64,000 bases of DNA, taken from Bacteroidales bacterium KHT7 (GTDB lineage: Bacteria; Bacteroidota; Bacteroidia; Bacteroidales; Bacteroidaceae). The notes beneath the pieces were generated by a model, which was given only the letters and a program-made list of their open reading frames with translations, did not search any database and was not told the DNA's origin. Below are positions 1 to 64,000 of this stretch, in pieces. The stretch spans positions 124,001 through 188,000 of the forward strand of contig FNBQ01000002.1 of assembly GCA_900102385.1 (NCBI GenBank), given 5' to 3'. Both the position numbers and the translations under genes were made by a program. How positions within the stretch are numbered: the stretch's first letter is position 1; the number at the start of each line of letters is the position of its first letter.

Positions 1-99
1 GCCTTTGCATGCATTTACGCAACCGGCACAATAAATTGAGGTCCGGAAGCCCGGACCATCAACTGTTGTGTCATGAATAATTTTTATGATGCTAATCAT
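1..99 (-). CDS. nrdG: anaerobic ribonucleotide reductase activating protein, 5' part
   Basis: The first 33 residues are visible and the gene runs off the left edge. The N-terminus contains IIHDTTVDGPGFRTS and then C27-x3-C31, the first two cysteines of the CX3CX2C radical-SAM cluster; the third should be the next codon outside the window. NrdG uses S-adenosylmethionine and a 4Fe-4S cluster to make the glycyl radical on NrdD. It lies 22 nt downstream of nrdD on the same strand, so the two are almost certainly co-transcribed. The ATG at 97-99 is the natural start because the family motif begins within a few residues. Confidence 0.93.
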   Translation of the reverse strand, partial: MISIIKIIHDTTVDGPGFRTSIYCAGCVNACKG

Positions 100-121
100 A
101 TCTTGTATTTCAAAGATATTT

Positions 122-2338
122 TTAGTTCTTGAAGTCGTGAACCACTCTGTCGTTCAACTCGGCAAGCTTTGCGCGGTTCCATCTGTCGGTAGTTCCAACA
201 AGATAGCCGGTGATTCGCTGGAGCTTGTCTACGTTTGTGCCTCCACATTTAGGACAGGTGTCAAGATTCTGGTCGGCATTCTCGTATCCGCAGTCAAGAC
301 AGCGGTTGCGGTTGTGGTTTACCGAGCCGTATCCCATGTTGTACTTGTCCATCATGTCAACCACGCGCATAATCACATCAGGGTTGTGAGTAGCATCGCC
401 GTCAATCTCAACATAGAAGATATGGCCGCCGCGTGTAAGGTCGTGGTATGGTGCCTCAACCTGAGCCTTGTGAAGCGCGCTGCACTTATAGTAAACCGGA
501 ACATGGTTTGAGTTTGTGTAATAGTCACGGTCTGTCACACCCGGAATAACGCCGAATTCGTTGCGGTCTGTGCGAGTGAACTTGCCAGACAAACCCTCGG
601 CAGGAGTTGCAAGAACGCTGTAGTTGTGTCCGTACTTCTCAGAATATCCGTTCGCACGGTTGCGCATGTATGTGACAATCTTAATTCCAAGTTCCTGAGC
701 CTCTTCGTTTTCGCCGTGATGCTTGCCGACGAGTGCCACAAGACATTCAGCCAAGCCGATGAAGCCGATTCCGAGAGTTCCTTGGTTGATTACCGATTCG
801 ATTGTGTCGGTTGGCTTCAGTTTCTCTGCGCCGAGCCACAATGATGACATTACGAGAGGGAACTGCTTTGCAACGGCTGTCTTCTGGAACATGAAACGCT
901 CGTGAAGCTGTTGTGCCGTGATGTCGAGCACGTTGTCGAGTTTTGCAAAGAACTGTGCGATACGCTCTTCCTTGCTCTTGATGTTCATGCACTCGATGGC
1001 AAGGCGAACGATGTTTATTGTTGTAAACGAGATGTTTCCTCGTCCTATTGATGTCTTTGGTCCGAAGCGGTTCTCGAACACGCGTGTGCGGCATCCCATT
1101 GTTGCCACCTCGTGAATGTAGCGCTTAGGGTCGTCAGCCTTCCATTCTTCGCTCTGGTTGTAAGTTGCGTCGAGGTTCAGGAAGTTAGGGAAGAATCGGC
1201 GTGCCGTAACTTTGCAAGCCAGTTTGTAAAGGTCGTAGTTTCTGTCTTCCGGCAGATAGTTCACGCCTCTCTTCTTCTTCCAAATCTGAATAGGGAAGAT
1301 GGCTGTCTCGCCCTTTCCAACGCCCTCGTATGTGCTGATGAGCATCTCGCGGATGATGCATCGGCCCTCGGCAGAAGTGTCTGTTCCGTAGTTTACAGAG
1401 CTGAATACAACCTGATTACCGCCGCGTGAGTGGATGGTATTCATGTTGTGGATGAATGCCTCCATGCTCTGATGAACGCGTGCAACAGTCTTATTGATAG
1501 CGTGCTGCTTTACGCGAGCCTCGCCTTCGAGCCCGTCGAGCGAAGTGTTTAGGTAATCGTCTATAGGAGCGTCGTAAAGATGCTTGAAGTCTTGAGCATA
1601 AAGATTCTCAAGATTCTTAACCTCCTCTATATAACTGCGGCGAACATAAGGTGCAAGATAGAAGTCGAAAGCAGGGATTGCCTGACCGCCGTGCATCTCG
1701 TTCTGTGCTGTTTCGAGAGATATACATCCAAGTATGCTGGCTGTCTCGATACGCTTTGCAGGGCGTGATTCTCCGTGACCTGCGCTGAATCCGAACTCAA
1801 GAATATGGTCGAGCGGATGCTGAACGCAAGTGAGCGACTTAGTAGGATAATAATCCTTGTCGTGAATATGTATGTAGTTGTGCGATACGGCATCGCGTAC
1901 CGGCTCGCTCAGCAGATAGTCGTCAACGAAAGGCTTTGTTGTTTCGCTCGAGAACTTCATCATCATGCCGGCTGGGGTGTCGGCATTCATGTTTGCGTTC
2001 TCGCGTGTAATATCATTAGACTTGATGTTGATGATTTCGAGGAACATGTCGGTTGTCTTTGCCTTTCGGGCAATGTTGCGCTGGTTGCGGTAAGAGATGT
2101 ACTGGCGTGCCACATCCTTACGGCTTGACTTCATCAGCTCGCGCTCAACCGCGTCCTGAATGTCCTCAACTGTCATTTGTGATTTTCCACGGGTTGCAAT
2201 GTGATCGGTAATCTGGTTGATGAGGTTTGCGTCCTCGCCAATCTCGGTGTGGAGCATTGCCTTGCGTATGGCGCCAGAAATTTTGGATTCGTTGAATCCA
2301 ACAATTCGACCGTCTCGTTTAACGACTGTCTGTATCAT
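122..2338 (-). CDS. nrdD: anaerobic (class III) ribonucleoside-triphosphate reductase
   Basis: This 738-aa enzyme reduces ribonucleotides to deoxyribonucleotides without oxygen, using a glycyl radical. An ATP-cone regulatory domain occupies about residues 3-90 (VVKRDGRIVGFNESKI). A pyruvate-formate-lyase-like barrel follows. The C-terminus has a zinc ribbon (CLDCGYE and CPKCGG) and the glycyl-radical loop RITGYLVGTTDR. I chose the ATG at 2336-2338 (MIQTVVKRDG). An upstream in-frame start would place the -7 promoter box inside the coding region. A good promoter lies just upstream, and nrdG follows immediately. Its presence indicates anaerobic growth. Confidence 0.96.
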   Translation of the reverse strand: MIQTVVKRDGRIVGFNESKISGAIRKAMLHTEIGEDANLINQITDHIATRGKSQMTVEDIQDAVERELMKSSRKDVARQYISYRNQRNIARKAKTTDMFLEIINIKSNDITRENANMNADTPAGMMMKFSSETTKPFVDDYLLSEPVRDAVSHNYIHIHDKDYYPTKSLTCVQHPLDHILEFGFSAGHGESRPAKRIETASILGCISLETAQNEMHGGQAIPAFDFYLAPYVRRSYIEEVKNLENLYAQDFKHLYDAPIDDYLNTSLDGLEGEARVKQHAINKTVARVHQSMEAFIHNMNTIHSRGGNQVVFSSVNYGTDTSAEGRCIIREMLISTYEGVGKGETAIFPIQIWKKKRGVNYLPEDRNYDLYKLACKVTARRFFPNFLNLDATYNQSEEWKADDPKRYIHEVATMGCRTRVFENRFGPKTSIGRGNISFTTINIVRLAIECMNIKSKEERIAQFFAKLDNVLDITAQQLHERFMFQKTAVAKQFPLVMSSLWLGAEKLKPTDTIESVINQGTLGIGFIGLAECLVALVGKHHGENEEAQELGIKIVTYMRNRANGYSEKYGHNYSVLATPAEGLSGKFTRTDRNEFGVIPGVTDRDYYTNSNHVPVYYKCSALHKAQVEAPYHDLTRGGHIFYVEIDGDATHNPDVIMRVVDMMDKYNMGYGSVNHNRNRCLDCGYENADQNLDTCPKCGGTNVDKLQRITGYLVGTTDRWNRAKLAELNDRVVHDFKN

Positions 2339-2379
2339 TTTTTTCTTGTCAGTTAGAATTGTTAATTTTTTAATTGCTG

Positions 2380-2410
2380 CAAAGGTATAATATAAGATTT
2401 GAATTTCAAA
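2380..2410 (-). promoter_or_regulatory. Bacteroidetes-type promoter for nrdD-nrdG
   Basis: Read on the reverse strand, TTTG (2407-2410) is separated by 19 nt from TACCTTTG (2380-2387). This matches the Bacteroidetes primary sigma consensus TTTG-N19-21-TAnnTTTG. It sits about 42 nt upstream of the chosen nrdD start. No FNR-like palindrome was recognised nearby. Confidence 0.75.
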
Positions 2411-2704
2411 ATTTTTCAACTTTTAAATTTGTTAAAAATATTAAAACGCTGAAAATCAATAATATAAAAAATAGAAATGGAAAACTTTATAGTAAAACAT
2501 TAAATAAAGTTTGCAAAAAGCTATCGCTGTGATAGTTATGAAAATTACATTGCTATCCTGCTATTTTTACCATAATTTTATGGCAAAATCTTATAAAGTT
2601 TTGTGGTGGTGTGTTTATCGTTTTTACACATTTGTTGTTAAGCGTTTGCAAATATATGAAAATATTTTTGTTGTTCGATTGATATTAGGTCAAAAAAAAA
2701 TAAG

Positions 2705-2712
2705 TATTTTTG
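2705..2712 (+). promoter_or_regulatory. -7 box of the pbp1A promoter, very close to the start codon
   Basis: TATTTTTG matches the Bacteroidetes -7 element exactly. Its final G is only 9 nt before the ATG of the penicillin-binding protein gene, so a transcript from here would have almost no 5' leader. No convincing -33 TTTG at 19-21 nt was found, so the call rests on the -7 element alone. Confidence 0.5.
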
Positions 2713-2720
2713 CAATCGAT

Positions 2721-5147
2721 ATGAGACGAAAAATTATTTATGTTCTTTGGGCACTTTTGTTGCTTATTATATTAGGTGTTGTCGGCGCATTCACCGCAAT
2801 ATCTAAAGGTTGGATTGGACACCTGCCTAAAATTGAGGATTTACAGAACCCTGTAGACAAGTACGCAACTCAGATTATATCGTCTGACGGAAAGCTTCTC
2901 GGCACATGGTCGTACTCGAAAGATAACCGAATCTATGCCGAATACAATTCCATCTCGCCAAATCTGATAAACGCATTGGTCGCTACCGAGGATGCGCGTT
3001 TCTACGAGCATTCGGGAATCGACGTGCGCGCTCTTTTCCGTTCGCTGGTAAAGCGCGGAATCTTTATGCAGAAGAGTGCGGGCGGTGGCTCAACCATCAC
3101 TCAGCAGCTTGCAAAGCAGCTTTATACTAATGTTGCTAAGAACAGCGTTCAGCGCGCCCTTCAGAAGCCGATAGAGTGGGTTATTGCCGTTCAGCTCGAA
3201 AAATATTACACAAAGGAGGAAATCATCACGCTGTATTTCAATAAGTTCGATTTCCTTAACAACGCAGTCGGAATAAAGACAGCCTCGAAGACATATTTCG
3301 GAAAAGACCCTTCGCAACTCACCATCAACGAGGCTGCAACCCTTGTCGGAATGTGCAAGAATCCGTCTCTCTTCAATCCCGTAAGACATAACGAGCGTTG
3401 CCGCGGTCGTCGAAATGTGGTTCTCGGTCAGATGCTAAAGGCTGGCTTCATCACCAAGGCGGAGTACGACACTTTGAAGGAAGAGCCTCTGGTGCTCGAC
3501 TTCCATCGTGTTGACCACAAGGAAGGACTTGCGACTTACTTCCGCGAGTATCTCCGTGGTGTGATGATGGCAAAGAAGCCTGAACGCGACAGATATCCGG
3601 AGTGGAACTATCAGCAGTATTATCAGGATTCACTTTCGTGGGAGAAAGACCCGCTATACGGCTGGTGCAACAAGCACAAGAAGAAAAACGGCGAGAACTA
3701 CAACATTTACGAAGACGGATTGCGAATCTATACAACCATCGACTCGCGCATGCAGGCTTATGCCGAGCAGGCAGTAATTGAGCATATCGCCGGAAAATTG
3801 CAGCCTGCGTTCGATAAGGAGAAACGCCGCAAGAAGACCGCTCCGTTCAGTTCTATGCTCTCGACAGCCGATGTCGAGAAAATCATGAAGCGAAGCAAGA
3901 TGCAGAGCGAACGCTACATCATGATGAAGAAGGCAGGCTGCTCGGATAGCGAGATTGACGAGGCTTTCAGCACAAAGACAGAGATGAGCGTTGCCAAGTA
4001 TGTTGTAAGTCGCGACGAGAAGGGTGCGGTTAAGAATGTAGATATCATCGAGGTCGATACGATGTTGACTCCGATGGATTCAATCAGATATTACAAGCAT
4101 TTCTTGCGCAGCGGATTTATGAGCATGGACGCTAAGACAGGTGCGGTTAAGGCATACGTCGGTGGCTTGGATTATACTCATTTCCAGTACGATATGGTAA
4201 CTCTCGGACGTCGTCAGGTTGGTTCTACAATCAAGCCGTTCCTTTATTCGCTTGCGATGGAGAACGGATTCACGCCTTGCGACGAGGCTCCGAATGTTCA
4301 GGAAACGTATAATATAAATGGGGTAGACTGGACTCCGCGAAACGGTAGCCGCGCCCGCTATGGCGAGATGGTTACGCTCAAGTGGGGACTTGCCAACTCT
4401 AACAACTGGATTAGCGCATGGCTTATGAACCAGCTCGACCCAGTACAGCTTGTCGATTTGATGCATCAGTTTGGCATCAATAACAAGAAGATTGACCCTG
4501 TGATGAGCCTTTGCCTCGGTCCTTGCGAAATCTCTGTTTCTGAGATGGTTAGCGCATATTCTGCCTTTGCCAACAAGGGAATTCGTGCTCAGCCTATGTT
4601 CGTAACCCGAATTGAGGACAGCGAAGGCAATATTGTTGCCGAATTCCAGCCTCAGGTAAACGAGGTTATCAGCGAGATGAGCAGTCTGAAGATGGTTGAT
4701 ATGCTTAGAGCCGTTGTTGATCACGGCACGGCTGCCCGAATCCGTTGGATGTTCAAGATAAAGGCCGATATGGGCGGTAAGACCGGTACGACAAACCGCA
4801 ACTCCGACGGATGGTTCATGGGCTTCACTCCAGAACTTGTGAGCGGTTGCTGGGTTGGTGGCGAAGACCGTGACATTCATTTCGACAACATGGCAAACGG
4901 TCAGGGAGCCGAGCAAGCTCTGCCAATTTACGGCAAGTACATGAAGATGGTTTATGCCGACGAGTCTCTGCCGTACAAGGAGAGCGCGACATTCGCGTTC
5001 CCTGAGAATTTCAGCCTTTGCAACGAGCAGAGTTACGGAAAGGAAGAGGTTATGGAGGTGGGAGATGCCGCTTCTTCTGCAACAGGAAACACAAATAAAG
5101 CACCTCAGCAAAAACAAAGTGGAGGTATAGACGAAATATTTGATTAA
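2721..5147 (+). CDS. class A penicillin-binding protein 1A (transglycosylase/transpeptidase)
   Basis: This 808-aa bifunctional peptidoglycan synthase is anchored by one N-terminal membrane helix (YVLWALLLLIILGVVGAF). The GT51 transglycosylase domain shows ATEDARFYEHSGID and GGSTITQQLAKQLY. The transpeptidase domain shows the acylating serine in VGSTIKPF, an SNN motif and KTGTTNRNSDGW. The ATG at 2721 starts directly with the cytoplasmic tail and membrane anchor. A longer in-frame extension upstream has no domain character and would run through the -7 box. A low-complexity tail follows the catalytic core. queC begins 15 nt downstream, so the cell-wall and queuosine genes probably share a transcript. 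Confidence 0.95.
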   Translation: MRRKIIYVLWALLLLIILGVVGAFTAISKGWIGHLPKIEDLQNPVDKYATQIISSDGKLLGTWSYSKDNRIYAEYNSISPNLINALVATEDARFYEHSGIDVRALFRSLVKRGIFMQKSAGGGSTITQQLAKQLYTNVAKNSVQRALQKPIEWVIAVQLEKYYTKEEIITLYFNKFDFLNNAVGIKTASKTYFGKDPSQLTINEAATLVGMCKNPSLFNPVRHNERCRGRRNVVLGQMLKAGFITKAEYDTLKEEPLVLDFHRVDHKEGLATYFREYLRGVMMAKKPERDRYPEWNYQQYYQDSLSWEKDPLYGWCNKHKKKNGENYNIYEDGLRIYTTIDSRMQAYAEQAVIEHIAGKLQPAFDKEKRRKKTAPFSSMLSTADVEKIMKRSKMQSERYIMMKKAGCSDSEIDEAFSTKTEMSVAKYVVSRDEKGAVKNVDIIEVDTMLTPMDSIRYYKHFLRSGFMSMDAKTGAVKAYVGGLDYTHFQYDMVTLGRRQVGSTIKPFLYSLAMENGFTPCDEAPNVQETYNINGVDWTPRNGSRARYGEMVTLKWGLANSNNWISAWLMNQLDPVQLVDLMHQFGINNKKIDPVMSLCLGPCEISVSEMVSAYSAFANKGIRAQPMFVTRIEDSEGNIVAEFQPQVNEVISEMSSLKMVDMLRAVVDHGTAARIRWMFKIKADMGGKTGTTNRNSDGWFMGFTPELVSGCWVGGEDRDIHFDNMANGQGAEQALPIYGKYMKMVYADESLPYKESATFAFPENFSLCNEQSYGKEEVMEVGDAASSATGNTNKAPQQKQSGGIDEIFD

Positions 5148-5162
5148 ACGGAGAGTTAAATT

Positions 5163-5846
5163 ATGATGACAATGAACAAAGAGAAGGCTCTTGTGGTCTT
5201 CAGTGGAGGTCAGGACTCAACAACATGCCTATATTGGGCAAAGAAGAACTTCAAGGAGGTCTTCGCCCTTAGTTTTATCTACGGACAGAAGCATGTTAAG
5301 GAAGTTGAACTGGCAAAGAAGATAGCCGAGAAGGCGGGAGTAGAGTGGGCTTGCATGGACGTGAGTTTCATAGGCAAACTCGGTAAGAATTCGCTTACAG
5401 ATTCGAGCATACCGATGGACAAGGATAAACCGTCAGATTCGTTTCCAAACACATTTGTTCCGGGACGTAACCTGTTCTTTCTCAGCATCGCAGCCGTTTA
5501 CGCTCGCGAGCGTGGCATAAATCATTTGGTAACAGGTGTCAGCGAGACTGATTTCAGCGGATATCCTGATTGCCGCGATGCATTCATCAAGAGTCTCAAT
5601 GTGAGCCTGAATCTTGCGATGGACGAGCAGTTCGTAATCCATACTCCGCTGATGTGGATTGACAAGTGTCAGACTTGGGAGATGGCGGACAATCTTGGCG
5701 TGCTCGACATCGTTCGCAACGATACGCTAACATGCTATAATGGCATTCAGGGCGACGGATGCGGCGAGTGTCCTTCGTGCAAACTCAGAAAGGAAGGACT
5801 CGACAAGTATCTATCAATTAAAAACTTAGCTTTGACTGGAAAATGA
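5163..5846 (+). CDS. queC: 7-cyano-7-deazaguanine synthase
   Basis: QueC converts 7-carboxy-7-deazaguanine to preQ0 with ATP and ammonia, a step towards queuosine in tRNA. The 227-aa product has the N-terminal PP-loop [13 protein letters not shown] and the C-terminal zinc-binding cysteines in [13 protein letters not shown], both diagnostic. Tandem starts occur (MMTMNKEK) and an AG-rich GGAGAG lies just upstream. The last 4 nt overlap the start of queF, consistent with translational coupling of successive pathway steps. Confidence 0.96.
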
Positions 5847-6307
5847 GCGAGAATAGAGAAAAAGAAGGTCTTCAGGCTTTAGGTAAGAAGACCGAATACA
5901 GACAAGACTATGCTCCCGAGGTGCTCGAGAGCTTCGTAAACAAGCATCCCGACAACGATTATTGGGTGCGTTTCAACTGTCCAGAGTTCACAAGCCTTTG
6001 TCCTATTACTGGTCAGCCCGATTTTGCAGAAATCAAAATCGACTACATTCCGGGCGAGCGCATGGTAGAGAGCAAGAGCTTGAAACTTTATCTGTTCAGT
6101 TTCCGCAACCACGGAGATTTTCACGAGGATTGCGTAAACAAGATTATGAAGGATTTGATAAAGCTGATGGATCCGAAGTACATCGAGGTTACAGGAATCT
6201 TCACTCCGCGCGGCGGAATATCAATCTATCCGTATGCCAATTACGGCAAGCCGGGAACGAAGTACGAAAAAATGGCAGAATACAGACTTATGAACCACAA
6301 TCTTTAA
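5843..6307 (+). CDS. queF: NADPH-dependent 7-cyano-7-deazaguanine reductase
   Basis: QueF reduces the nitrile of preQ0 to the aminomethyl of preQ1 using two NADPH. The 154-aa length marks the short, single-domain type. The catalytic region reads [20 protein letters not shown], with the cysteine that forms the thioimide followed by the conserved aspartate. QFRN-type residues are represented by [15 protein letters not shown]. It overlaps queC by 4 nt. The stop codon lies in the loop of a terminator hairpin, so the last few codons are also the hairpin's left arm. Confidence 0.95.
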
Positions 6308-6324
6308 TAGGTTGTGGTTTTTTT
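6293..6324 (+). terminator. terminator embedded in the 3' end of queF
   Basis: The arms 6293-6302 and 6310-6319 pair over 10 bp (AACCACAATC with GGTTGTGGTT, one G-T wobble) around a 7-nt loop, and a run of T follows. The queF stop codon TAA (6305-6307) is in the loop. It separates the pbp1A-queC-queF unit from the convergent DUF4421 gene. Confidence 0.8.
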
Positions 6325-7511
6325 TATTTCTCGATAATCGGCTCTTTTACAGGTAGTTCTATTGTATTCTTTTTCTTCTTTTTACCAAAATTGAAGCCTG
6401 CATAGAACTTGAGTGATGCGTATGTATTGTTCACGCTGAAATACTCACGTCTGAAACTATAGGTGTGAACAACGAACGACAGGCCTGTGTAGTATTTTGC
6501 ATTGTTCCAAGTTATTCCGATGCGGCTGAACATATCCAGACTGATGTATTTCATCTGCCTCTTCAGTTGGTTCATCGTTATATCGCTGATTTTTACCTCC
6601 GATTCCTTGTAACCGATGGCTGGCTGCAAAGATGCCGACAGCAGGCAGTTTCTCTTGAAAACCCAGTTGTATGCGTATCCGAAGTTGATGCTGTAGTCCG
6701 AATATTTCAGTTTGTTGAACATCATGCTTTGGTCGAGTTCTTCGACCATTTTATTTGGGAGTTTCTCGTGATTGAAGTCTATTTCGTGTTTTGAACAGGT
6801 TATGCCGAGCAAGAACGAGCCGCAACTTCGCCGTTGGTTTGTGCTCTGTGCAAATGCCGCCGGATACGAAAAATGCTTGTGATTGAAGATGTAATATGCA
6901 TTCAGACCCTTTATCGAAACGTCGAGGGCATTACATTCTTTTCCGATTTGCGAATCGTCGGAAAAACCTGTGTAGTCGTCGAGTGTCATTGGTGAATTTC
7001 CTGATTTTCTCCAATAGATGTCGCCGCCAATCATATTAGTGTAGATACTCAGTTCGAACTCGCGCTTTGCGCTTGTCGAACGGCTGAATAGTCTGGTTGC
7101 ATCTACCGAATATCCAAGGAAAATCCATTTCCATCCGAAGTAAAGACCGAGTTTGTAGTTGGCATTCGGACTGAAATCTATTTCCTGTTTGCTCGTAGAA
7201 CTGCTGATGTTGTAGAATTCGTACCAGTTGCTTGTCTCCAGCATCACGGCATAGTTGTATTGATTTGGCGAAATCCAGATAGTGTCGCCCCTTTTATCGA
7301 ATTGTCTGAGTGTTGCTCCGACGGTGCTCTCAACGCCTCTTTCAAAGAGTTTTCCCGTCATCTTTCCTTGGTCAACGACAAATTTGCCCACCTTGTTTAT
7401 TAAAGGTTTGCGCTGTGAGTTACTGTCGTTTGTTTCGATGTCGTTTGCATACAATGCCGTACACAGCGACAAAAATAGTGAAATTAGGTATGTTGCTTTT
7501 ATTTTTCCCAC
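6324..7511 (-). CDS. DUF4421-family probable outer-membrane beta-barrel protein
   Basis: This 395-aa product begins with a cleavable signal peptide (ISLFLSLCTALYA). The remainder is rich in alternating aromatic/polar strands ending in aromatic residues, such as YKLGLYFGWKWIFLGYSVDATRLF, SINFGYAYNWVF and LSFVVHTYSFRREYF, as expected for an outer-membrane barrel. The overall pattern is that of the DUF4421 family of Bacteroidetes, whose function is unknown. It ends in a basic/glutamate tail (FGKKKKKNTIELP). It is the second gene of a two-gene unit, 18 nt after a Gfo/Idh/MocA oxidoreductase, a link I cannot explain. Confidence 0.75.
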   Translation of the reverse strand: MGKIKATYLISLFLSLCTALYANDIETNDSNSQRKPLINKVGKFVVDQGKMTGKLFERGVESTVGATLRQFDKRGDTIWISPNQYNYAVMLETSNWYEFYNISSSTSKQEIDFSPNANYKLGLYFGWKWIFLGYSVDATRLFSRSTSAKREFELSIYTNMIGGDIYWRKSGNSPMTLDDYTGFSDDSQIGKECNALDVSIKGLNAYYIFNHKHFSYPAAFAQSTNQRRSCGSFLLGITCSKHEIDFNHEKLPNKMVEELDQSMMFNKLKYSDYSINFGYAYNWVFKRNCLLSASLQPAIGYKESEVKISDITMNQLKRQMKYISLDMFSRIGITWNNAKYYTGLSFVVHTYSFRREYFSVNNTYASLKFYAGFNFGKKKKKNTIELPVKEPIIEK

Positions 7512-7529
7512 GTTTGTTTTTCAGGTAAA

Positions 7530-8528
7530 TTACTGTTTGCCAAGAATCTTGTCCATCACCCAGTTTGTAGTCGTTGCGCTGATGGCTGTTGCCGAGCATT
7601 TGCCGAGTCCCTGAAGATCCTCGACAACCGCCTTGATAAGCGGAAGCTGAACGTAGCTTGGATTCTCTATCGGATACTCTATTCTGCCTTTCTCGTTGTG
7701 CAGGGCGATAGGCTCGAAGGTGAATACCGAGCAGCATATCATTCCCTTTGTGCCGATTATCTCGATGCGGTCTTCCTTTGCCGATTCGTGACCGATGAAA
7801 CACCACGAGCCCGAGCCTACGAGTCCGTTGGCAAACTTGAACGTTGCACTTACATTATCCTCAACATTGTAAAGTCCACCCATGTTCACACAGAATCCGT
7901 GAGCCTCGGTTATGACGCCCAAGAGTTCCTGAATGAAGTCGAGTTGATGCGGAGCAAGGTCGTAGAAATATCCGCCGCCGGCGATATCTTTCTGAAGTCT
8001 CCAAGGAATGTCCTTGCTGTTGTAGTCGAGGTCGCGCGGAGGCACGGAGAATCTAATCTGTACGTTCACCACCTTGCCAATCTCGCCGTTATCAATCAAT
8101 TCCTTTATCTTCAGGAAATAAGGCAGATAGCGGCGATAGTACGCAACGAAGCATGGTACGCCAGTCTGTTCTGAGATACGGTTTATTCTCACGCAGTCGG
8201 CATAGCTTGCCGCCATCGGTTTTTCGATATAAGCCGGCTTGCCAGCCTTCAGCGCCATAATTGCATACGTTGCATGCGATGAAGGCGGAGTGGCTATATA
8301 GACAGCATTTACGTTTGGGTCGTCGACCAACTCTTGAGCGTCGGTGTAGAACTTCGGAATGTTGTGTCTTTCGGCATACGAGCGTGCCTTCTGACGGTCG
8401 CGGCTCATCACGGCAGTAACCGACGAGCCTTCAATCATGCTGAAAGCCGGTCCGCTTTTCTTCTCAGTCACCTCACCACAGCCGATGAAGCCCCATTTTA
8501 TTTGTTTTATGTTATTTATGCTGTCCAT
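7530..8528 (-). CDS. Gfo/Idh/MocA-family NAD(P)-dependent oxidoreductase
   Basis: The 332-aa protein has an N-terminal Rossmann fold starting KWGFIGCGEVTEKKSGPAF, followed by AVYIATPPSSHATYAIMALKAGKPAYIEKPMA. The EKP lysine in that stretch is a hallmark of the family. The C-terminal alpha/beta domain carries GGGYFYDLAPHQLDF, whose histidine is the usual catalytic acid/base. These enzymes oxidise sugars, inositols or related polyols; the exact substrate cannot be read from the sequence. It is the first gene of an apparent two-gene unit with the downstream DUF4421 barrel and has a well-spaced promoter. Confidence 0.9.
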   Translation of the reverse strand: MDSINNIKQIKWGFIGCGEVTEKKSGPAFSMIEGSSVTAVMSRDRQKARSYAERHNIPKFYTDAQELVDDPNVNAVYIATPPSSHATYAIMALKAGKPAYIEKPMAASYADCVRINRISEQTGVPCFVAYYRRYLPYFLKIKELIDNGEIGKVVNVQIRFSVPPRDLDYNSKDIPWRLQKDIAGGGYFYDLAPHQLDFIQELLGVITEAHGFCVNMGGLYNVEDNVSATFKFANGLVGSGSWCFIGHESAKEDRIEIIGTKGMICCSVFTFEPIALHNEKGRIEYPIENPSYVQLPLIKAVVEDLQGLGKCSATAISATTTNWVMDKILGKQ

Positions 8529-8556
8529 ATTTTAGCTACTTACATTTTAGAAGTTA

Positions 8557-8587
8557 CAAAAATAAGTCAAAAAAATGAAAAAACAAA
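8557..8587 (-). promoter_or_regulatory. promoter for the oxidoreductase-DUF4421 unit
   Basis: On the reverse strand, TTTG (8584-8587) is followed after 19 nt by TATTTTTG (8557-8564), about 30 nt before the oxidoreductase ATG. Both elements match the Bacteroidetes consensus. Confidence 0.75.
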
Positions 8588-8762
8588 TTATCGTCCGTGC
8601 TTTGCCTATGTTTTTACCGCTTTAAATGTGAATTTTTGTGTTTTTGTGCCATATTTCGTAGAATTCGCCTTTTTGCGTGATGCAATAAAACGCATGAGTC
8701 CGACATAAGCAATTCTGCAATAATATGCAGAAGGACAATGAATCGTTATGCACGTCAAGGCT

Positions 8763-8928
8763 GGTTCAGTATAGGCTCAAGGTAGGGGGAAGTAAGACGC
8801 AGCCAAGCCGGAAGTTTCGTTAAAGGTACGGGAAGACAAGCCGCAAGGTTCGTTCAGGGTACGTTGTAGGTACGTTCAAGATTCGGGGTAGCAACGAGGT
8901 AGCTACGGGGAAGGTTCGGGGAAGCAAG
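8763..8928 (+). repeat. degenerate tandem repeat with 11-nt period
   Basis: From 8819 to 8928 the sequence divides into ten consecutive 11-nt units without a slip, for example GTTAAAGGTAC, GTTCAGGGTAC, GTTGTAGGTAC, GTTCAAGATTC, GGGGTAGCAAC, GAGGTAGCTAC, GGGGAAGGTTC and GGGGAAGCAAG. Units from 8763 to 8818 are more diverged, with one 12-nt unit. It lies in the gene-free interval 8529-9194. A related array is at 42549-42621 on the other strand. Confidence 0.8.
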
Positions 8929-8933
8929 CCAAA

Positions 8934-8982
8934 ATAATTCACAATTCACAGTTGACAATTGACAATTATTTAAAGTTGAAAA
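8934..8982 (+). repeat. degenerate heptamer repeat
   Basis: Seven consecutive 7-nt units are visible: ATAATTC, ACAATTC, ACAGTTG, ACAATTG, ACAATTA, TTTAAAG, TTGAAAA. The last two form a 14-mer (TTTAAAGTTGAAAA) found exactly, in reverse complement, at 42491-42504. It directly follows the 11-nt array. The rest of 8983-9136 shows nothing recognisable. Confidence 0.75.
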
Positions 8983-9136
8983 AACAACGATATGGGATTT
9001 TTCGAAGCCGTGCCAGCTTATCACGGAGCATCCATAGCCACGTTGTCAAAGCAATAAAATATCATCGAATTTATCCCGAACTGGCGTAAGAAATGTATGC
9101 TTGGTTATGTGATTCTGCAAATTTTATAAATAACTA

Positions 9137-9168
9137 TTTGCAAAAACAATACATTTGTCTTAACTTTG
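9137..9168 (+). promoter_or_regulatory. promoter for the 301-aa membrane protein gene
   Basis: TTTG (9137-9140), 20 nt, then TAACTTTG (9161-9168), a full match to the Bacteroidetes consensus. It fixes the downstream start at the ATG at 9195, because an upstream in-frame ATG at 9093 would precede the promoter. Confidence 0.75.
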
Positions 9169-9194
9169 CCGAAGTTAAACTAATAATTTTGGTG

Positions 9195-10100
9195 ATGGAA
9201 ACAGAAAACAAGACTGTTCTTTTTTATGACAAACGTAGTGTGTTGAAAAATATCGCCGTTGGAACATCGGTATTTTGCAATAATTTCAAGTCGCTTTTCC
9301 TGAAGGGCTTGCCTTATATTCTATTGTTGGCAGTGTTTACAGCGTTGTTGAATATGTCTTACAACCCTGAATTTATTTTACAGAACATTCTGATTTTTAT
9401 TGTGGAAGCGGTGTTTAGTATCTTTGCCAATTCTTTATTGCTGGCGTTTATTGCCGCTAATATGGAATATTATAGTGTTTACAACAAAGTGCCTCAATAT
9501 TCGCTTAAAGAGATGTTTGATCTTGTTATGAAGAAAATATGGAAGGCTTTGGCAACAATAATAACAAATATTTTATTTTATACACTTATATTTGCATTTA
9601 TTGCTTTTGTTTCCGTAGAAGCGAATTTGTCATGGGATATGGCTATTATTCTTATTCTTGTGGCTTTTGTGGCGTGTATTCTTCTTGCAATTCCGCTTGG
9701 CTTGTGGGAGGTCGAGTTCAACATTACAGATTACCGATATGGCTTCTCGCTTGCAAACTCGTTTAAATTAGGCTACGGCAATTTTGTGAATTCCCTCGTT
9801 CTGTTAATCCTGATTTGTTGTGCGTTGGTTGTTCCGATGTTGCTTGTGGCAAGCCCGAGAATGATTCTTTTCCTGTCGGAGAATATGTTTATGCAGAGTA
9901 AGGAGATGGGCGATAATGTTTCGCTTCCTGGATATTTCGGAGCGTTGCAAGGTCTTTCAGTCTTTGTGATAAGCCTTGTTGCATCGGTTGTTAATATTGT
10001 GCTTTTCTGTATATATTTCTTCTTCTACGGAAGTCTGCTGAATGGTGCAGACAAGAAGAGGGCCTATAAGAGTGAAATTGAAGCAGAGGAGATTCAATAG
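9195..10100 (+). CDS. polytopic inner-membrane protein of unknown function
   Basis: The 301-aa product has a short cytoplasmic start (METENKTVLFYDKRS) and about six hydrophobic segments, including GLPYILLLAVFTALL, ILIFIVEAVFSIFANSLLLAFIA, TIITNILFYTLIFAFIAFVS, MAIILILVAFVACILLA and a C-terminal VISLVASVVNIVLFCIYFFF. The charged tail is cytoplasmic. The general look recalls DUF4013-like or YihY-like membrane proteins, but I do not recognise a family with confidence. The start at 9195 is set by the promoter at 9137-9168. The stop overlaps the convergent lipoprotein gene by 7 nt. Confidence 0.75.
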   Translation: METENKTVLFYDKRSVLKNIAVGTSVFCNNFKSLFLKGLPYILLLAVFTALLNMSYNPEFILQNILIFIVEAVFSIFANSLLLAFIAANMEYYSVYNKVPQYSLKEMFDLVMKKIWKALATIITNILFYTLIFAFIAFVSVEANLSWDMAIILILVAFVACILLAIPLGLWEVEFNITDYRYGFSLANSFKLGYGNFVNSLVLLILICCALVVPMLLVASPRMILFLSENMFMQSKEMGDNVSLPGYFGALQGLSVFVISLVASVVNIVLFCIYFFFYGSLLNGADKKRAYKSEIEAEEIQ

Positions 10101-10663
10101 TAGAAAATCTCTCTCTGTTCTATAAATTCCTTGCCGTTGTTGTTGTATTTTAGCTTTCGCTTAGTCCAGTTCCCGTTATTGTCGAAAGTCAGATACATAT
10201 AGTCTATGGCATAGTTGCGGTTTTCCTCATCATGGTTTATCCCATTGAAAATATGCGATTCATGATGACGAAGACCGTTTTTGTATGTGTACTTTATTAT
10301 CTCGTTGCGCTTGCACGCATTGCAGGCATTGTGGTCGCTGTTGCATTTCTCGATAGTCTGCGTAAGTTGTCTGTTCTTATCGAAGACAAACTGAATGGTC
10401 AGAGTGCGGTCGCTCGTCTTGCAGATGACAGTTGAAATGTTGTCGTGGTTGTCGTGGTTAACGTACACGTCGCTGTATGTGCCAGAACTAATGGATGTAA
10501 GCTTGCCACTTCGCGAGAAATATAAGGTATCATCGTTGATGACATATTTCTTTACCTTCCCTTTCAGTTGGAAGGTTGGCAAATCCGTAGACCCGCTACA
10601 CGATGCCAAAATTATAATAAACGAAAATATTGTTGTATTAACAATTTTTTTACCAAAACTCAT
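10094..10663 (-). CDS. small lipoprotein of unknown function
   Basis: The 189-aa product has a lipoprotein signal ending in the lipobox LASC, then SGS. The mature part is rich in short beta-hairpin phrases such as KGKVKKYVINDDTLYFSRSGKLTSI, IIKYTYKNGL and LTFDNNGNWTKRKLKYNNNGKEF. These resemble the RHS-like or MORN-like tyrosine repeats seen in other Bacteroidetes lipoproteins. No catalytic motif was seen. It converges on the upstream membrane protein gene with a 7-nt overlap of coding ends, so no terminator can lie between them. Confidence 0.75.
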   Translation of the reverse strand: MSFGKKIVNTTIFSFIIILASCSGSTDLPTFQLKGKVKKYVINDDTLYFSRSGKLTSISSGTYSDVYVNHDNHDNISTVICKTSDRTLTIQFVFDKNRQLTQTIEKCNSDHNACNACKRNEIIKYTYKNGLRHHESHIFNGINHDEENRNYAIDYMYLTFDNNGNWTKRKLKYNNNGKEFIEQREIFYY

Positions 10664-10695
10664 ATGTAAATAAAGTTGTACCTTATAAAACGATG

Positions 10696-10703
10696 CAAAG
10701 GTA
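10696..10703 (-). promoter_or_regulatory. -7 box for the lipoprotein gene
   Basis: TACCTTTG on the reverse strand, 33 nt before the ATG. A TTTC lies 21 nt further upstream as an imperfect -33 element. Confidence 0.6.
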
Positions 10704-10797
10704 CAACTTCTATTTATAAATACCGAAAATTCGTAGCGTGTTTTTTCTGCTCGAAATACTTTTTTGCCATAAAATGAAACATATAGAGCACCTGACT

Positions 10798-12996
10798 TTA
10801 TATTCTGTTCACCTGTTTCACACCCTTTATTGTTCTGAGTTTGCGCAGAAGAGCCTCGAGTTTTGTGATGTCGTCGACCATAATTGTCACGTTTCCGGAG
10901 AAAAGTCCGTCGTTCGAACTGATGTTTATGTTTCGCAGAACAACCTTTTCTTCTTTTGATATTATCGAAGTGATGTTGTTCACGATTGTGATGTCGTCGT
11001 TACCGATTACTCTAACCGTTATTTCGTACTGCGAGCCGCCCTTGCCTGCCCATTTTGCCTTAACTATTCTGTAGCCGAAGCGTTTTCGAAGTTCGGTTGC
11101 GTTTGGACAGTCGGAACGATGCACCTTTATTCCGCCGTTTACAGTAACAAATCCGAAGATGTCATCGCCGTAAATAGGGTGGCAGCATCGTGCAAGCGTA
11201 AAGTCGATGCCCTTCATGTTCTGGTCAATCACAAGAACATCGTTGCCCATGCCTTGTGGCAGAGCATTCGTGTTGTTGATGTAGGTGTCTGCGCTTGTAA
11301 CGGTTGTCCCTGTCTCCGGATTAAGCATAGACAAGTATAGTTCAAGAACGCTGTTCACGTCGCGCTTGTTCTCGGCAATGTCAGCATAGAATTCAGAGCC
11401 TATTTTGTAGCCGAGTTTCTTTATCAGACGCATCATTATCGTCTCGTCATAGTCGAGTTTGCGGTTCTTGAACTTTCGCTGAAGTTCTTCCTTGCCAAAT
11501 TCGGCCTGCTTTATGAGGGTTTCTTTGAGCGACTGCCTGATTTTTGTGCGTGCGTGCGGAGTTGCAGCGATGTTCAGCCATTCAGTCTTCGGTGTCTGAG
11601 TTGACGACGTGATGATTTCAACTTGGTCGCCGCTTTGCAGAACGTGGCGCATGTTTACAATCTTTCCGTTTATGCGTGCCGATGTGCATCGGCTTCCCAC
11701 GTTTGTGTGAATTCGATAGGCAAAATCGAGCACCGTCGCACCCTTTGCCAGTTTGTACAAATCGCCTTTCGGGGTGAAGACAAAAACCTCGTCTTCGTAC
11801 AACTCCATCTTGAACTGGTCCATCAGGTTGCGGTCGTCGGCGTTGGTTTCGAGAGCCGTTCGAATGCTTGTCAGAATCTCGTCGATGCCGTTGTCGCCCT
11901 TGATGCCCTTGTATCTCCAGTGGGCAGCAAGGCCTCGTTCGGCAATCTCGTCCATTCTTTCAGAGCGGATTTGCACCTCGACCCACTTTCCCTGCGGACC
12001 CATAACGGTTATGTGCAGACTCTCATATCCGTTGCTCTTCGGAATTGAAAGCCAGTCGCGCAATCGTTTGGGGTTTGGCTGATACATATCCGTGATGATA
12101 GAGTAGACGAGCCAGCAATCCTGTTTTTCTTTTTCAACGGGGGAGTCGAGAATGATTCGTATGGCAAACAAGTCGTACACGCCCTCGAAAGCGCATTTCT
12201 GTTTTTTCATTTTCTGCCATATCGAGTGGATGCTCTTCGTTCTTCCCTTCATGTGAAATTTCAGTCCGGCATCCTTCAGTTTTTTCTCGATTGGCAAGAT
12301 GAATTCCGAAATATATTGGTCGCGCGCCTTTTTCGTAGCGTTCAGCTTGTCCTTAATCATATAGTAGGCATCGTGCTCAAGATATTTAAGCGACAAGTCT
12401 TCCAATTCCGATTTCAGAGTGTACAGACCGAGTTTGTGGGCGAGTGGGGCATAGAGGTACGCCGCTTCTTGTGCCACCTGTTTCTGCGCCGAAATGTTGT
12501 CGGTGTCGCGAATCTGCCTCATCAGATTTACTCTGCTGCCAATCAGAATAAGGATTACGCGCATGTCCTCGGCAAACGACAGCAAGAGGTTTCTGAAGTT
12601 CTCGCTCTCGATCGTCGGTTTCTTTGAATAGAGTTCGTTAATCTTTATCAATCCCGAAACAATCCCGGCAACATCCTCTCCGAAATCGTTCTTTATCTGT
12701 TCGGTCGAAGTTGTGTTGTTCTGCACGCAGTCGTGCAGCATTATGCTTAGAACCGACGCTCGGCTCATGCCAATCTCGGACGCCACGATGATGGCAGTCT
12801 GCATATCCGAAATTATGGGGTTTAGTCCGAACTGGTCGCGTTTTATTCCGTTGTTTGATACGGCTTCTATCAGAATATCCTTTATTTTTGCACAATCGTC
12901 ATGTCGTAATGTATCTTCCGACAGTTTTAGTAGTTGACGGTACAAGGTGAAAAGCATAACCTTTTCTTCGTTTGTGAAGAATGTGTTTTCGTTCAT
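10798..12996 (-). CDS. RelA/SpoT-family (p)ppGpp synthetase with degenerate hydrolase domain
   Basis: This 732-aa protein has the long Rel architecture: HD domain (about 20-190), synthetase (245-365), TGS (about 400-460) and a C-terminal ACT domain. The synthetase looks intact: KGRTKSIHSIW, YDLFAIRIIL (D275), SNGYESLH (Y324, H328), and E340/Q342 in VEVQIR. In the HD domain only H88-D89 remain. Positions aligned with RelSeq H53, E81, D82, D144 and N148 are N59, Q92, N93, S154 and L158. It is therefore predicted to make but not degrade the alarmone. RLRD at 311-314 resembles the RxKD type rather than the ExDD of E. coli RelA. A second, hydrolase-competent enzyme would be needed elsewhere in the genome. 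Confidence 0.92.
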   Translation of the reverse strand: MNENTFFTNEEKVMLFTLYRQLLKLSEDTLRHDDCAKIKDILIEAVSNNGIKRDQFGLNPIISDMQTAIIVASEIGMSRASVLSIMLHDCVQNNTTSTEQIKNDFGEDVAGIVSGLIKINELYSKKPTIESENFRNLLLSFAEDMRVILILIGSRVNLMRQIRDTDNISAQKQVAQEAAYLYAPLAHKLGLYTLKSELEDLSLKYLEHDAYYMIKDKLNATKKARDQYISEFILPIEKKLKDAGLKFHMKGRTKSIHSIWQKMKKQKCAFEGVYDLFAIRIILDSPVEKEKQDCWLVYSIITDMYQPNPKRLRDWLSIPKSNGYESLHITVMGPQGKWVEVQIRSERMDEIAERGLAAHWRYKGIKGDNGIDEILTSIRTALETNADDRNLMDQFKMELYEDEVFVFTPKGDLYKLAKGATVLDFAYRIHTNVGSRCTSARINGKIVNMRHVLQSGDQVEIITSSTQTPKTEWLNIAATPHARTKIRQSLKETLIKQAEFGKEELQRKFKNRKLDYDETIMMRLIKKLGYKIGSEFYADIAENKRDVNSVLELYLSMLNPETGTTVTSADTYINNTNALPQGMGNDVLVIDQNMKGIDFTLARCCHPIYGDDIFGFVTVNGGIKVHRSDCPNATELRKRFGYRIVKAKWAGKGGSQYEITVRVIGNDDITIVNNITSIISKEEKVVLRNINISSNDGLFSGNVTIMVDDITKLEALLRKLRTIKGVKQVNRI

Positions 12997-13024
12997 ATCC
13001 TGTCTGTGTATAGTTTTATAGTTA

Positions 13025-13032
13025 CAAAAATA
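13025..13032 (-). promoter_or_regulatory. -7 box for the rel gene
   Basis: TATTTTTG on the reverse strand, 28 nt upstream of the rel ATG. No -33 element at normal spacing was found. It is divergent from the DUF4301 promoter next to it. Confidence 0.5.
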
Positions 13033-13041
13033 AGTTTTTTT

Positions 13042-13074
13042 TTTGAAACATGGTGCAAATACAATATATTTTTG
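13042..13074 (+). promoter_or_regulatory. promoter for DUF4301-purT
   Basis: TTTG (13042-13045), 21 nt, TATTTTTG (13067-13074). A second TATTTTTG overlaps at 13075-13082. The ATG of the DUF4301 gene follows at 13122. Confidence 0.65.
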
Positions 13075-13121
13075 TATTTTTGACGAATAAATTTTAATAT
13101 CAACCTTTTAAATATACAAGT

Positions 13122-14648
13122 ATGTTGACACTACAGGACAAGGAATTCCTTGCATCAAAGGGAATAACAGAAGAGCAGGTTGCTGCGCAGTTGAAGGATT
13201 TGGAGAGAGGCTTCCCGTTTTTGAAGCTTGCAGGTGCGGCCGAGGCTGGAAAGGGCATTGTGGTTTGTGATGATGCGGCTGTAAGCGGATATCTCGACAC
13301 ATGGAAAGAGTATAAGAAGAGCAACAGCGGAAAGATTTTTAAGTTTGTCCCAGCCAGCGGAGCAGCAAGCCGAATGTTCAAGAATCTCTTTGAGTTTGTA
13401 GATGCTGAATATGATGAACCTACATCGGATTTTGAAAAGAAGTTCTTTGCAGAGATAAAGAAGTTTGCCTTCTACGATGCGCTTGATAAGGCTTGTAAGA
13501 AAACAAAAGGTAAGAATATCGACGAACTCGTGGCTGAAGGCTCGTATAAGGCCGTTGTAAGCACTCTGCTCGACAAGGACGGTCTTAACTACGGACAACT
13601 TCCGAAGGGACTCCTCCTGTTCCACTCTTACGATGACGGCTCGCGCACTCCGCTCGAGGAACATCTGGTAGAAGGCGCGCTTTATGCTGCCGATGGTGCA
13701 GGAAACGTGAATGTTCATTTCACCGTAAGTCCTGAGCACAGGGCGATGTTCGAGAAACTCGTGGCAGAGAAGGTTAAGAAGTACGAGGATAGGTTCGGCG
13801 TCAAATACAATGTTTCGTTCTCTGAGCAGAAATCAAGCACCGATACGGTTGCCGGCACGATGAATAACCAGCCGTTCCGCACAAGCGATGGCAAGATTCT
13901 GTTCCGTCCGGGCGGTCATGGTGCTCTTATCGAGAATCTTAACGACCTCGATGCCGACGTTGTCTTCATCAAGAATATCGACAATCTTGTTCCTGATTGC
14001 TTGAAGGACGAGACCGTAAAATACAAGATGGTTCTTGCCGGACTGCTCGTTTCATTGCAGAAGAAGGCATTTGCATATCTGAAGAAGTTGGATAGCGGAG
14101 TCTATACTCATGCCGACCTCGAAGAGATTATCCGTTTTGTTCAGCAAGATTTGTGCTGTCGCAATCCAAAGATAAAGGAGTTGGAGGATGCCGACCTCGT
14201 AATCTATCTGAAAGGCAAACTTAACAGACCGATGCGTGTGTGCGGAATGGTCAAGAATATCGGCGAGCCGGGCGGCGGTCCGTTCTTGGTTTACAATGCC
14301 GACGGAACAATTTCTTTGCAGATTCTCGAGAGTTCTCAGATTGACAAGAACAACAAGGAAAGCATGGAGATGTTCACAAAGGGAACTCACTTCAATCCGG
14401 TAGACCTCGTTTGCAGTCTGAAGAACTACAAGGGCGAGAAATTCAACCTGCCTGAGTATGTAGACAAGAGCACAGGCTTCATCTCTTACAAGTCAAAGAA
14501 CGGCAAGGATTTGAAGGCTCTCGAACTTCCGGGCTTGTGGAATGGCGCGATGAGCAACTGGAATACCGTGTTTGTTGAAGTTCCGCTTATCACCTTCAAT
14601 CCGGTTAAGACCGTGAACGACTTGCTTCGTGAGCAGCATCAGAAGTAA
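13122..14648 (+). CDS. DUF4301 family protein
   Basis: The 508-aa protein matches the Bacteroidetes-restricted DUF4301 family. Its signature near the N-terminus is FVPASGAASRMFKNLFEF, which resembles the glycine-rich nucleotide loop of sugar nucleotidyltransferases. Other conserved-looking stretches are GLLLFHSYDDGSRTPLEEHL, GKILFRPGGHGALIENLNDLDADVVFIKNID and NIGEPGGGPFLV. These are also nucleotidyltransferase-like; this is my inference, as no activity is established. No signal peptide, so cytoplasmic. purT starts 33 nt downstream on the same strand, hinting at a link to nucleotide metabolism. Confidence 0.85.
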   Translation: MLTLQDKEFLASKGITEEQVAAQLKDLERGFPFLKLAGAAEAGKGIVVCDDAAVSGYLDTWKEYKKSNSGKIFKFVPASGAASRMFKNLFEFVDAEYDEPTSDFEKKFFAEIKKFAFYDALDKACKKTKGKNIDELVAEGSYKAVVSTLLDKDGLNYGQLPKGLLLFHSYDDGSRTPLEEHLVEGALYAADGAGNVNVHFTVSPEHRAMFEKLVAEKVKKYEDRFGVKYNVSFSEQKSSTDTVAGTMNNQPFRTSDGKILFRPGGHGALIENLNDLDADVVFIKNIDNLVPDCLKDETVKYKMVLAGLLVSLQKKAFAYLKKLDSGVYTHADLEEIIRFVQQDLCCRNPKIKELEDADLVIYLKGKLNRPMRVCGMVKNIGEPGGGPFLVYNADGTISLQILESSQIDKNNKESMEMFTKGTHFNPVDLVCSLKNYKGEKFNLPEYVDKSTGFISYKSKNGKDLKALELPGLWNGAMSNWNTVFVEVPLITFNPVKTVNDLLREQHQK

Positions 14649-14681
14649 TCAAAGAAAAATAATCAATATATTCAACGTAAA

Positions 14682-15845
14682 ATGAAAAAAATTCTGCTCC
14701 TGGGTTCAGGAGAGTTAGGTAAGGAGTTTGTAATTGCCTGCAAACGCAAGGGACAGTATGTCATTGCTTGCGATTCGTATGCAAAAGCGCCAGCTATGCA
14801 GGTGGCTGACGAGTGTGAGGTTTTCTCGATGCTCGACGGAGAGGCTTTGGAGGCTGTGGTGCGTAAGCATAAGCCAGATGTGATTGTTCCAGAGATTGAG
14901 GCTATTCGTACCGAAAAACTGTACGATTTCGAGAAAGAAGGAATACAGGTTGTTCCAAGTGCGAAGGCTGTAAACTTCACAATGAACCGAAAGGCAATCC
15001 GCGAGTTGGCTCATACCGAACTCGGTTTGAAGACAGCCAACTACCGTTATGCCACAACCTTCGAAGAGTTGCAGGCTGCTGCAAACGAAGTAGGATTCCC
15101 TTGCATCATCAAGCCTCTGATGTCATCATCGGGGCACGGACAGAGCAAGGTAGATTCTGCCGACGATTTGAAGAAGGCTTGGGACTATGCTTGCAGCGGT
15201 GCTCGTGGCGACCTTATGGAGGTTATCGTAGAACAGTTCATCAAGTTCGACAGCGAGATCACTCTGCTTACCGTTACTCAGAAGAATGGTCCTACGCTTT
15301 TCTGCAATCCTATCGGACATGTGCAGAAGGGTGGTGACTATCGCGAGAGTTTCCAGCCGGCAACAATCTCGCCAGAGCAACTCGAAGAGGCTAAGCGTAT
15401 GGCTGCCAAGGTTACCGAGGCACTTACAGGAGCAGGAATTTGGGGTGTTGAGTTCTTCCTCAGCAACAAAGACGGCGTTTTCTTCTCTGAGTTGAGCCCG
15501 CGTCCGCACGATACGGGTATGGTTACGCTTGCCGGAACACAGAATCTCAGCGAGTTCGAACTTCATGCCAGAGCGGTGCTCGGACTTCCTATTCCATGCA
15601 TTTCGCAGGAGCGTCAGGGCGTTAGTGCCGTAATTCTTTCAGAAATCGAGAAGAAAAATCCTGATTACGAAGGAATGGAAGATGTTTGCGCGGCAGAAAA
15701 GACTTATCTGCGCATCTTTGGCAAGCCCGAGGCTCACGTTGGCAGACGTATGGGAGTTGTTGTATGCTGGGACGACTTGAATGCCGACCAGAATGCTTTG
15801 CGCGACAAATGCAAGGCTCTTGCGGCAAAAGTTACAGTAAAATGA
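14682..15845 (+). CDS. purT: formate-dependent phosphoribosylglycinamide formyltransferase
   Basis: PurT makes formyl-GAR in purine synthesis from formate, ATP and GAR, an alternative to folate-dependent PurN. The 387-aa ATP-grasp protein shows the N-terminal [41 protein letters not shown], the ATP-binding [12 protein letters not shown] and the metal-binding [16 protein letters not shown]. All are family hallmarks, and the length is normal. Using formate fits a fermenting anaerobe. It is followed by a 13-bp hairpin terminator that also holds the promoter of the next unit. Confidence 0.95.
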
Positions 15846-15875
15846 AAATATTGTAAAAAAATAGGATAAAATGTT

Positions 15876-15914
15876 ACGAGTGCAAATATTTTTATTATAT
15901 TTGCACTCGTTTTT
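15876..15914 (+). terminator. purT terminator overlapping the tRNA promoter
   Basis: Perfect 13-bp inverted repeat: ACGAGTGCAAATA at 15876-15888 and its complement at 15898-15910, with a 9-nt loop and then T residues. The right arm contains most of TATATTTG (15896-15903), the -7 element for the following tRNA. Confidence 0.8.
15896..15903 (+). promoter_or_regulatory. -7 box for tRNA-Gly
   Basis: TATATTTG, 43 nt before the first tRNA base, overlapping the purT terminator hairpin. No clear TTTG -33 element at 19-21 nt. Confidence 0.5.
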
Positions 15915-15945
15915 GAAACTATTTTGAACAAAACGAAACCTTAAT

Positions 15946-16018
15946 GCGGTTATAGCTCAGTTGGTAGAGCGTTGGCTTCCCAAGCCGAAGGTCACGGGTT
16001 CGAGACCCGCTAACCGCT
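15946..16018 (+). tRNA. tRNA-Gly(CCC)
   Basis: A 73-nt cloverleaf. The acceptor arms GCGGTTA and TAACCGC pair perfectly. The D arm is GCTC-AGTTGGTA-GAGC. The anticodon stem TTGGC/GCCGA encloses TTCCCAA, anticodon CCC. The T arm is ACGGG-TTCGAGA-CCCGC with one A-C mismatch at its base. The discriminator is T, usual for bacterial tRNA-Gly. It is followed by CAAA, so the CCA end is not encoded and must be added. nhaD starts 30 nt after its end. Confidence 0.96.
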
Positions 16019-16047
16019 CAAAAGAAAATGCACAAATATTTGCCGCA

Positions 16048-17460
16048 ATGACCCTAATTATTGTCCTTATATTGTTATTGGGTTATGTTGCAATTGCAAC
16101 AGAGCATATTACAAACATAAACAAAGCCTCGGTAGCTATGTTTCTGGGTGTAATAGGTTGGCTGCTCTATATGTTCTTCGGCGAATATTACGTATCGGAA
16201 AATTATCCACTTGAATATTCGGCTTATCTTAGCGGAACGGCAGAAAACGTATGGTCTCTGCGCTCGTTCATAGCACAGCATGTCTTTGTGGGCTATGTTG
16301 CAAGCGCAGCTGAAATCGTCTTGTTCTTTGTTGCTACGATGAATATCGTCTCGGTACTGAATGCCAACGAATGTTTTGATTTCATCTCCGAGTGGATGCG
16401 TACGAGAAACAGCAAGAAACTTGTTTGGATGGTTGCTCTCGTAACGTTCCTCATATCTTTCAATCTCGACAATCTTACAACCGTCATGATGATGATTGTG
16501 ATATTGCGAAAGTTGATTCCGAATGTACACGACCGTGCATTGTATAACTGCGTTGTGATTCTTGCAGCAAACTGCGGCGGATGTTGTTCGTGCATCGGCG
16601 ATGTAACAACGCTGATGATATGGGTTAAGGGTGCGGTTACCCCTACGGCATTTACGGTCGGCCTTATTCTTCCAGCTTTGGTTGCACTCGCTATCCCTAC
16701 ATATCTTGTTTCGAGAGTTCTTCCTGAAAGGGTGAGCCTGACATCTCAGTTGGGAATGTATAACGGTGACGACAGCGTTTTGAGCCGTTGGCAAAGACTC
16801 CTGATGCTGTTTGTAGGCATCGGCGGCCTGTGGGCAATCCCTACATTCCATAACCTCACAAAGTTGCCGCCTTTTGTCGGGGCAATGTGTATTCTCTCAA
16901 TTCTGTGGATTATTTACGAAGTCTGTAATCTGAAGAGAATGAGAAACGATGTTATGGTTAATAACCAGCGAGTTCCTTATTCAATACAGGATGTGAACAG
17001 CCAGCTTATCCTCTTCTTCTTGGGTATTTGGTTTGCCATCGGTGCGATAGAAGAGACAGGCGCGTTGGAAACAATGGCAAACTGGCTTGACGAGAATATT
17101 CACAACGTGTATATAATAAGTGTTGCGCTCGGATTTGTTTCGAGTGTGCTTGATAATATTCCGTTGGTGGCAAGTAGCATCTCTATGTACGATGTTGTCG
17201 ACCCAGCCGATGTGACAGGTAGTGACTATGCCAGCGCATTCAGTCAGAACGGTTCGTATTGGCAGATTCTCGCATACTGTAGTGCTGTTGGCGGTAGCTT
17301 GATGACAATTGGTTCTCAGGCTGGATTCGCTGTGATGAAAGTTGAAAGAATAAGACTGAAATGGTATCTTCGCCACTTCTCATGGATGGTTCTTCTGGGA
17401 TGGGGTGCAGGACTTATTGTTTATTGGGTAACAGAAATATTGTACGAATATTGTTTTTAG
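16048..17460 (+). CDS. nhaD: NhaD-type Na+/H+ antiporter
   Basis: The 470-aa membrane protein has about 12 hydrophobic segments and two repeated ion-transporter motifs, SFNLDNLTTVMMMIVILRKL and VSSVLDNIPLVASSISMY, typical of the NhaD/ArsB superfamily. It exchanges sodium for protons and so supports pH and sodium balance alongside the ATP synthase further downstream. I start it at the ATG at 16048 (MTLIIVLILLLGYVA). The longer in-frame reading from 15961 is inside the tRNA. Only 30 nt separate it from the tRNA and no separate promoter was seen. pfkA follows after 35 nt. Confidence 0.92.
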   Translation: MTLIIVLILLLGYVAIATEHITNINKASVAMFLGVIGWLLYMFFGEYYVSENYPLEYSAYLSGTAENVWSLRSFIAQHVFVGYVASAAEIVLFFVATMNIVSVLNANECFDFISEWMRTRNSKKLVWMVALVTFLISFNLDNLTTVMMMIVILRKLIPNVHDRALYNCVVILAANCGGCCSCIGDVTTLMIWVKGAVTPTAFTVGLILPALVALAIPTYLVSRVLPERVSLTSQLGMYNGDDSVLSRWQRLLMLFVGIGGLWAIPTFHNLTKLPPFVGAMCILSILWIIYEVCNLKRMRNDVMVNNQRVPYSIQDVNSQLILFFLGIWFAIGAIEETGALETMANWLDENIHNVYIISVALGFVSSVLDNIPLVASSISMYDVVDPADVTGSDYASAFSQNGSYWQILAYCSAVGGSLMTIGSQAGFAVMKVERIRLKWYLRHFSWMVLLGWGAGLIVYWVTEILYEYCF

Positions 17461-17495
17461 GATAATTTTATAGCAGACGCAAAAATCTATAGCTT

Positions 17496-18473
17496 ATGGC
17501 AAGAGTAAAGTGTATTGGTATTCTTACTTCCGGAGGCGATGCTCCGGGAATGAATGCTGCCATACGTGCGATAACACGAAGTGGTATTTGTAACGGTTTC
17601 ACCGTGAAGGCAATCTATCGCGGTTATGAGGGTTTGATGAACAATGAAATTGTTCCGTTCTCTACAGAAAACGTAAGTAACATTATACAACGAGGCGGAA
17701 CGATCCTGAAAACCGCGCGTTCTAAGGGCTTCGAGACTCCTGAAGGACGAAAGAAGGCATACGACAACATGGTTGCTAACGGAATCGATGCGCTTGTCGT
17801 AATTGGCGGAAACGGCTCTCTGACGGGCGCAAAAATCTTTGCTGAAGAATATGATGTGCCTTGCATCGGTCTGCCGGGAACAATCGACAATGACCTTTAT
17901 GGAACAGACCTCACTATCGGTTACGATACAACGTTGAATACCATCGTCGACTGTGTTGATAAGATTCGCGATACGGCTAATTCGCATGAGCGTATCTTCT
18001 TTGTTGAGGTTATGGGACGTGATGCCGGATTCCTTGCGCAGAATAGTGCCATCGCATCAGGTGCAGAGGCTGCCATCATTCCAGAGGATAATACGGATGC
18101 CGACCAGTTGGAGCACTTCATCGGCCGAGGTATCAGAAAGTCAAAGAATTCATCAATCGTCATTGTGAGCGAGAGTCCGAAATGCGGTGCGATGTATTAT
18201 GCAGAGCGCGTAAGAAAGGAATATCCTCAGTACGATGTCCGTGTTTCTATTCTTGGACACTTGCAGAGAGGCGGAAGTCCATCGGCACGCGATAGAATAC
18301 TTGCCAGCCGCTTGGGTGCGGGAGCAATCGATGCTCTGCTCGACGGACAGCGTAATGTTATGATTGGAATCAAGCAGGACAATGTTGTCTATGTTCCTTT
18401 TGTCGATGCAATCAAGAAAGAGAAACCTATAAATAAGGAGCTTATCAGGGTTCTCGATGAATTGTCAATATAA
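17496..18473 (+). CDS. pfkA: 6-phosphofructokinase
   Basis: The 325-aa protein has the family's normal length and motifs: [30 protein letters not shown], the catalytic GTIDND loop, [14 protein letters not shown] and [13 protein letters not shown]. It phosphorylates fructose 6-phosphate. The motif usually written GGDGS reads GGNGS here (N106), so the magnesium-binding aspartate equivalent to E. coli D103 is replaced. The following glycine is kept, favouring ATP over pyrophosphate as donor. A strong terminator follows. Confidence 0.92.
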
Positions 18474-18499
18474 TATCGAAATCACCGATTACAATGATA

Positions 18500-18537
18500 A
18501 AGTGTCGTGCAAATGCTTTTTGTACGGCACTTTTTGT
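18500..18537 (+). terminator. pfkA terminator
   Basis: A 14-bp stem, 18500-18513 with 18519-18532, contains two G-T wobbles and a 5-nt loop. TTTTTGTT follows. It separates the tRNA-nhaD-pfkA unit from the ATP synthase operon. Confidence 0.85.
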
Positions 18538-18614
18538 TATCATAAGCATATTTTATGCCTAAAACACATTTCTTTCGACCTTTTTTGTACTATAGGCAAA
18601 AAAAAGCCGTTTTT

Positions 18615-18647
18615 TTTGTTGTTATTAAGAAATATTTACTAAATTCG
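18615..18647 (+). promoter_or_regulatory. probable promoter of the ATP synthase operon
   Basis: TTTG (18615-18618), 21 nt, TAAATTCG (18640-18647), one mismatch from TAnnTTTG. The atpD start is 63 nt further on. The interval 18538-18710 holds nothing else I recognise. Confidence 0.55.
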
Positions 18648-18701
18648 CATTTGATAAACAATAAGTGAAATCATTTCGGGATAGTAAAAATATAAAAATA
18701 A

Positions 18702-20237
<1,536 letters not shown>

Positions 20238-20248
20238 TACATACGTTT

Positions 20249-20491
20249 ATGAGTTTGAAACTGAAAATCGTTTCGCCAGAAAAAGTGGTGTATGAGGGAG
20301 AGGTGGACAGCGTTCTTGTTCCGGGAACGAAAGGACCTTTCGAAATCTTGAATGACCATGCCGCAATTGTCTCAACCTTGGAAAAGGGTGTTGTAGAGAT
20401 TGGTACATCACAAGGTAAGCAGCAAATACCAATATCAAACGGATTTGTTGAGGTTCATAAAAACAAAGTAAATTTGTGTGTAGAAGAGTGA
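20249..20491 (+). CDS. atpC: F1 ATP synthase subunit epsilon, short form
   Basis: The 80-aa product contains only the N-terminal beta-sandwich (KLKIVSPEKVVYEGEVDSVLVPGTKGPFE and GFVEVHKNKVNLCVEE). The C-terminal helical hairpin of E. coli epsilon (139 aa total), which blocks ATP hydrolysis, is absent. This is a natural short form rather than a truncation: the stop is directly followed by the next gene and there is no coding remnant. It still links gamma to the c ring. Confidence 0.93.
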   Translation: MSLKLKIVSPEKVVYEGEVDSVLVPGTKGPFEILNDHAAIVSTLEKGVVEIGTSQGKQQIPISNGFVEVHKNKVNLCVEE

Positions 20492-20492
20492 A

Positions 20493-20903
20493 ATGGATGA
20501 AAAGCAAGTAAGGGCTATTGCGAGAAACCATTTTTGTTATGGCTCTTTGCTAATAGCAGTTGTAGTCTTTTTGACGACATTGGTGTTGGGAACTCTGAAT
20601 ATTGAGGTTGACATGCTAAATCCGATGATAGCAATATTGTTTGGTTTTATATTGTTATACAGTTACAGCATAGCATGGAAATACGTTGTTCTCAAGGCTC
20701 CAGAAGTGCGCAGCAAATTTTATCTTGCAGTTTCAGGATTTCGCTTTCTGCTTGGTGGTATAGTCATATTGGTGGCAGGTTTCATTCTGCATGAAAGAAG
20801 TGCGATATTGTTGTTTGCCATTCATTTGTTGGCAGCCTATATTTCAGACTTGGTGTTCGATACTCTATATATGTCCTATGCCGAGAAAAAACTAAACAAG
20901 TAA
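20493..20903 (+). CDS. small membrane protein within the atp operon (AtpI-like position)
   Basis: The 136-aa protein has four predicted membrane helices (SLLIAVVVFLTTLVLGTL, MIAILFGFILLYSYSIAW, FLLGGIVILVAGFIL, AILLFAIHLLAAYISDLVF) and charged ends. It starts 1 nt after the atpC stop, and atpB follows after 21 nt. It does not look like E. coli AtpI in sequence. The position and topology suggest a Bacteroidetes counterpart that helps assemble the c ring or a subunit. That role is inferred from context only. Confidence 0.75.
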   Translation: MDEKQVRAIARNHFCYGSLLIAVVVFLTTLVLGTLNIEVDMLNPMIAILFGFILLYSYSIAWKYVVLKAPEVRSKFYLAVSGFRFLLGGIVILVAGFILHERSAILLFAIHLLAAYISDLVFDTLYMSYAEKKLNK

Positions 20904-20924
20904 TTTCTTAAAGAATCAAATCAA

Positions 20925-22022
20925 ATGAGATTTTTACAACCTATATTCTTTCTTATTGTAATGCTTCTGACTGCTGTACCAGTACAGGCTGGTGAAAGTA
21001 GGGGAGAAAAGGGGGGATTTGATCTGAAGGAGGTGATCTTCGGACACGTTCAAGATGCATATCAATGGCATATTACGGATTTCAACGGACATGCAGTTGT
21101 ATTGCATTTGCCAATGATATTCTACAGTCAGTCTACTGGATTCCATGTATATTGTTCATCTCAATTTGAGCATGAACCAGATGCAAATCTTCTGCGTAAA
21201 GGTCCGGATGGCTTCTATATTAAAGGAGGACACGACGAGAAAGGACAAGTCGTTGAAATGGTTGGTAGTCAGTTGAAACCAGTAATGTTTGATATTTCAA
21301 TAACAAAAACAGTTCTGGTTCTTTTTATTGATTCCATAATTTTGTTATTGTGTATATTGATTCCTGCCAGATGGTGTCGTAAACATAAAATTGATGATCC
21401 TGCACCGAAGGGATTTACCGGACTTATGCACATGTTCATAATGTCGGTTTATGAAGATATCGTAAAGTCGACACTTGGTGAGAAGGCTGATAAGTATGCT
21501 CCATATTTGTTGACATGTTTCTTCTTTATTTTTATTGTCAACTTATTGGGTGTTGTTCCTTTCCCTCCGGGAGGTGGAAACTTGACTGGTAACATAACAT
21601 GTACTATGTTTTTGGCATTGTGTACATTCATTGTAGTGAATGTAACCGGTTCAAGAGACTATTGGAAGGAAATCTTTTGGGGCGACGTGCCTTGGTGGCT
21701 TAAAGTTCCAGTGCCTCTAATGCCATTTATCGAGTTCTTTGGCATTTTCATCAAGCCTGTTGCGCTTATGATTCGTTTGTTTGCCAACATGCTGGCTGGA
21801 CACGTAATTGCCATATCTTTGAGTTGCCTTATATTCGTGATGTTCGCAATTGAAGGATTGTTAGGACAAGTGCTTGGCAGTTGTATAACAGTTGTAAGTG
21901 TGCTTATGAGTATATTTATGATGGTACTTGAAGTCTTGGTTTGTTACATTCAGGCTATGGTGTTTACAATGTTAAGTGCAGTATTTATCATGATGAGTAA
22001 TCATAAGCATGAGCATAGTTAA
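20925..22022 (+). CDS. atpB: FO ATP synthase subunit a
   Basis: The 365-aa subunit begins with a signal-like segment (FFLIVMLLTAVPVQA) and a long periplasmic N-terminal region of about 100 residues. The conserved helices carry the essential proton-path arginine, R284 in LMIRLFANMLAGH. Upstream features include FIFIVNLLGVVPFPPGG. The extended N-terminus makes it about 90 residues longer than the E. coli subunit and seems typical of this phylum. An 81-nt gap separates it from atpE. Confidence 0.96.
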   Translation: MRFLQPIFFLIVMLLTAVPVQAGESRGEKGGFDLKEVIFGHVQDAYQWHITDFNGHAVVLHLPMIFYSQSTGFHVYCSSQFEHEPDANLLRKGPDGFYIKGGHDEKGQVVEMVGSQLKPVMFDISITKTVLVLFIDSIILLLCILIPARWCRKHKIDDPAPKGFTGLMHMFIMSVYEDIVKSTLGEKADKYAPYLLTCFFFIFIVNLLGVVPFPPGGGNLTGNITCTMFLALCTFIVVNVTGSRDYWKEIFWGDVPWWLKVPVPLMPFIEFFGIFIKPVALMIRLFANMLAGHVIAISLSCLIFVMFAIEGLLGQVLGSCITVVSVLMSIFMMVLEVLVCYIQAMVFTMLSAVFIMMSNHKHEHS

Positions 22023-22102
22023 TTGTTTGTTCAAATATATTGAAACTCAGTAAAAAAGAAAAAAATTAAACAGAAAAATATTAACATTAAAAATTTTAGA
22101 TT

Positions 22103-22351
22103 ATGATTAGTCTTTCTATTTTATTGGCGGCTGCAGGTATTTCCAAGGCTGCAGCAACTATCGGAGCAGGTATAGCAGTTGTAGGTGCAGCTTTTGGTAT
22201 AGGTCGTATTGGAAGCAGCGCCTTGGATGCAATGGCTCGTCAGCCAGAGAAAATGTCAGGACTACAGTCTGCAATGGTGTTGGCGGCAGCCCTTATTGAG
22301 GGTGCAACATTCTTTGCTCTTGTAATCTGTATTATTGCTTTGTTTGTATAA
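22103..22351 (+). CDS. atpE: FO ATP synthase subunit c
   Basis: The 82-aa two-helix hairpin forms the rotor ring. The loop is RQPEK and the ion-binding carboxylate is E66 in AALIEGATFFAL. The residues around it do not show the Gln in helix 1 or the Ser/Thr directly after Glu that mark sodium-binding rings, so proton coupling is the likely mode. The family's glycine-rich packing motif (GAGIAVVGAAFGIGRIG) is present. Confidence 0.96.
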   Translation: MISLSILLAAAGISKAAATIGAGIAVVGAAFGIGRIGSSALDAMARQPEKMSGLQSAMVLAAALIEGATFFALVICIIALFV

Positions 22352-22387
22352 ACTTAGAATAGTTATTTAGACTAACAAATTCTGCTT

Positions 22388-22885
22388 ATGTCTTTAATCA
22401 CGCCGGATTTTGGTCTGTTCTTTTGGATGACCGTTGTATTCTTGGCTGTTTTCTTTATCTTGTGGAAGTATGGCTTCCCTGTTATAATCAAGATGGAGAA
22501 CGACCGTAAGGCTTTCATCGACGAGAGCCTTAAGAATGCGCGTGAGGCAAACGAACGTTTGGCTAATATCAAGATTGAAAGTGAAGCAATCCTGCAGGAG
22601 GCACACACAAAGCAAGCAGAGATTCTGAAGGAAGCCGCTGCTACACGTGATGCCATTGTAAACGATGCGAAAGACAAAGCCAATATCGAGGGTGCCCGCA
22701 TTATTGAGGATGCTCGTCAGTTAATACAGAAGGAGAAGGAAGCCGCCATCGCAGATATACGAAAGCAGGTTGCACAACTCTCTGTAGAAGTTGCTGAGAA
22801 GATATTGCGTAAGGAACTTTCATCGGAGAACAAGCAGATGGATATGATAGCACGATTGCTTGACGAGGTAACTGTTTCTAAATAA
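22388..22885 (+). CDS. atpF: FO ATP synthase subunit b
   Basis: This 165-aa stator subunit has one N-terminal membrane helix (FFWMTVVFLAVFFILWKYGF) and a long charged helix rich in alanine, glutamate and lysine that dimerises and reaches the top of F1. The C-terminus (VEVAEKILRKEL) is the usual delta-contact region. Length is normal. It sits between atpE and atpH as expected. Confidence 0.95.
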   Translation: MSLITPDFGLFFWMTVVFLAVFFILWKYGFPVIIKMENDRKAFIDESLKNAREANERLANIKIESEAILQEAHTKQAEILKEAAATRDAIVNDAKDKANIEGARIIEDARQLIQKEKEAAIADIRKQVAQLSVEVAEKILRKELSSENKQMDMIARLLDEVTVSK

Positions 22886-22898
22886 GATTTAGATAAAT

Positions 22899-23438
22899 AT
22901 GAATGTAGGAGTTATATCAATGCGCTATACACGTGCGCTTTTGAAATACGCTACGCTTAATGGTGATGCGGATAAGGTTTATGCTGAGATGGGAGTTTTG
23001 GCACAAAGTTACATTGATGTGCCAAGGCTTCGAACATCTCTTGATAATCCTGTGCTGAGTGACGACAGAAAAATTCAGCTATGCGAAACGGCTTGTGGAG
23101 GTTCTGTTTGTGATAGCACGCGTAATTTTATTGCGTTGGTATTGAAGAGCGGACGTATAAACTTGCTTCAGTTTATGGCTAACTCTTATGTGGATTTATA
23201 TCGGAAACAGAATAACATTACCAGAGGCAAGTTGATTACTGCTGTTTCGGTTTCTTCTGACATGAGAGAAAGAATGTGTAAGATGGTTGAGGAAAGGACT
23301 CACAATCGTGTGGAGTTTGTTACCGAAGTCGACCCAAGCATAATTGGTGGCTTTATCCTTGAATATGACAATAACCGTCTTGACTCAAGTATCAGTGCCA
23401 CACTCAGAAGAACGTTACAACAGTTAAACGTGCAATAA
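22899..23438 (+). CDS. atpH: F1 ATP synthase subunit delta
   Basis: The 179-aa protein has the delta/OSCP start MNVGVISMRYTRALLKYA and the C-terminal PSIIGGFILEYDNNRLDSSI signature. It joins the b-subunit stator to alpha at the top of F1. It starts 13 nt after atpF, with 84 nt before atpA. Confidence 0.95.
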   Translation: MNVGVISMRYTRALLKYATLNGDADKVYAEMGVLAQSYIDVPRLRTSLDNPVLSDDRKIQLCETACGGSVCDSTRNFIALVLKSGRINLLQFMANSYVDLYRKQNNITRGKLITAVSVSSDMRERMCKMVEERTHNRVEFVTEVDPSIIGGFILEYDNNRLDSSISATLRRTLQQLNVQ

Positions 23439-23522
23439 TCATTTAGTGCTTCAGAAACGTTACATTTATGCTGAATATATTGGCAGAAGGTGTAACAAGT
23501 GTACAACTAAAAAAAGATAAAA

Positions 23523-25106
23523 ATGTCTGAAAACATAAATTCCAGTGAGGTTTCTAAAGTCCTTTTGGAACAACTTCAAGGCATAGAGAACAATGCGGAG
23601 TTTGAAGAAACGGGCACCGTGCTCACCGTGAGCGATGGTGTTGCGCGCATCTACGGACTTCGCAATGCCGAGGCCGACGAACTGCTGGAATTCCCTAACG
23701 GAATCATGGGTATTGTAATGAACCTTGAGGAAGACAACGTCGGTGCCGTTCTTCTTGGTCCTACCGACCAGATAAAGGAGGGAATGACAGTAACACGAAC
23801 CAAGCGCATCGCATCTATCAATGTGAGCGAGCAGATGCTTGGACGTGTTATAAATCCGCTGGGACAGCCGCTCGACGGACAGGGTGCCATCGGAGGAGAG
23901 ACTTTCGAGATGCCTCTTGAGCGAAAGGCCCCCGGCGTAATCTATCGTCAGCCGGTAAATCAGCCTTTGCAGACAGGTTTGAAGGCTGTCGATTCGATGA
24001 TTCCTATTGGTCGCGGACAGCGCGAACTTATCATTGGCGACCGTCAGACAGGAAAGACTGCCATCGCTATTGATACAATCATCAATCAGAAGGAGAACTT
24101 TGAGAAAGGCGACCCTGTTTACTGTATCTATGTTGCTGTAGGTCAGAAGGGAAGTACGGTTGCCAATATCGTTAACGCTTTGAAGGAGTATGGAGCAATG
24201 CCTTACACCATCGTTGTTTCGGCTACTGCTTCAGACCCTGCTGCGCTTCAGTACTACGCTCCGTTTGCTGGTGCTGCGATAGGCGAGTATTTCCGTGATA
24301 CTGGTCGTCATGCGCTTGTAATCTACGACGATTTGTCAAAGCAGGCCGTGGCTTATCGCGAAGTATCGCTTATTCTGAAGCGACCTTCTGGTCGTGAGGC
24401 TTATCCGGGCGATGTGTTCTATCTTCACTCACGACTTCTTGAGCGTGCTGCGAAGATTAACGCTCAGCAGGAGGTTGCCGAGCAGATGAACGACCTTCCT
24501 GACTGTCTGAAAGGCAAGGTTAAGGGCGGTGGTTCGCTTACAGCGCTTCCGATTATCGAGACTCAGGCTGGCGACGTTTCGGCATACATCCCAACAAACG
24601 TAATCTCAATTACCGACGGCCAGATTTATCTGGAGACAGACCTCTTCAATCAGGGATTCCGTCCGGCTATTAACGTTGGTATCTCGGTTTCTCGTGTAGG
24701 TGGTGCGGCTCAGATTAAGTCAATGAAGAAGGTTGCCGGAACGCTGAAGATTGACCAAGCACAGTATCGTGAGTTGGAGTCGTTCGCTAAGTTCTCGAGC
24801 GATATGGATCCTGTAACGGCGATGGCTATCGACCGCGGTCGAAAAAACAACAAACTGCTTGTTCAGCCTCAGTATAGCCCAATGTCGGTAGCAGAGCAGG
24901 TTGCCATCATCTATTGTGGCGTAAACTCTTTGATGAAGGACATTTCTGTCGATGCAGTTCCTGAATTTCAGAGAATCTTCCTAGACACAGTGAGAACGAT
25001 GTATCAGGACAAGATTCTGAAGCCATTGGCAGAGGGTCAGCTCACCGATGAGGTTACAAACCTTATCAGAGAGGTTGCAGCATCAGTTTCAGCACAACTT
25101 AAATAA
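23523..25106 (+). CDS. atpA: F1 ATP synthase subunit alpha
   Basis: The 527-aa regulatory subunit carries Walker [10 protein letters not shown] and the [26 protein letters not shown] signature, whose arginine is the arginine finger completing the catalytic site in beta. Length and motifs are normal. It forms the hexamer with AtpD and contacts AtpH. Confidence 0.98.
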
Positions 25107-25114
25107 TTCAGACT

Positions 25115-25987
25115 ATGCCATCTTTAAAAGAAGTTAAGGGAAGAATCGCGTCGGTGACCAACACGCGCAAAATCACTTCGGCCATGAAGATGGTTGCTTC
25201 TTCCAAACTGCACAAGGCGCAGCAGACAATTGAGAATATGTTGCCATACGAGACTCAGATGAGCACGATTCTGGGCAATTTCTTGAGCGGCGACATCGAG
25301 ATTGACTCTGTGTACACTGCCGAACGTGCCGTGAAGAAGGTTGCGCTGGTTGTGTATGCCTCAAATTCGAGTCTGTGCGGTGGATTCAACGCAAACGTGA
25401 TAAAATCGCTAACAAAGGCTGTTGACGACTACAAGCATCTTGGCAAGGAAAATATAATTGTCTATCCGATAGGCAGAAAGGTTGCCGATGCTGTGAAGAA
25501 ACTCGACGTTATGGGTGTTGATGCCGACTATACCGTATTGGCAGAGCATCCGTCGTTCAAGACGGCAAGCGAGGTGGCCGAGGAACTTATGCAGAAGTTT
25601 GTTGCTGGTGAGATTGACAAGGTCGAAATCATCTACAATCACTTCAAGAACACGGCCTCACAGGTTTTGCGTCGTGAAGTTTTTCTGCCTATAGAACTTG
25701 ATGCGTTCAAGGACGGTGCGCAGAATCAGAATCTCGACTATATCGTAGAGCCAAGCAAGGAAGAGGTTGTGAAGGCTTTGATTCCGACGGTTCTGCATCT
25801 GAAAATCTATACCGCGTTGCTCGACTCGAACGCGAGCGAACATGCAGCCCGTACGGTTGCCATGCAGACGGCTACGGATAATGCTGACGATTTGCTTCAA
25901 GAACTTACGCTGATGTATAATAAGAGCCGTCAGCAGGCAATTACGAGCGAGTTGCTCGATATTGTGGCAGGTTCGATGAATCATTAA
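25115..25987 (+). CDS. atpG: F1 ATP synthase subunit gamma
   Basis: The 290-aa central shaft subunit has the two coiled-coil ends: KEVKGRIASVTNTRKITSAMKMVASSKL at the start, and MQTATDNADDLLQELTLMYNKSRQQAITSELLDIVAG at the end. The middle Rossmann-like region includes NSSLCGGFN. It is the last gene of the operon and is followed by a hairpin terminator. Confidence 0.97.
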   Translation: MPSLKEVKGRIASVTNTRKITSAMKMVASSKLHKAQQTIENMLPYETQMSTILGNFLSGDIEIDSVYTAERAVKKVALVVYASNSSLCGGFNANVIKSLTKAVDDYKHLGKENIIVYPIGRKVADAVKKLDVMGVDADYTVLAEHPSFKTASEVAEELMQKFVAGEIDKVEIIYNHFKNTASQVLRREVFLPIELDAFKDGAQNQNLDYIVEPSKEEVVKALIPTVLHLKIYTALLDSNASEHAARTVAMQTATDNADDLLQELTLMYNKSRQQAITSELLDIVAGSMNH

Positions 25988-26008
25988 CAAAATAGTTAAA
26001 AGATATGG

Positions 26009-26047
26009 AAAGAAGGTTACGCATTATTTGTGTATCCTTCTTTTTAT
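26009..26047 (+). terminator. ATP synthase operon terminator overlapping the rpiB promoter
   Basis: AAGAAGGTTACGCA (26009-26022) pairs with 26028-26041 with one wobble and one mismatch, followed by a T run. The rpiB -33 TTTG (26026-26029) lies at the loop/right-arm junction. Confidence 0.75.
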
Positions 26048-26058
26048 TATTATTTTTG
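26026..26058 (+). promoter_or_regulatory. rpiB promoter
   Basis: TTTG (26026-26029), 21 nt, TATTTTTG (26051-26058). It supports the GTG start of rpiB at 26093 and rules out the upstream ATG at 26030. Confidence 0.7.
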
Positions 26059-26092
26059 CAGAACTAAAATTAACACATCAAATTTAATAACA

Positions 26093-26536
26093 GTGGAAGT
26101 AAAAACAATTGGACTTGCATCTGACCATGCAGGTTACGAACTAAAGCAGTTCGTTAAGGAATACCTAACTAAGAAAGGATACACATTCAAGGATTTCGGA
26201 ACAAACTCAACCGACAGTTGCGACTATCCAGACTTTGCTCATCCTCTGGCAGAGGCTGTTGAGAGCGGTGAGTGCTATCCGGGCATCGCCATCTGCGGCA
26301 GCGGAGAGGGCATTGCCATCACTCTGAACAAGCATCAGGGAATCCGTGCAGCATTGAGCTGGATTCCAGAAATCGCTCATCTTGCCCGTCAGCACAACAA
26401 TGCAAACGTGCTCGTTATGCCGGGTCGTTTTATCGACACAAAGACAGCCGAGGCTATCATGGACGAGTATTTCTCTACTGAGTTTGAAGGCGGTCGCCAT
26501 CAGAATAGAATTGACAAGATTCCAGTTAAGAAGTAA
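26093..26536 (+). CDS. rpiB: ribose-5-phosphate isomerase B
   Basis: RpiB interconverts ribose 5-phosphate and ribulose 5-phosphate. The 147-aa length fits the family. It begins VEVKTIGLASDHAGYELKQ, and the active-site cysteine is in AICGSGEGIAITLNKHQGIRAAL. I start at GTG 26093 because family homology begins there and the promoter lies between it and the only upstream ATG. A bidirectional hairpin follows. Confidence 0.93.
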   Translation: MEVKTIGLASDHAGYELKQFVKEYLTKKGYTFKDFGTNSTDSCDYPDFAHPLAEAVESGECYPGIAICGSGEGIAITLNKHQGIRAALSWIPEIAHLARQHNNANVLVMPGRFIDTKTAEAIMDEYFSTEFEGGRHQNRIDKIPVKK

Positions 26537-26556
26537 GTTTTTCTTATATATAGTTC

Positions 26557-26590
26557 GCCCCGATGCAATCAAGCGTCGGGGCTTTTTTTA
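26557..26590 (+). terminator. terminator between convergent rpiB and aat
   Basis: GCCCCGATGC (26557-26566) pairs with 26573-26582 over 10 bp with one wobble and a 6-nt loop. T7 follows on the plus strand, and a second weaker T-rich stretch lies on the minus side. Confidence 0.85.
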
Positions 26591-27241
26591 TTCGTCTTTG
26601 ATGATTTTCATGTATTCGTCGTACGAGATGTATCGGCCGCCCATGCTTTCCAGATGCGGTGTTTTGAGCTGGCAGTCAATCATCGTGCCTCCATTTCTCT
26701 GGAGGACTTTTGCCAGATAGATAAGCGCGAGTTTTGAGCCGCTTGGCACGCGCGAAAACATACTTTCGCCAACGAAATAGTGGCCGATATTGACGCCGTA
26801 GAGTCCGCCAACCAGATTGTCATCCTCGTCCCACACCTCAACGCTGGCGGCAAAACGCTGCTTGTAGAGTTCGGTGTACGCCTCTATTATGTGCTCACCG
26901 AGCCACGCGCCTTCCAGCTCGTTGCGATTGTTCACCTCGGCGCAGTTGCGCATAACATCTTCGAACGCATTGTTAATGCTGAACTTATATTTGTCCTTGT
27001 TGAGCAGCGTGCGCATTGAGTGCGAGATATGAATCTCGTTGGGGAAGATGACGAAGCGTTGCATAGGGCAGTACCATACAATCTGTTCGCAGTTCTTGTA
27101 GTCGTACCACGGAAAAATTCCGTTGCTGTATGCAAGCAGAAGTCTGTCTACCGACAGGTCTCCGCCTACGGCGAAGCATCCGTTCGGCTCGCCAAGACGA
27201 GGGTCGGGAAAAGATATGGAGTCGTCGAGTTGAAATATCAT
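26588..27241 (-). CDS. aat: leucyl/phenylalanyl-tRNA-protein transferase
   Basis: Aat attaches Leu or Phe from aminoacyl-tRNA to proteins with N-terminal Arg or Lys, creating N-degrons. The 217-aa protein shows FPDPRLGEPNGCFAVGGDLS, YSNGIFPWY, WYCPMQRFVI, EGAWLGEHIIEAYTELY and GGLYGVNIGHYFVGESMFSR, all characteristic of the family. It is the last gene of the operon helicase-clpS-clpA-aat, 13 nt after clpA, so tagging, recognition and unfolding are encoded together. Confidence 0.96.
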   Translation of the reverse strand: MIFQLDDSISFPDPRLGEPNGCFAVGGDLSVDRLLLAYSNGIFPWYDYKNCEQIVWYCPMQRFVIFPNEIHISHSMRTLLNKDKYKFSINNAFEDVMRNCAEVNNRNELEGAWLGEHIIEAYTELYKQRFAASVEVWDEDDNLVGGLYGVNIGHYFVGESMFSRVPSGSKLALIYLAKVLQRNGGTMIDCQLKTPHLESMGGRYISYDEYMKIIKDE

Positions 27242-27254
27242 AAAATGCTGAATT

Positions 27255-29561
27255 TTATTCGATTATGATTTCGCCATTGCTGACGGAGGCATTGGCATTT
27301 CCGCCTTTCTTCAGGTTGCCGAAGAGAATTTTCTTTGCAAGTTGAGTGGCGAGATTCTTATGGATTACACGATCCATCTCTCGTGCGCCGTATTCTTTCG
27401 TAAAGCCCTTTTTCAGAAGTATTTCGCGAGCCTCATCAGAGATACTGAGGGCTACGTTCTTGGCAGAAAGACGCGTCTGTAGTTCGCCGATTTTCTTGTC
27501 GAGAATCATTCCTGCCATAGTCAAATCCATGTCGTTGAAGACCGCTATGCCGTTGAGACGGTTCAGAAATTCGGGCTTGAAAGTCTTTTTCACTTGCTTC
27601 ATCATGCTTTCGCCGCTCGATGCCGATGGGAAATATCCGATGCTTGCCTGACTTGCGAACTGTGCTCCTGCATTCGATGTCATGACGAGTACGACGTGCC
27701 TGAAGTCGGCCTTCTGACCTTTGTTGTCGGTCAGTCGGGCATAGTCCATTACTTGCAGAAGTATGTTGTATATGTCGCTGTGAGCCTTCTCAATCTCGTC
27801 GAGAAGAAGCACGCAGTTTGGTGACTTGCGGATGGCATCGGTCAGCAGTCCGCCGTCCTCGTAGCCGATGTATCCGGCTGGTGCGCCAATCAGTTTGGCA
27901 ACGGTATGCTTCTCGGTGTATTCGCTCATGTCGAAGCGCACGAGTTGGATGCCCATCTGTTCGGCAAGAACCTTGCAGAGTTCGGTTTTACCAACGCCAG
28001 TAGGTCCGACAAAGAGGAAACTTGCGATAGGTTTGTTTTCGTCCACCAATCCGGCTTTCGACATTTGGATAGCCTCAACAACCTGTTCTACGGTCTTGTC
28101 CTGACCGTATATTTTTTGCTTGATGTTCTGTTCCAAGTCCTTTATGCCCTTGTCTTCCTCCTTCTTTATCGCCATTGATTCAACCTTGCAGACCTTGCTC
28201 AGAATATCGGCGATATGCTGTTTTGTAACTGTCTGTTGTTTTTTTTCTTCTAACGGATGCATTTCGAGAAATGCTCCAGCTTCGTCGATAAGGTCTATGG
28301 CTTTATCCGGAAGAAAACGGTTGTTGATGAACCGCGCGCTCATGTCAACTGCATATTCGATAACGCCCTTGCCATATTTCACGTTGTGATATTTCTCGTA
28401 TTTGTTTTTCAGACCATTGATGATTTTTACACACTCGTCGGTCGAAGGTTCGGCAATCTCAATGTCTTGGAAACGGCGAATCATGCCCTTGCTTTTGGCG
28501 AAATAACGCTTGTATTCATCGAACGTGGTTGAGCCGATGAAGCGGATGCTGTTTTCCTCAAGATAAGGCTTCAAGATGTTCGAAGCATCCATCGAGCCGT
28601 CGTTGCTTGCACCTGCGCCAACAAGGTTGTGAATCTCGTCGATGTAGGCGATTGCCTTGCCGTCTTTCATCATGCCGTCCATAACCATCTTGATGCGCTT
28701 TTCGAACTCTCCGCGATACTGAGTTCCGGCGAGCATTCCGGCGAGGTCAATCTGATAGATTCGGTAATTGCGCAGACGCTCTGGAACCTTTCCGCCTTCG
28801 ATGAGTGCTGCCAGTCCACGCACTATTGAGGTTTTTCCGACTCCCGGCTCGCCGATGTGCAGCGGATTATTCTTGTCCTTTCGGCAGAGAACCTGAATTG
28901 TTCTTTCAAGTTCTTTCTCCCTGCCAATCAACGGATTGTAATTCTTTATATTGTCGTTCAGGCAGACGGTAAATTTCTTCCATTCGTCTTCCGTCTTTTC
29001 ATCAGTATTGTTGTTCATTTCATCAAAATCAGAGTCGTAAAAATCCTCATCTTCGTCGTGCTCAAAATGTTTGTCGTGGGCAAAGTCGCGGTTTCTCTTA
29101 ACCTCGAACGAATTGTTCATCTCAGCCCATTTGTATGATTTCGACAGTTCGCTCAGGAACAGCGTAGTGTCCGAAACGACGCTGTTCAGAAGGTTTGAAA
29201 CCATTGAGTTTGTGAGCGATATCGCAGCAAAGACAAGTCCCGGAACGCAGAGGTCAGCCTGAACGCCGTCTTCCTCGGCATAGAAATCGATGCAGTTCTG
29301 CATGATGTATTCGGCCTGATAAGACCTTTCGAGCATGTATTCGATGTCGTCGCTAACATGCTCGTACTTATATATTTCGTCGGCAAGACATGTCGAGATT
29401 TCGTCGATGTCGTAGTCCATCTTCTGGCACACCTCCCTGAACGGAATGTGCTCGGTTATGGCATAGATTATATGCTCGGGCGTTACGAACTCGTTGCGCT
29501 GGATGCTGGCAATTTCGAAGGCACGGTTAAGTGCATTTATTACAAAATCTTTCTGACTCAT
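27255..29561 (-). CDS. clpA: ClpA-type AAA+ unfoldase
   Basis: The 768-aa chaperone unfolds substrates and feeds them to ClpP. Its double Clp N-domain is at about 1-140. An acidic low-complexity linker (170-192) follows. AAA-1 has Walker A GEPGVGKT (237-244) and AAA-2 has GPTGVGKT (519-526) with [15 protein letters not shown] (641-643) occupies the place of the ClpP-docking IGF/L loop, so it can engage ClpP, which is not in this window. There is no ClpB/ClpC middle coiled coil, which supports ClpA. It starts 2 nt after the clpS stop. Confidence 0.95.
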
Positions 29562-29563
29562 TA

Positions 29564-29869
29564 TTATTCTGCGGGTTCTACGTTTATAACTAATGGAAAG
29601 CCGAGGTTTCGTGCCATGGATGTTGCCTTTCGCTGTTTTGAGCGGGCAATGTCGTAGGAGTAGATGCCCACGACAGCCTGTCCGGTGCGGTCTATCTTCA
29701 TTGTCAGATATTCTGCCTCGTCGGACGGCTTCATGAATACGGTTTTCAGAATCATTATTACGCAGTCGAAGGTTGTGATGTCGTCGTTCATCATTATCAC
29801 CTTGAACTTCTTGGGCTCTTGGAAATCGATTTTCTGACGGTCTTTTATAGCGGTCTGTCCTTGTGCCAT
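29564..29869 (-). CDS. clpS: ClpS N-degron adaptor, unusual binding pocket
   Basis: The 101-aa adaptor delivers proteins with bulky N-terminal residues to ClpA. An unstructured N-terminal tail of about 20 residues is followed by the fold starting KFKVIMMNDDITTFDCV, with the amino-group-binding N28-D29-D30. Three pocket positions differ from E. coli: M40 becomes F34, M62 becomes T56 and H66 becomes D60 (codon GAC). It lies directly upstream of clpA and directly downstream of a nuclease-helicase gene. Confidence 0.93.
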   Translation of the reverse strand: MAQGQTAIKDRQKIDFQEPKKFKVIMMNDDITTFDCVIMILKTVFMKPSDEAEYLTMKIDRTGQAVVGIYSYDIARSKQRKATSMARNLGFPLVINVEPAE

Positions 29870-29878
29870 ATTTATTCT

Positions 29879-32800
29879 TTAGAAATTGCCATTACAATAG
29901 TTTTCTTTTGACACTTCAATATATGTGCCATTCTTCTTTATGTAGCTCAATAATTTGCTGAATATCGAGTTTTTCGAGAGCAGACGGCTGTTGCCTGTTA
30001 TTATCATGTGCTCTCGTGCTCGTGTCAGAGCCACGTTTAGCTTGCGGTCTACGACAACGCCGTCGGTGTCGGTAAACACGTTGCTGGTGAGGAAGTTGAG
30101 CTGATAAATCTTCTGAACGGTGAATCCGTAGATGATGTAGTCGCGCTGGCTTCCCTGAAAGCGTTCAACCGTGTCGATGGTTATGCCGTTGAGAGCCTCG
30201 ATGCCGAGTTTCTGAACCGTTTTTCTCACGGCAGAAATCTGGTTTCGGTACGGAACTATGACTCCCACGGTCTTGTCGGCATCGAATCTGTCTTTTTCTA
30301 TTTCGAAAATCGACTTTATCGTGGCGGCTATGATGTCAGCCTCATTCTGATTTACTTTCTCTGATACCGAATGTTCGGGCAGTTCAGCCTCGATGAAGGC
30401 TACTCGGCTTGTCTTCAACATTCGGGCTATGCCGTTGCTTTCTTCAGCCTCTTCAGAAAGTTCTTTTGTCTGGTGGGGCAGCGGAACGATTCCGAGTTTG
30501 CCGTTGTAGAATGCTTGGTTTGTGAAGAAGGCGATGTCGGTGTGCATTCGTCCTTGCTTGCTCAGCAGATGAACGATGTCGTCGTTGTCGCGGTTCAGCC
30601 TCAGAAGTCGTTCGAAGAGCGACAGACGGCAGTTTGTCAGTCCTATTTCCGTCAGAACCTCGTCGTCAACGGCAGATTCGTATTCTTCTTGCTGAACTAC
30701 CGCCGGGAGTTGCTTGTGGTCGCCAATCATCACAAACTTCCTGACAGCCACCTCGTTGCCGTTCTTTGCCGAGAGGATGGCGAGAAGATGCGGTTCGAGA
30801 ATCTGCGAAGCCTCATCGATGATGGCAAGGCTGAATTTCTTCAGGTCGAACAGATTAGTGTTGCTGCTCAGACTCGTCGTTGTGCCCACGATTACACGCG
30901 TCTGCGCCACCGCCTGCCTTATGCTCGTTATGTTTCTGCAAGACTTCAGTTTGTTTTCCATCAGAAACGGGCGATATTCCTTGGCGCACGACAGTTTTGT
31001 GCCGATGCGCATAAAGTCGATGTTGTTCTCGACCAACTTGCTGCAAACCTCGTCAACCGCTCTGTTGGTGAATGATACAACGAGAACCGTGCCGTCGGGT
31101 TCAGAGAGTTCTTCTTTCAGCACGTTCAACATTCCGTAAGATGTCTTTCCTGCTCCCGGAGGACCGATAATGATAAAGTAGTCCTTTGCCTGTTTCGCTT
31201 TCAGAACCAGAGTGTTGAAGTCGTCGTTGCCGTAGTCGTTGTTTAGCGAAACAGATTTGTCAACCTCGGGCATTCGTTGTGCCAAGATAAGGTCGCGGCG
31301 GTCTTCGGTGGTAAGCAGAAACATCTGCATAGCCTTGTATTGCGCGTTGTACGATGAGTCTATAAAGTCGTGCTCAACCGCCCATTTGTAGTTTTTCGGT
31401 GTATAAAAAACCGATTCGTTGCGTTGCGCCGCCCTCAGCAGAAGCGTTATCTCCTCGTTCGTGATGTCCTCGATTGATGCTCGATGAACCATCGTCTTTC
31501 GTGCGTCGGGAATCTCCGTTGAATTGTATCTGTAAAGAATCACCACATCGCCCACGCGGAAGTTCGGATTGTCGAACGTGTCGCTTTCCGGAATCTTCAG
31601 AGTGATGGTTGTGATGCCGTCGTCGCCTGTTTTCTTGTTGCAGATAGACAGACTGTCGTAGATGTTTCCGGCAAGATGCTTCTCGGCAAGCGACGAGTTC
31701 CAGAGGGCTGCAAAGCCCGATGCCGGCTGCTGACGGTTGCCTATTTTCGACAGGATATGCTCCGTGGCAATAAATTTCATAAATTGCAGATAGTATTTCT
31801 GCTCAAGACTGATGGCATTGTGCAGCGGCGCGAGAACTTCTTGAATCTGAGGCTCTTGATATCGCTCCCAGAAGAAGCCGTAGTTGCATTTTATGTTCAA
31901 CGAATCGGGCGTGATGTCGAGCAGTTGTGACATCGTTCCCTGCGGATACGAAAGTTCGTTGGCTACAATCTCGTTGCGCAGTTTGAAAGCCTCGAAAAGT
32001 TCTTTCGGGGCAGGCGAGCACTTGACCAGACTCTTGGCATATTTCGAATAAAGCAGAAATGCGTAGATGTTTTCGTTTCTGAGGCCGTAGTTGTAGTGAA
32101 TCAGAGCCATGTAGAGCAGAAGTTGCACGAGATGTTTCTCCTGTGGCTGCGGAACGTCTGAATCAGACGAGAACGTGTTAGCCTTTCCACTTTTCTGCTC
32201 AATCAAAACGGTATTGTCGTTGAGCAGAAGGTCCATTCGCCCTTGTATTCCAAGTTCCTCGCTGAAGAACGACGGTTCGAGCAGAACTTTCTCTATGTCG
32301 AACGTCTTTACGCTCTCTTTCAGCGCGTTTCTTACGGTATTTCTGATGTATTGCTGCTGTCGTCGTGCCTCTTCGTGAAACGAGCCGTCGAGTTCGCAGC
32401 ACGTTGCAAAGTTTATGGCATTCTTCTTGAAGAATCGGTTTATGCTGTCCTCGTATCTCACATCCTTGTCGAGGTTGTGAATCTCCTCATCGAGGAATTG
32501 TCCAGCAAGATTTCCAAGAAGAATGTATTTCGTGTTTGGATACAGTTTTATCTTATTCAGCAGATATTGCTCCGGGCTGTGTCCGTAACTCTCGAAGCAC
32601 GCTGCAATCTGCGAGATGTCGATAAGGTAGTCTGGCTCGAAAATGATTAGTTCGGGATAATAGATTTCGTTGGCTATTCGCGGCTTGACGATGTTCAACT
32701 GACAGCTTTCCGACAGCATCGGCTCAATGTAAGTCCAGTCGCCAAGGCTGTACTTGTCGCTAAAGTTATAGCAGATTTTCACCTCGTTAAGGTCGTTGTA

Positions 32801-33271
32801 TTCTGCCGTTCCGTAAATGTAAGTGCTGTCCCAGCCACTCACCACTATTCTGAAGTATTCGGCGGCGAGTTTCCTGCCCGAAATCTTGCGTGTTACGAGC
32901 GGAAAATGCTTCTGCAACTCGGCAGGAATGTGAGCCGAGAAAATGCTTGCTATGAATTCGCAAAGCGTTTGAAGGTCGTGCGGACAAAGTTCAATCAGTT
33001 GGTTCTGGTTGAATTTTGTAGTATCTTTGAGTCTTATTCGCAGGTCGTGAATCCGATAAGAAAGTTCGCTGCTGATGTTGTTCTGCTTCAGCAGATAGTC
33101 AACCTTGGCAAACTGTCCGCTGAATAGAATCTTCAGTTCTCGTGTGCAGTCGTCGGCAATTCGTGTGAAAATATGGCTGAAAATATCGTATATTTCAGCA
33201 ATGTCAACATCGTTCGTTCTGTTGAACAAGTCCTCAAGTTCCGCAAAGTAGTCATCGGCCTTTATATCCAT
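29879..33271 (-). CDS. Dna2-like protein: PD-(D/E)XK nuclease plus SF1 helicase
   Basis: The 1130-aa protein has a poorly conserved N-terminus. A RecB/Cas4-type nuclease core follows: GRMD with D347, IEQKSG with E358 and K360, and a Q383-x3-Y387 motif. The C-terminal superfamily 1 helicase has Walker A GPPGAGKT (703-710), IIDEASQ, MIGDHKQLPAVV and LNVALTRAREHMIITG. Nuclease first and helicase last is the Dna2 order. The four cysteines of the Dna2/Cas4 iron-sulfur cluster were not found. It probably acts in replication or repair. It is the first gene of the clpS-clpA-aat operon, with only 9 nt before clpS. Confidence 0.88.
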   Translation of the reverse strand: MDIKADDYFAELEDLFNRTNDVDIAEIYDIFSHIFTRIADDCTRELKILFSGQFAKVDYLLKQNNISSELSYRIHDLRIRLKDTTKFNQNQLIELCPHDLQTLCEFIASIFSAHIPAELQKHFPLVTRKISGRKLAAEYFRIVVSGWDSTYIYGTAEYNDLNEVKICYNFSDKYSLGDWTYIEPMLSESCQLNIVKPRIANEIYYPELIIFEPDYLIDISQIAACFESYGHSPEQYLLNKIKLYPNTKYILLGNLAGQFLDEEIHNLDKDVRYEDSINRFFKKNAINFATCCELDGSFHEEARRQQQYIRNTVRNALKESVKTFDIEKVLLEPSFFSEELGIQGRMDLLLNDNTVLIEQKSGKANTFSSDSDVPQPQEKHLVQLLLYMALIHYNYGLRNENIYAFLLYSKYAKSLVKCSPAPKELFEAFKLRNEIVANELSYPQGTMSQLLDITPDSLNIKCNYGFFWERYQEPQIQEVLAPLHNAISLEQKYYLQFMKFIATEHILSKIGNRQQPASGFAALWNSSLAEKHLAGNIYDSLSICNKKTGDDGITTITLKIPESDTFDNPNFRVGDVVILYRYNSTEIPDARKTMVHRASIEDITNEEITLLLRAAQRNESVFYTPKNYKWAVEHDFIDSSYNAQYKAMQMFLLTTEDRRDLILAQRMPEVDKSVSLNNDYGNDDFNTLVLKAKQAKDYFIIIGPPGAGKTSYGMLNVLKEELSEPDGTVLVVSFTNRAVDEVCSKLVENNIDFMRIGTKLSCAKEYRPFLMENKLKSCRNITSIRQAVAQTRVIVGTTTSLSSNTNLFDLKKFSLAIIDEASQILEPHLLAILSAKNGNEVAVRKFVMIGDHKQLPAVVQQEEYESAVDDEVLTEIGLTNCRLSLFERLLRLNRDNDDIVHLLSKQGRMHTDIAFFTNQAFYNGKLGIVPLPHQTKELSEEAEESNGIARMLKTSRVAFIEAELPEHSVSEKVNQNEADIIAATIKSIFEIEKDRFDADKTVGVIVPYRNQISAVRKTVQKLGIEALNGITIDTVERFQGSQRDYIIYGFTVQKIYQLNFLTSNVFTDTDGVVVDRKLNVALTRAREHMIITGNSRLLSKNSIFSKLLSYIKKNGTYIEVSKENYCNGNF

Positions 33272-33310
33272 ATTTTCTCAATCAACTTTTCTGTAAATTG
33301 TTATAATCCG

Positions 33311-33318
33311 CAAAAATA
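33311..33318 (-). promoter_or_regulatory. -7 box for the helicase-clpS-clpA-aat operon
   Basis: TATTTTTG on the reverse strand, 39 nt upstream of the helicase ATG. No good -33 TTTG. It is the only promoter-like sequence seen for the four genes. Confidence 0.5.
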
Positions 33319-33401
33319 TTAAAACTTTTCCGAATAATGCCTAAAAAATGTGAAATTGGTAGTCCGTCCCTACGTTTTTCGATGTCGGTAGCCGCTGTTT
33401 T

Positions 33402-33467
33402 TCTGAAAAACAATTCTCCCTCGCTTATGCGATGCTGACGACCGTCAGATACATAGCGAGGGAGAGA
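33402..33467 (-). terminator. long hairpin terminator after the DUF805 gene
   Basis: Outer arms 33415-33425 and 33455-33465 pair over 11 bp (CTCCCTCGCT core). ATG/CAT extend the stem past a one-base bulge, and an inner CTGAC/GTCAG hairpin (33435-33439, 33444-33448) caps it. On the reverse strand the stem is followed by TTGTTTTTC. Confidence 0.65.
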
Positions 33468-33486
33468 TATTGCTATTCTTTTTAAG

Positions 33487-34401
33487 TTAGAAGCTTATAA
33501 ACTTTTCAGCTGTATGTCTAGCAAATTCGAGTACGAGTAAATACGTCAGAATTGATTTCCAGTTTATACCCTTTAATCCGCTTTCTAACTTTTCCCACTC
33601 GTCTGTCTCCTTTAGGATGTTGTATAGGAAAATTAGACCGAATAAATACAACATGTTTACAATAAATTTATAGATTGTAGTCATTGGTATTATTTCGAAT
33701 TCATTTATCGTGGACTTTAGATAAACAATGAAGATGATAAAAATATAAAGTCCGCCGCTTAGTACGAAATAAAATCTAATCTTGCGATAATGGAACAGCA
33801 ACAGAATACCAATTAGGTAAAGACCTTCAAACACCATTTTTAATGTCATTATTATCGTCCATTCTGAGTTTCTGCCAAGGTATTCCCACCATGTATCTGC
33901 CACAGCCATTCTGCCGCTTGCAAGAAGCATCATCAGGCAGAGATAAAATCTGACGAAAGAGCTGCTCATTGTGCCTGATTTATTGGCAATGTTTGCCGCA
34001 ACTTCATTTTCATTATTTGCCTGAATGCTGTATTCATTGTCTTGCTCATCGCCTTTCATGAAGAGGATGATAATAGGCATAAGCGGAATCAGTAGCAGAC
34101 AACCGGAATGTCCGATGTCATGGCATCGCTTGATTGCCTGTGCCATCTCGAACCATACAGCCAATGGTATGAATATAACGAGGGCTAAGCTGTCAAGAAC
34201 GTTTTTAACGTCCATGTCGTGTGTGTTATGATTGCGTATCATTTCACTATAGCTGACGGCAAAACTACTGCTATATACTATTTTATAGTATAAAAACGCA
34301 AGGATTGCAGCTAACACAATAAGGAGTGTCAGAAAATACTCTAATCGTCCTATTCTGCCGTCGAAAGAGAGCGGCGCGGCGAACATTTTCTTGTTTTTCA
34401 T
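33487..34401 (-). CDS. DUF805-domain membrane protein
   Basis: The 304-aa protein starts FDGRIGRLEYFLTLLIV, the DUF805 signature, with RCHDIGHSGCLLLIPLMPIIILFMKGDEQDN closing that domain. About four additional hydrophobic segments follow (FYLCLMMLLASGRMA, GLYLIGILLLFHY, FYFVLSGGLYIFIIFIVYL, FIVNMLYLFGLIFLY). It is therefore longer than a simple DUF805 protein. Function is unknown. I start at the ATG at 34401, since a -7 box at 34455-34462 lies between it and the longer in-frame start. Confidence 0.82.
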   Translation of the reverse strand: MKNKKMFAAPLSFDGRIGRLEYFLTLLIVLAAILAFLYYKIVYSSSFAVSYSEMIRNHNTHDMDVKNVLDSLALVIFIPLAVWFEMAQAIKRCHDIGHSGCLLLIPLMPIIILFMKGDEQDNEYSIQANNENEVAANIANKSGTMSSSFVRFYLCLMMLLASGRMAVADTWWEYLGRNSEWTIIMTLKMVFEGLYLIGILLLFHYRKIRFYFVLSGGLYIFIIFIVYLKSTINEFEIIPMTTIYKFIVNMLYLFGLIFLYNILKETDEWEKLESGLKGINWKSILTYLLVLEFARHTAEKFISF

Positions 34402-34454
34402 GCTTTTTTGTTTTAAAAAAAAATAGTTGTTATTGTATTCAGTTAGAATTTCGA

Positions 34455-34462
34455 CAAAGATA
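34455..34462 (-). promoter_or_regulatory. -7 box for the DUF805 gene
   Basis: TATCTTTG on the reverse strand, 53 nt upstream of the chosen ATG at 34401. It decides against the in-frame start at 34512. No -33 match. Confidence 0.5.
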
Positions 34463-34619
34463 ATGCTTTTTGGGGGCATATCTGGTTGTTTTTTATGATT
34501 TTCTTTGCCCATGTCCTTGTAGTTCGGTTGGAAAGCCTTGCAGTCAGATGCAGAAGAAAGTCGAAACAGACATGCGTTTTTTGCAAATGTAGAAATGTTT
34601 TTTTAGGATAGCAACTTTT

Positions 34620-35165
34620 TTATAGCGGCAATCGCATCATCACCAACTCCTGAAAGCCCGAATTTCGCGAATTAAAACCCATCGGATTGCGCCCAAATTC
34701 TATGAAACCAAGACTGCGGTAAAGGTTCAAAGCCTTTTGATTTTCTGCCACACATTCGAGTTCCAACTGACTGTAACCTGCTTTTCGCGCACATTCGATA
34801 CAGGCGGCAGTGAGAGCCTTGCCGATGCCCAAGCCCCAATAATTTTGGTCGATGCCGATACCAAATTCAGCGCGGTGCTTTACCTTTGCGTGCTTGCCAA
34901 TTTTAGAAATTCCCGCCGTGCCAACCACCTTGCCGTCGATTTCTGCGAGGATTTCAATCTCGTCTTGGCTGTCGGATTTTTCTTTAAGATACATCGCCTC
35001 GTCGTTGGCAGTAAAAGTGTTTTCGTCGGGGTACGATAACAAGTTATCTGTCTGAGCGTGAGTGAGTAGAAACACTTCGAGCACCGCCGCACCGTCTGCA
35101 AAATCGGCATTGCGGAGAGTGCAGAGTGCGGAGTTTTTTAGGGTGATAATTTTGTTGTAATGCAT
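34620..35165 (-). CDS. GNAT-family N-acetyltransferase
   Basis: The 181-aa protein shows the GNAT order: a beta-strand ILAEIDGKVVGTAGI, the acetyl-CoA loop YWGLGIGKALTAACIECARKAG, and LELECVAENQKALNLYRSLGFIEFGR. It resembles RimL-type or uncharacterised small-molecule acetyltransferases. The acceptor substrate cannot be told. It lies 11 nt downstream of bcp on the same strand and probably shares its transcript. Confidence 0.88.
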   Translation of the reverse strand: MHYNKIITLKNSALCTLRNADFADGAAVLEVFLLTHAQTDNLLSYPDENTFTANDEAMYLKEKSDSQDEIEILAEIDGKVVGTAGISKIGKHAKVKHRAEFGIGIDQNYWGLGIGKALTAACIECARKAGYSQLELECVAENQKALNLYRSLGFIEFGRNPMGFNSRNSGFQELVMMRLPL

Positions 35166-35176
35166 AGTTGACGAAT

Positions 35177-35629
35177 TTATATCTCCTCCAACATTTGTCC
35201 CGGATTTTCAGCCGCCTTGACGTTTGAGAAAGCCTTTACGATTATTCCGTTCTCGTCAATCAGATATGTGGTGCGCACAACGCCGAATGTCTTCTTGCCG
35301 TACATGTTTTTCTCTTTCCAAACATCGTATGCCTGAATAACGGTTTTCTCTGTGTCGGACAGAAGTGTGAACGGCAAGTTGAACTTCTCCTGAAATTTTT
35401 TGTGCGATGCCACGCTGTCTTTACTCACTCCCAATATCTCAACGCCTTTCTCTCTGAAATGCGGAAACAAGTCGCCGAAACTGCATGCCTGTTTGGTGCA
35501 TCCCGAGGTGTTGTCTTTGGGGTAGAAGTAGAGTATTACCTTTCTGCCTTTGTAGTCGCTCAGACTGTGCATTTTTCCATCCTGATCGGGCAGTGTGAAA
35601 TCAGGAGCTTGTGTGTTGATTGTCAGCAT
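35177..35629 (-). CDS. bcp: thiol peroxidase / peroxiredoxin of the Bcp type
   Basis: Bcp reduces hydrogen peroxide and alkyl hydroperoxides with thiol reductants. The 150-aa protein shows FTLPDQDGKMHSLSDYKGRKVILYFYPKDNT, then peroxidatic C44 and resolving C49 (SGCTKQACS), spaced as in E. coli Bcp. No signal peptide, so cytoplasmic. It lies 153 nt downstream of the extracytoplasmic redox cluster and may be a separate unit. Confidence 0.93.
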   Translation of the reverse strand: MLTINTQAPDFTLPDQDGKMHSLSDYKGRKVILYFYPKDNTSGCTKQACSFGDLFPHFREKGVEILGVSKDSVASHKKFQEKFNLPFTLLSDTEKTVIQAYDVWKEKNMYGKKTFGVVRTTYLIDENGIIVKAFSNVKAAENPGQMLEEI

Positions 35630-35782
35630 TGTTGATATTTGTTTTTTTATTCTGTACGTCTGTTCGTGATAGGGCAGTGCTTCGGACTTTCAGTGCGTAT
35701 GTAATATAACGTAAAATGAGTTCTTTTATTGCATTGTGCCGCACAGTGACACAGCTCGAAATTTTGATTGTAGGAGGCAGAT

Positions 35783-36334
35783 TTACTGTTTATTAACTTG
35801 TTTCTCTAAATCTTTCTTTGATACTCTATTCAGTAACTTGCCTTCCTTCCAGTTGACTTCAGGATAAGCGGCTTTCAGGTCTTCGCAGGCTTTCTTGATG
35901 CTGCTACCACCAGAGGTGGCGAAGGGAATAACGGTCTTACCCTTGAAGTCGTACGCCTCCATGAAGGTGTTGATAATTGTGGGGTAGGTGTACCACCAGA
36001 TGGGGAAGCCGACGTAGATGACATCATAGGCCTGCATATTTGTGAGTTTGTCCGTGATGGCTGGGCGAGATGACTTATCCTGCATCTCTACGCTGCTACG
36101 GCTCTGCTTGTCACGCCAATCGAGGTCTGCATCTGTGTAGGGCTGTGCTGGCTTGATTTCGTGCAGTGTTCCACCTGTTACCTCTGCCAACTGCTGGGCC
36201 ACATCCTTTGTCACACCTGAAGCCGAGAAATAGGCAACTAATACTTTGTTCATGTTTTTACTCTCCTTCTTTTGTGAGCATACACTCAGACTCATAGCCA
36301 AGAGTGCCGTCAATATCATTACTATCTTTTTCAT
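35783..36334 (-). CDS. flavodoxin-like lipoprotein
   Basis: The 183-aa product carries a lipoprotein signal ending LSVC19. Then comes a complete flavodoxin-type fold: the FMN phosphate loop [18 protein letters not shown], the flavin-side loop [21 protein letters not shown], and [19 protein letters not shown]. Export of a flavodoxin is unusual, since FMN electron carriers normally work in the cytoplasm. It is the last gene of the cluster, 3 nt after the CMD-cupin gene. An internal Met at the start of the mature domain ([11 protein letters not shown]) could give a cytoplasmic form. Confidence 0.85.
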
Positions 36335-36337
36335 ATC

Positions 36338-37345
36338 TTACTGTAGTTTGTTGTATATCTCATCCGTTACAGGTTCCAGCCACTCATGGCTTGCACCTTC
36401 TTTTACGTCTTTATGATACGTCAGATGCTGGAACCATGAGTCTTTGGCTGCACCGTGCCAGTGCTTCACCTCGGCGGGAATAGCGATGACGGTGCCTGGA
36501 GTCATTTCCACAGGCTCCTTGCCCCATTCCTGATACCAGCCGCGACCTGCTACGCAGATCAGTACCTGCACCTGTTTGTGATGGATATGCCAATTGTTGC
36601 GACAGCGTGGCTCGAAGGTGACATTATGTACATCACCGCCAACGTTGGACAAATAACTATTGCCGATGAAATACTGCGCATAGCCCGTGTTGGGTTCGCC
36701 CTTCGGCCATTTACTCTTCAGCGTGTACCCTTCTTTATCAAGCCAAGCACAGAGCTCGTCGACGAGTTCTTGCGGGTTGCCCATATTTACGGCGCCCTTC
36801 TTGTGGGCAGCCAACTGAGGTGTCACACCCTCAAGACCGCTTAGGGCTGCAACGGTCACTATCTCGCGGTCGGCATTTGTGAGTTGGTCGCCGGCGAAAA
36901 TGTCGCCAAAGAGGTGTGCTTTCAAATAGTAATCGTCTTGCGGACAGAAGGTGTAATCGAACGGACTGCCAGATAGCTGCGTCTGGTTCTTCGTGCCCAG
37001 TTCATATGCCTTGCGGGTATTGTCCCACTCGGCAGGGCGTATCCAAGGCTTACCCTCCTGCCAGTTTTTACTTCTATTTTCTAATACCTTGTTTAATACG
37101 CCCAGTGCATTCAGACTACGCGGAAAGCCCGTGTAGGCATATAGTTGCGAGAAAGCCTCTTTCACTTCATTGATGGTTACGCCGTTGTCGAGTGCTTGTC
37201 GCACGACTGGTTCCAAGCGTTCCAAGTTACCTTGTGCCATCAGACAGGCACATGCCGCCAATCCCTTTTGACGTTCCGTCAGCGTCTGTGCATTTACTGT
37301 TGTCATCATTACTAATGCAAATAATAATGTTGCGACTCTTTTCAT
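36338..37345 (-). CDS. exported carboxymuconolactone decarboxylase-cupin fusion
   Basis: The 335-aa product starts with a signal peptide (MKRVATLLFALVMMTTVNAQ). A first CMD-like segment has EVKEAFSQLYAYTGFPRSLNAL. A second has DREIVTVAALSGLEGVTPQLAAHKKGAVNMGNPQELVDEL. A C-terminal cupin has the metal-ligand histidines WHIHH and KHWHG, with GRGWYQEWG between. The AhpD-type CxxC of peroxidase-active CMD proteins is absent. I start at ATG 37345, which opens the signal peptide; the in-frame ATG 11 codons earlier would push it inward. The function is probably decarboxylation or isomerisation of a small organic acid. Confidence 0.87.
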   Translation of the reverse strand: MKRVATLLFALVMMTTVNAQTLTERQKGLAACACLMAQGNLERLEPVVRQALDNGVTINEVKEAFSQLYAYTGFPRSLNALGVLNKVLENRSKNWQEGKPWIRPAEWDNTRKAYELGTKNQTQLSGSPFDYTFCPQDDYYLKAHLFGDIFAGDQLTNADREIVTVAALSGLEGVTPQLAAHKKGAVNMGNPQELVDELCAWLDKEGYTLKSKWPKGEPNTGYAQYFIGNSYLSNVGGDVHNVTFEPRCRNNWHIHHKQVQVLICVAGRGWYQEWGKEPVEMTPGTVIAIPAEVKHWHGAAKDSWFQHLTYHKDVKEGASHEWLEPVTDEIYNKLQ

Positions 37346-37352
37346 TGTTCCC

Positions 37353-37928
37353 TTATTCCTTATTGATAACCTCTGCACCGTATGCCTTTCCCATCTTCAT
37401 GCAGTCACCGATGATGTCGCCTGTACGCAGATATTTATAGGTAGGCATCTCGAACAGTACGGGGCGCAGTTTCTCGTAGTTGGGCTTGCCTTTCTCGTCC
37501 AGTTTATCCTCATCCACGTAGTTGTTCAACACGTTGCAAATGTAGTTCTTAAAGCCGTCGATCTCGTACACGTCTATGACTTCGCATTCCATCACCATAG
37601 GCGACTGCTCGATGACAGGCATGCCAGCCTCGCCCAGATGATACTCAAACACTTGCGATTTGTTGGTATTGGCTCCGCTTACTGTTCCTGTGTAGTCGGC
37701 TTGAGCCACAAAATCCTCGCTGATGATGTTGATGGAGAAACGCTTGCTCTCGTCGATGGCTGCGATGCTATGGTGCGACGAATGCACGCTTAGCAATAGC
37801 TTTGAGTGGCTTACGATACCTACATGGGCTACCAAGAGCCAGTTTACTTTTCCTTCGCTATCCACCGTGCCAACAACTGTTGCTGGTGTGGGATAGAGTG
37901 TCATTTTCTGTCCGATATTCTGTTTCAT
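37353..37928 (-). CDS. flavin reductase-like FMN-binding protein
   Basis: The 191-aa protein has the split-barrel flavin reductase pattern: YPTPATVVGTVDSEGKVNWLLVAHVGIVSHSKLLLSV, SHHSIAAIDESKRFSINIISEDF and a conserved TGTVSGANTNKSQVF. No signal peptide, so it should be cytoplasmic, unlike most neighbours. Such proteins bind FMN and move electrons from NAD(P)H or act as flavoprotein oxidoreductases. It sits between the amidohydrolase fusion and the CMD-cupin gene with 7-10 nt gaps. Confidence 0.85.
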   Translation of the reverse strand: MKQNIGQKMTLYPTPATVVGTVDSEGKVNWLLVAHVGIVSHSKLLLSVHSSHHSIAAIDESKRFSINIISEDFVAQADYTGTVSGANTNKSQVFEYHLGEAGMPVIEQSPMVMECEVIDVYEIDGFKNYICNVLNNYVDEDKLDEKGKPNYEKLRPVLFEMPTYKYLRTGDIIGDCMKMGKAYGAEVINKE

Positions 37929-37938
37929 AATTGTCTTG

Positions 37939-39291
37939 TTATTTTGTTGTTCGTTTAAAAACCATGTTCATTGTTTCTGGTGTCAACGGCTGCAGGTCTT
38001 GCAGCTTCAGGTGCTTCACCATGTGTAGGGTGCCCTGCTTGTACTTCAGGAAATGGGCAGTCTGGATGTGGTGCTGGTAGGCCTGCTGCGAGGCGTAGAT
38101 TTCGAGGATACGAATTTGGCAGCTATCTTCCTTTGTTTGTGTTGGGAACAGGCAGATTACGCCTGGTTCTTCGGCAAGGCTCGCTTTCTGAATTTCTGCG
38201 GCTGCAGCAAGGTATTCTTTCAAGTATTGCGGATGAATCTCGATTTCAGCCAGGCGATACAACATCGTATCAGCGTGAGGTACGTCAGCGGTTGGCTTAT
38301 TGGTGGTTTGACCAAAAAGCCAACGGGCATTCTCCGAAAGAATCATCTTTTGGAATGGCGCAAGGTCGGGCTCTTTCGATAGATAGTCCTTCATGCGGGC
38401 GAGGCTCTGGGTGAGCACCTGTGTAGCAACGTAAGGATAGTCGGAACCGTAGAACAGATGGTCGGGCGTGGTAATGGTGAGCATCATGCGGATGGTCTCT
38501 GGACTGTGTGCGCCTGCGAGGTCGTAGTACAGGGCGCGAAGGTTGGCCTCCCAGTCTATCTCACCCACCATCTTGTTGGCCTGCATCACGGGTGTCAGCG
38601 ATTTCATGCGAGGCACGGCAAGCGGTAGATAGGCTCCACAATGGGGCACCACCACCTTTACATTCGGATAGCGGGCCAGCACGTTGCGACTAATCATATT
38701 CGTTACGGCACGAGTGGTCTCAGATAGGTATTCCTGCATAGCCAGCGGCGTCTGTATCATTACTTCCTTGTTCACTGGTTCAGGGCGATGCGGATGCAGA
38801 ATCACCACCGCCTTGCGCTCGTTCAATACAGAGAACAGCGTGTCGAGTTCAGGTGCGCCGAGATATTGCCCGTTCACATTGGTAGCCAACTTGATGCCGT
38901 CGGCCTTCAGCACATCGAGCGCATACTTCGCCTCCCCGATGGCTTTCTGCACATCAGGTAGCGGCAGGGCGGCACAGAACAGGAATCGCCCTGGGTGCTC
39001 GCGCTTTATGCGGGCAGCGGTCTCGTTGGTTTTGCGAACCACTTTTGCAGATGTCGGTTGTGGCGCTGCCAGTGTTAGCACCGATGTCTCAATGCCAATC
39101 TCGTCCATCCATTTCAGATGCCCCGTCACATCATACTTCGGCAAAGGAAATCCCTCGTCCATCAGTCGATTCTCTTGTTCCAAAGCTGACACAAATTCAG
39201 AGGTGATAAGATGTGAATGTACATCGATTATGCCTTGAGCATGCACCATTGCCGCATACAGCAGTGCGATTAGTGTTACAATCTGTCTCAT
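37939..39291 (-). CDS. exported amidohydrolase/ABM-domain fusion
   Basis: The 450-aa product has a signal peptide (IVTLIALLYAAMVHAQ). An amidohydrolase-2 (ACMSD-like) TIM barrel follows: IIDVHSHL with metal ligands H25/H27, VVILHPHRPEP, VVVPHCGAYLPLAVPR and FYGSDYPY. After about residue 345 an antibiotic-biosynthesis-monooxygenase (ABM) domain follows: YRLAEIEIHPQYLKEYLAAAAEIQKAS and HIQTAHFLKYKQGTL. ABM domains include quinol monooxygenases, and the barrel family includes aromatic decarboxylases. The joint architecture on an exported protein suggests two steps on one aromatic or quinone-like substrate; this is inference. Confidence 0.85.
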   Translation of the reverse strand: MRQIVTLIALLYAAMVHAQGIIDVHSHLITSEFVSALEQENRLMDEGFPLPKYDVTGHLKWMDEIGIETSVLTLAAPQPTSAKVVRKTNETAARIKREHPGRFLFCAALPLPDVQKAIGEAKYALDVLKADGIKLATNVNGQYLGAPELDTLFSVLNERKAVVILHPHRPEPVNKEVMIQTPLAMQEYLSETTRAVTNMISRNVLARYPNVKVVVPHCGAYLPLAVPRMKSLTPVMQANKMVGEIDWEANLRALYYDLAGAHSPETIRMMLTITTPDHLFYGSDYPYVATQVLTQSLARMKDYLSKEPDLAPFQKMILSENARWLFGQTTNKPTADVPHADTMLYRLAEIEIHPQYLKEYLAAAAEIQKASLAEEPGVICLFPTQTKEDSCQIRILEIYASQQAYQHHIQTAHFLKYKQGTLHMVKHLKLQDLQPLTPETMNMVFKRTTK

Positions 39292-39305
39292 ACCTTTTTT
39301 GTTTA

Positions 39306-39878
39306 TTATTCGATTTCAATCTTCTTAATCACTTTGGCAGGGACACCACCGACAATCGTGTTTGCCTCGACATCCTTTGTCACGACGGCACCGGCTGCTA
39401 CCACAGCACCATCGCCGATGGTAACACCTGCAAGTACTGTAGCGTTTGCGCCAATCCATACGTTCTTGCCGATGTGGATGGGCGCATGTGTCATTCCCGC
39501 TCGCATGCTTGGTTCAAGCATGTGGTTGAGCGTGGCCAGCACGACATTATGGCCTATGAGTGCGCCTTCATCGATGATGATGCCGCCTTGATCCTGGAAC
39601 TTGCAGCCCATGTTGATAAAGACGCGTTCGCCAACCACGGTGTTCTTTCCGCAGTCGGTGTGGAACGGTGGAAACATCCCAACACTCTTCGGCACCTCAC
39701 GTCCCCAAAGTTTCTCCAACAGGTCATGTAATTCCTCGGGCGTGTGATACTTGCTGTTAATGTCTGCCGTAATCTGCAAAGCCTCTTGGGAAAGTTTATG
39801 AAACATCATGTGAACCCCAGACCCGCCTTCAACGGGCTTGTCAGAGGCCATGTAATCCCTGAACTCTTGTATCGTCAT
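39306..39878 (-). CDS. maltose/galactoside O-acetyltransferase-type hexapeptide enzyme
   Basis: The 190-aa protein has the left-handed beta-helix repeats ([37 protein letters not shown]) and the catalytic histidine region [31 protein letters not shown]. The N-terminal [15 protein letters not shown] matches the Maa/LacA/NodL family. It acetylates a sugar or similar hydroxyl acceptor with acetyl-CoA, so it is cytoplasmic. It starts 1 nt after the alpha/beta hydrolase gene stop. Confidence 0.9.
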
Positions 39879-39879
39879 T

Positions 39880-40977
39880 TTATTTCAGATTTGTCTTGAA
39901 GAATTCCTCCATCTTGTCGTATGGAATCTTCCCGTTCTTGTCGTCGTAAAGGTCGGTGTGGACGGCATCGGGGATAATCATCAGTTCCTTATTGCCGACA
40001 ACTGCGTTCTGACCCTCAACATGCTTGCCAGTCATCTTTTCGAAAGCGTACTCAGAGAAATAGCGGCTGTGGGCTTTCTCGCCGTGAATGAGCAGGACGG
40101 GCGACTCAATCTCGTGTGCCCAAGCCAATAGGGGCTGGTTGAGGAAAGACTGACAGCCGATGACGTTCCAGCCATCAGTAGAGTTGCCGCTGCGCTCGTG
40201 GTAGCCGCGTGGGGTCTTGTAGTAGTCGTAGTAGTCCTTCACGAACTGCGGTGCATCGTCGGGCAGCGGGTCAATGACACCGCCAGCACGCTTGTAGGTA
40301 CCGTTTTTGAAGTCCTCAGTACGCTGCTGGGCGATGGCCTTGCGCTTCTCCATGCGCTGTGCCTGGGTGTCCTCGCTCTTGAAGTAGCCCTCCACGTTCA
40401 CCTTGCTCATATCGTACATCGTCGAGGCAACGGTGGCCTTGATGCGGGGGTCGATGGCGGCAGCATTCACTGCCATTCCGCCAAAACCGCAGATGCCGAT
40501 GATGCCAATTCTTTCAGCATCCACATTGTCCTGATTGCTCAGGAAATCGACGGCAGCGAGGAAGTCCTCGGTGTTGATGTCGGGCGAGGCCATACGGCGA
40601 GGCTCGCCACCGCTCTCACCAGTAAACGAGGGGTCGAAGGCGATGGTCAAGAAACCACGCTCAGCCATGTGTTGAGCATAGAGACCGCTTGTCTGCTCCT
40701 TCACTGCACCGAACGGTCCGCTCACTGCGATAGCTGCAAGTTTGCCCTCAGCACCTTTTGGCGTGTACATATCGGCAGCAAGTTCAATGCCGTAGCGGTT
40801 CTTGAACGTGACTTTCTTGTGGTCCACCTTGTCACTCTTGGGAAACGTTTTGTCCCACTCCAGAGTCAACTGCAATGTCGTATTCATACCTTTTTCATTT
40901 TGATTGTTTTCACTTTTCTGATTGCACCCCGTGAGCGTAAAGCCCATCAGTACTGCGGCTAATAATGCTTTCTTCAT
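39880..40977 (-). CDS. alpha/beta hydrolase lipoprotein with cysteine nucleophile
   Basis: The 365-aa product has a lipoprotein signal (GFTLTGC18). Its hydrolase fold carries the nucleophile elbow [12 protein letters not shown], where C163 replaces the usual serine, as in dienelactone hydrolases. The catalytic histidine is likely in [12 protein letters not shown] and the acid near [11 protein letters not shown]. It resembles the YcjY/dienelactone group. The substrate is unknown, probably an ester, lactone or thioester in the periplasm. It is the second gene of the cluster, 64 nt after the flavodoxin-cyclophilin gene. Confidence 0.87.
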
Positions 40978-41041
40978 AAGATAATCTTGTATTTTGTTTG
41001 AATTCGTTCATGTTCGGAATGTAAGCGAACTTCCATTTCTC

Positions 41042-42115
41042 TCACTTAATCACAACCTTGTTACCATTTCTAATGAATATTCCTTTGCTAGGGCTATTTG
41101 CACGCTGACCATTCAGCGAATAGTGTACATCGTTTTCTGCATTGGAGCGAACGTTGCTGATACCCGTTGTGTTGATGAGCGATAGCGTTACGGTGATATT
41201 ACCTTGTCCGGCTTTCAGAATCTGCTTCAGCTCGGCTTGCGTCTTGCCTTCAATTTTGCCAATACTGGTAAACGTCCATGTATTTGTGTCGTAATAGAGG
41301 CAGAGATTCGAGCCTTGGTATAGGATGATGTCGCCCGGCTCAGTGGTGATGTTCTCATTGTTCTCAGGGAATGACTGTTCCAATGGGCCGACCTTCTCGA
41401 AGTTGCCGTAGTCGTGGGCCTCGTAGGTAATGGGCGCCTGCTTTAAGGCCTCCATTAGTGCCTGTGCCGAAGTGTTGTTGGCGAGCGTGGCAGTCAGTGT
41501 CTGTTTACCGTCGATGGTGATATATATCTTGTTCATAGTAGTTTGTTTTTCTGCGAAATTTAGTGTTGGTAGCCAGTTCTGAATTAGCGAGGCACGGTTA
41601 CTATGATTGCTGGCGTTAATCCACAATGCATCGCCCATCCAAGTGATGTTCTTCACCAAGCGTTCTGCATCGGCCACCACACCGCTAATGCCGCTGCTGT
41701 GGCTCGATACAATCAGCGCGACATTCTTACCTGTCATCTGCGTACCGTAATTAAAGAGGAACGTCTGCATGATGGCTGCCATCTGGCTCCACCACAAGGG
41801 CGTGACGATGACGATGTTCTCATACTGCGAGAGGTCGGTGATGCTTACGGGGGCGATGGCGGGATAACTCGCCGCATCATTGGGCGCAGCCTTAATGGCG
41901 TTCAGCAGCGCCGTGCCAATAGCATAGTTGTTTGCCTCGTACTTCTGCGTTTTGTCGGCAGGTTCAATACGCATCACATCAGCCTGAATCAGGCTCGTTA
42001 GGGAGGTCACTATCTCGTGACAATTATTTGTATAACTGTAGTACACCACCAGAGTCTTGGCGCTTATGCTCACAGCAAGGAGCATCATGCAAAATACTGA
42101 AAATAATCGTCTCAT
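41042..42115 (-). CDS. exported flavodoxin/cyclophilin-like fusion with C-terminal secretion-type tail
   Basis: The 357-aa product has a signal peptide (FSVFCMMLLAVSISA). A flavodoxin domain follows (TLVVYYSYTNNCHEIVTSL and IVIVTPLWWSQMAAIMQTFLF), then a cyclophilin-like domain from about MNKIYITIDGKQTLTATLAN to LYQGSNLCLYYDTNTWTF. The last residues (YSLNGQRAN...KGIFIRNGNKVVIK) match the short C-terminal tails found on exported Prevotella proteins. The FMN loop SYTNNC departs from SxTGNT. It is the first gene of the cluster. I start at ATG 42115, since a -7 box lies between it and an earlier in-frame ATG. Confidence 0.85.
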   Translation of the reverse strand: MRRLFSVFCMMLLAVSISAKTLVVYYSYTNNCHEIVTSLTSLIQADVMRIEPADKTQKYEANNYAIGTALLNAIKAAPNDAASYPAIAPVSITDLSQYENIVIVTPLWWSQMAAIMQTFLFNYGTQMTGKNVALIVSSHSSGISGVVADAERLVKNITWMGDALWINASNHSNRASLIQNWLPTLNFAEKQTTMNKIYITIDGKQTLTATLANNTSAQALMEALKQAPITYEAHDYGNFEKVGPLEQSFPENNENITTEPGDIILYQGSNLCLYYDTNTWTFTSIGKIEGKTQAELKQILKAGQGNITVTLSLINTTGISNVRSNAENDVHYSLNGQRANSPSKGIFIRNGNKVVIK

Positions 42116-42141
42116 GTCCTTTTCTATTATTAAATCCACTG

Positions 42142-42149
42142 CAAAGGTA
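42142..42149 (-). promoter_or_regulatory. -7 box for the exported redox cluster
   Basis: TACCTTTG on the reverse strand, 26 nt before the first gene's ATG at 42115. No -33 TTTG at normal spacing, which may mean an activator is needed. No regulator gene is adjacent. Confidence 0.55.
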
Positions 42150-42320
42150 CGCGCTATTTTCAACACATTGATTACCCAAATCTTGGATAGAATTACCAAT
42201 ATTACGGAAGATTCTATTTTCCGATGCAGAAATCGTCCATTACCCATTGAAAATTGCAATTGACGAGATTTCCCAACAGTAAATCTTCTGCTTACCCATC
42301 ACCTAATCTGGCTAAACCTT

Positions 42321-42397
42321 GCATATATCTTACATATAGCTAACATATAGTTTACATATAGCTTGTATATAGCTTACATATACCCTACATATACCTT
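42321..42397 (-). repeat. degenerate tandem repeat, seven 11-nt units
   Basis: On the plus strand the units are GCATATATCTT, ACATATAGCTA, ACATATAGTTT, ACATATAGCTT, GTATATAGCTT, ACATATACCCT and ACATATACCTT, without slips. The sequence differs from the array at 42549-42621 but the period is the same. Confidence 0.85.
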
Positions 42398-42454
42398 GCC
42401 ACTATTTTGTGTTTACCAAACGAACAATTCCATTAGAAATTGTCCGTTACAAGT

Positions 42455-42524
42455 TCTAAGTTATGAATTTTGAATTATGAATTCCCCAAATTTTCAACTT
42501 TAAATTTTCAAGTTTCAAGTTCAA
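42455..42524 (-). repeat. degenerate heptamer repeat, ten units
   Basis: Plus-strand units: TCTAAGT, TATGAAT, TTTGAAT, TATGAAT, TCCCCAA, ATTTTCA, ACTTTAA, ATTTTCA, AGTTTCA, AGTTCAA. It holds the 14-mer at 42491-42504 shared with 8969-8982. Confidence 0.75.
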
Positions 42525-42548
42525 ATATTGTTAACACCATTGCATCAA

Positions 42549-42621
42549 TATACGCTTCGCCGAACCTATCCCCTTGCTATCCTCTTGCTACCATCTTGCT
42601 ACCCCGAACCTTCAGGTTACC
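42549..42621 (-). repeat. degenerate tandem repeat with 11-nt period, related to 8763-8928
   Basis: Plus-strand units TATACGCTTCG, CCGAACCTATC, CCCTTGCTATC, CTCTTGCTACC, ATCTTGCTACC, then a 7-nt piece and TTCAGGTTACC. Its reverse complement shares TTCGGGGTAGCAA followed by GGTAGC with 8882-8903. The surrounding interval 42150-42843 contains no gene that I can support. Confidence 0.8.
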
Positions 42622-42843
42622 TTAAAAGTCGGTTTTTGCTTCTTTTCTGCATAATGATACAGAATGCCATTGCATATTATTACAGGGTACGATTTATCCC
42701 AGACTTACGTAATCTGTGCAAATATAGCATTTTCTGTTGACCGTAACAAGGCTTAGGCATCATGAAAAATGGCGTATGGGGCTGCCCTACGGAAAAATAG
42801 GTGTGAATCTTACAAAATAATATCGCTGTTGTTAAAATTTTAT

Positions 42844-42851
42844 TATCTTTG
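42844..42851 (+). promoter_or_regulatory. -7 box for apt
   Basis: TATCTTTG, 29 nt upstream of the apt ATG. No -33 TTTG at normal spacing. Confidence 0.5.
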
Positions 42852-42880
42852 CACGCTGGTTCAAAAAATAACAAATAGAA

Positions 42881-43411
42881 ATGAATAATCAATATCTTCT
42901 CGAACACTTGCGTTCGATAAAGGATTTCCCTCAGAAGGGCATCAACTTCCGCGACGTTACAACGCTTTTTAAAGATGCCAAGGCTCTTGAGATAATGGAC
43001 GAGGAGTTGTATCAACTTTACAAGGATAAGGGTATCACCAAGGTCGTTGGTATTGAGTCGCGCGGATTCGTAATGGGTTCGTGCCTTGCGCGCAGACTGA
43101 ATGCCGGACTGGTTATGTGCCGCAAGCCGGGAAAACTGCCAGCAAAGACCATTCAGGAGACATATACAAAGGAATACGGTACCGATACAATCGAGATTCA
43201 TGCCGATGCCATAAATGAGGACGATGTGGTGCTTATCCACGACGACCTTCTGGCAACAGGCGGAACGATAAAGGCTGCATGGAATTTGGTTAAGAAGTTC
43301 AACCCAAAGAAGTGCTACATGAACTTCATCATCGAGATTCGCGATGAGGGTCTGAAGGGCCGTGAGTTTATTGGTGACGATATCGAAGTAACATCATTGT
43401 TGAGTTTGTAA
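42881..43411 (+). CDS. apt: adenine phosphoribosyltransferase
   Basis: Apt salvages adenine to AMP with PRPP. The 176-aa protein has the family start LRSIKDFPQKGINFRDVTTLFKD, the substrate loop GIESRGFVMGSCLA, RKPGKLPAKT and the PRPP motif VVLIHDDLLATGGT. The length is typical. It is a single-gene unit, with a promoter directly upstream and a terminator after it. Confidence 0.96.
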   Translation: MNNQYLLEHLRSIKDFPQKGINFRDVTTLFKDAKALEIMDEELYQLYKDKGITKVVGIESRGFVMGSCLARRLNAGLVMCRKPGKLPAKTIQETYTKEYGTDTIEIHADAINEDDVVLIHDDLLATGGTIKAAWNLVKKFNPKKCYMNFIIEIRDEGLKGREFIGDDIEVTSLLSL

Positions 43412-43430
43412 TTTAGGTTTTAGATAGCTG

Positions 43431-43473
43431 AAGCCCCGGGCGATTCCATTGCGAAATGCACTCGGGGCTTTAT
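43431..43473 (+). terminator. apt terminator
   Basis: AAGCCCCG (43431-43438) pairs with CGGGGCTT (43463-43470), with a partly structured interior, followed by TTATT. It separates apt from the convergent secreted-protein gene. Confidence 0.65.
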
Positions 43474-43480
43474 TGTGCCT

Positions 43481-44968
43481 TTACGCTAGTTTCTCGATAT
43501 CAAGCGATTTCTCTTTTACTATTATCAGCTTACCGCATTTAAGCGATACGTCAAGAAAATCTTTGCCTATGAACTGCCTTTTAATTTTGTTGTTTTCGAC
43601 AAGGTAAAATTCGTGACCATTACATGCGCTTTTGTATAGAAGTCTGTTAGGATTTTCTTCTGAAGTCTCGCGTGTATAGATTGAGTTTCTCTTGTATTGG
43701 CGCAAAATGTTCAAGTTTATGTCTACTACAATGATGTTGCCGCTTACGGTTCTTAAAGCATATTCGTTCTGTTTGAATGTCATTTTGCTGAATTTCTTTG
43801 ATGTCTCGTCGAAATAGTATAAAGTGTCGGTGACAAAGCGGATTGCCTTGCCGAAAATTTCCTTATTCCATTTCTTCGGAAAGAGTTCTTTTGAAATCAG
43901 TTCGCCGTTTTCTCTGTTGTATTTTGCTATATACGGAACGCCGAATTTCTTCAGTTTTTCTTCGCGTTTGTTGTTCGCCTTTACTTTGTTTTGCACCGAA
44001 TGGGCTTCGTTTATCATAATTACAGTGTCGCCGCTGAAACAAAGTTTGGTATGTCCTATTCTGTCTTCTTCAAAGGTGTTTTGCCATATATTCTTCATTT
44101 TTTTATCGAAGCAGAAGAGTTGCTTTTGGTCTGCCAGAAAGATGTTGTCACCGTTCTTCACAAATTCCATTTGTGAGTCTCCTAAAACATATCCTTGCGA
44201 CATAATGGTTGCTCCAATCATTCCTCCTAGCGCTCCTCCTCCAATTCCAAATGCTACAAAGTATGAAGGATTACCGCCGCTGGTTTCGGCTTCAGAATAC
44301 ACTAAGTCGTGTACAAGCTTTATATTTTTCCCTGTATTGATGTCGAGATAGTTTAGCGATTTTGATGTGAATGCAATATGGTCGTCGTCCATTCTTAAAA
44401 TGTTGTTTAACTGCTCGTTTGCATTCTTTGTTATCTCACATTCCCATAGACTCTTTCCTGTTGAAAGTCTGTATCCGTATATGTAATTGTTTGAAGACTT
44501 TAGAACGCCAATCATGATGTCTTTTTGCGCATCGATGAAGAAAGGTAGAATTCGTTTCGAATACGCCTTTTTGTACGTCTTCGTTTCAATAAGTGTGGCT
44601 CGAGATTCGAAGTCGCTAAGAGTCAGAATATTGTATCCCGATTTGCTGTAGCAATACTCTAATGGGACGCAGTCGCCCTTAGTCTTGAACATGCCATAAG
44701 GTAGTCTGAGAAACATAAGTTGTTCGGGAGATGTCTCTTCCCAAGTCAGCTCTCCAGAGTCGATGTTGTATATTCTGTAATGTGCCTTCTTGTGTCCACC
44801 TAGTCCACCTTTTACACGTGTGTCGACTATGATTTCTCTCGACCCTTTTGGAATAGAAATTCTGTTAATGGAATCTTCTATTTCTATGTGCACGATATTC
44901 TGCGCAAAGGCAGTAGCGCAGCAGAACATCATGGCGCACAGAGATAAGTTTCTAGTTATTCTTTGCAT
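43481..44968 (-). CDS. exported protein of unknown function, possibly a beta-propeller
   Basis: The 495-aa product has a signal peptide (LSLCAMMFCCATAFA). The mature chain contains repeated phrases such as GYRLSTGKSLWECEI, LDINTGKNIKLVHDL, LFCFDKKMKNIWQNTFEED and KYNRENGELISKEL. These are reminiscent of PQQ-like beta-propeller blades (xDxxTGkxxW). A hydrophobic glycine-rich insert (VAFGIGGGALGGMIGATIMSQ) sits near residue 250. I cannot name a family. Two reverse-strand genes, this and the PAP2 gene upstream, are 75 nt apart. Confidence 0.7.
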   Translation of the reverse strand: MQRITRNLSLCAMMFCCATAFAQNIVHIEIEDSINRISIPKGSREIIVDTRVKGGLGGHKKAHYRIYNIDSGELTWEETSPEQLMFLRLPYGMFKTKGDCVPLEYCYSKSGYNILTLSDFESRATLIETKTYKKAYSKRILPFFIDAQKDIMIGVLKSSNNYIYGYRLSTGKSLWECEITKNANEQLNNILRMDDDHIAFTSKSLNYLDINTGKNIKLVHDLVYSEAETSGGNPSYFVAFGIGGGALGGMIGATIMSQGYVLGDSQMEFVKNGDNIFLADQKQLFCFDKKMKNIWQNTFEEDRIGHTKLCFSGDTVIMINEAHSVQNKVKANNKREEKLKKFGVPYIAKYNRENGELISKELFPKKWNKEIFGKAIRFVTDTLYYFDETSKKFSKMTFKQNEYALRTVSGNIIVVDINLNILRQYKRNSIYTRETSEENPNRLLYKSACNGHEFYLVENNKIKRQFIGKDFLDVSLKCGKLIIVKEKSLDIEKLA

Positions 44969-45043
44969 TACTTGTAATTTTGAATGATAATTTATGATGC
45001 AAAGAAAACTAAAATATACCAGACGGACAAACTGTTCTGAAAA

Positions 45044-46351
45044 TTATTTTACGCTGAACATCTTACTGAATCCTATGCCGTAGCCGAATGTCTTCAGTCT
45101 GCCGCTTCCTTCGGCAATTGATGGAAGCGAAGCATAAGCGCAGTAAAGTCGAATGTTCTGCTTCAGTCCGCCCAGAAGCCACGACAGCGATGCGCCTGCA
45201 CCATATCCAAAGCCGTCGCGTCCGCCAAGACGATAGTCTATGGTGTTGAGGTCGCAGTTAGGGTAGGCGGTATAGCTGGCAGTTGCATTTGCGCCAATCA
45301 GCAGCGTGTTTGTAACGGGAAACGAGAAGTAAGGGCCGCAGCCAATCACCGCACAGTCGAAAGCGTGGTCTTGCGCCTCGCCGTTCACCTTTACTTGGTT
45401 CGTGGTGACGTATATCTGTCCGCCTGCGCCGACGTACGGGTTGAAGAAGTAAGCCGATTCAAGTCCGCCCTTGTTTCCTTTCTTGAAGGAAATCTTGTCG
45501 TTGCCGATATTGAATTCTGAATTTATGTACGACATTCCCATGAATGAGTTGGCGAACGAAGGTCGGAACGACTTGTCGATGACAGCCTTCTGCAATCTTG
45601 CCTTTCCGCTTTTTGGCGACTTGAACAGAAGGTCGGTAATCCAATATCCCAGTTCGGTAGAAGTGATTCCGATGCTTGCGCCCATCGACAGGTCGCTATA
45701 CCAATGCATGTCGTTTGTTCGGCGCATCAGAGCCGTAAGCGTAGCGCATGCATATCCGCCCACGCCAATCCACGGATGCTTCCACGCATATTCGTTGCTG
45801 AGGATTGTTGCGCCCGTGAAAGCCATAACCGCGTGAGTAGACGGAAAGCAGTTCGTGTCGCTTCCACCCATCGGACGGCGGCGGGTCACGTTGTTCTCTA
45901 TAATTTTCGATGTTCCCATGGCGATACCAATCGACAATGCGTTTGAGACAGCCATCTTCTGCCACGAGTTTCGGCTTTCTACTCCTGCAAGTTTAAGCGT
46001 GTAGGTTGCAGCCAGCGGCGCGAAAACCAGCACATTATCCACCTTGGTGCTGAATGCACTCTTGTATTCGGGCGATGTTGCAGCTCCGCCGTGGTCTTTC
46101 TTTATCGTAAGACCGTAATATCCAGTCATCACGCCGTAGTAGAGGTGCGCAATTTTCATCTTGTTCTGCGTTGCCTTCTTGTTTGCCTCGTCGTTCTCAA
46201 TCTCGCCAACCAGTTCGGCTGTCTCTTCCTTCAGAATATCTGTAGAATCGACTCTGAGGCTTGTTTCGGCATCAGCCGTAGCATTTGCCATCAGGCTTGC
46301 AGGTGCTGCCATCATAGCAACGGCAACGGATATAGTCTTAAAAAATGTCAC
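45044..46351 (-). CDS. PAP2-type phosphatase with C-terminal outer-membrane-like barrel
   Basis: The 435-aa product starts at GTG with a signal peptide (ISVAVAMMAAPASLMANA). The PAP2 acid-phosphatase motifs are RRRPMG, FPSTHA and RRTNDMHWYSD, in the right order, so it should remove phosphate from a lipid or similar substrate. After about residue 250 the chain becomes strand-rich, ending GYGIGFSKMFSVK with a large number of aromatic/glycine strands, as in outer-membrane barrels. The architecture suggests a periplasmic-face lipid phosphatase tied to the outer membrane; this is inferred. Confidence 0.85.
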   Translation of the reverse strand: MTFFKTISVAVAMMAAPASLMANATADAETSLRVDSTDILKEETAELVGEIENDEANKKATQNKMKIAHLYYGVMTGYYGLTIKKDHGGAATSPEYKSAFSTKVDNVLVFAPLAATYTLKLAGVESRNSWQKMAVSNALSIGIAMGTSKIIENNVTRRRPMGGSDTNCFPSTHAVMAFTGATILSNEYAWKHPWIGVGGYACATLTALMRRTNDMHWYSDLSMGASIGITSTELGYWITDLLFKSPKSGKARLQKAVIDKSFRPSFANSFMGMSYINSEFNIGNDKISFKKGNKGGLESAYFFNPYVGAGGQIYVTTNQVKVNGEAQDHAFDCAVIGCGPYFSFPVTNTLLIGANATASYTAYPNCDLNTIDYRLGGRDGFGYGAGASLSWLLGGLKQNIRLYCAYASLPSIAEGSGRLKTFGYGIGFSKMFSVK

Positions 46352-46379
46352 TTTTCAGAATCTTTTTGCTTTAACGCTG

Positions 46380-46411
46380 CAAATATACTAATAAACGCCC
46401 AAATGTGCAAA
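46380..46411 (-). promoter_or_regulatory. promoter for the PAP2 gene
   Basis: On the reverse strand, TTTG (46408-46411), 20 nt, TATATTTG (46380-46387), a full consensus match. The GTG start follows 28 nt on. Confidence 0.75.
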
Positions 46412-46529
46412 AGCATTTGCCGAAACATGAAGGGGTGATTTTCTGTCAGAAAAATATGACAAATCGTAAGCCTGAAAAATATTTTGAAAAATAAATCGAT
46501 ATTATGCAACAACTAAAACAAATAAACAT

Positions 46530-46537
46530 TAACTTTG
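46530..46537 (+). promoter_or_regulatory. -7 box for the Ppx/GppA gene
   Basis: TAACTTTG. It overlaps the TTG that would start the longest reading, so translation must begin later, at 46553 or more likely 46568. Confidence 0.55.
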
Positions 46538-46567
46538 CAGTGTTTAATTTATATGGAATTTGAAGGT

Positions 46568-47482
46568 ATGAATAAACTTAACTTCGCAGCAATTGATATT
46601 GGCACTAATGCTGCACGACTACTTATAAAAAATGAAGAAGGAAAAGTGGTGGAGTTCATCAGATACCCTTTACGATTGGGAGAGGATGTTTTTACCATTG
46701 GTGAGATAAGTCGCGAGAAACAAGACATGATGATGCGCATGATGAACGGCTTCCGCCAGATGATGCGCATGTACAAGGTGAAGAGTTATCGCGCCTGCGC
46801 CACTTCAGCCATCAGAGAGGCAAAGAACGGTAGAACGGTAATAAAGCGCATTGTAAAGAATACAGAGATAGATATCGAGATTATCGACGCTAAGCAAGAA
46901 GCCGAATTCTTGTGCTGCAGCCGATTGGTCAACAAGGCTCAGGGCGGCGTCTGGGCTTATGTCGATGTGGGCGGCGGAAGCACCGAGGTTACATTTGCCG
47001 AGCATGGCGACGTTCTCGAGACAAGAGCCTACAAGGTCGGAACTCTGCGAATGCTTAACGACAAGGTTGATGCGGCAACAAAGAATCTGCTGAAAACCGA
47101 ACTTACCGAGTTGAACGAAAAGTATGGCAAGGTAAACATCATCGGCTTGGGCGGAAACATCAACAAGTTGTTTCAACTTATCCCGATAAAGGAGCGCGAC
47201 AACCTAAACATGCCAATCAAGTCGCTCGTAAAGATTACTAAGGCTCTTTCAGCCCTGAGCGTAGAACAGCGCATGTCCGACTACTATCTCAAGAAGGACC
47301 GCGCCGACGTAATCGTTCCGGCAGCCAAAATCTTCATCAAGGTGGCAGAGTGCCTTCAGAGTGAATATATATACGTTCCGAAGATTAGTCTCGCCGACGG
47401 CATTTTGGCATCGGTTTACTACGACTATAAAGAAAAAGGTATAGTTAAGATGTTTGATGATTACTCAGACGACGAAATGTAA
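46568..47482 (+). CDS. Ppx/GppA-family phosphatase
   Basis: The 304-aa protein belongs to the ASKHA fold. NFAAIDIGTNAARLLI is the first phosphate loop, SYRACATSAIREAKNG the conserved connection and VWAYVDVGGGSTEVTF the second loop. It corresponds to the two N-terminal domains of exopolyphosphatase/guanosine pentaphosphatase, without the C-terminal HD-like part, as in short Ppx proteins. It may hydrolyse polyphosphate or pppGpp. The ATG at 46568 begins the fold directly; ATG 46553 is a second possibility. Confidence 0.9.
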   Translation: MNKLNFAAIDIGTNAARLLIKNEEGKVVEFIRYPLRLGEDVFTIGEISREKQDMMMRMMNGFRQMMRMYKVKSYRACATSAIREAKNGRTVIKRIVKNTEIDIEIIDAKQEAEFLCCSRLVNKAQGGVWAYVDVGGGSTEVTFAEHGDVLETRAYKVGTLRMLNDKVDAATKNLLKTELTELNEKYGKVNIIGLGGNINKLFQLIPIKERDNLNMPIKSLVKITKALSALSVEQRMSDYYLKKDRADVIVPAAKIFIKVAECLQSEYIYVPKISLADGILASVYYDYKEKGIVKMFDDYSDDEM

Positions 47483-47535
47483 TTATACAATCAAACATTT
47501 TTTGCATATTTCTTTCAGAAGTAAAGGAAAAGTAT

Positions 47536-47543
47536 TACCTTTG
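47536..47543 (+). promoter_or_regulatory. -7 box upstream of the small ORF and purF
   Basis: TACCTTTG, with an imperfect TTTC (47513-47516) 19 nt upstream. purF is about 195 nt downstream, leaving a long leader that includes a 53-codon reading frame. Confidence 0.6.
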
Positions 47544-47567
47544 CAGAAATTTGTAAAGTTCAGACTT

Positions 47568-47729
47568 ATGTATAGAATACAAGGCTGCGTGTACAAGCCT
47601 AAAGTTTGTATCGCGCTTGCTTACATAAAAGATATATCGCTGATAACGGAAGTGGAGTTAGCCCTCCGCTCCGTTGTTGGCGATTATTCTATATATAAAT
47701 TAGATAAACATAAACAGGTAAAAGGATAA
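47568..47729 (+). CDS. possible small ORF in the purF leader
   Basis: A 53-codon frame starts about 18 nt after the predicted transcription start and ends 9 nt before the purF ATG, the spacing of a translated upstream gene. The peptide (MYRIQGCVYKPKVCIALAYI...) has no recognised domain and no signal sequence. A hairpin of about 10 bp (around 47653-47676, CGGA-GTGGAG with CTCCGC-TCCG) lies within its last third. It may be a real small protein, a translated regulatory leader, or chance. Confidence 0.3.
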   Translation: MYRIQGCVYKPKVCIALAYIKDISLITEVELALRSVVGDYSIYKLDKHKQVKG

Positions 47730-47738
47730 AAAGACACG

Positions 47739-49628
47739 ATGGAACCATTGAAGCATGAATGCGGAGTTGTTATGATACGACTGCTGAAGCCGCTCGAGTA
47801 CTACCAGCAGAAGTATGGTACATGGATGTATGGGCTTAACAAACTCTATCTGATGATGGAGAAGCAGCACAACCGAGGACAAGAGGGCGCGGGCATGGCT
47901 TGCGTGAAACTTGAGGCTAATCCGGGCGAGGAATATATGTTTCGCGAGAAGGCTCTCGGCTCGGGGGCTATAACCGAGATTTTCTCGAACGTACACGCAC
48001 AATACAAGGACCTCACGCCTCAGCAACTTACCGATGCCGACTATGCAAAAAAATGCCTTCCGTTTGCCGGCGAGCTTTACATGGGACATCTTCGCTACTC
48101 AACAACCGGAAAGAGCGGACTAACATACGTCCATCCGTTTTTGAGACGAAACAATTGGAGAGCCAAGAATCTATGTCTATGCGGCAATTTCAATATGACA
48201 AATGTCGATGAAGTCTTTGCTGATATCACGGCAAAAGGACAGCATCCACGAATATATTCAGATACCTACATAATGCTCGAGCAGGTTGGGCATCGTCTCG
48301 ACCGCGAAAGCGAACGTCTGTACGCTCAGGCTACTGCCAAGGGACTTGAGGGCATGGATATCACCCGCTACATAGAGGATAATATTGACCTCACAAACGT
48401 TGTACGCTCGGCAAGTGCCCTCTGGGACGGCGGATATGTTGTATGCGGACTGACGGGAAGCGGCGAGTGCTTCTCGATGCGCGACCCTTGGGGAATCCGT
48501 CCTGCCTTCTGGTACAAGGATGATGAGGTGATGGTTCTTGCATCAGAACGCCCTGTAATCCAGACGGCTCTCGACCTCGAAGCCGACCAGATTAACGAGC
48601 TGAATCCGGGGCAGGCAATCTTGGTAAACAAGCGAGGCGAGGTTAAACTTTCGCAAATCATTGAGCCGAAGAATCCTAAGCCATGTGCATTCGAGCGCAT
48701 CTACTTCAGCCGCGGTTCAGACCGCGACATCTACAAAGAGCGTAAGGCTCTTGGCCGCCAGCTTTTGCAGCCGATTCTCGAAGCCATCGACGGCGATGTA
48801 GACAATACTGTTTTCTCATTCATTCCAAACACAGCCGAGGTTGCATACTACGGAATGCTCGAGGGCTTCAAGGAATACATGAATGAGCAGAAGATAAAGG
48901 AGATTGAAAGTCTCGACCACAAGCCTACGCACGAGGAGCTGGCGAAGATTATGAACCGCTATGTTCGTGGCGAGAAGGTGGCTATAAAGGATATCAAACT
49001 GCGCACATTCATTGCCGAGGGCAACACCCGAAACGATCTTGCGGCGCACGTCTACGACATAACATACGGCAGTCTTCGTGCCGGAATCGACAATCTGGTG
49101 GTGATTGACGACAGCATCGTGCGCGGAACGACTCTCCGCGAGAGCATCATCCGCATTCTCGACCGTCTGCATCCTAAGAAGATTGTCATCGTATCGTCTT
49201 CTCCGCAAATTCGTTATCCTGATTATTACGGTATCGACATGAGCAAGATGAGCGAGTTCATCGCCTTCAAGGCGGCAGTCGAACTTCTGAAAGACCGTCA
49301 TCAGGAAAATCTTATAACCGAAGTCTATGACAAGTGCAAGGCTCAAGTTGGATTGCCTAAGGAGCAGATGGTTAACTATGTTAAGGAAATCTACAGTCCG
49401 TTTACCGATAAGGACATCTCTCGCAAGATGGTTGAGATGCTGAAGGCTCCGGAGGTGAAGAGCGATATCGAGATTGTTTATCAGACCATCGACGGATTGC
49501 ACAAGGCCTGCCCAAAGCACACGGGCGACTGGTATTTCAGTGGCGACTATCCAACGCCTGGCGGAGTGAGAATGGTAAACCAAGCCTTCATAAACTATGT
49601 GGAGCAAATTTACAATAAGCAAAAATAA
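47739..49628 (+). CDS. purF: amidophosphoribosyltransferase-type enzyme (PurF)
   Basis: PurF makes 5-phosphoribosylamine from PRPP and glutamine. The 629-aa protein has a class II glutamine amidotransferase domain whose nucleophile is C8 in KHECGVVMIRL, so a 7-residue propeptide would be removed. QHNRGQEGAGMA, MGHLRYSTTGKSG and CGNFNMTN are typical glutaminase motifs. The phosphoribosyltransferase domain has VVIDDSIVRGTTLRESI. It is roughly 120 residues longer than E. coli PurF, with extra segments around 310-420 and at the C-terminus. It heads a unit with carA and carB. Confidence 0.9.
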   Translation: MEPLKHECGVVMIRLLKPLEYYQQKYGTWMYGLNKLYLMMEKQHNRGQEGAGMACVKLEANPGEEYMFREKALGSGAITEIFSNVHAQYKDLTPQQLTDADYAKKCLPFAGELYMGHLRYSTTGKSGLTYVHPFLRRNNWRAKNLCLCGNFNMTNVDEVFADITAKGQHPRIYSDTYIMLEQVGHRLDRESERLYAQATAKGLEGMDITRYIEDNIDLTNVVRSASALWDGGYVVCGLTGSGECFSMRDPWGIRPAFWYKDDEVMVLASERPVIQTALDLEADQINELNPGQAILVNKRGEVKLSQIIEPKNPKPCAFERIYFSRGSDRDIYKERKALGRQLLQPILEAIDGDVDNTVFSFIPNTAEVAYYGMLEGFKEYMNEQKIKEIESLDHKPTHEELAKIMNRYVRGEKVAIKDIKLRTFIAEGNTRNDLAAHVYDITYGSLRAGIDNLVVIDDSIVRGTTLRESIIRILDRLHPKKIVIVSSSPQIRYPDYYGIDMSKMSEFIAFKAAVELLKDRHQENLITEVYDKCKAQVGLPKEQMVNYVKEIYSPFTDKDISRKMVEMLKAPEVKSDIEIVYQTIDGLHKACPKHTGDWYFSGDYPTPGGVRMVNQAFINYVEQIYNKQK

Positions 49629-49651
49629 AAGAATATAGATAAATCAAAGTA

Positions 49652-50734
49652 ATGAGAAATGTAACACTAATCCTCGACGACGGGACAAAGTTTCACGGAA
49701 AGTCGTTTGGCTACGAAAAGCCAGTAGCAGGTGAGGTTGTCTTCAACACAGCGATGATGGGGTATCCAGAGAGCTTGACAGACCCTTCTTATGCTGGCCA
49801 GTTGATGACACTTACTTATCCTTTGGTTGGAAACTACGGAGTGCCTCCTTTCTCTGTTGAGAAGAACGGACTCGCAACTTTTATGGAGAGCGACAAGATA
49901 TACGCTTCTGCCATAATCGTGAGCGACTATAGCACCGAGTACAGCCACTGGAACGCAGTAGAGAGTCTTGCAGAGTGGCTTAAACGCGAGCTGGTGCCGG
50001 GCATCACCGGAATCGATACTCGTGAACTTACAAAGGTTTTGCGTGAGCACGGTGTAATGATGGGTAAGATTGTGTTTGATGATGAGCCAGACAATATCCC
50101 GCAGGCTGACTACAACGGAGTGAACTTTGTTGACAAGGTTAGTTGCAAGGAGATTGTTAAGTACAACGAAGGTGCAGGAAAGAAGGTTGTACTTGTTGAC
50201 TGCGGCGTGAAGAACAACATCATCAGATGCCTTATAAACCGCGGTGTTGAGGTAATTCGTGTTCCTTGGAACTATGACTTTAACGACCTTGAGTTCGACG
50301 GATTGTTCCTTGCCAACGGCCCGGGCGACCCAGACACTTGCGAGGACGCTGTTGTAAACATCCGTAAGTTCCTTGCAAACCCGGTTGTTCGTCCTTGCAT
50401 GGGAATCTGTATGGGTAACCAGTTGCTTTCTAAGGCAGCCGGTGCAAAGATTTACAAGCTCAAGTACGGTCACCGCAGTCATAACCAGCCTGTCCGCATG
50501 GTTGGAACAGAAAAGTGTTTCATAACCAGCCAGAATCACGGCTATGCAGTAGACTCTGATACGCTTGGCGCAGACTGGGAGCCATACTTCGTAAACATGA
50601 ACGATGGCTCAAACGAAGGAATCCGCCACAAGAAGAATCCTTGGTTCTCTGCTCAGTTCCACCCAGAGGCTTGCAGCGGCCCTGTTGACACAGAGTTCTT
50701 ATTCGATGATTTTGTAAACTTGCTGAACAAGTAG
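49652..50734 (+). CDS. carA: carbamoyl-phosphate synthase small subunit
   Basis: CarA releases ammonia from glutamine for carbamoyl phosphate synthesis. The 360-aa protein has the N-terminal domain (ILDDGTKFHGKSFG...GEVVFNTAMMGYPESLTDPSY). The class I glutaminase has nucleophile C253 in MGICMGNQLL and the H-x-E pair in FHPEACSGP. Length is normal. It lies 23 nt after purF and 24 nt before carB. Confidence 0.97.
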   Translation: MRNVTLILDDGTKFHGKSFGYEKPVAGEVVFNTAMMGYPESLTDPSYAGQLMTLTYPLVGNYGVPPFSVEKNGLATFMESDKIYASAIIVSDYSTEYSHWNAVESLAEWLKRELVPGITGIDTRELTKVLREHGVMMGKIVFDDEPDNIPQADYNGVNFVDKVSCKEIVKYNEGAGKKVVLVDCGVKNNIIRCLINRGVEVIRVPWNYDFNDLEFDGLFLANGPGDPDTCEDAVVNIRKFLANPVVRPCMGICMGNQLLSKAAGAKIYKLKYGHRSHNQPVRMVGTEKCFITSQNHGYAVDSDTLGADWEPYFVNMNDGSNEGIRHKKNPWFSAQFHPEACSGPVDTEFLFDDFVNLLNK

Positions 50735-50758
50735 TTCAAAACCGCTAAAAACAGAAAG

Positions 50759-53700
50759 ATGAAACAAGAAAATATAAAGAAAGTATTGCTTTTAGGTTCT
50801 GGTGCCCTCAAGATTGGCGAAGCCGGCGAGTTCGACTACTCTGGTTCGCAGGCACTCAAGGCAATGAAGGAGGAGGGCGTAAAGACCATCCTTATCAATC
50901 CAAATATTGCAACAGTACAGACAAGCGAGGGCGTTGCCGATCAGGTTTACTTCCTGCCTGTCACTCCATTCTTCGTAGAGAAGGTTATCGAGAAGGAACG
51001 TCCAGACGGCATTCTGCTTGCCTTCGGCGGTCAGACTGCCCTTAACTGCGGTGTTGCCCTCTATCAGCAGGGCATTCTCGAGAAATATAATGTTCAGGTG
51101 CTCGGTACTCCTGTTCAGGCTATCATTGATACAGAAGACCGCGAACTCTTTGTTGAGAAGCTTAACGAAATCGATGTTAAGACAATCAAGTCTGAGGCTT
51201 GCGAAAACATAGAGCAGGCACGCAAGGCTGCTGCTGAACTCGGCTACCCGGTTATCATCCGTGCGGCATACGCTCTTGGCGGCTTGGGCTCTGGCTTCTG
51301 CGACAACGAAGAGGAACTGAACAAGTTGGCTGAGAAGGCATTCTCATTCTCTCCTCAGGTTCTTGTAGAGAAGAGTCTCAAGGGCTGGAAGGAAATTGAG
51401 TATGAGGTTGTGCGCGACCGTTACGACAACTGTATCACGGTTTGTAACATGGAGAATTTCGACCCACTCGGCATTCATACAGGTGAGAGTATCGTAATTG
51501 CTCCTTCTCAGACTCTTACAAACTCAGAATATCACAAACTTCGTGCTCTTGCCATAAAGATTATCCGTCACATCGGAATCGTGGGCGAGTGTAACGTTCA
51601 GTATGCCTTCGACCCTAAGTCAGAAGATTACAGAGTTATCGAGGTTAATGCCCGTCTGAGCCGTTCATCAGCCCTTGCATCAAAGGCAACCGGCTATCCT
51701 TTGGCTTTCGTTGCTGCCAAGTTGGGTATGGGCTACGGCTTGTTCGAACTTAAGAACTCTGTAACAAAGACAACAAGCGCATTCTTCGAGCCTGCTCTCG
51801 ACTATGTTGTTTGTAAGATTCCTCGTTGGGATCTCGGCAAGTTCCACGGCGTAGACAAAGAGTTGGGTTCTTCAATGAAGTCGGTAGGCGAGGTTATGGC
51901 CATCGGCCGTACTTTCGAGGAGGCAATTCAGAAGGGCTTGCGTATGATTGGTCAGGGTATGCACGGCTTTGTTGAAAACAAGGAGATTGAGATTGCCGAT
52001 ATCGATTCTGCATTGAAGGCTCCTACAGATAAGCGTATTTTTATCATTGCCAAGGCTTTGCGTCAGGGCTACACAATCGATCAGATTCACGATTTGACAA
52101 AGATTGACAAGTGGTTCTTGCAGAAACTTAACAATATCCGCCAGACTGACAATGAGTTGCATGCTTGCAAGAGCATCAACGTTCTTGACAAGGAGTTGCT
52201 TCGCAAGGCTAAGATTCAGGGCTTCACCGACTTCCAGATTGGTCGTGCTCTCGGTCTTGAGGCAGAGATGGACAGCGAGCAGGCAATCATGGTTGTAAGA
52301 AACTATCGAAAGATGCACGGCATTGTTCCGGTAGTTAAGCAGATTGATACGCTTGCAGCCGAGTATCCAGCGCAGACAAACTATTTGTACCTTACATATA
52401 GCGGCGTAGCAAACGATGTCAAGTATCTTGGCGACAAGAAGAGTATCGTAGTCCTTGGGTCGGGTGCTTATCGTATCGGTTCGTCTGTAGAGTTCGACTG
52501 GTGCGGCGTTCAGGCTCTTAATACTGTCCGCAAGGAGGGTTACAGAAGCGTGATGATTAACTATAACCCAGAAACAGTTTCTACAGACTACGATATGTGC
52601 GACCGCCTCTACTTCGACGAGTTGACATTCGAGCGTGTTATGGATATCCTCGAGTTGGAGAATCCTCACGGCGTAATCGTATCAACTGGCGGTCAGATTC
52701 CGAATAACCTTGCTATGCGTCTTGATGCACAACGTGTGCCACTGCTTGGTACAACAGCCCAGAGCATCGACAACGCCGAGGACCGCGACAAGTTCTCTGC
52801 AATGCTCGACCGTATCGGCGTAGACCAGCCGGAGTGGAGCGCGCTTACATCTATGGAAGATGTAAACAAGTTCATCGAGAAGGTTGGATTCCCTGTACTT
52901 GTGCGTCCTTCATACGTTCTTTCGGGTGCGGCAATGAATGTCTGCTCAAATCAAGACGAGTTGGAGCGCTTCTTGAAACTTGCCGCAAACGTGAGCAAGA
53001 AGCATCCAGTCGTTATCAGCAAGTTCATGCTTAACACTAAGGAGGTTGAGATGGATGCCGTTGCCAAGAATGGCGAGATTATAGCATACGCAATCAGCGA
53101 GCACATCGAGTTTGCCGGAGTACACTCTGGTGATGCAACAATTCAGTTCCCTGCTCAGAAACTGTATGTCGAGACTGTGCGCCGAATCAAGAAGATTTCG
53201 GGTCAGATTGCCAAGGAGTTGAAGATTAGCGGTCCGTTCAACATTCAGTTCCTTGCACGCGACAACGAGATTAAGGTTATCGAGTGTAACCTTCGTGCTT
53301 CGCGAAGCTTCCCATTCGTTAGCAAGGTTTTGAAGATCAATCTCATCGAGCTGGCTACAAAGGTAATGCTCGGCTTGCCGGTTGAGAAGCCAAACAAGAG
53401 CCTCTTCGACTTCGATTATGTCGGAATCAAGGCGAGCCAGTTCTCATTCAACCGTTTGCAGAAGGCCGACCCAGTTCTTGGTGTAGATATGGCATCAACT
53501 GGTGAGGTTGGTTGTCTTGGCGAGGATTCTAACTGCGCTCTTCTGAAGTCAATGCTTTCGGTAGGTATGCGTATTCCTGAGAAGAATATCTTGATCTCTG
53601 CCGGAGACTCTAAACAGAAGGCAAGTATGCTCGACAGTGTCAAACTGTTGGTTAAGAACGGCTACAAGATTTTCGCAACAGGCGGAACAAGCCGTTTCCT

Positions 53701-53986
53701 TTCGGATAATGGCATCGAGAACACTCTTGTTTACTGGCCAAGCGAGGAAGGCAAGCAGCCACAGGCTCTCGATATGCTTCACAACAAGGAAATCGACATG
53801 GTTGTAAATGTTCCAAAGAACCTCACGGTAGGCGAAATTGGCAACGGCTACAAACTCCGTCGTGCAGCGGTCGACTTGAATATTCCTCTTATCACAAATC
53901 CACGTCTTGCAAGCGCGTTTATCAATGCATTCTGCACAATTAAACTCGACGATCTTGCAATTCGCAGTTGGGAAGAGTACAAGTAA
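50759..53986 (+). CDS. carB: carbamoyl-phosphate synthase large subunit
   Basis: The 1075-aa subunit makes carbamoyl phosphate from bicarbonate, ammonia and two ATP, feeding arginine and pyrimidine synthesis. Two ATP-grasp halves are visible, beginning VLLLGSGALKIGEAGEFDYSGSQ and VVLGSGAYRIGSSVEFDWCGVQ. Each has a PVIIRAAYALGG or PVLVRPSYVLSG ATP-binding stretch. The C-terminal allosteric (MGS-like) domain includes YKIFATGGTSRFLSDNGI. The size equals that of other bacterial CarB proteins. A strong hairpin terminator follows. Confidence 0.98.
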   Translation: MKQENIKKVLLLGSGALKIGEAGEFDYSGSQALKAMKEEGVKTILINPNIATVQTSEGVADQVYFLPVTPFFVEKVIEKERPDGILLAFGGQTALNCGVALYQQGILEKYNVQVLGTPVQAIIDTEDRELFVEKLNEIDVKTIKSEACENIEQARKAAAELGYPVIIRAAYALGGLGSGFCDNEEELNKLAEKAFSFSPQVLVEKSLKGWKEIEYEVVRDRYDNCITVCNMENFDPLGIHTGESIVIAPSQTLTNSEYHKLRALAIKIIRHIGIVGECNVQYAFDPKSEDYRVIEVNARLSRSSALASKATGYPLAFVAAKLGMGYGLFELKNSVTKTTSAFFEPALDYVVCKIPRWDLGKFHGVDKELGSSMKSVGEVMAIGRTFEEAIQKGLRMIGQGMHGFVENKEIEIADIDSALKAPTDKRIFIIAKALRQGYTIDQIHDLTKIDKWFLQKLNNIRQTDNELHACKSINVLDKELLRKAKIQGFTDFQIGRALGLEAEMDSEQAIMVVRNYRKMHGIVPVVKQIDTLAAEYPAQTNYLYLTYSGVANDVKYLGDKKSIVVLGSGAYRIGSSVEFDWCGVQALNTVRKEGYRSVMINYNPETVSTDYDMCDRLYFDELTFERVMDILELENPHGVIVSTGGQIPNNLAMRLDAQRVPLLGTTAQSIDNAEDRDKFSAMLDRIGVDQPEWSALTSMEDVNKFIEKVGFPVLVRPSYVLSGAAMNVCSNQDELERFLKLAANVSKKHPVVISKFMLNTKEVEMDAVAKNGEIIAYAISEHIEFAGVHSGDATIQFPAQKLYVETVRRIKKISGQIAKELKISGPFNIQFLARDNEIKVIECNLRASRSFPFVSKVLKINLIELATKVMLGLPVEKPNKSLFDFDYVGIKASQFSFNRLQKADPVLGVDMASTGEVGCLGEDSNCALLKSMLSVGMRIPEKNILISAGDSKQKASMLDSVKLLVKNGYKIFATGGTSRFLSDNGIENTLVYWPSEEGKQPQALDMLHNKEIDMVVNVPKNLTVGEIGNGYKLRRAAVDLNIPLITNPRLASAFINAFCTIKLDDLAIRSWEEYK

Positions 53987-54007
53987 AAAAACGCTAACAT
54001 TATATTT

Positions 54008-54042
54008 ATGGGCAGTATCATCTCGATATTGCCCATTTTTTT
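54008..54042 (+). terminator. purF-carA-carB terminator
   Basis: 12-bp stem: ATGGGCAGTATC (54008-54019) with 54025-54036, one wobble, a 5-nt loop and a T7 tail. Confidence 0.88.
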
Positions 54043-54135
54043 GTCCTTACGACTGCTGAATATATGCTATATAACATGTTTATTCTTGATTAAAATCAAT
54101 AATTTACTAATTTTATGCTAAAAAACATAGTTTTA

Positions 54136-54167
54136 TTTGCATGATTTAGAAAGTTGTCGTATCTTTG
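54136..54167 (+). promoter_or_regulatory. promoter of the Spy/CpxP-like gene
   Basis: TTTG (54136-54139), 20 nt, TATCTTTG (54160-54167): an exact match to the Bacteroidetes consensus. The transcript would have a leader of about 80 nt, purine-rich near the ATG. Confidence 0.8.
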
Positions 54168-54254
54168 CAATGTCAAAAGGAAAGAACAACGGTTCAGAAC
54201 TTGAGACAGAAAATAGGTAAAAAAAGGTAAGAAATTGAGTTAAAATTGGGTAAA

Positions 54255-54614
54255 ATGAAGAAGATATTTTTGACAGCGGTAGCTGTATTGGGATTTGCGG
54301 CAGCAGGTATGGCAGAGGATAAGGATGCTAATACTGCAAAGATTAAGGTCAACACTGCAAGATTGAGCACATACTTGAATCTTAGCGCATCACAGTATGA
54401 CACAGTTGACGAGATTAACGCTTACTTCGAGAGCCAGATGGAAGATGCAAATCGCATTGCTGATGACTCAAAGAAAGCCGCAAAGGTTCGTAAAGCCGTA
54501 ATGGGTAACTGCAAACTGATGAAGGAGAACCTTACAAAGGAGCAGTATGCTAAGTACCTTGAGGTAATCAACGTTACCTTGAACAACAAGGGCTTGAACG
54601 GCTATATGAAGTGA
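54255..54614 (+). CDS. small exported protein with LTxxQ-like motifs (Spy/CpxP-like)
   Basis: The 119-aa product has a signal peptide (IFLTAVAVLGFAAAGMA) and an all-helical, charged mature chain. Two motifs, LSASQYD and LTKEQYAKY, fit the LTxxQ pattern of Spy/CpxP periplasmic chaperones. The spacing of about 60 residues between them is also similar. The role of stress-induced chaperone or metal sensor is inferred from this resemblance only. The ATG at 54255 starts the signal peptide; a TTG three codons earlier is less likely. It is a single-gene unit. Confidence 0.75.
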   Translation: MKKIFLTAVAVLGFAAAGMAEDKDANTAKIKVNTARLSTYLNLSASQYDTVDEINAYFESQMEDANRIADDSKKAAKVRKAVMGNCKLMKENLTKEQYAKYLEVINVTLNNKGLNGYMK

Positions 54615-54664
54615 TTATTTTTGAAGGTTATAGTATTTGTATTAAGGTTATAGTTAGTAATTTG

Positions 54665-54696
54665 GTGGAGACGCTGTGAAGCATCTCCACTTTTTT
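54665..54696 (+). terminator. terminator after the Spy/CpxP-like gene
   Basis: GTGGAGACGC (54665-54674) pairs with 54681-54690 over 10 positions with one mismatch and a 6-nt loop. T6 follows. Confidence 0.8.
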
Positions 54697-54777
54697 GTTT
54701 GTACTGAATCTGATTTTCTGAAATCATTTATTTCGAAGATTTTTTTGTAAAACCGCAGCAAAATGAAAATTTTGCAT

Positions 54778-54785
54778 TATATTTG
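54778..54785 (+). promoter_or_regulatory. -7 box for the GH5 gene
   Basis: TATATTTG, 20 nt before the first possible ATG (54805). No -33 match at normal spacing. Confidence 0.5.
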
Positions 54786-54822
54786 CACAATAACGTAATA
54801 TAAAATGGGGATTTTCAATATT

Positions 54823-55869
54823 ATGAAAAAAATAGCTTGTTTATTATTGGAGGTGACATTTGTTATGGCTATTATTGGTTGCTTTAGCGTAAAAGAAAAA
54901 GAACCAACTCCTAAGAAGATAAATAAGAATCTTCCAGCCATAAGGGTTGAAGGAAAGTGTTTTATGAATGCCTACGGCGATACCGTCGTGTTTCGTGGTG
55001 TGTGCTGTTCCGACCCTGTCAAGTTAATTCGCGATGGAAAGTGGGACGAGCATTATTTTGAGGAGGCTTCGAACTTTGGGGCAAACGTGGTTCGTTTTGC
55101 CGTTCATCCCGAGAACATCAACAGCATGGGATGGGATTCGACCTTCGCTGCCATCGACAAAGGCGTTGAGTGGGCAAAGAAGCACAAGATGTATGTTGTT
55201 ATGGATTGGCATTCAATCGGTAATCTGAAGGACGAGAAGTTCTTCAAGCCTATGTACAAGACAACAAAGGCTGAGACTTTCAAGTTCTGGAAAGAAGTAG
55301 CCATAAGATATCGAAGCGAGCCTGCCGTTGCCCTTTACGAACTTTTTAACGAGCCAACGACAAAGGCTGATGTTGATCTTGGTACGTGCCAATGGTACTC
55401 GTGGAAAAGTTTGATGGAAGAACTTATCGATACAATCAGAACATATAATCCTGAGGCAATTTGTATGTGTGCCGGCTTCAACTGGGCATACGACCTGACT
55501 CAGATTAAAAAGACTCCGATTGAACGCAAGAATATTGCTTACGTCTGCCATCCTTATCCGATGAAACGTGAGAAGCCTTGGGAGGAAAAGTGGGAGAAGG
55601 ATTTCGGCTACGTGGCTGACACTTATCCTCTGTTCTGCTCGGAGATTGGTTATTGCCTGAAGGACGAAAAGGGTGCGCACATTCCGGTTATCTCGAACGA
55701 TGAGTATGGCGTGGCTATAACAAGGTATCTCGAAAAGAAAGGTGCATCGTTTACGGCATGGTGTTTCGACCCTGATTGGGCACCTGTTCTCATTACCGAC
55801 TGGAACTATACTCCGTCAACGCAGGGCGTGTTCTTCAGAGACTATCTGAAAAGAGTAAACAACAGATAA
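54823..55869 (+). CDS. GH5-family glycoside hydrolase lipoprotein
   Basis: The product (348 aa from this start) carries a lipoprotein signal ending AIIGC. The catalytic TIM barrel follows. It shows VFRGVCCSDP, GANVVRFAVHPENI, the acid/base glutamate in YELFNEP, HPYP after strand 5, and the nucleophile glutamate in LFCSEIGY. Family 5 covers cellulases, mannanases and xylanases; the exact specificity is not readable. An in-frame ATG at 54805 adds six residues and is an alternative start. It probably works at the cell surface with the GH115 and esterase products downstream. Confidence 0.9.
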   Translation: MKKIACLLLEVTFVMAIIGCFSVKEKEPTPKKINKNLPAIRVEGKCFMNAYGDTVVFRGVCCSDPVKLIRDGKWDEHYFEEASNFGANVVRFAVHPENINSMGWDSTFAAIDKGVEWAKKHKMYVVMDWHSIGNLKDEKFFKPMYKTTKAETFKFWKEVAIRYRSEPAVALYELFNEPTTKADVDLGTCQWYSWKSLMEELIDTIRTYNPEAICMCAGFNWAYDLTQIKKTPIERKNIAYVCHPYPMKREKPWEEKWEKDFGYVADTYPLFCSEIGYCLKDEKGAHIPVISNDEYGVAITRYLEKKGASFTAWCFDPDWAPVLITDWNYTPSTQGVFFRDYLKRVNNR

Positions 55870-55897
55870 AGGCGCGAAAATCGGGAAAAGAATATCT

Positions 55898-55969
55898 GTA
55901 ACTATTACATTGTTACCGTGGTTACGAGTAGGTGGGTTTGTTGTAACAAACAAGTATGTCATTTGTTAC
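55898..55969 (+). promoter_or_regulatory. cluster of GTWAC motifs and nested palindromes upstream of GH115
   Basis: Five GTAAC/GTTAC motifs occur in 72 nt (55898, 55912, 55921, 55943, 55965). GTTTGTTGTAACAAAC at 55936-55951 is a palindrome with 7-nt arms. GTAACAAA (55943-55950) pairs with TTTGTTAC (55962-55969) as a wider inverted repeat. The positions, just upstream of a promoter, suggest an operator for a xylan-responsive regulator; inference. Confidence 0.45.
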
Positions 55970-55974
55970 ATGCT

Positions 55975-56006
55975 ATTGTTTGAAGACCCCGAAAACCGTA
56001 ATTTTG
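55975..56006 (+). promoter_or_regulatory. GH115 promoter
   Basis: ATTG (55975-55978, one mismatch from TTTG), 20 nt, TAATTTTG (55999-56006). The ATG of the GH115 gene is 21 nt further on. Confidence 0.6.
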
Positions 56007-56026
56007 TAATCAAAATTTTATAACCT

Positions 56027-58558
56027 ATGTACAAATTTTTAGTTACAGTATTCCTGTTTTTGACGAGTGTGGCATCGATAGCCGCACCGCGTTTCGTTTC
56101 TTTCAAATCAGAAAAAAACACGTTTGCGGTTGCCTGCAAGGGCAAGGCTCTGAACATTCTTTTTGACATGAATGATGATGAGGGCGTTGCAATGGCAGCC
56201 AATAATCTGTGTGCCGATTTCAAGGCAGTTTCGGGAAACAAATCAAAGATTGTAGATAGTCCCGAAGCGCAGTGTATCATTGTTGGCACGCTCAATTCTA
56301 AGTTTATCAGCCAGATTGTAAAATCGGGCAAGATAAATGAAAAAAATCTAAAAGGAAAGCGCGAGAAGTATCTCCTTCAGGTTATCGACAAGCCTATACC
56401 GGGCGTGAGCAAGGCTCTTGTCATTGCCGGAAGCGACAAGCGAGGCGCAATCTACGGAATCTACGAGTTGTCTCACCAGATGGGCGTTTCGCCTTGGTAT
56501 TGGTTCATGGATGTTCCGACGAAGCATCGCGATGATGTGTTCATTAAGAAAGGTGTCTATACCGATGGTGAGCCAAAGGTTGAGTATCGCGGAATTTTCA
56601 TTAACGATGAGTGGCCGGCGTTTGGCAACTGGGCTAACGAGAAATTCGGCGGAATCAACAGTAAGTGCTACGAGCATATCTTCGAACTCGTCCTTCGTCT
56701 GAAAGGTAATTTCATGTGGCCTGCGATGTGGGGAAGTGCATTCTTCGACGATGACAAGGAGAACGGCGTTCTTGCAAACAAAATGGGCATCGTTATGGGA
56801 ACATCGCACCACGAGCCTATGGATTTGGCTCAGCAGGACTGGAAGCGTCGTGGCAGCGGAGCGTGGAACTACGTTAAGAATGCCGAAGGACTGAAGAAGT
56901 TCTGGCAGAGCGGCATTGAGCGTAGCAAGAACTGGGAAACAATCGTAACCGTAGGAATGCGTGGCGATGGCGACGAGGCGATGGATGACACAGGCAACAT
57001 CAAGTTGCTGAACCAGATTATCGACGACCAGCGTAGCATCATCGAGAAGGTAACGGGCAAGAAAGCCGAAGAAACTCCGCAGGTGTGGGCATTGTATAAA
57101 GAAGTGCAGGATTATTACGACAACGGAATGAAAGTTCCTGATGACATTACGCTGCTTCTATGCGATGACAACTGGGGCAACGTGCGCCGTCTGCCTGCGC
57201 TCGACAGCAAGCCACGCAAGGGTGGTTATGGAATGTACTATCATTTCGACTATGTTGGTGCTCCGCGAAATACAAAATGGATTAACACGAACTCTGTTCC
57301 GAGAGCGTGGGAACAGTTGAATCTGACTTATAACTATGGAGTTAAGAAACTCTGGATTGTGAATGTAGGTGACCTCAAGCCGATGGAATATCCAATCACT
57401 TTCTTTTTGGATATGGCTTGGAATCCCGAGGCTTTCAATGCCGGAAACATTACTGTTCACACAACAAATTTCTGCAAGGAAGTCTTTGGCGAGGAATATG
57501 GCGAAGAGGCATCTCGTCTTTACAGAGAATATGCCCAACTTATTCATCGTGTGACTCCCGAACTTCTGAATGCAACGACTTATTCGCTCGAGAATGGCGA
57601 ATGGGAACTTGTTGCAGGTCAGTTTGCACAACTTAAGAATGATGTCGAGGCACTCGAAAATAAACTTCCTGCCGAATACAAAGATGCTTATTTTCAGTTA
57701 ATTGGATATTCTGTTAAGGCAATGGCGTCAATCTATAATATGTATTATGCTCAGGCAATGAACCACAAGATGGCTCGCAAGCGCGATTTGAGTGCAAATG
57801 CGTGGGCAGATTGCGTAAAGAAGTGCTTTGATTATGATACTGAGTTGAAAAATCAGTATCACAGCATCGCCGGCGGCAAGTGGAATCATCTTATGGACCA
57901 GTCGCACATCGGCTACCGATTCTGGAACGAGCCGGGACCATACAACGTAATGCCCGATGTAGTTGTGTTCGGCGGCAAGTATGACGGAAGCATCAGCCTT
58001 CCAGAGCCTGTTAAATTCAAGCAAGAGTTGCCGGAAATCTATCGAGGCGGAAAGAAGTCTTTTGTCTTTGCCGAGTCTGACAGTTGTGTGAGCATCGAGG
58101 CTGAGCATTATTCGCGCTGCAAGAACGGTTCTGCCAAGTGGACCGTGATTCCTGAGGTTGGCAGAACGTTGAGCGGAATCACGACGATGCCGGTAACAAC
58201 TCTGCCAAGCAAAATGTGGCTTGAATATGATTTCGAGACCGTTTCAGAGGCTGATGCGTCTGTCGTTATCCGTCTTGCTCCAACGCTGAACTTCAACAAT
58301 TCCGGACTTCGCTACGCCATAAGCATTGACGGTGGCGAGGAGAAAGAGCTGAACATCAACGGCGACTACAACGGCGAACTCGGAATGATTCAGGCAATGC
58401 AGTGCATCGACAGCAAGTCGCAGTTCCACATCGGAAAAGGCAGCCATACACTGCGCATCCGTCCGCTCGACAATGCTCTTGTGTTCCAGAAAATCATGAT
58501 TTACCTCGGAGGCGTGAAGAAATCGTTCCTCGGACCGAAGGAAACATTCAAACTCTAA
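56027..58558 (+). CDS. GH115-family xylan alpha-1,2-glucuronidase
   Basis: The 843-aa product begins with a signal peptide (FLVTVFLFLTSVASIAA). It shows the family's landmarks: GAIYGIYELSHQMGVSPWYWFMDVP, VEYRGIFINDEWPAFGNWA, LRLKGNFMWPAMWGSAFFDDD, MGTSHHEPM, TVGMRGDGDEAM and LLLCDDNWGNVRRLP. GH115 enzymes remove (4-O-methyl)glucuronic acid from internal positions of xylan. A C-terminal sandwich domain (from about 700) completes the usual architecture. It lies between a GH5 gene and an SGNH esterase gene, pointing to glucuronoxylan breakdown. Confidence 0.94.
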   Translation: MYKFLVTVFLFLTSVASIAAPRFVSFKSEKNTFAVACKGKALNILFDMNDDEGVAMAANNLCADFKAVSGNKSKIVDSPEAQCIIVGTLNSKFISQIVKSGKINEKNLKGKREKYLLQVIDKPIPGVSKALVIAGSDKRGAIYGIYELSHQMGVSPWYWFMDVPTKHRDDVFIKKGVYTDGEPKVEYRGIFINDEWPAFGNWANEKFGGINSKCYEHIFELVLRLKGNFMWPAMWGSAFFDDDKENGVLANKMGIVMGTSHHEPMDLAQQDWKRRGSGAWNYVKNAEGLKKFWQSGIERSKNWETIVTVGMRGDGDEAMDDTGNIKLLNQIIDDQRSIIEKVTGKKAEETPQVWALYKEVQDYYDNGMKVPDDITLLLCDDNWGNVRRLPALDSKPRKGGYGMYYHFDYVGAPRNTKWINTNSVPRAWEQLNLTYNYGVKKLWIVNVGDLKPMEYPITFFLDMAWNPEAFNAGNITVHTTNFCKEVFGEEYGEEASRLYREYAQLIHRVTPELLNATTYSLENGEWELVAGQFAQLKNDVEALENKLPAEYKDAYFQLIGYSVKAMASIYNMYYAQAMNHKMARKRDLSANAWADCVKKCFDYDTELKNQYHSIAGGKWNHLMDQSHIGYRFWNEPGPYNVMPDVVVFGGKYDGSISLPEPVKFKQELPEIYRGGKKSFVFAESDSCVSIEAEHYSRCKNGSAKWTVIPEVGRTLSGITTMPVTTLPSKMWLEYDFETVSEADASVVIRLAPTLNFNNSGLRYAISIDGGEEKELNINGDYNGELGMIQAMQCIDSKSQFHIGKGSHTLRIRPLDNALVFQKIMIYLGGVKKSFLGPKETFKL

Positions 58559-58582
58559 AAAATTATATTAAGAAATAGGATA

Positions 58583-59755
58583 ATGAAGAAATCATTTTTA
58601 ATTGCAGCCTTGTGTGCCGTAGCCATCGGCGCAAGCGCTCAGAAGTGGACAGGAACATGGGCAACAGCCATGGAATATACAGGCAAGGGCGATATGCCAA
58701 AAATGAGCCTGGCAAACACATCTGTCCGTCAGATTGTTCGTCCGTCAATCAGTGGCATTGACAATACTTTCCGTATGGAACTTGGCAACGAGTTTGGCTC
58801 GGGCGATGTTGAGATTAAGGCGGTGTATGTTGCTCCGGCAAAGGATTCGTGCGACATAAATGTAAAAGAGGCTGTCTATCTGACGTTTGGCGGAAAGCGC
58901 AATGTCGTTATTCCAGCCAAGGGAAAGGTCGTTTCTGATGTCTGCAAGAAAGGTATCAAGCCTTATACAAACCTCAGCATCACAGTTTGTTACGGTGCAA
59001 AAGTTCCAGAGAATGCAACATCGCATCGCGGTTCGCGCACAACATCATACATAGCGCAGGGCGAGGTTAAGCCGAACAAGCCGTTCAAGACAGTTGAGAA
59101 GGTTGTACATTGGTACAACATCTCGAAGATTGAGGTCAAATCAGAACCTTCGGCAATCGCTGTTCTCGGAAATTCAATTACCGATGGTCGCGGTACAACT
59201 ACAGACAAGCAGAATCGCTGGACAGACATCATGTCCCAGTCGCTTGCCGATATGCAGAAGCCTTACGGCGTGCTTAATCTTGGCATTGGCGGAAACTGCG
59301 TTCTTTGGGGCGGAATCTCAGAGCCTGCAATGATTCGTTTCGACCGCGATATCCTTGGCCAGCAGAATGTTAGTAAACTTATCATCTTCGAGGGAATCAA
59401 CGATATCGGCTGTTCTAACGGCAAGTACGATGAGATTGTAGCAAAACTAATCGACGGCTATAAAGTGCTGATTGACAAGGCTCACAAGGCTGGCATGAAG
59501 GTTTACGGCGGAACAATCACTCCGTTCAAGGGCAACGGATGGTACAGTTATTTCCACGAGGCTATGCGCCAGACTGTAAATGAATGGATTAGAACATCTG
59601 GAAGTTTCGACGGAGTTATTGATTTCGACCAGCTTGTTCGCAATCCAGAGCATCCTGATTGTCTGAAGAAGGAATTCAGCGACGACTGGCTTCATCTTAA
59701 TCCTGCTGGCTACAAGGCGATGGGCGAGTATGCCGCAGGTATTGTAAAAGATTAA
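58583..59755 (+). CDS. exported SGNH/GDSL-type esterase
   Basis: The 390-aa product has a signal peptide (FLIAALCAVAIGASA). All SGNH blocks are present: GNSITDGRG with the catalytic serine, GIGGN, EGINDIG, and the D-x-x-H pair in DDWLHLNPAGY. An N-terminal beta domain of about 170 residues precedes the hydrolase. It most resembles secreted polysaccharide deacetylating esterases of gut Bacteroidetes. With GH115 24 nt upstream it probably removes acetyl groups from xylan; that specificity is inferred. Confidence 0.88.
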   Translation: MKKSFLIAALCAVAIGASAQKWTGTWATAMEYTGKGDMPKMSLANTSVRQIVRPSISGIDNTFRMELGNEFGSGDVEIKAVYVAPAKDSCDINVKEAVYLTFGGKRNVVIPAKGKVVSDVCKKGIKPYTNLSITVCYGAKVPENATSHRGSRTTSYIAQGEVKPNKPFKTVEKVVHWYNISKIEVKSEPSAIAVLGNSITDGRGTTTDKQNRWTDIMSQSLADMQKPYGVLNLGIGGNCVLWGGISEPAMIRFDRDILGQQNVSKLIIFEGINDIGCSNGKYDEIVAKLIDGYKVLIDKAHKAGMKVYGGTITPFKGNGWYSYFHEAMRQTVNEWIRTSGSFDGVIDFDQLVRNPEHPDCLKKEFSDDWLHLNPAGYKAMGEYAAGIVKD

Positions 59756-59768
59756 CAATTAAATATTT

Positions 59769-60344
59769 ATGCTTACACTTTATCTTGCTCGACACGGAGA
59801 AACAGAAGAGAATGTAGCACAGATACTGCAAGGTCATCTGCCCGGCTGCCTTACCCCAAAAGGTAGGGAGCAGGCAGATGGTCTTTGCCTTCAGTTGCAG
59901 AAAAGCGTTCAGGAGAAAATAGATGTTCTTCTGAGCAGCGATTTGCAGCGATGTCTGGACACGGCTGCACCTGTGAGCCGCTATCTTGACATGCCGATAG
60001 AAAAATGCCGTCTGCTGCGCGAACGCGACTGGGGAAGTCTGACGGGTGCACACATTCCGGAGTTGAAGGGCAGAGAATTTCCAGCCGATGTTGAGTCGGT
60101 TGAGCAGATGTTCTCTCGTGCTGCCCAATTCCTCGAGTACATCAGTCGTGAATACGACGGAAAGTGCGTTCTTGCCATCGGACACGGTTTGTTCGACAGA
60201 GTTATTCAGGCTTGTTTCGACGGCTGCACCATTGCCGATATTCCTCGCATGGGCAACGCTGAAATACGCAAACTTGTCATTCCGTCGGACTACAAAAACG
60301 GTCTTTCGGGCATCAAAAATGACGTTGAGAAAGCAGATAATTAA
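59769..60344 (+). CDS. histidine phosphatase-family (phosphoglycerate mutase-like) enzyme
   Basis: The 191-aa protein has the phosphohistidine motif LARHGETEENVAQILQG, an SSDLQRCLDTA block, the acid residue in LRERDWGSLTG and the second histidine in LAIGHGLFDRV. It could be a cofactor-dependent phosphoglycerate mutase-like phosphatase acting on a sugar phosphate or nucleotide. No signal peptide. It starts 13 nt after the esterase gene, so it may be co-transcribed. Confidence 0.9.
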   Translation: MLTLYLARHGETEENVAQILQGHLPGCLTPKGREQADGLCLQLQKSVQEKIDVLLSSDLQRCLDTAAPVSRYLDMPIEKCRLLRERDWGSLTGAHIPELKGREFPADVESVEQMFSRAAQFLEYISREYDGKCVLAIGHGLFDRVIQACFDGCTIADIPRMGNAEIRKLVIPSDYKNGLSGIKNDVEKADN

Positions 60345-60526
60345 AAAACATGCTATTCAGCATAAACCATAACTTTAATACAATTTGCTAATATATTGAA
60401 TCATACTATTGTTACAAAAAAACAATAGTTGTATTGTTAAAGAAACTTAATTTTTATTATCTACGAATCTGTGAATTTTATAGATTAAATACTGATATTT
60501 TTAATTAAAGTTTGAAATATAAGCAT

Positions 60527-60534
60527 TATATTTG
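60527..60534 (+). promoter_or_regulatory. -7 box for the 74-aa protein gene
   Basis: TATATTTG, 39 nt before the ATG. The AT-rich interval 60345-60526 holds no other recognised feature. Confidence 0.5.
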
Positions 60535-60573
60535 CAATCGAAAAACAGAAAACATTATTAAAATCTATTAACA

Positions 60574-60798
60574 ATGAGCATTACAATTCCAAGAGGCTAC
60601 GCAAAGTATGTTTGCGCATCTCAAGATCTTATAGACTGGGCTGTCAACTTTGGTTTAAAAGACGGAATGTATAAGGTAGACAAGTACAGTGTTGAATACA
60701 ACTCGGCGCATCAACTGTTTGTTTACTATTATAAGCGTAAACCGCTCGATACCGACAAACAATTACCTGCCAATGTTAGAGTACTTTTTGAGGATTAG
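60574..60798 (+). CDS. small cytoplasmic protein of unknown function
   Basis: The 74-aa product (MSITIPRGYAKYVCASQDL...) is rich in Tyr and Lys and has no signal or membrane helix. It has its own promoter-like box and a very strong terminator, so it looks like a genuine, separately transcribed gene. No family is recognised. Its last codons form the left arm of a 20-bp hairpin. Confidence 0.65.
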   Translation: MSITIPRGYAKYVCASQDLIDWAVNFGLKDGMYKVDKYSVEYNSAHQLFVYYYKRKPLDTDKQLPANVRVLFED

Positions 60799-60829
60799 TC
60801 AGTAATCCTCAAAAAGTACTCTGATTTTT
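60778..60829 (+). terminator. 20-bp perfect hairpin overlapping the 3' end of the 74-aa gene
   Basis: 60778-60797 pairs perfectly with 60803-60822 around the 5-nt loop GTCAG, with further wobble pairs outside. ATTTTTCC follows. The last seven codons of the gene and its stop (60796-60798) are in the left arm and loop. Confidence 0.85.
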
Positions 60830-60877
60830 CCGAAAAACTATACAATAATATAACAACAAAGCAACAAAGCAACGACA

Positions 60878-62434
60878 ATGTTATCTAAAGTTTACGGGGC
60901 TTCGGTGCAGGGAATAGAGGCATCGACAATTACTATCGAAGTAGACGCGTCGCGCGGAATAAAGTTCTTTCTCGTCGGATTGCCCGATGTAGCCGTTCGC
61001 GAGAGTCACGAACGCATAATGACTTCCATAACTCAGGCCGGAATAAAACTTCCGACAAGGCAGATTGTCATCAATATGGCTCCTGCCGACATCAAAAAAG
61101 AAGGTACGGTGTTCGATTTGCCACTTGCCATCGGTATTCTGGCGGCTACCGAGGTTCTGGACGTAGCACAGAGCAAGCTCAACAAGTTTATGATAATGGG
61201 CGAGTTAGGTCTCGACGGAACTCTCCAGCCAATCCGCGGTGCACTTACGATGGCTTTGAAGGCGAAGCGCGAAGGATTTGTGGGCATCGTTCTGCCAAAG
61301 GTGAATGCGCGCGAGGCTGCCGTGGTTGGCGGACTTGAGGTCTACGGCGTTGAGTCGTTGTCGGATGTTATTGATTTCTTCAGATGCGATGTGCCTACCA
61401 TCGAGCCGACCATTGTAGATGCCGCCGCCGAGTTTGCTGCGGCGCAGGTTGATACGCCCTTCGACTTTGCCGATGTAAAAGGGCAGGAGAGCGTTAAACG
61501 TGCCATGGAAGTGGCTGCAAGCGGTGGTCACAACCTGATAATGATTGGTCCTCCGGGAGCAGGAAAGTCTATGATGGCAAAGCGATTGCCTGGCATTCTG
61601 CCGCCGCTGTCGCTGGCTGAGAGCCTCGAAACGACTCAGATTCATTCCATTGCAGGAAAAATCGGAGGAAACACGTCGCTCATCTCGCAGCGTCCGTTCC
61701 GCTCACCGCATCACACCATATCGCAGGTCGCGCTTGTGGGAGGAGGCGGAAATCCTCAGCCGGGCGAGATAAGTCTTGCGCACAACGGTGTGCTCTTTCT
61801 CGACGAACTTCCCGAACTATCCCGAACGGTTCTCGAAGTGCTTCGCCAGCCGCTCGAAGACCGGAAAATCACCATCAGTCGCTCAAAATACAGCGTTGAG
61901 TTTCCGTGTTCGTTCATGATGATTGCCAGCATGAACCCTTGTCCGTGCGGATATTACGGCGACCCTCTGCATCACTGCGTGTGCTCGCCGGGGCAGATTC
62001 AACGTTATATGAACAGGATTAGCGGTCCGTTGCTCGACCGCATCGACATTCATTGCGAACTTCAGGCGGTGCCGTTTGCCAAACTCTCGCAGATGCAGCC
62101 GGGCGAGTCGAGCGCAGCCATCAGAGAGCGTGTTGTGAAGGCTCGCAAGATTCAGGAAGAGCGCTACAAGGATTTCGACGGAATTCATTGCAATGCCCAG
62201 ATGACCGAGCGGATGATTCATCAGTTTGCCGAGCCGGATGCGGCATCGATGGAGATGCTTCGCAAGGCGATGGAGCGTCTGAAACTATCTGCTCGCGCCT
62301 ACAACCGAATCCTCAAGGTGGCGCGCACCATTGCCGACCTCGAAGGTTCGGAGAAGATAAAGTCAAACCACATTGCCGAGGCAATAGGCTACCGCAGTCT
62401 CGACCGTGGCGACTGGGCGGAAAGAGGAGTTTGA
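60878..62434 (+). CDS. comM: YifB/ComM-family Mg-chelatase-like AAA+ ATPase
   Basis: The 518-aa protein shows the ComM layout. A Lon-protease-like N-terminal domain begins [24 protein letters not shown]. An AAA+ core follows with Walker [37 protein letters not shown] and [25 protein letters not shown] zinc-like loop contains [25 protein letters not shown]. In other bacteria ComM is a helicase that widens DNA branch migration in natural transformation. Whether this organism is competent cannot be told. Confidence 0.95.
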
Positions 62435-62457
62435 AAAATAAAAAGTGAATATTGAAG

Positions 62458-62505
62458 ATAAGACGCAAAAAGATTGGCTTTTCCATTTTTTTGCGTCTTA
62501 TTTTT
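62458..62505 (+). terminator. comM terminator
   Basis: A perfect 14-bp stem pairs 62458-62471 with 62488-62501 (core AAGACGCAAAAA). TTTTG follows. Confidence 0.85.
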
Positions 62506-62694
62506 GTGCTTCGTTTGTTTTCCTTCTGATGAATATTTATATTCTGAATTTTATATCAGATTAGAAGAACAATTCTTTTACTTGAGTGATGAAGATTTTG
62601 ACAAATTGATAGTTTCGTATTTTGACAAGCTAATTAAGTTGAATAAAATATAAGCATTGTCGGATATTACGCCTTTGATATTGAAGTTTTTTCT

Positions 62695-62702
62695 TACTTT
62701 TG
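62695..62702 (+). promoter_or_regulatory. -7 box for the CDF transporter gene
   Basis: TACTTTTG, 38 nt before the ATG. A TTTG 17 nt upstream (62674-62677) is closer than the usual 19-21 nt. The interval 62506-62673 contains nothing recognised. Confidence 0.5.
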
Positions 62703-62740
62703 CAGCGTTTTTTTAAAATTACAGCCAAACAACAGAAAAT

Positions 62741-63844
62741 ATGAATCGCAGTTCGCAGATAATCAGGACAAGTATAGTTGGAGTTGTGGCAAACGTGCTG
62801 CTTGCCGGCTTTAAGGCTGCAATAGGCATACTGTCGGGCAGCGTTGCCATAGTGATGGATGCCATAAACAATTTAAGCGATGCCTTGTCGAGTGTAATCA
62901 CAATAGTCGGGACAAAACTTTCGCAGCGTCCGGCAGACCACGAGCATCCTTTCGGTTACGGCAGAGTTGAGTATTTTAGTGCCATCATTATCGCCGTTAT
63001 CGTTCTATCGGCTGGCATCACATCGCTCATCGAGTCGGCAAAGAAGATATTCAATCCAACCGCTCCTACATACACCACGGTTACGCTTGTGGTTATTGTC
63101 GTTGCCATCGTTGTAAAGTTGATTCTGGGATTCTATGTAAAGCGCAAGGGCGAGTCTCTTGAGAGCGACGCGCTTGTAGCATCAGGCTCCGACGCATTGT
63201 TCGATGCCTTCATCACGCTCACAACGCTCATTTCTGCTGGACTTACGATGCTTTTCGACGTCTCTTTAGACGGCATTCTTGGTGTCCTGATATCGGCGGT
63301 AATCATCAAAGCCGGAGTGGAGATGCTGAAATCGCCGGTGAACGAACTTCTCGGTTCGCGTCTGTCGGCTGAGTTCACAAAGCAGATAAAGCAGGAAGCG
63401 GCGGCTGTAGATGGCGTTCTGGGAGTGTACGACCTCATTCTGCACAGTTACGGACACGATGTGATGATTGGCTCTATTCATGTTAGTGTTTACGATACAA
63501 TGTCGGCTCACGAAATTCACGGAGTAACGCGCAAGATAAACTCCATGATGTACGAGCGGCACGGAATTATAATGACGGTTGGCGTGTATGCTGTTGCCAC
63601 GGGTGCAAACCGAAGAGCAGAACTTCAATCTAAGGTGATGCAGACGCTGGCGGCTCATGCCGAGATTCTTCAGGTTCACGGATTTTATTATTCCGAGAAG
63701 GAGAATCTGCTTGCCGTCGATGTCGTTCCCGACATTTCCGTCCACGACGATGCCGCGCTTGTAGCTGCGCTTACAGCCGAGGTACAGCCTCTCGTTCCGG
63801 GATTGAACGTGTCGATAGCGGTTGATCATTTTTATTGCGAATAG
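62741..63844 (+). CDS. cation diffusion facilitator (CDF) metal exporter
   Basis: The 367-aa protein has six membrane helices. Metal-site residues are in MDAINNLSDALSS (helix 2) and VASGSDALFDAFITL (helix 5), and HPFGYGRVEYFSA is the family signature after helix 2. A C-terminal cytoplasmic domain of about 150 residues (GVYDLILHSYGHDVMIGSIHVSV) binds metal and dimerises. It exports divalent metals such as Zn, Fe or Mn in exchange for protons; the ion is not evident. Confidence 0.93.
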   Translation: MNRSSQIIRTSIVGVVANVLLAGFKAAIGILSGSVAIVMDAINNLSDALSSVITIVGTKLSQRPADHEHPFGYGRVEYFSAIIIAVIVLSAGITSLIESAKKIFNPTAPTYTTVTLVVIVVAIVVKLILGFYVKRKGESLESDALVASGSDALFDAFITLTTLISAGLTMLFDVSLDGILGVLISAVIIKAGVEMLKSPVNELLGSRLSAEFTKQIKQEAAAVDGVLGVYDLILHSYGHDVMIGSIHVSVYDTMSAHEIHGVTRKINSMMYERHGIIMTVGVYAVATGANRRAELQSKVMQTLAAHAEILQVHGFYYSEKENLLAVDVVPDISVHDDAALVAALTAEVQPLVPGLNVSIAVDHFYCE

Positions 63845-63869
63845 GAAGATTGTTTGAACATGTATTGAA

Positions 63870-64000
63870 ATGGGAAATTTTGCAAGGTTAAAAGAGAATA
63901 AAGGGATAATTTGTGGAATTTTGGCTGCGGTGTTCTACGGAACGAATCCGCTTGGCGCGCTGCCGTTGTATGCCGATGGCGTGAACACATCGTCGGTGCT
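63870..64000 (+). CDS. EamA/DMT-family transporter, 5' part
   Basis: The visible 43 codons (MGNFARLKENKGIICGILAAVFYGTNPLGALPLY...) begin with a short basic tail and a first membrane helix containing the typical AAxxYGTNPxxALPLYxxG pattern of Bacteroidetes EamA permeases. The gene runs off the right edge. It starts 25 nt after the CDF gene on the same strand. Confidence 0.8.
   Translation, partial: MGNFARLKENKGIICGILAAVFYGTNPLGALPLYADGVNTSSV

Follow-up and report, generated by a model that had tools for sequence, protein, structure and literature searches.

Mobile insertion cassettes, as represented by MIC231 of Bacillus cereus (cited in PMC6542083) and the qnrS2 MICE of Aeromonas pAC3 (PMC5444012), consist of passenger genes without a transposase enclosed by IS-type terminal inverted repeats (TIRs), and the known examples are, as far as these accounts go, mobilised in trans by related ISs. 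The locus described here has the same arrangement but, set against what those accounts contain, differs in its IS982-type ends, its rumen Bacteroidaceae host, its metabolic cargo of seven genes spanning approximately 7 kb, and its internal minisatellites of 7 and 11 nt. A literature search combining mobile insertion cassettes with Bacteroides returned nothing relevant, and no IS982 elements carrying 7 kb of passenger DNA were found in the literature searched.

The repeats within the element resemble a different class of described elements. BrickBuilt and MITE464/PgRS of Porphyromonas gingivalis (PMC4596501) are likewise intergenic MITEs with an internal minisatellite, are limited to a genus or species, and occur in many degenerate copies, some of them with target-site duplications (TSDs); however, their units are 23 or 41 nt long, their TIR is GAGACC/TGTTGCA (IS5 type), and they have no gene cargo (PMC4596501), whereas in the present repeats 7-nt and 11-nt units of several types are chained. 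Identity with BrickBuilt was ruled out because the units are 7 and 11 nt rather than 23 nt and the TIR is not of the GAGACC type. The TIR of MITE239/ISPg3 of P. gingivalis (ACGTGAGTTCGATATAA/ACGTCAGTTCGA; PMC4596501, Table 2) is nearly the same as the present motif, ACGYSAGTTCGGGATAA; ISPg3 is filed under IS5 in PMC4596501, whereas the transposase associated with the motif described here is scored as IS982. MITECca01 of Cardinium (PMC9769881), from another bacterium of the Bacteroidota, is a MITE of about 240 bp derived from an IS982 element, but the available part of its description mentions neither a minisatellite nor cargo. The heptamer direct repeats of Cyanobacteria, Beggiatoaceae, and Bacteroidetes (TAACTGA; PMC4679880) are also short intergenic tandem heptamers with a sporadic distribution, but they have another unit sequence, no transposon ends, and no partner arrays of 11 nt. 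The architecture of the present element, and the behaviour that we infer for it, match a mobile insertion cassette, and its minisatellite-in-MITE design matches BrickBuilt.

In the 64-kb window (the whole stretch of 64,000 nt that was analysed), positions 35655–42711 (7,057 bp, minus strand) probably constitute a non-autonomous mobile insertion cassette with IS982-type MITE ends, internal minisatellites, and a seven-gene operon as cargo. The locus was compared in 80 named genomes, found through the neighbouring apt gene, and the same neighbourhood was kept only in L084 (L-numbers denote individual examined loci), from the MAG RGIG8161. This locus belongs to a congener, G001, a Bacteroidaceae MAG from water-buffalo rumen. 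Contig C17 of the window's own genome (G000; 3.79 Mb, 61 contigs) and contig C53 of G001 are collinear over about 78 kb, with one large break within the window, where positions 35656–42794 (7,139 bp) stand against 382 bp in G001. The flanking genes encode the thioredoxin-dependent peroxiredoxin prxQ/bcp (35177–35629, minus strand) and, by Pfam, the adenine phosphoribosyltransferase apt (42881–43411, plus strand). In G001, a prxQ/ahpC-like gene of the AhpC-TSA family, which is the 92% identical orthologue of the former, directly adjoins apt, whose protein is 100% identical, and the seven-gene block between them is missing; at E ≤1e−20, cargo gene 1 matches nothing in the whole of G001. The initial annotation had suggested that the repeat beside the block might mark an integration or rearrangement boundary, to be checked by looking for the 35.8–42.1 kb block in relatives, and that unchanged repeats between unchanged flanking genes would speak against this. 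The comparison bore this suggestion out: G001 is without exactly that block, and the repeats at the site differ too, the prxQ–apt spacer of G001 carrying an array of this repeat type that is distinct from those here, so that more than one event must have occurred at the site. The expectation that the breakpoints would fall within the periodic arrays did not hold. They coincide instead with a pair of inverted transposon-end motifs: the one at 35655 has no array beside it, and the one at 42711 is some 100 nt beyond the outer limit of array 1. The periodic arrays lie within the inserted element.

Both ends of the insert carry, in inverted orientation, an 18-nt motif, TACGYSAGTTCGGGATAA. The left TIR (TACGTCTGTTCGTGATAG, 35655–35672, plus strand) lies exactly at the left breakpoint and the right TIR (TACGTAAGTCTGGGATAA in the minus reading, 42694–42711) at the right breakpoint, each with three mismatches to the motif. 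They are bordered by a TSD (no strand assigned), TTCTG on the left (35650–35654) and ATCTG on the right (42712–42716), which are identical at four of five positions, and a single TTCTG is found in the empty site of G001. The edges read TTATTCTG|TACGTCTGTTCGTGATAGGG on the left and TTTATCCCAGACTTACGTA|ATCTGTGCAAATATAGC on the right, and the empty site reads GTATTCTG|TGCAAATATAGC. At up to three mismatches, the motif occurs at only three sites in the window, namely 35655 (plus), 42694 (minus), and 9071 (minus), the last being the right end of another copy of the repeat (copy 1), whereas a reversed control motif has no match. The motif was first noticed in copy 1 and in the copy beside the block (copy 2) and was then refined on other genomic copies, the right edge contributing to the consensus and the left edge not. 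By a hand calculation from base-match probabilities, about 0.14 chance matches per window are expected, and two correctly oriented matches at independently located breakpoints are therefore not a coincidence. Inward from 42711, the right end has the head, 11-mer array, and joint of a complete 245-bp MITE (L081), and beyond the joint come heptamers, a palindrome, and a second 11-mer array, leading up to the genes. What the initial annotation recorded as a repeat is thus an internal portion of this end, and this accounts for its position next to the gene cluster. By eye, the left end resembles the MITE family only in its 18-nt TIR. Because both TIRs are degenerate and the duplication is imperfect, the event was not recent.

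Genome-wide, the TIR motif had 66 matches in G000 against 2 for the control motif, and 42 against 3 in G001; it was present in 15 of the 61 genomes of an order-level sample. Inverted pairs 180–481 bp apart form short MITEs, four of which have exact 5-bp duplications (CAAGA at L081, TTCTT at L056, GTTCT at L262, and TAAAA at L260), and a locus with the same TIRs in another genus (L302) has the exact 5-bp duplication CAATT. These short copies have the properties of an IS982-group MITE, in that they are non-coding, share the TIRs of an autonomous IS, have a fixed TSD, and are present in many copies. No clean empty sites in G001 were obtained for the short MITEs at L056, L081, L262, and L264; the first two sites are occupied or altered, and the other two match on one flank only. 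With regard to the cognate IS, about ten exact motifs lie 150–470 nt from contig ends of G000 and lead into transposase fragments, of which a C-terminal fragment scores as IS982 (E = 3.7e−32) and DDE_Tnp_1_3. IS982 transposase fragments thus lie behind exact TIRs at contig ends, with no full copy assembled in the stretches examined, and a complete element of 1,039 bp with the same TIR is present in a relative, G050, where the IS982-family transposase scores 233 bits against a curated cut-off of 130. The locus therefore combines what characterises a mobile insertion cassette, namely passenger genes without a transposase between inverted IS-type ends, a TSD (4/5) together with an empty site, and fragments of a cognate IS. 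A second MITE subfamily of about 357 bp has the same TIRs (L262, L264, and G001 C24:1401–1758) and is 82–91% alike between species. The PhzF-like genes beside TIRs at L234 and L243 are not transposases, and a second candidate for TIR-bounded cargo (G000 C21:54728–63071) was rejected because it has no matching duplication.

It would thus seem that a miniature transposon captured an entire operon and delivered it to a position separating a peroxide-defence gene from its promoter. The block would have transposed as one unit into the 5′ leader of prxQ, most likely with a resident IS982-type transposase acting in trans, and 5 bp of target would have been duplicated on insertion. The direction of change appears to be a gain in the window's species, a polarity that is read from empty-site logic in one congener and not from an outgroup. 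The consensus of the Bacteroidota −7 box is TAnnTTTG. The sequence TATATTTG, which fits this consensus, is found in G001 roughly 30 nt upstream of prxQ, and a 20-nt stretch identical to G001 (CTGTGCAAATATAGCATTTT) lies at 42714–42733 in the window, on the far side of the insert and pointing into it; the putative displaced −7 box itself occupies 42719–42726 (minus strand), its G001 counterpart being just upstream of prxQ. In the window, prxQ retains only its leader. As judged from sequence, the insertion would therefore have detached prxQ from its promoter, which may now be directed into the element and have the cassette on its downstream side. A candidate promoter of the operon's own, TACCTTTG, was also read from the sequence, at 42142–42149 (minus strand).

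Other histories of the block are less probable. It may have been enclosed by two MITEs, or by one MITE and a solo TIR, and been moved or brought in via their outer ends or by recombination between MITEs, in which case the element formed around its cargo and did not begin as a MITE that took cargo in. The asymmetry of the ends, with only the TIR in common with the MITE family on the left and a full MITE head on the right, agrees with such a composite-transposon-like origin, the TIME-COMP elements of Pseudomonas arise in this way (PMC4133298), and dozens of MITE copies are available as substrates. Nevertheless, no inner TIRs were found near either end, two whole MITEs are not visible, and the 5-bp duplication favours a single transposition event by the outer ends; we therefore consider this origin unlikely. 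We give somewhat less weight still to the possibility that the block is ancestral and that G001 lost it when a deletion ran precisely from one 5-bp repeat to the other. Such an excision must leave one TTCTG and restore the usual spacing between the prxQ promoter and gene, and TIRs with a duplication at both edges mark a gain, which makes loss improbable even though only two species in the genus were compared and relatives of the cluster exist in other genera of the family.

The periodic repeats could themselves have been the substrate of rearrangement, with homologous or slipped recombination between dispersed arrays swapping blocks and the TIR matches being incidental. At five composite-repeat sites (L051, L055, L058, L066, and L082) one flank differs between the species, and G001 has 5.5 kb of other genes at the L081 site; however, the left breakpoint at the present locus has no array and both breakpoints fall on TIRs, and we regard this explanation as very improbable here. 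Insertion by a prophage, an ICE, or an integrase was rejected because Pfam and NCBIfam searches revealed no such genes in the block, and an autonomous IS or transposon because there is no transposase between the ends. Transposition of a mobile insertion cassette remains the reading that we prefer. Between gut Bacteroidales, operons that carry no integrase or transposase often differ without any visible cause, and in this one comparison a plausible vehicle comes to light: its ends are exact, its target is duplicated, there is a candidate for the transposase, and a promoter may have been captured; the element ends can also serve as a search motif for further cargo elements. It is conceivable, but doubtful, that in this rumen genus minisatellite-loaded IS982-type MITEs are a general operon-capturing system, which would acquire complete metabolic clusters and place them downstream of promoters that were already there; this would account for many of the breaks in gene content at composite-repeat sites.

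The seven-gene cluster that the initial annotation placed beside the repeat was confirmed by Pfam and NCBIfam searches, and it is a largely exported redox and hydrolase operon. All seven genes are on the minus strand, and except where stated were assigned by Pfam: an exported flavodoxin_4 and cyclophilin-like protein of 357 aa (gene 1, 41042–42115), an S15-like alpha/beta hydrolase with a lipoprotein-type signal read from its N-terminus (gene 2, 39880–40977), a hexapeptide-repeat acetyltransferase (gene 3, 39306–39878; Pfam and NCBIfam), an exported amidohydrolase_2 with an ABM domain (gene 4, 37939–39291), a flavin reductase-like protein (gene 5, 37353–37928), a carboxymuconolactone decarboxylase-like (CMD) protein with a cupin domain (gene 6, 36338–37378), and a lipoprotein-type flavodoxin (gene 7, 35783–36334; Pfam and NCBIfam). 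Judging by sequence, the N-termini of five of the seven proteins are of the signal or lipoprotein type (for gene 6, from an internal Met), and Pfam and NCBIfam searches detected no transposase among the seven genes. The GC content of the block is 50.4% against 46% in the flanks, and GC3 is unremarkable, so that base composition is not decisive as evidence of a foreign origin. In other genera of the family, the block genes occur in partial clusters, with proteins about 45 to 81% identical, and the cluster is therefore sporadic. Four such loci (L281, L282, L284, and L286) have rearranged flavodoxin, hydrolase, amidohydrolase, and CMD-cupin clusters with 48–81% identity. No convincing TIRs were found at the edges of the partial clusters in other genera, and a conserved cluster flanked by the same TIRs there was accordingly rejected. 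No second copy of the 7-kb element was found.

The organisation of copy 2 was largely as first described. On the minus strand, an 11-nt array precedes a heptamer array, as in copy 1, and direct reading placed array 1 (GGTTCGGGGTAGCAAGATGGTAGCAAGAGGATAGCAAGGGGATAG, GGTAGCAAGRG type) at about 42610–42562 and the heptamer arrays (AATTCAT and AAGTTGA types) at 42521–42461. A second and different 11-nt array (ACATATAGCTT or CTATATGTAAG type, minus strand) is present at 42318–42397 (TRF score 97, 7.3 copies); orthologous arrays of this type elsewhere differ by whole 11-nt units. The sequence TTCGGGGTAGCAA, GGTAGC, and the 14-mer TTTAAAGTTGAAAA are indeed common to copy 1 (about 8890–8980, plus strand) and copy 2 (minus strand). 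The gene-free stretch, given as 760 nt, was confirmed at 765 nt (42116–42880), and the array limits originally given were right to within about ten to fifteen bases. The same repeat units were recovered by TRF. Against a null model of 1,000 dinucleotide shuffles, the best lag-11 stretch scored 51/62 (shuffle maximum, 35) and lag 7 scored 33/50 (shuffle maximum, 29), while lags 6, 9, 10, and 12 were at the background level; every sub-array, including both of copy 1, exceeded all 1,000 of its own shuffles, which rules out random low complexity. Rfam models matched nothing in 42100–42900 at E ≤1, and a structured RNA or riboswitch in that interval was dropped for this reason. Between and around the arrays lie further modules, read on the minus strand: the MITE head (TAATAATATGCA ... 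ATCATTATGCAGAAAAG, 42622–42693), which is common to copy 1, L081, L065, L072, L082, and G001 loci; the joining module GCGTATATTGATGCAAT (42539–42555) and the closing module CCAGATTAGGTGATGGG (42295–42311), each with 21 matches in the examined loci, those of the former coming from both species; and, without strand, the palindromic module GGACAATTTCTAATGGAATTGTTCG (42421–42446), which recurs at many sites in both species.

With the repeat as a query, 138 BLAST pieces were found at about 39 sites in G000, the genome-wide counts resting on searches together with examined stretches. The preferred module order is the head TAATAATATGCAG...ATTATGCAGAAAA, an 11-mer array of the GGTAGCAAGGG type, the joint GCGTATATTGATGCAAT, heptamer arrays, the palindrome GGACAATTTCGTCAGAAATTGTTCG, the joint GGTAAATACAAAATAGTG, an 11-mer array of the CTATATGTAAG type, and the closing module CCAGATTAGGTGATGGG. 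The family is also present in G001, and 39 relatives outside the genus gave no match at E ≤1e−6, which rules out a family-wide or order-wide repeat; from one congener compared, the composite intergenic repeats appear to be a genus-specific family. They are not insertion scars in general, as many lie at collinear orthologous sites in both species: at least six sites are collinear with G001 on both sides (e.g., L047, L049, L054, L070, L065, and copy 1), and at the five sites named above collinearity breaks off at the repeat on one flank, counts that do not represent an unbiased rate, as the G001 regions were chosen for containing repeats. Copy 1 is a complete composite MITE (8689–9088, plus strand) with a degenerate left TIR and an exact right TIR at 9071–9088. 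G001 has it at the corresponding site (L192, about 6777–7181) with about 90% conservation, and it is therefore an old insertion.

Because orthologous arrays (L049/L200 and L070/L197) have gained or lost whole 11-nt units while the rest is nearly identical between the species, the arrays behave as VNTRs. The 7- and 11-nt arrays would be passive in this respect, changing in length by slippage, and we claim no separate function for them; they could serve as strain markers. Runs of N (assembly gaps) fall within arrays. At the site of the 245-bp MITE in G000 (L081, 1920–2264), the other genes in G001 span about 5.5 kb (C38:32972–38480, L295), starting with a heptamer array and including ORFs of 315 and 1,027 aa. 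Beside another composite repeat with a palindrome module (L195, 1–6500; G000:C17:104001–110500), collinearity with G001 is scrambled. A hairpin module, GACGCTGAAAGCGTC ... GGTCG.CGACC, is another dispersed intergenic module that joins composite repeats (L046 and L049 in G000 and L200 in G001), and its copies in the two species are nearly identical at one site.
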